Source: Gemmatimonadota bacterium
Lineage (GTDB): Bacteria; GCA-2686955
NCBI GenBank assembly: GCA_002686955.1
Contig: NYZA01000053.1
Coordinates: 1-8,809, forward strand
Length of the DNA: 8,809 nt
Direction of reading: 5' to 3'
Below the pieces are notes generated by a model that did no database searches, was not told the DNA's origin, and saw only the letters and a program-made list of their open reading frames with translations. The position numbers were made by a program, and so were the translations under genes. Positions 1 to 8,809 of this stretch are shown piece by piece (within the stretch, counting starts at the first letter, position 1; each line of letters begins with the position of its first letter).

Positions 1-1
1 C

Positions 2-115
2 TCGATCGAGTCTTCAACGCCGCTGGGCCGTTTCATGCGCTGGCAGGTCGAATTCGAGAATACGGGATCCAATCAGTGGATCTCTTTCAGCGCGGTCGCG
101 GTTGGGCGGAACTAG
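2..115 (+). CDS. C-terminal end of a small secreted beta-rich protein (5' truncated by window edge)
   Basis: The frame is open from base 2 to the TAG at 113-115, giving 37 residues that end in VAVGRN. It lines up with the end of the next gene: PLGRFMRWQVEF here against PLGRYLRWEAEF there, a shared S-x-Q about nine residues later, and a shared V-x-VGR at the extreme C-terminus. That similarity, and the short gap to the next ribosome-binding site, show that this is a real 3' end and the upstream member of a tandem paralog pair. No catalytic motif is visible. The alternating pattern suggests the last strands of a beta-sandwich. Function unknown. Confidence 0.75.
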   Translation, partial: SIESSTPLGRFMRWQVEFENTGSNQWISFSAVAVGRN

Positions 116-139
116 CCGACTCGGGAAGGAAGGCACGTC

Positions 140-592
140 ATGCGCCCAACCAGAATCGCCGTGTTCGCGATCCCGCTTCTTTCACTCTTCGCGATTTCGC
201 CGCCCGCATCGGCCGAGATCGGGCAAGGCCAGAAGGAGATCAAGATCACCCGCACCGCCGCCACCGTCGCTCAGCCGCAGGACGAGGTCTGGGAGGTGAC
301 GCCGTACACCCACGCCACGCTACAGCTCAAGGTCACCGAGCTCAGTCTCACTGGCGGCGCCAGCATTCACTTCTATCTGCAAACTTCGAACACCCTCTCC
401 GACCAGGACTGGGTGCCGATGGACACTCTGACCGTGCCCGCGGCGGCCACGATGCCGCAGTTCGATATCGTCGAGCTCTCGCTGGACAGCCCGAATCCGC
501 TGGGGCGGTACCTGCGCTGGGAGGCAGAGTTTACGCATTCGTCGAGCAGCCAGTACGCGGTGTTCTGGGTGGATTTGGTGGGGCGGAGGTGA
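140..592 (+). CDS. Small secreted beta-rich protein of unknown function, paralog of the upstream gene
   Basis: 150 residues. A purine-rich ribosome-binding site (GGAAGG, about 124-130) precedes the ATG. Residues 1-25 form a classic signal peptide: MRPTR, a hydrophobic stretch with IPLLSLFAIS, then a PPASA cleavage site. The mature part is about 125 residues, rich in alternating hydrophobic and polar positions with no long helices, consistent with a single beta-sandwich or jelly-roll exported to the periplasm or surface. It has LQTS and DQDWVPMDTL motifs and a PLGRYLRWEAEF block shared with the truncated gene just upstream. No enzyme motif or cysteine pair is seen. The stop codon lies inside the ribosome-binding site of the next gene, suggesting translational coupling. 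The family is not recognised; a carbohydrate- or surface-binding role is only a guess. Confidence 0.85.
   Translation: MRPTRIAVFAIPLLSLFAISPPASAEIGQGQKEIKITRTAATVAQPQDEVWEVTPYTHATLQLKVTELSLTGGASIHFYLQTSNTLSDQDWVPMDTLTVPAAATMPQFDIVELSLDSPNPLGRYLRWEAEFTHSSSSQYAVFWVDLVGRR
585..592 (+). promoter_or_regulatory. Extended Shine-Dalgarno GGAGGTGA overlapping a stop codon
   Basis: GGAGGTGA is an eight-base match to the anti-Shine-Dalgarno end of 16S rRNA, and its last three bases are the TGA stop of the preceding gene. The nearest in-frame starts for the beta-helix gene are GTG 589 (inside this site, so too close), GTG 604 (slightly long spacing) and TTG 643 (no site of its own). The element therefore favours GTG 604 and suggests that ribosomes ending the upstream gene help start the next. 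Confidence 0.55.
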
Positions 593-603
593 GGGGGCCA
601 CCT

Positions 604-2983
604 GTGCCCCCGGACGGTAGCGATATCACGAACGCTCTTGAGTTGGTCCGGCATCTCCTGCCAGTGCCCTTTCTTGCTATCCTGATCCCAGCCCAAGCCG
701 AAGCCGCGAATGCTCCCGCTCCCCACGACTTCTCGATACCCTACGATCCAACGACTTGGTGCATCGACCTACAAACGACGCCGACAGGTCTCTCCCCTTG
801 CGAGCAGTTCAAGAAGGACAATCCTCATCTCAACCTCCGGGTAGTCGTGCACGACGATATAGCCATTGATCCAGTCTATGGCCGGCTGCCAGGCCTTTGC
901 GGCATCAATCGCATGATGAACGACTACTACACCGGCGGTCCATGTGGAGCGTACTGGGGTGTCCCTCCGCTCGATGAGGGCGAGCCGAGGATCAAGCCCG
1001 GCGACTTCGTCTATCTCGCCGGCACAATCACCATCCAAGACAGCGGACCCGGTCTTCGCCTGCGTGTCGGCGATCCCGCCGACATGCAAACCACGTTCAG
1101 CGGAGCTGTTCCCGGGCATCGCGGCACGATCATCAACACGATAAAGAGCGAAACCGAATGGCCGGATGACTCCGGAGAGATGATCTGCATCGATCCGTAC
1201 CTGTTGTCGTCCGGTCCCGACAATACCCGCATCGAACATCTCACGCTCCAACGAACGCTCGATCCGGCGCTCACCCGCACCGACATCGAGGGCCAGGACT
1301 GCGCCAAAATGCTCTATGTCGCTGGCGTCGGCAATGACGACATCATCTACGATGACGTGACCATTATCTTCAACGGTGAGAACAACCCAGATGAGCCGCG
1401 TTACTACGGCGACGATTGCATCAAGCTGACCATGAACAACAGGAGCAATCCAAGTGCGTACGCCGAGGGAATCACGGTCATGAACAGCTACATCGAAGGC
1501 TCGCCACACTTCGAACATGGCATTGACGGCGCAGGCGGGTTCGATGACGTGACGATCGCCAACAACACATTCTACCGCACCGGCCTGACGGCTGTGTCGT
1601 TCAAAGCGGGCGCATTGGGCGCCTGCAAAGCATGGAGCATTCATGATAACTTCATATACCACTGCTACAAGGGGGTATCGGTTGGGGCTGATGGGTTCTA
1701 TCCACGCGAAATAGAAGGCGAGGACTTTCCCTTCCACGCGATTGATACCGACGTCTACAACAACATCGTCGTTATCAATCCACTTGACCCGTCTGACCCG
1801 TCACGACCGAGCTACGTACCGCCGGCGCTGAAGATCTCAGAGCCGATCTCCACCGCGATATCGGTCGAAGGCGCAAAAGACACGCGCATCTATCACAACA
1901 CGCTGATCAACGGAGGAATCCGAACCAAACACGGAAAGGCCAGGACCGGGTTCGAGGAGTTCACGAAGCCGGAGGACAGCCCCGCTTTGCACGCCCAGTG
2001 GGGACCGATCGCTCCGGAAGACGAGTGGCTCAGCAACGAAGATCTCGAGATCTACGGAAATCTGTTTCTGAATCGATTCAATCTGATTCGGGGATTGCCC
2101 CTCCATTTTGAAAGCATGATCATGTTCGCCAGCGGCATCGGAAACAACGTTAGTGACTTGGAGCGCCATCCGATCATCGAAGGTTTTCGCTGCGACTACA
2201 ACCTGTACCAGACGGGGGGGGTTGATAAGCCTGCAGGGTTCATCGATTGGAAGGACCACGAGCATCACCGTGGGGCTCGCAGTGTGGCAGACCATAGGAG
2301 ACTATCGCCCATACTACAGGGATCTGCTCTCGCACGAGCTGACGAAGACCGCTCAGACACCTTGGGTTCTCCATCGCATGCCTCCCTCGAGAACGATGAT
2401 GGATGGGTATCGCCTGGGCGCCGATCCGGAGGTGCAGAGTGTCGCCTTCAGCCCCGATCTGGCGGGCGTATTGTGGGTTCGAGAGAAAGGGGGAGACGTG
2501 ACCAAAGTGGAGCTGAGTTGGGGCTTCGGCCAGGAGCGGCGCGAGATCGATCGGCGCCGCGTGGGGGCTTACGAGGGATTGGCACTCACCGCCACTCCCG
2601 ATGCGGCCGGTGTCGTTCGAATCAGCGGCGCCTTTCCTCAGGGCTGCGTCTCCTTGGCCTGGAGCCGGGAGTACAGAGGCAGGGCACAGCGGGACGCCGG
2701 CTGTGGCGGAGTGGGACCGTGCGCCTTCGTGGACGAAGTGCCCTGGTGGGATTTCGCCGACCCGCAAGTAGCGGGTTGCCGGCAGACCGATGACGCCGGC
2801 AACGCTGAGTTGCTTTGGGCGGTGGCGGCCGGGGAGACGGTTTTCGTTCAGCTCATCGAGTGGAATCCGGGCTATCTGGGGCAGGCCAGAAAGAGCGATG
2901 TCGTTCAGGTGACGGTTGGCACGATCGACACACCGTTGGTCGATCGTAATATCGATCTGTTGTACACATTTCCGAATCGTTGA
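604..2983 (+). CDS. Secreted right-handed beta-helix protein, reading frame broken at a G8 tract
   Basis: Two consecutive frames together encode about 793 residues. The first frame runs from GTG 604 to the G tract at 2214-2221. The second continues to the TGA at 2981-2983; removing one G joins them as ...LYQTGGLISLQG... The start is uncertain: GTG 604 is best served by the upstream Shine-Dalgarno, while TTG 643 would give a shorter, cleaner signal peptide. The exported character is clear from VRHLLPVPFLAILIPAQAEA. Residues of roughly 190-530 carry parallel beta-helix coils, seen as repeated hydrophobic-N-N-x-hydrophobic turns (VTIANNTFY, SIHDNFIYH, DVYNNIVVI, RIYHNTLIN, EIYGNLFLN). Such folds usually bind or cleave polysaccharide, but no catalytic triad could be assigned. 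The last 250 residues are a separate region with several Cys and Trp (GPCAFVDEVPWWDFAD) that I do not recognise; there is no sorting tail. Base composition is less GC-extreme than in the last gene of the window. As written, the first frame would read on to a stop at 2791-2793 and give an unrelated tail. Confidence 0.75.
2214..2221 (+). repeat. Homopolymer G8 at the frame break
   Basis: Eight consecutive G within a coding region, exactly where the beta-helix reading frame must change. With seven G the protein reads through in one frame; with eight it does not. It may be a slipped-strand contingency tract, a fixed mutation, or a sequencing or assembly error. Confidence 0.8.
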
Positions 2984-3038
2984 GGTCGTCGGAGCGACCG
3001 TCGGTTCCGGCGTTGCGACTGGAAGAGAGGCTGGGCAG

Positions 3039-4682
3039 ATGAGCACCGATACACATGACCGCCAACGAGCAATTGCGCAGGGGTGCCGCCTGAAGCTCCT
3101 TGGAATGCTGGTGCCCATTTCCGCTTTGGCTGCGACTGCTGTCGCGGCGACCCTTCGCGTACCCGGCGACCAGCCTACGATTCAGGCCGGGCTCGATGCC
3201 TCCGCTGAAGGAGACACAGTGCTTGTTGCTCCGGGAACCTACACCGGTGAGGGCAATCGGGATCTCGACTTCGGTGGAGTCGATAGGGTGTTGCTCTCCG
3301 AAGCCGGGCCCGAAGCGACAGTGATCGACTGTCAGGACGATGGGAGAGGGTTTGACTTCCACTCCGGCGAGACAGTGGCATCAAGGGTGACGGGGTTTAC
3401 GGTTACTGGCGGCAACGCTCCGGGAATCGAAGGGGGTGCCGCATTTCAATGCATGGATTCTTCATCGCCCACATTGACGAAGTGTGTGGTCACCGGGAAC
3501 GTGGACGCGAGTGGCATCTACTGTAGTCGCTCGTCGCCCATTCTCATCGACTGCGCGATCGAGGGGAACTCTGGGCGCTTCTGGGGAGGGGGCTTGTTTT
3601 GCGACTACTACTCGGCCCCGATCGTGGAGAATTGCACGATCATCGGAAATGCGGCCGGTGGGCTCGCCTCCTTTCATAGCTCACCAATCATAACGAACTG
3701 CACAATAACAGACAACTACGACGCACCTAAGGGCGCCGGTGTTTACTGTCTTCGAGGTGCTCCAACGCTGATCGACTGCACGATCGCGAACAACTCCGCG
3801 GATTCCTGGGGCGGCGGAGTAGTGTGTGTCGATGGTCCCTCGACACTGATCAACTGCACGATCGTCGACAATTCGGCCGGTTTGGACGGTGGCGGTCTCT
3901 TGTGCGATTTCGGGGCGTCTCCCCACTTGATCAACTGCAACGTTTCCGGCAACTCGGCGGTGTGGGGCGGCGGTGGACTGGTCTCGTACGACACTTGCTC
4001 CATCGCATTGACCAACTGCACCATTGTGAACAACACCGGGGGCGATGGCGGAGGATTGCGCGGATGCTGCGGCTCCTCCGTGCACGCCACAAACACCATA
4101 ATATGGGGCAACAGCCCGAACCAAATCGACTACCAGGGCGGCTCCGTCTCGATCACCTACTCCAACATCCAATCCGGCTGGCCCGGCGAAGGCAACATCC
4201 ACGCCGACCCACTCTTCCTCGACCCCATCGGCGCCGACTATCACCTGCGCCCTGGCTCCCCCTGCATCGATGCCGGCACATCGTCAGGCGCTACTGGCAC
4301 CGATTTCGAAGGCGACCTCAGACCCTGGGGCGCAGGTTGGGACATCGGCGCGGATGAGTACACAGGCGTCGGAATCGAACGCTTCGAGCCACCGATCTTC
4401 GCCCCGAGGACGATGCTTGCCCCCGCCTACCCCAACCCCTTCAATCCGAGCACCACGATTCCATTCGCCCTCGCCGAAGCGGGCGGAGTGCGCCTGGCGA
4501 TCTACGATCTGAAGGGAGCGCTCGTTAGGATCCTGGTGGACGGCCCGCGCTCCGCGGGCCTGCACGCCGTGCGTTGGGACGGACGAAATCGTGTCGGCCT
4601 TGTTGTTCCAACGGGGGTCTATGTCGTGCGGTTCGAAGGGGGCGGTGCGCGGGAGGCGCGAAGGCTGGTGCTGGTCAAGTAG
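3039..4682 (+). CDS. Secreted right-handed beta-helix protein with FlgD-like / surface-sorting C-terminal tail
   Basis: 547 residues from ATG 3039, chosen because a purine-rich ribosome-binding site (GGAAGAGAGG, 3021-3030) precedes it at good spacing; the open frame extends further upstream but is not needed. Residues 1-37 are a signal peptide with hydrophobic core LLGMLVPISALAATAVA. Next comes LRVPGDQPTIQAGLDAS (residues 39-55), the standard entry motif of these proteins, followed by an EGDTVLVAPGTYTG strand. Residues about 135-360 are eight or nine helix coils of the form x-C-x(9-10)-N/D-C-T-I-x-x-N-S-A-G-G-G. A DPLFLDP / LRPGSPCIDAGT / DIGADEY closing block follows. The tail from residue 464 has YPNPFNPSTTIPF, IYDLKGALVR and PTGVYVVRFEGG, a module that in FCB bacteria marks exported or surface-anchored proteins. 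No catalytic residues are assigned. The gene starts 55 bases after the previous beta-helix gene and may be co-transcribed with it. Confidence 0.9.
   Translation: MSTDTHDRQRAIAQGCRLKLLGMLVPISALAATAVAATLRVPGDQPTIQAGLDASAEGDTVLVAPGTYTGEGNRDLDFGGVDRVLLSEAGPEATVIDCQDDGRGFDFHSGETVASRVTGFTVTGGNAPGIEGGAAFQCMDSSSPTLTKCVVTGNVDASGIYCSRSSPILIDCAIEGNSGRFWGGGLFCDYYSAPIVENCTIIGNAAGGLASFHSSPIITNCTITDNYDAPKGAGVYCLRGAPTLIDCTIANNSADSWGGGVVCVDGPSTLINCTIVDNSAGLDGGGLLCDFGASPHLINCNVSGNSAVWGGGGLVSYDTCSIALTNCTIVNNTGGDGGGLRGCCGSSVHATNTIIWGNSPNQIDYQGGSVSITYSNIQSGWPGEGNIHADPLFLDPIGADYHLRPGSPCIDAGTSSGATGTDFEGDLRPWGAGWDIGADEYTGVGIERFEPPIFAPRTMLAPAYPNPFNPSTTIPFALAEAGGVRLAIYDLKGALVRILVDGPRSAGLHAVRWDGRNRVGLVVPTGVYVVRFEGGGAREARRLVLVK
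3450..4115 (+). repeat. Beta-helix coil repeats with a double cysteine ladder
   Basis: Coding repeat of roughly 22-27 residues per coil, eight to nine copies. Most coils have a Cys just after the Gly-rich turn (FQC, IYC, LFC, VYC, VVC, LLC) and a second Cys nine or ten residues later (TKC, IDC, ENC, TNC, IDC, INC, INC, TNC). Repetition is at protein level; the DNA copies have diverged. Confidence 0.75.
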
Positions 4683-4935
4683 AGAGCGCTCGTCTCGAGG
4701 CGGTTGATCCGGGAAAGTCTGGCGCTTGCTCGCTTGGGGCGGGCGCGTTCAGGCGCCGATAGACGCGTGGCTGCGTCGAAAGTTCCGCGCGCGCAGCCGC
4801 GGGGTCGACTTGCGTCGGCCGCGAGGACGCGTGCCGGTGTCTACTGGCCCCGGGGCGAGTTGCGCCGCCCACGGAAGTTGCCCCTCATCGCCGTCTGCAT
4901 CATGCTCATGTGTAGGATGTGACATTCTTCCGCCA
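4683..4935. other. Intergenic region without a recognisable gene
   Basis: About 250 bases after the beta-helix stop. Short open frames occur on both strands, but none has a ribosome-binding site or recognisable motif. A weak stem (GGCGC 4742-4746 with GCGCC 4753-4757) lacks a T-run, so no terminator is called. The composition is GC-rich until about 4880, where it becomes AT-richer on approaching the next promoter. Confidence 0.5.
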
Positions 4936-4967
4936 CATCAGACGATTAGACGTATATTCGTCTGATG
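4936..4967 (+). promoter_or_regulatory. Three-half-site operator-like dyad enclosing a -10-like box and the start codon
   Basis: Two tandem half-sites, ATCAGACG (4937-4944) and ATTAGACG (4945-4952), are followed by TATATT (4953-4958) and an inverted half-site CGTCTGAT (4959-4966). The outer pair is part of a perfect ten-base inverted repeat: CATCAGACGA (4936-4945) against TCGTCTGATG (4958-4967). The inner pair forms an eight-base dyad with one mismatch around TATATT. TATATT resembles a -10 box and sits seven bases before ATG 4965, so transcription could begin at or next to the start codon. No convincing -35 box and no Shine-Dalgarno are seen. Binding by the encoded winged-helix-like protein is inference. 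Confidence 0.65.
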
Positions 4968-5474
4968 CTGTACATGACGCCTTCACTGGAGGAACACCGA
5001 GACGCGCTCCGAGAGCTGGAGTCGCTCCGGCGACGGCTGGGCACGGAGGTATCGCGGCCAACTCCCTGGGCCGGCCGACTTCGTCGTGAAGCCTGCGTTG
5101 CGGCCGTGCGCAGCTATCAACCAGATCGAGCCGCTTCCGCATGGATCGAGTTCTGCATCGAGGCGCACCTGACTTTGGCCCACGAACGGCTGGAGACCCT
5201 CCACCGCGCAGCGCACCAGTGGGCCCAGATCGAGGCGCTCGTTGGAGGTCGTGGCTGGCCGGACAGGCTGGCGATCGCGCTGGAGCAGAGCCTTTTCGAC
5301 GGCGCCGACCGCGCGGCTTACTGCTCCGAGCCATCCGTCTCGCCGGCAACGGCCAGTGCGGATTTCCGCCGCATCCGCGACGCGGGCCTGGTCGAGCGGC
5401 GAGGCCGCGGGCGGTTCACGCGATATGTCGCTACCGGCAACCTGCGTGCGCAGATCTCGGAGACTGACGACTGA
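4965..5474 (+). CDS. Compact Fic-family-derived protein lacking the Fic catalytic core, with C-terminal winged helix
   Basis: 169 residues. The N-terminus MLYMTPSLEE, then LESLRRRLG and PTPWAGRLRRE (residues 1-42), resembles the start of a Fic subfamily that begins MLYxTP. Residues 50-115 (SYQPDRAASAWIEFCIEAHL onward) resemble the helical stretch that follows the Fic core, and residues 118-157 (SVSPATASADFRRI, AGLVERRGRGRFTRYV) the winged helix that ends these proteins. The middle of a normal member, including the inhibitory SNSIEGY region and the catalytic HPFxxGNGR loop, is absent: the two ends are joined in frame near residues 43-48. Length is under half that expected of a Fic protein (roughly 350-400). 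AMP transfer should be impossible, while DNA binding could remain. ATG 4965 is chosen because the family N-terminus begins there; it has no Shine-Dalgarno and lies inside the operator-like element. It is either a deletion relic that stayed open or a domesticated regulator. Family recognition is from memory of motifs, not a search. Confidence 0.65.
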   Translation: MLYMTPSLEEHRDALRELESLRRRLGTEVSRPTPWAGRLRREACVAAVRSYQPDRAASAWIEFCIEAHLTLAHERLETLHRAAHQWAQIEALVGGRGWPDRLAIALEQSLFDGADRAAYCSEPSVSPATASADFRRIRDAGLVERRGRGRFTRYVATGNLRAQISETDD

Positions 5475-5676
5475 CCTTCCCGCGTTTTTCGGACACCGGG
5501 GTTGAAGAGGGGAAGGCGTCCGGGTGGTGTGAAGCGAGCGTCTTCCTGCCGAAGGCGGTCCCGGAAGGGTTCGAGCCGAGAGGGGCGCGGTGAGCCGCGG
5601 AGGTTCGCGAGCAGACAGGGCGGGAGGTTCGCCCGGAGCGGAGCCATCGCGCATGCCTGGCATCCACTGGCGGTGA
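5475..5676. other. Spacer rich in short hairpins, no gene recognised
   Basis: Directly after the Fic-like stop. It contains CCTTCCC (5475-5481) with GGGAAGG (5510-5516); CTTCC (5542-5546) with GGAAG (5563-5567); a five-base stem with four-base loop at 5586-5599 (CGCGG-TGAG-CCGCG); and GGGCG (5618-5622) with CGCCC (5630-5634). A seven-base stem, CACTGGC (5665-5671) with GCCAGTG (5683-5689), overlaps its right edge. The plus strand is strongly purine-biased. There is no T-run, so no intrinsic terminator is called, and no tRNA or known RNA family is recognised. Confidence 0.4.
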
Positions 5677-6025
5677 TCAGAGGCCAGTGCGTCCTCCCAA
5701 ATCTCTCATTCTCGCGCGCCGGGGCGCTACGCCGGATGGCATCATGTTTCCCGTCTCGGCTTCGATGTTGAGCGCCACCGATCGCTCTCGAGCCGGGAAG
5801 AATCCGAACATCGCGCCATTCCCTTCCCTCCTAAACAGTCGTTTGATTGTCGGCGATCAGTTTCCGCTCGATCCGCGCGCCGATCCAAGCGCCCCAGATC
5901 GAGATGCCGGCGCCTTTGGCGGCGCGATTGCCGACGATCCGATTTCAACGAATCGTTGGAGAGGCCCCGGCGATGTCGATCGCGTCCTGGATCCTCGGTT
6001 GGTCCTCGGGAACGTGGAGAGTCGA
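5677..6025 (-). pseudogene. Decayed relic of a secreted beta-helix protein gene
   Basis: Read on the minus strand, positions 6025-5948 encode STLHVPEDQPRIQDAIDIA, close to the LRVPGDQPTIQAGLDAS entry motif of the intact beta-helix gene in this window. The frame meets TGA at 5945-5947. In the same frame directly beyond it come NRIVGNRAAKGAGISIWGAW and, further on, KLIADNQTT, a typical coil turn, ending at TAG 5831-5833. In another minus frame, about 5760-5677 reads ETGNMMPSGV, reminiscent of the PSGVY part of the FlgD-like tail; this last piece is weak. The order entry motif, coil, tail matches an intact protein, but nearly all coils and the signal peptide are missing and there are stops and a frameshift. 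The intact paralog shows what was lost. Not expected to make protein. Confidence 0.6.
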
Positions 6026-6061
6026 CGCTTCCGCCGACGCCGCGGACCCGAGCGCGTGCTC

Positions 6062-6193
6062 ATTCCGGTCGCTCGACTGGTCTCCATCCACGTCCGGCGC
6101 ATGGTGCCGTCTCACCGTGGGCTGCGCGAGGCGGGTCCGTCGCAAGCGGTGCCGAGCGAGACGCTGATTCGCGAGGATCGCGATGGGCGATGA
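6062..6193 (+). pseudogene. 3' remnant of a VapB/Phd-type antitoxin gene
   Basis: This frame ends ETLIREDRDGR at TGA 6191-6193, overlapping the toxin ATG (6183) by 11 bases, the arrangement expected of an antitoxin-toxin pair. Upstream it reads PVARLVSIHVRRMVPS, like the 'GRPVARLV' turn that ends the DNA-binding half of Phd/YefM-type antitoxins. Before about 6062 the similarity stops and sequence related to the minus-strand beta-helix relic begins, so the N-terminal DNA-binding half is missing. ATG 6101 could still start a 30-residue peptide containing the toxin-contacting end. The assignment rests on the C-terminal motif and the position; it could instead be a chance frame. Confidence 0.45.
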
Positions 6194-6626
6194 TGCCCGC
6201 GTCTATTTCGACACCGGCGCCCTCGCCAAGTGGTATCTCACGGAGCCCGCGTCCATCGATGTGGAGCGGTTCATCCAAGAGCGCGCGCCGGTCGAGATCA
6301 GCACCCTCACGGTCGTGGAGATGCGCTGCCTTCTCGGTCGCAGGCGACGGATGGGTGAGATCGACGGCTCACACGAGATGCGAGTCTTCTCCACCTTCGA
6401 GGAAGACATCCGCCAGGGCCATCTGATCCGGCAACCGATCGACGATGCGACGACCTTGGCGGCGGCAGGGTTGATCTCGACTCTGCCCCAGCACCCGCTA
6501 CGGTCGCTCGATGCCATTCACCTCGCCATCGCACGCGACCTCGGCGCGGGGGCGATCGCGACGGCCGACACGACCATGTCCGACGCTGCGCGGGCGATCG
6601 GCATGGAAGTGCTGTGGTTCGGTTGA
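6183..6626 (+). CDS. vapC: VapC-like PIN-domain ribonuclease toxin
   Basis: 147 residues, usual length for VapC. All four acidic residues expected of the PIN metal site are present: D10 in VYFDTGALAKWYL, E46 in LTVVEMRCLL, D110 in RSLDAIHLAIA and D129 in AIATADTTM. Related proteins are Mg- or Mn-dependent endoribonucleases that cleave tRNA, rRNA or mRNA and are held inactive by a cognate antitoxin; the target here cannot be told. The start is ATG 6183, with GAGG (6173-6176) six bases upstream. The gene overlaps the end of an antitoxin-like frame by 11 bases, but that antitoxin appears to have lost its N-terminal half. The toxin stop lies 12 bases from the broken end of a minus-strand ada fragment. 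No inactivating change is visible, so the toxin may be active, poorly expressed, or controlled in trans. Confidence 0.88.
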   Translation: MGDDARVYFDTGALAKWYLTEPASIDVERFIQERAPVEISTLTVVEMRCLLGRRRRMGEIDGSHEMRVFSTFEEDIRQGHLIRQPIDDATTLAAAGLISTLPQHPLRSLDAIHLAIARDLGAGAIATADTTMSDAARAIGMEVLWFG

Positions 6627-6638
6627 GCTGAGATCGTC

Positions 6639-6926
6639 CGCGCGACCAAGCCGTCGTGCCCGCTGATAGGCATGAAAAGTCATGCCGTGGTGGGTCTTGA
6701 ACCAGCGGCGGACGCGCGCGGGATCCAGCCCCGCCTCGCGCAGCTCCCCATCGCGCCAGCGCCGTCCGGGATCGGCCTCGATCTCTTCCAGAAGAGCGCG
6801 CAGCCAATCCGGCGCCCGCCCCGCCGTTTCGCGAGCCCACAGGTCCGCAGGTTCGGGCGGCGCGGAGCGACGGGGCGTGCCTGGATCGGTGCCACGGTGA
6901 TCGGCTAGCCAGTGCGCGGTCCCCAT
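6639..6926 (-). pseudogene. ada: Fragment of an Ada-type DNA-repair methyltransferase/regulator (AraC-like HTH part)
   Basis: From ATG 6926 on the minus strand, residues about 38-96 read APDWLRALLEEIEADPGRRW, then AGLDPARVRRWFKTHHGMTF and HAYQRARRLG. This is the linker and AraC-type helix-turn-helix of Ada proteins, which repair alkylated DNA and activate their own regulon. The zinc-binding N-domain (with its methyl-accepting cysteine) is absent upstream, and the C-terminal methyltransferase domain with the PCHR active site is absent downstream. The frame stays open to 6498, but only by running antisense through the toxin gene. Homology ends near 6639, 12 bases past the toxin stop, so the break coincides with the edge of the toxin module. 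A small HTH-only protein cannot be excluded, but truncation is more likely. Confidence 0.6.
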
Positions 6927-7047
6927 CCTCTTTCTTCAATCCCCGGCCCCGAACCAGAGGATCGTGACGGCGATTGGGCTGGGACTATCGATCGGCGTAA
7001 GCTGCATTCGTCGCTGTCCCCGAGTCCCCCGTCCCTCGACCTCTTCC

Positions 7048-8809
7048 ATGTTGCTCTACCCATTAGTTCGATCACGCGCCGCGGCCGCACTCCTGCTCTT
7101 CGCGTTCTCCACCGCCTCCGCGGTCACCCGGGTTTCCATCGCCCCCGACACCCTCCGCACCCGCAACCTCGCCCAGTCCACCACCTTTCACGTCATCCCC
7201 GACACCCTCGCCCCCGGAGCCACCCTCCAGATCGACCTGCCCTGGGGCCTCATCGGCTTCGATCCCGCCTCGCCGCCGCCCCCCCTCGGACCGGATCAGC
7301 TCGACCTCTATGCGCGCGGCGCCCCACTCCAGGCCCCCGCCCGGATCGAATCGCAGGCCACCGAACGCGCCATCCGCATCCGCATCGTCCACCCCGGCCC
7401 ACCCCTCTCCGGCGGCGACACCCTCAGCATCGTCCCCCGTTTCGTCCTCTCCCCCGAGCGCCCCGGCCCCCAGACCGTCGATTTCGTGCTCACGCCCGCC
7501 CTCGGCACCCCCCCGCGCGCCCTCTCCGCCCCGGTTCACGTCCTCCCCTCCATCACCCTCGCCGCCCGCACATCGATCGAGCCCGGCGCCCCGCTGCCGA
7601 TCCGCGCGCGAGCCGACGCCGCCCTCGCCGGAACCTATCGCGTCGTCGTCGAGCTCGATTCCCGGCGCATCCGCCTCGAAGGCCCCGGCCCCCTGCTCAG
7701 CGGCCACATCACCGCCCCCGAGCGCCCCGGCTTCTACCGGATCCGCGCCTCGGACCCCGACCGGCTCGCTCCTCCCGCCCTCGCCGTCGTCCGCGTCCCC
7801 CCCAACCCCGCGGCTCACCGCATCTGGTGGGCCGACCTGCACGGCCACTCCGATCTCTCCGACGGCTTCGGCACGCCCGAGCAGTTCTACCGCTACGCCC
7901 GCCACCGCTCCCTGCTCGACGCCGCCGCCCTCACCGACCACGACCACCTGCTCGACGACGCCGAATGGGGCCGCGTCTGCGCCCTCGCCGATTCGATGGA
8001 GCGCCTGCCCGGCTTCAGCGCCATCCCCGCCTACGAATGGTCGAGCCGCTTCGGCGACCGCAACGTCTACCTGCCGGCCCACCACGCCCCGATACCGCGC
8101 CGCGGCGACCCCTGGGCCGACCACGTGCGCGAGCTTCAGGCCTGGGCCCGCGAGACCGGCGCCGTCCTCGTCCCCCACCACCCCGCCAGCGGCTTCCGCT
8201 CCGTCGATTGGACCCTCCACGACCCCGACACCGAGCCGGTCTGCGAGGTCTACTCGATCCACGGCTGGGCCTGGACCGACACCACAACCAACCCCCTGAC
8301 CCCGCGCACTCCCGCCGCCCAACGCTGCGCCACCCCCCGCCTCGCCATGGCCGTCCCGGGACGCGCCTACGACTCCGCCCGCGCCCTCGACCCCGCCCTG
8401 GGCGTCATCGCGTCCGGCGACATCCACACCGCCCAGCCGGGCAACCTCGGCCTCGCCGCCATCCGCGCCCCTTCTCTCGACCGCCGCGCCCTCCTCCAAG
8501 CCCTGCGCGACCGCCACGTCTACGGAACCACCGGCGCCCGAATCCTGCTGGAGCTATCCGCCGACCCCGCGCCCCCCGAATCCCCCAGCGTCCACCTCCA
8601 CGCCCTCGCCGCCGCCCCCGGCGAGCTGGCCTCCCTCACCCTCCTCAAGAACGGCGTCCCCTGGATCCGCCGCGACCGCCCCGGCTTCCCAGCCGCCATC
8701 GACGCCGTCGACGCCCCCTCGACCACCACCTCCTACCAACTCCTCGCCATCCAGACCGACGGCGAACGCGCCTTCTCCTCGCCGATCGTCGCCAACCCCG
8801 CGCCCGCCC
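7048..8809 (+). CDS. Secreted PHP-domain / DUF3604-type metal-dependent hydrolase (3' end outside window)
   Basis: The frame is open from ATG 7048 to the window end (587 codons, no stop). Residues 1-27 are a signal peptide (MLLYPLVRSRAAAALLLFAF, then STASA). Residues about 28-255 look like two beta-sandwich domains. A PHP-like metal site follows: H265-x-H267 in WADLHGHSDLSDG, D272, D297-H298-D299-H300 in LTDHDH, E330 in AYEWSS, H377-H378 in VPHHPA, and D458-x-H460 in SGDIHTA. YGTTGARILLE (from residue 492) is typical of the DUF3604 branch. A C-terminal beta domain (LLKNGVPW) starts before the edge. PHP proteins are phosphoesterases or similar hydrolases; the substrate of this exported branch is not known to me. 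No Shine-Dalgarno is visible: the 15 bases before the ATG are pyrimidine-rich. Codon third positions are overwhelmingly C, far more than in the beta-helix genes. Confidence 0.88.
   Translation, partial: MLLYPLVRSRAAAALLLFAFSTASAVTRVSIAPDTLRTRNLAQSTTFHVIPDTLAPGATLQIDLPWGLIGFDPASPPPPLGPDQLDLYARGAPLQAPARIESQATERAIRIRIVHPGPPLSGGDTLSIVPRFVLSPERPGPQTVDFVLTPALGTPPRALSAPVHVLPSITLAARTSIEPGAPLPIRARADAALAGTYRVVVELDSRRIRLEGPGPLLSGHITAPERPGFYRIRASDPDRLAPPALAVVRVPPNPAAHRIWWADLHGHSDLSDGFGTPEQFYRYARHRSLLDAAALTDHDHLLDDAEWGRVCALADSMERLPGFSAIPAYEWSSRFGDRNVYLPAHHAPIPRRGDPWADHVRELQAWARETGAVLVPHHPASGFRSVDWTLHDPDTEPVCEVYSIHGWAWTDTTTNPLTPRTPAAQRCATPRLAMAVPGRAYDSARALDPALGVIASGDIHTAQPGNLGLAAIRAPSLDRRALLQALRDRHVYGTTGARILLELSADPAPPESPSVHLHALAAAPGELASLTLLKNGVPWIRRDRPGFPAAIDAVDAPSTTTSYQLLAIQTDGERAFSSPIVANPAPA

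What the first reader, a model, noticed from the sequence alone, without database searches (positions are those of the whole stretch)
4965..5474. Fic protein with its catalytic core cleanly removed but both ends kept in one frame
The ORF joins an N-terminus typical of a MLYxTP-type Fic subfamily directly to its post-core helices and C-terminal winged helix. The HPFxxGNGR AMP-transferase loop and the SNSIEGY inhibitory segment are gone, yet the frame is open for 169 codons, and the DNA-binding end sits behind an elaborate promoter dyad. This would fit a toxin/modifier gene reduced to a stand-alone autoregulator. A recent in-frame deletion is the simpler alternative.
Basis: partly seen in the sequence, partly recalled or inferred. 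Interest (0 to 1): 0.72.

Follow-up and report, generated by a model that had tools for sequence, protein, structure and literature searches.

The report
Fic defence toxin lacking catalytic core
A bacterial gene of the SoFic type (a toxin-like anti-phage enzyme) has lost its whole catalytic middle in one seamless in-frame deletion but keeps its dimer-forming front end, its DNA-binding tail and a promoter palindrome, so it may survive as a bare self-repressor, although one genome alone cannot show whether it is used or is just decaying.

Summary
ORF 4965-5474 (169 aa) is a SoFic-like class II Fic protein without its core. A profile of 43 full-length relatives, built without this protein, matches residues 1-49 to model 1-50 and residues 50-165 to model 242-358, with nothing between. 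About 191 positions are missing, including the S(N/T)xIEG inhibitory motif and HPFxDGNGR. PADLOC's SoFic model and SoFic crystal structures agree.

The autoregulator reading is plausible but unproven. Characterised relatives dimerise through helix alpha-1, and CccR represses itself by binding a palindrome with its C-terminal domain; both parts are kept here. I also find that palindromes just upstream of the start codon are enriched across this Fic subfamily (44% of genes against 8% of other genes), and this gene has one (4936-4967).

Against it: no other short form turned up among 67 relatives or 386 genomes. The operator occurs once in the genome, so no other target is visible. The one sister-genus genome lacks the gene. 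A neutral deletion remnant therefore remains about as likely as a maintained repressor. Function, age and selection cannot be settled from one 84.5%-complete MAG.

The parts
4936..4967 (.). operator-like palindrome CATCAGACGATTAGAC/GTATATTCGTCTGATG reaching into the start codon (centre 13.5 nt before it)
   Evidence: the repeat finder I2, 14/16 paired; p=0.005 vs dinucleotide shuffles, and start-proximal palindromes enriched in the full-length family; only exact copy in the genome
4965..5474 (+). core-deleted Fic ORF, 169 aa
   Evidence: AF2 model mean pLDDT 82.8
4965..5111 (+). retained N-terminus (residues 1-49): MLYMTP, helix alpha-1 (8-30; dimer helix in Sofic/CccR) and the helix that in relatives runs into the inhibitory motif (36-49)
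   Evidence: HMM model 1-50, 4.6e-11; helices in model; dimer role from PMC12249575 and PMC9755527
5111..5112 (+). deletion junction: about 191 model positions (51-241) absent, incl. S(N/T)xIEG and HPFxDGNGR
   Evidence: FIC motif present in all but two of the 68 family loci from the collection scans
5112..5249 (+). post-core helices (residues 50-95), SYQPDR..WIEFC..AH
   Evidence: alignment, helix 57-95
5256..5459 (+). C-terminal winged helix (residues 98-165), recognition helix about 127-139
   Evidence: pLDDT >90, H102-111, H127-139, E143-146, E153-156; MarR/ArsR-like and SoFic matches

Best explanation
This is a single in-frame deletion derivative of a SoFic-type (class II) Fic gene. Shown by sequence: the AMP-transferase core and its inhibitory motif are gone, while the N-terminal helix alpha-1, the post-core helices, the C-terminal winged helix and the start-codon palindrome remain in one frame. 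Inferred from relatives: if expressed, the protein cannot AMPylate and so should be harmless, but it may still pair through alpha-1 and bind the palindrome that overlaps its own start codon. It would then act by default as a negative autorepressor, the function that the DNA-binding tail has in the intact relative CccR. Whether this residual activity is kept by selection or is passively left over is undecided; I put the two at roughly even odds, slightly favouring a remnant.
For: The HMM built without the window places both ends exactly at the two ends of the full-length family, with a seamless join. PADLOC SoFic match at the C-terminal part. Of the 50 best structural rows, SoFic chains (3zcn, 3zec, 3eqx) align 160 of 169 residues, model 1..169 onto chain 13..368; the other rows cover only the winged-helix part. 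All but two of the 68 family loci from the two collection scans carry the FIC motif; the two exceptions are a 3' fragment and a copy with HPFSDANGR. A start-proximal palindrome is a family trait: 44% of 68 family genes at p<=0.05, against 8% of other genes in the same loci, 6% just downstream and 16% inside the genes; about half of the significant ones are centred at -17, the window's at -13.5. Published: CccR represses its own promoter by binding a palindrome through its C-terminal domain; CccR201-380 binds with KD 6.1 uM against 2.6 uM for the whole (PMC9755527). CccR (7xux) matches the family profile over almost its full length (that profile has the window as one of 5 rows). Sofic dimerises through alpha-1 (PMC12249575). 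No Fic domain elsewhere in the genome.
Against: No DNA binding, expression or dimerisation was measured. In CccR one dimer residue (K175) and in EcSofic one (D176) lie in the part that is deleted here. No sigma-70-type promoter is recognised. A regulator whose only visible target is its own gene has no obvious use: the operator has no second copy with up to 2 mismatches in the genome. N-terminal confidence in the model is moderate (blocks of 58-83).
Confidence: 0.6

Rival explanations
1. A decaying remnant: a neutral in-frame deletion, perhaps recent, inactivated the toxin in this strain. The open frame and the palindrome are simply not yet lost, and there is no function.
For: Short form seen in this assembly only. 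One deletion in three is in frame. Sequence divergence does not show acceleration after the loss: the core-intact relative L002 is as far from its nearest kin (3.37) as the window (2.86) and has lost 8 of 23 near-invariant sites against 7. The neighbourhood holds other fragments: an AraC-type HTH piece below its Pfam cut-off and a beta-helix-like piece at 5945-6145. No second operator target.
Against: The frame is fully open with coding-like G+C by codon position. Winged helix, alpha-1 and palindrome, the parts needed for repression, are exactly what survived, although the ends of a protein are also what any internal deletion leaves.
Confidence: 0.45
2. A maintained stand-alone repressor: after the core was lost, selection kept the DNA-binding dimer, for instance to silence a co-resident or incoming full-length relative that carries a similar operator, or as a dominant-negative partner that forms mixed dimers with it.
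For: Retention of the dimer helix, the winged helix and the operator together. Autorepression and toxicity are separable in CccR (PMC9755527). Q71 and R78, kept in at least 95% of the core-intact relatives and also in the distant L002, are changed here (L, T), as expected if contacts with the core no longer matter.
Against: No full-length relative in this genome to silence. No second short form anywhere searched. Two changed residues are weak evidence.
Confidence: 0.35
3. An assembly or binning artefact: the metagenome assembly joined the two ends of a full-length gene.
For: The source is a fragmented genome of 270 contigs, 84.5% complete; reads are not available.
Against: No repeat at the junction that would drive a mis-join. 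The join is in frame and codon-exact. Both flanks align to the same family with similar divergence.
Confidence: 0.07
4. Not a Fic derivative but an ordinary ArsR/MarR-type regulator with a chance Fic-like start.
For: The winged helix alone resembles MarR/ArsR proteins; weak NCBIfam HTH_metalloreg match (17.9 bits, cut-off 55).
Against: The N-terminal 49 residues match the Fic family start alone at 4.6e-11. The post-core WIEFC..AH segment pulled out only Fic genes or pieces of them among confirmed relatives. Only SoFic chains among the 50 listed structures cover the whole model.
Confidence: 0.02

Closest known systems
SoFic / Sofic (class II Fic; PADLOC PDLC03963; PDB 3eqx, 3zcn; EcSofic PMC12249575)
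   Same: Same N-terminal helix (dimer coiled coil in EcSofic), same post-core helices and C-terminal domain, same order and register
   Different: Lacks the inhibitory helix motif, the FIC motif and the rest of the catalytic core (about 191 positions); 169 instead of about 375 aa; cannot be an AMPylase
CccR of Yersinia pseudotuberculosis (Fic + HTH autoregulator; 7xux; PMC9755527)
   Same: Homologous architecture at both ends; palindrome in its own promoter; DNA binding resides in the C-terminal domain and needs a dimer built on alpha-1
   Different: CccR keeps the active AMPylase core; its operator has 10-bp arms 26 bp apart, here 16-bp arms with no spacer (or 10-bp arms 12 bp apart); binding here is untested
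Full-length MLYxTP Fic proteins of Streptomyces and relatives (L057-L123, Embleya L021)
   Same: About 25-40% identity over the retained ends; start-proximal palindromes in many
   Different: All core-intact (HPFxDGNGR), mostly about 370-390 aa, apart from L114 (HPFSDANGR) and the fragment L105

Membership tests
SoFic-type Fic AMPylase (class II) | FIC motif HPFx(D/E)GNGR | tested here: not met
   absent from the ORF and from the genome (PF02661: 0 matches); model positions 51-241 missing
SoFic-type Fic AMPylase (class II) | N-terminal inhibitory motif (S/T)xxxE(G/N) | tested here: not met
   sequence breaks off just before it, AAVR|SYQP
SoFic-type Fic AMPylase (class II) | N-terminal helix alpha-1 (dimer helix) | tested here: met
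   HMM 1-50 match, helix 8-30 in model
SoFic-type Fic AMPylase (class II) | C-terminal winged-helix domain | tested here: met
   HMM 242-358, PADLOC SoFic 242-352; pLDDT >90
SoFic-type Fic AMPylase (class II) | AMPylation / abortive anti-phage activity | not testable with these tools
   no active site left, so expected absent
CccR-like Fic autorepressor | palindrome in the gene's own promoter region | tested here: met
   4936-4967, p=0.005
CccR-like Fic autorepressor | binding of the palindrome by the C-terminal domain | not testable with these tools
   needs EMSA or footprint
CccR-like Fic autorepressor | dimerisation through alpha-1 / N-loop | not testable with these tools
   segment retained; some partner residues lay in the core and are lost
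ArsR/SmtB metalloregulator | NCBIfam NF033788 curated score (55 bits) | tested here: not met
   17.9 bits, E 0.002

The most novel reading that the evidence does not exclude
A Fic defence toxin reduced by one deletion to a free-standing dimeric winged-helix repressor that is kept by selection, for example as an immunity protein that silences incoming SoFic genes through shared operator architecture.
Probability: 0.3. Interest if true: 0.55.

Novelty: new variant of a known kind. Interest (0 to 1): 0.34.

Why it matters
If maintained, it would be a natural separation of a moonlighting toxin into its regulator half, and a clean test object for whether autorepression by Fic-wHTH proteins needs the catalytic core. 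Independently, the palindromes before many members of this Fic subfamily suggest that the autorepression shown for CccR may be common in this class II Fic/SoFic-like group, which is cheap to test.

Tried and rejected
Pfam, NCBIfam and PDB-sequence searches with the ORF alone find nothing useful, because Pfam's Fic model covers only the deleted core.

The first profiles A1 and A2 contained the window itself; their E-values against the window are circular and are not used for the similarity claim. One search replaces them.

The long tree branch (3.21 against a median of 0.31) first looked like accelerated evolution after the deletion. Adding distant core-intact relatives removed that reading.

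Loss of near-invariant sites in the post-core helices (5 of 11) against the N-terminus plus winged helix (2 of 12) is suggestive but too few to count.

L105 (167 aa, no FIC motif) looked like a second short form but is a 3' fragment without the N-terminus.

Second operator targets in the genome: none clearly above control level.

Viral and phage collections gave no relative closer than one core-bearing, 5'-incomplete Streptomyces-type gene.

Synteny in the sister genus: not possible. A second sample of 385 genomes around another centre overlapped the first and added nothing.

The structure comparison does not exclude families it did not list.

Full report
What is there. The ORF 4965-5474 encodes 169 residues. 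On its own it matches no Pfam family and no PDB sequence. tblastn against plasmids finds two Streptomycetaceae places at E 6e-7 and 6e-6; read out, these are 378-380 aa Fic proteins that begin MLYATP/MLFATP and carry STHIEG and HPW(R/S)DGNGR. Aligned with them, the window protein has their first 50 residues, then jumps to the segment after the catalytic core and continues through the C-terminal winged helix.

Independent test. The first profiles included the query, so I rebuilt one from 43 full-length relatives without it. It gives residues 1-49 to model 1-50 and residues 50-165 to model 242-358, at 4.6e-11 and 1.8e-23 for the halves alone; 50,000 shuffles peak at 18.7 bits against 92.5. PADLOC's SoFic model, made by others, hits residues 50-157 at its positions 242-352 of 361. 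An AlphaFold2 model (mean pLDDT 82.8, winged helix above 90) aligns over 160 of 169 residues to SoFic crystal chains at 3.8 A, Z 8.2, whereas the other listed structures cover only the winged-helix part. That Z is middling by the tool's own warning, and the model was built on an alignment of Fic proteins; the coverage is the informative part.

How unusual. A scan of 84,980 genomes with a C-terminal pattern returned 67 relatives, and a viral-contig scan one more; all carry the FIC motif except a 3' fragment (L105) and one copy with HPFSDANGR (L114). The pattern scan sees only relatives with that peptide, so it is not a census. A profile search of 386 genomes found no other short form. The window's own genome has no Fic domain. 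The only other genome of the phylum has none of this subfamily, only a different Fic protein, and lacks the neighbouring PIN gene.

The operator. The dyad 4936-4951/4952-4967 is 14 of 16 paired, p=0.005 by shuffling. Applied to 68 genes of the family, the same test is significant for 44%, against 8% for other genes in the same loci, 6% just downstream and 16% inside the genes. About half of the significant dyads are centred at -17, and several reach the start codon as here. Many of these genes are from Streptomyces, so they are not independent, but the trait also appears in Acidobacteriota, Pseudomonadota and Gemmatimonadota members. In the window's genome the operator is unique: the next best have 3 mismatches, 11 sites against 7 for the reversed control pattern.

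Mechanism. From the literature (read here): CccR, a Fic protein with a C-terminal HTH, represses its own promoter by binding a palindrome; its residues 201-380 suffice for binding; dimerisation through alpha-1 and the N-loop is needed for repression (PMC9755527). CccR matches this family's profile over most of its length. EcSofic dimerises through an alpha-1 coiled coil, and its C-terminal domain packs on the core (PMC12249575). The 169-aa protein keeps alpha-1 and the winged helix. I infer that, if expressed, it is a non-toxic dimer able to bind its own operator. Not shown: expression, dimerisation, binding, selection. K175 of CccR and D176 of EcSofic, which help the dimer, lie in the deleted part.

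Remnant or repressor. The open frame (P=0.031 by chance) and the G+C by codon position (0.73/0.56/0.76) show a coding history but not when the core went. The long branch (3.21) is matched by a core-intact distant relative (L002: 3.37 from its nearest kin against 2.86 for the window; 8 against 7 of 23 near-invariant sites changed), so it says nothing about the deletion. Two residues kept even in L002 (Q71, R78) are changed in the window, a weak hint of relaxed contact with a missing core. The absence of any second target or second short form favours a remnant. I therefore keep both readings near even odds and score the finding as a confirmed, moderately interesting variant of a known kind.

Noticed in passing
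6183-6626 (+): PIN-domain gene (PF01850, 9.4e-11) without a recognisable antitoxin partner upstream; no match in the sister-genus genome.
   Followed up: partly
6498-6926 (-): AraC-type HTH_18 fragment (28.4 bits, below the 33.6 cut-off), apparently a truncated or frameshifted Ada/AraC-like gene overlapping the PIN gene's end.
   Followed up: partly
5945-6145 (-): Short frame with LHVPEDQPRIQDAIDIA, resembling the start of the beta-helix protein at 2916-4682 (LRVPGDQPTIQAGLDA); looks like a gene remnant. Pfam finds nothing.
   Followed up: partly
2916-4682 (+): Right-handed beta-helix protein (PF13229, 2.7e-21) with a FlgD-Ig-like C-terminal tail; the frame 76-2793 upstream reads partly like a similar protein but has no Pfam match.
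   Followed up: partly
family loci L057-L123, 70 nt before the start codons: Start-proximal palindromes are enriched across the MLYxTP Fic subfamily (44% vs 8% of other genes); in a Streptomyces group and in the window the half-sites seem to repeat with an 8-bp period (TGACTTCA TGAC; AGACGATT AGACG), which was not tested.
   Followed up: partly
L114:127-1251: Gammaproteobacterial MAG copy with HPFSDANGR and no inhibitory SNSIEG motif but an open frame: possibly another inactivated Fic that keeps its winged helix.
   Followed up: no
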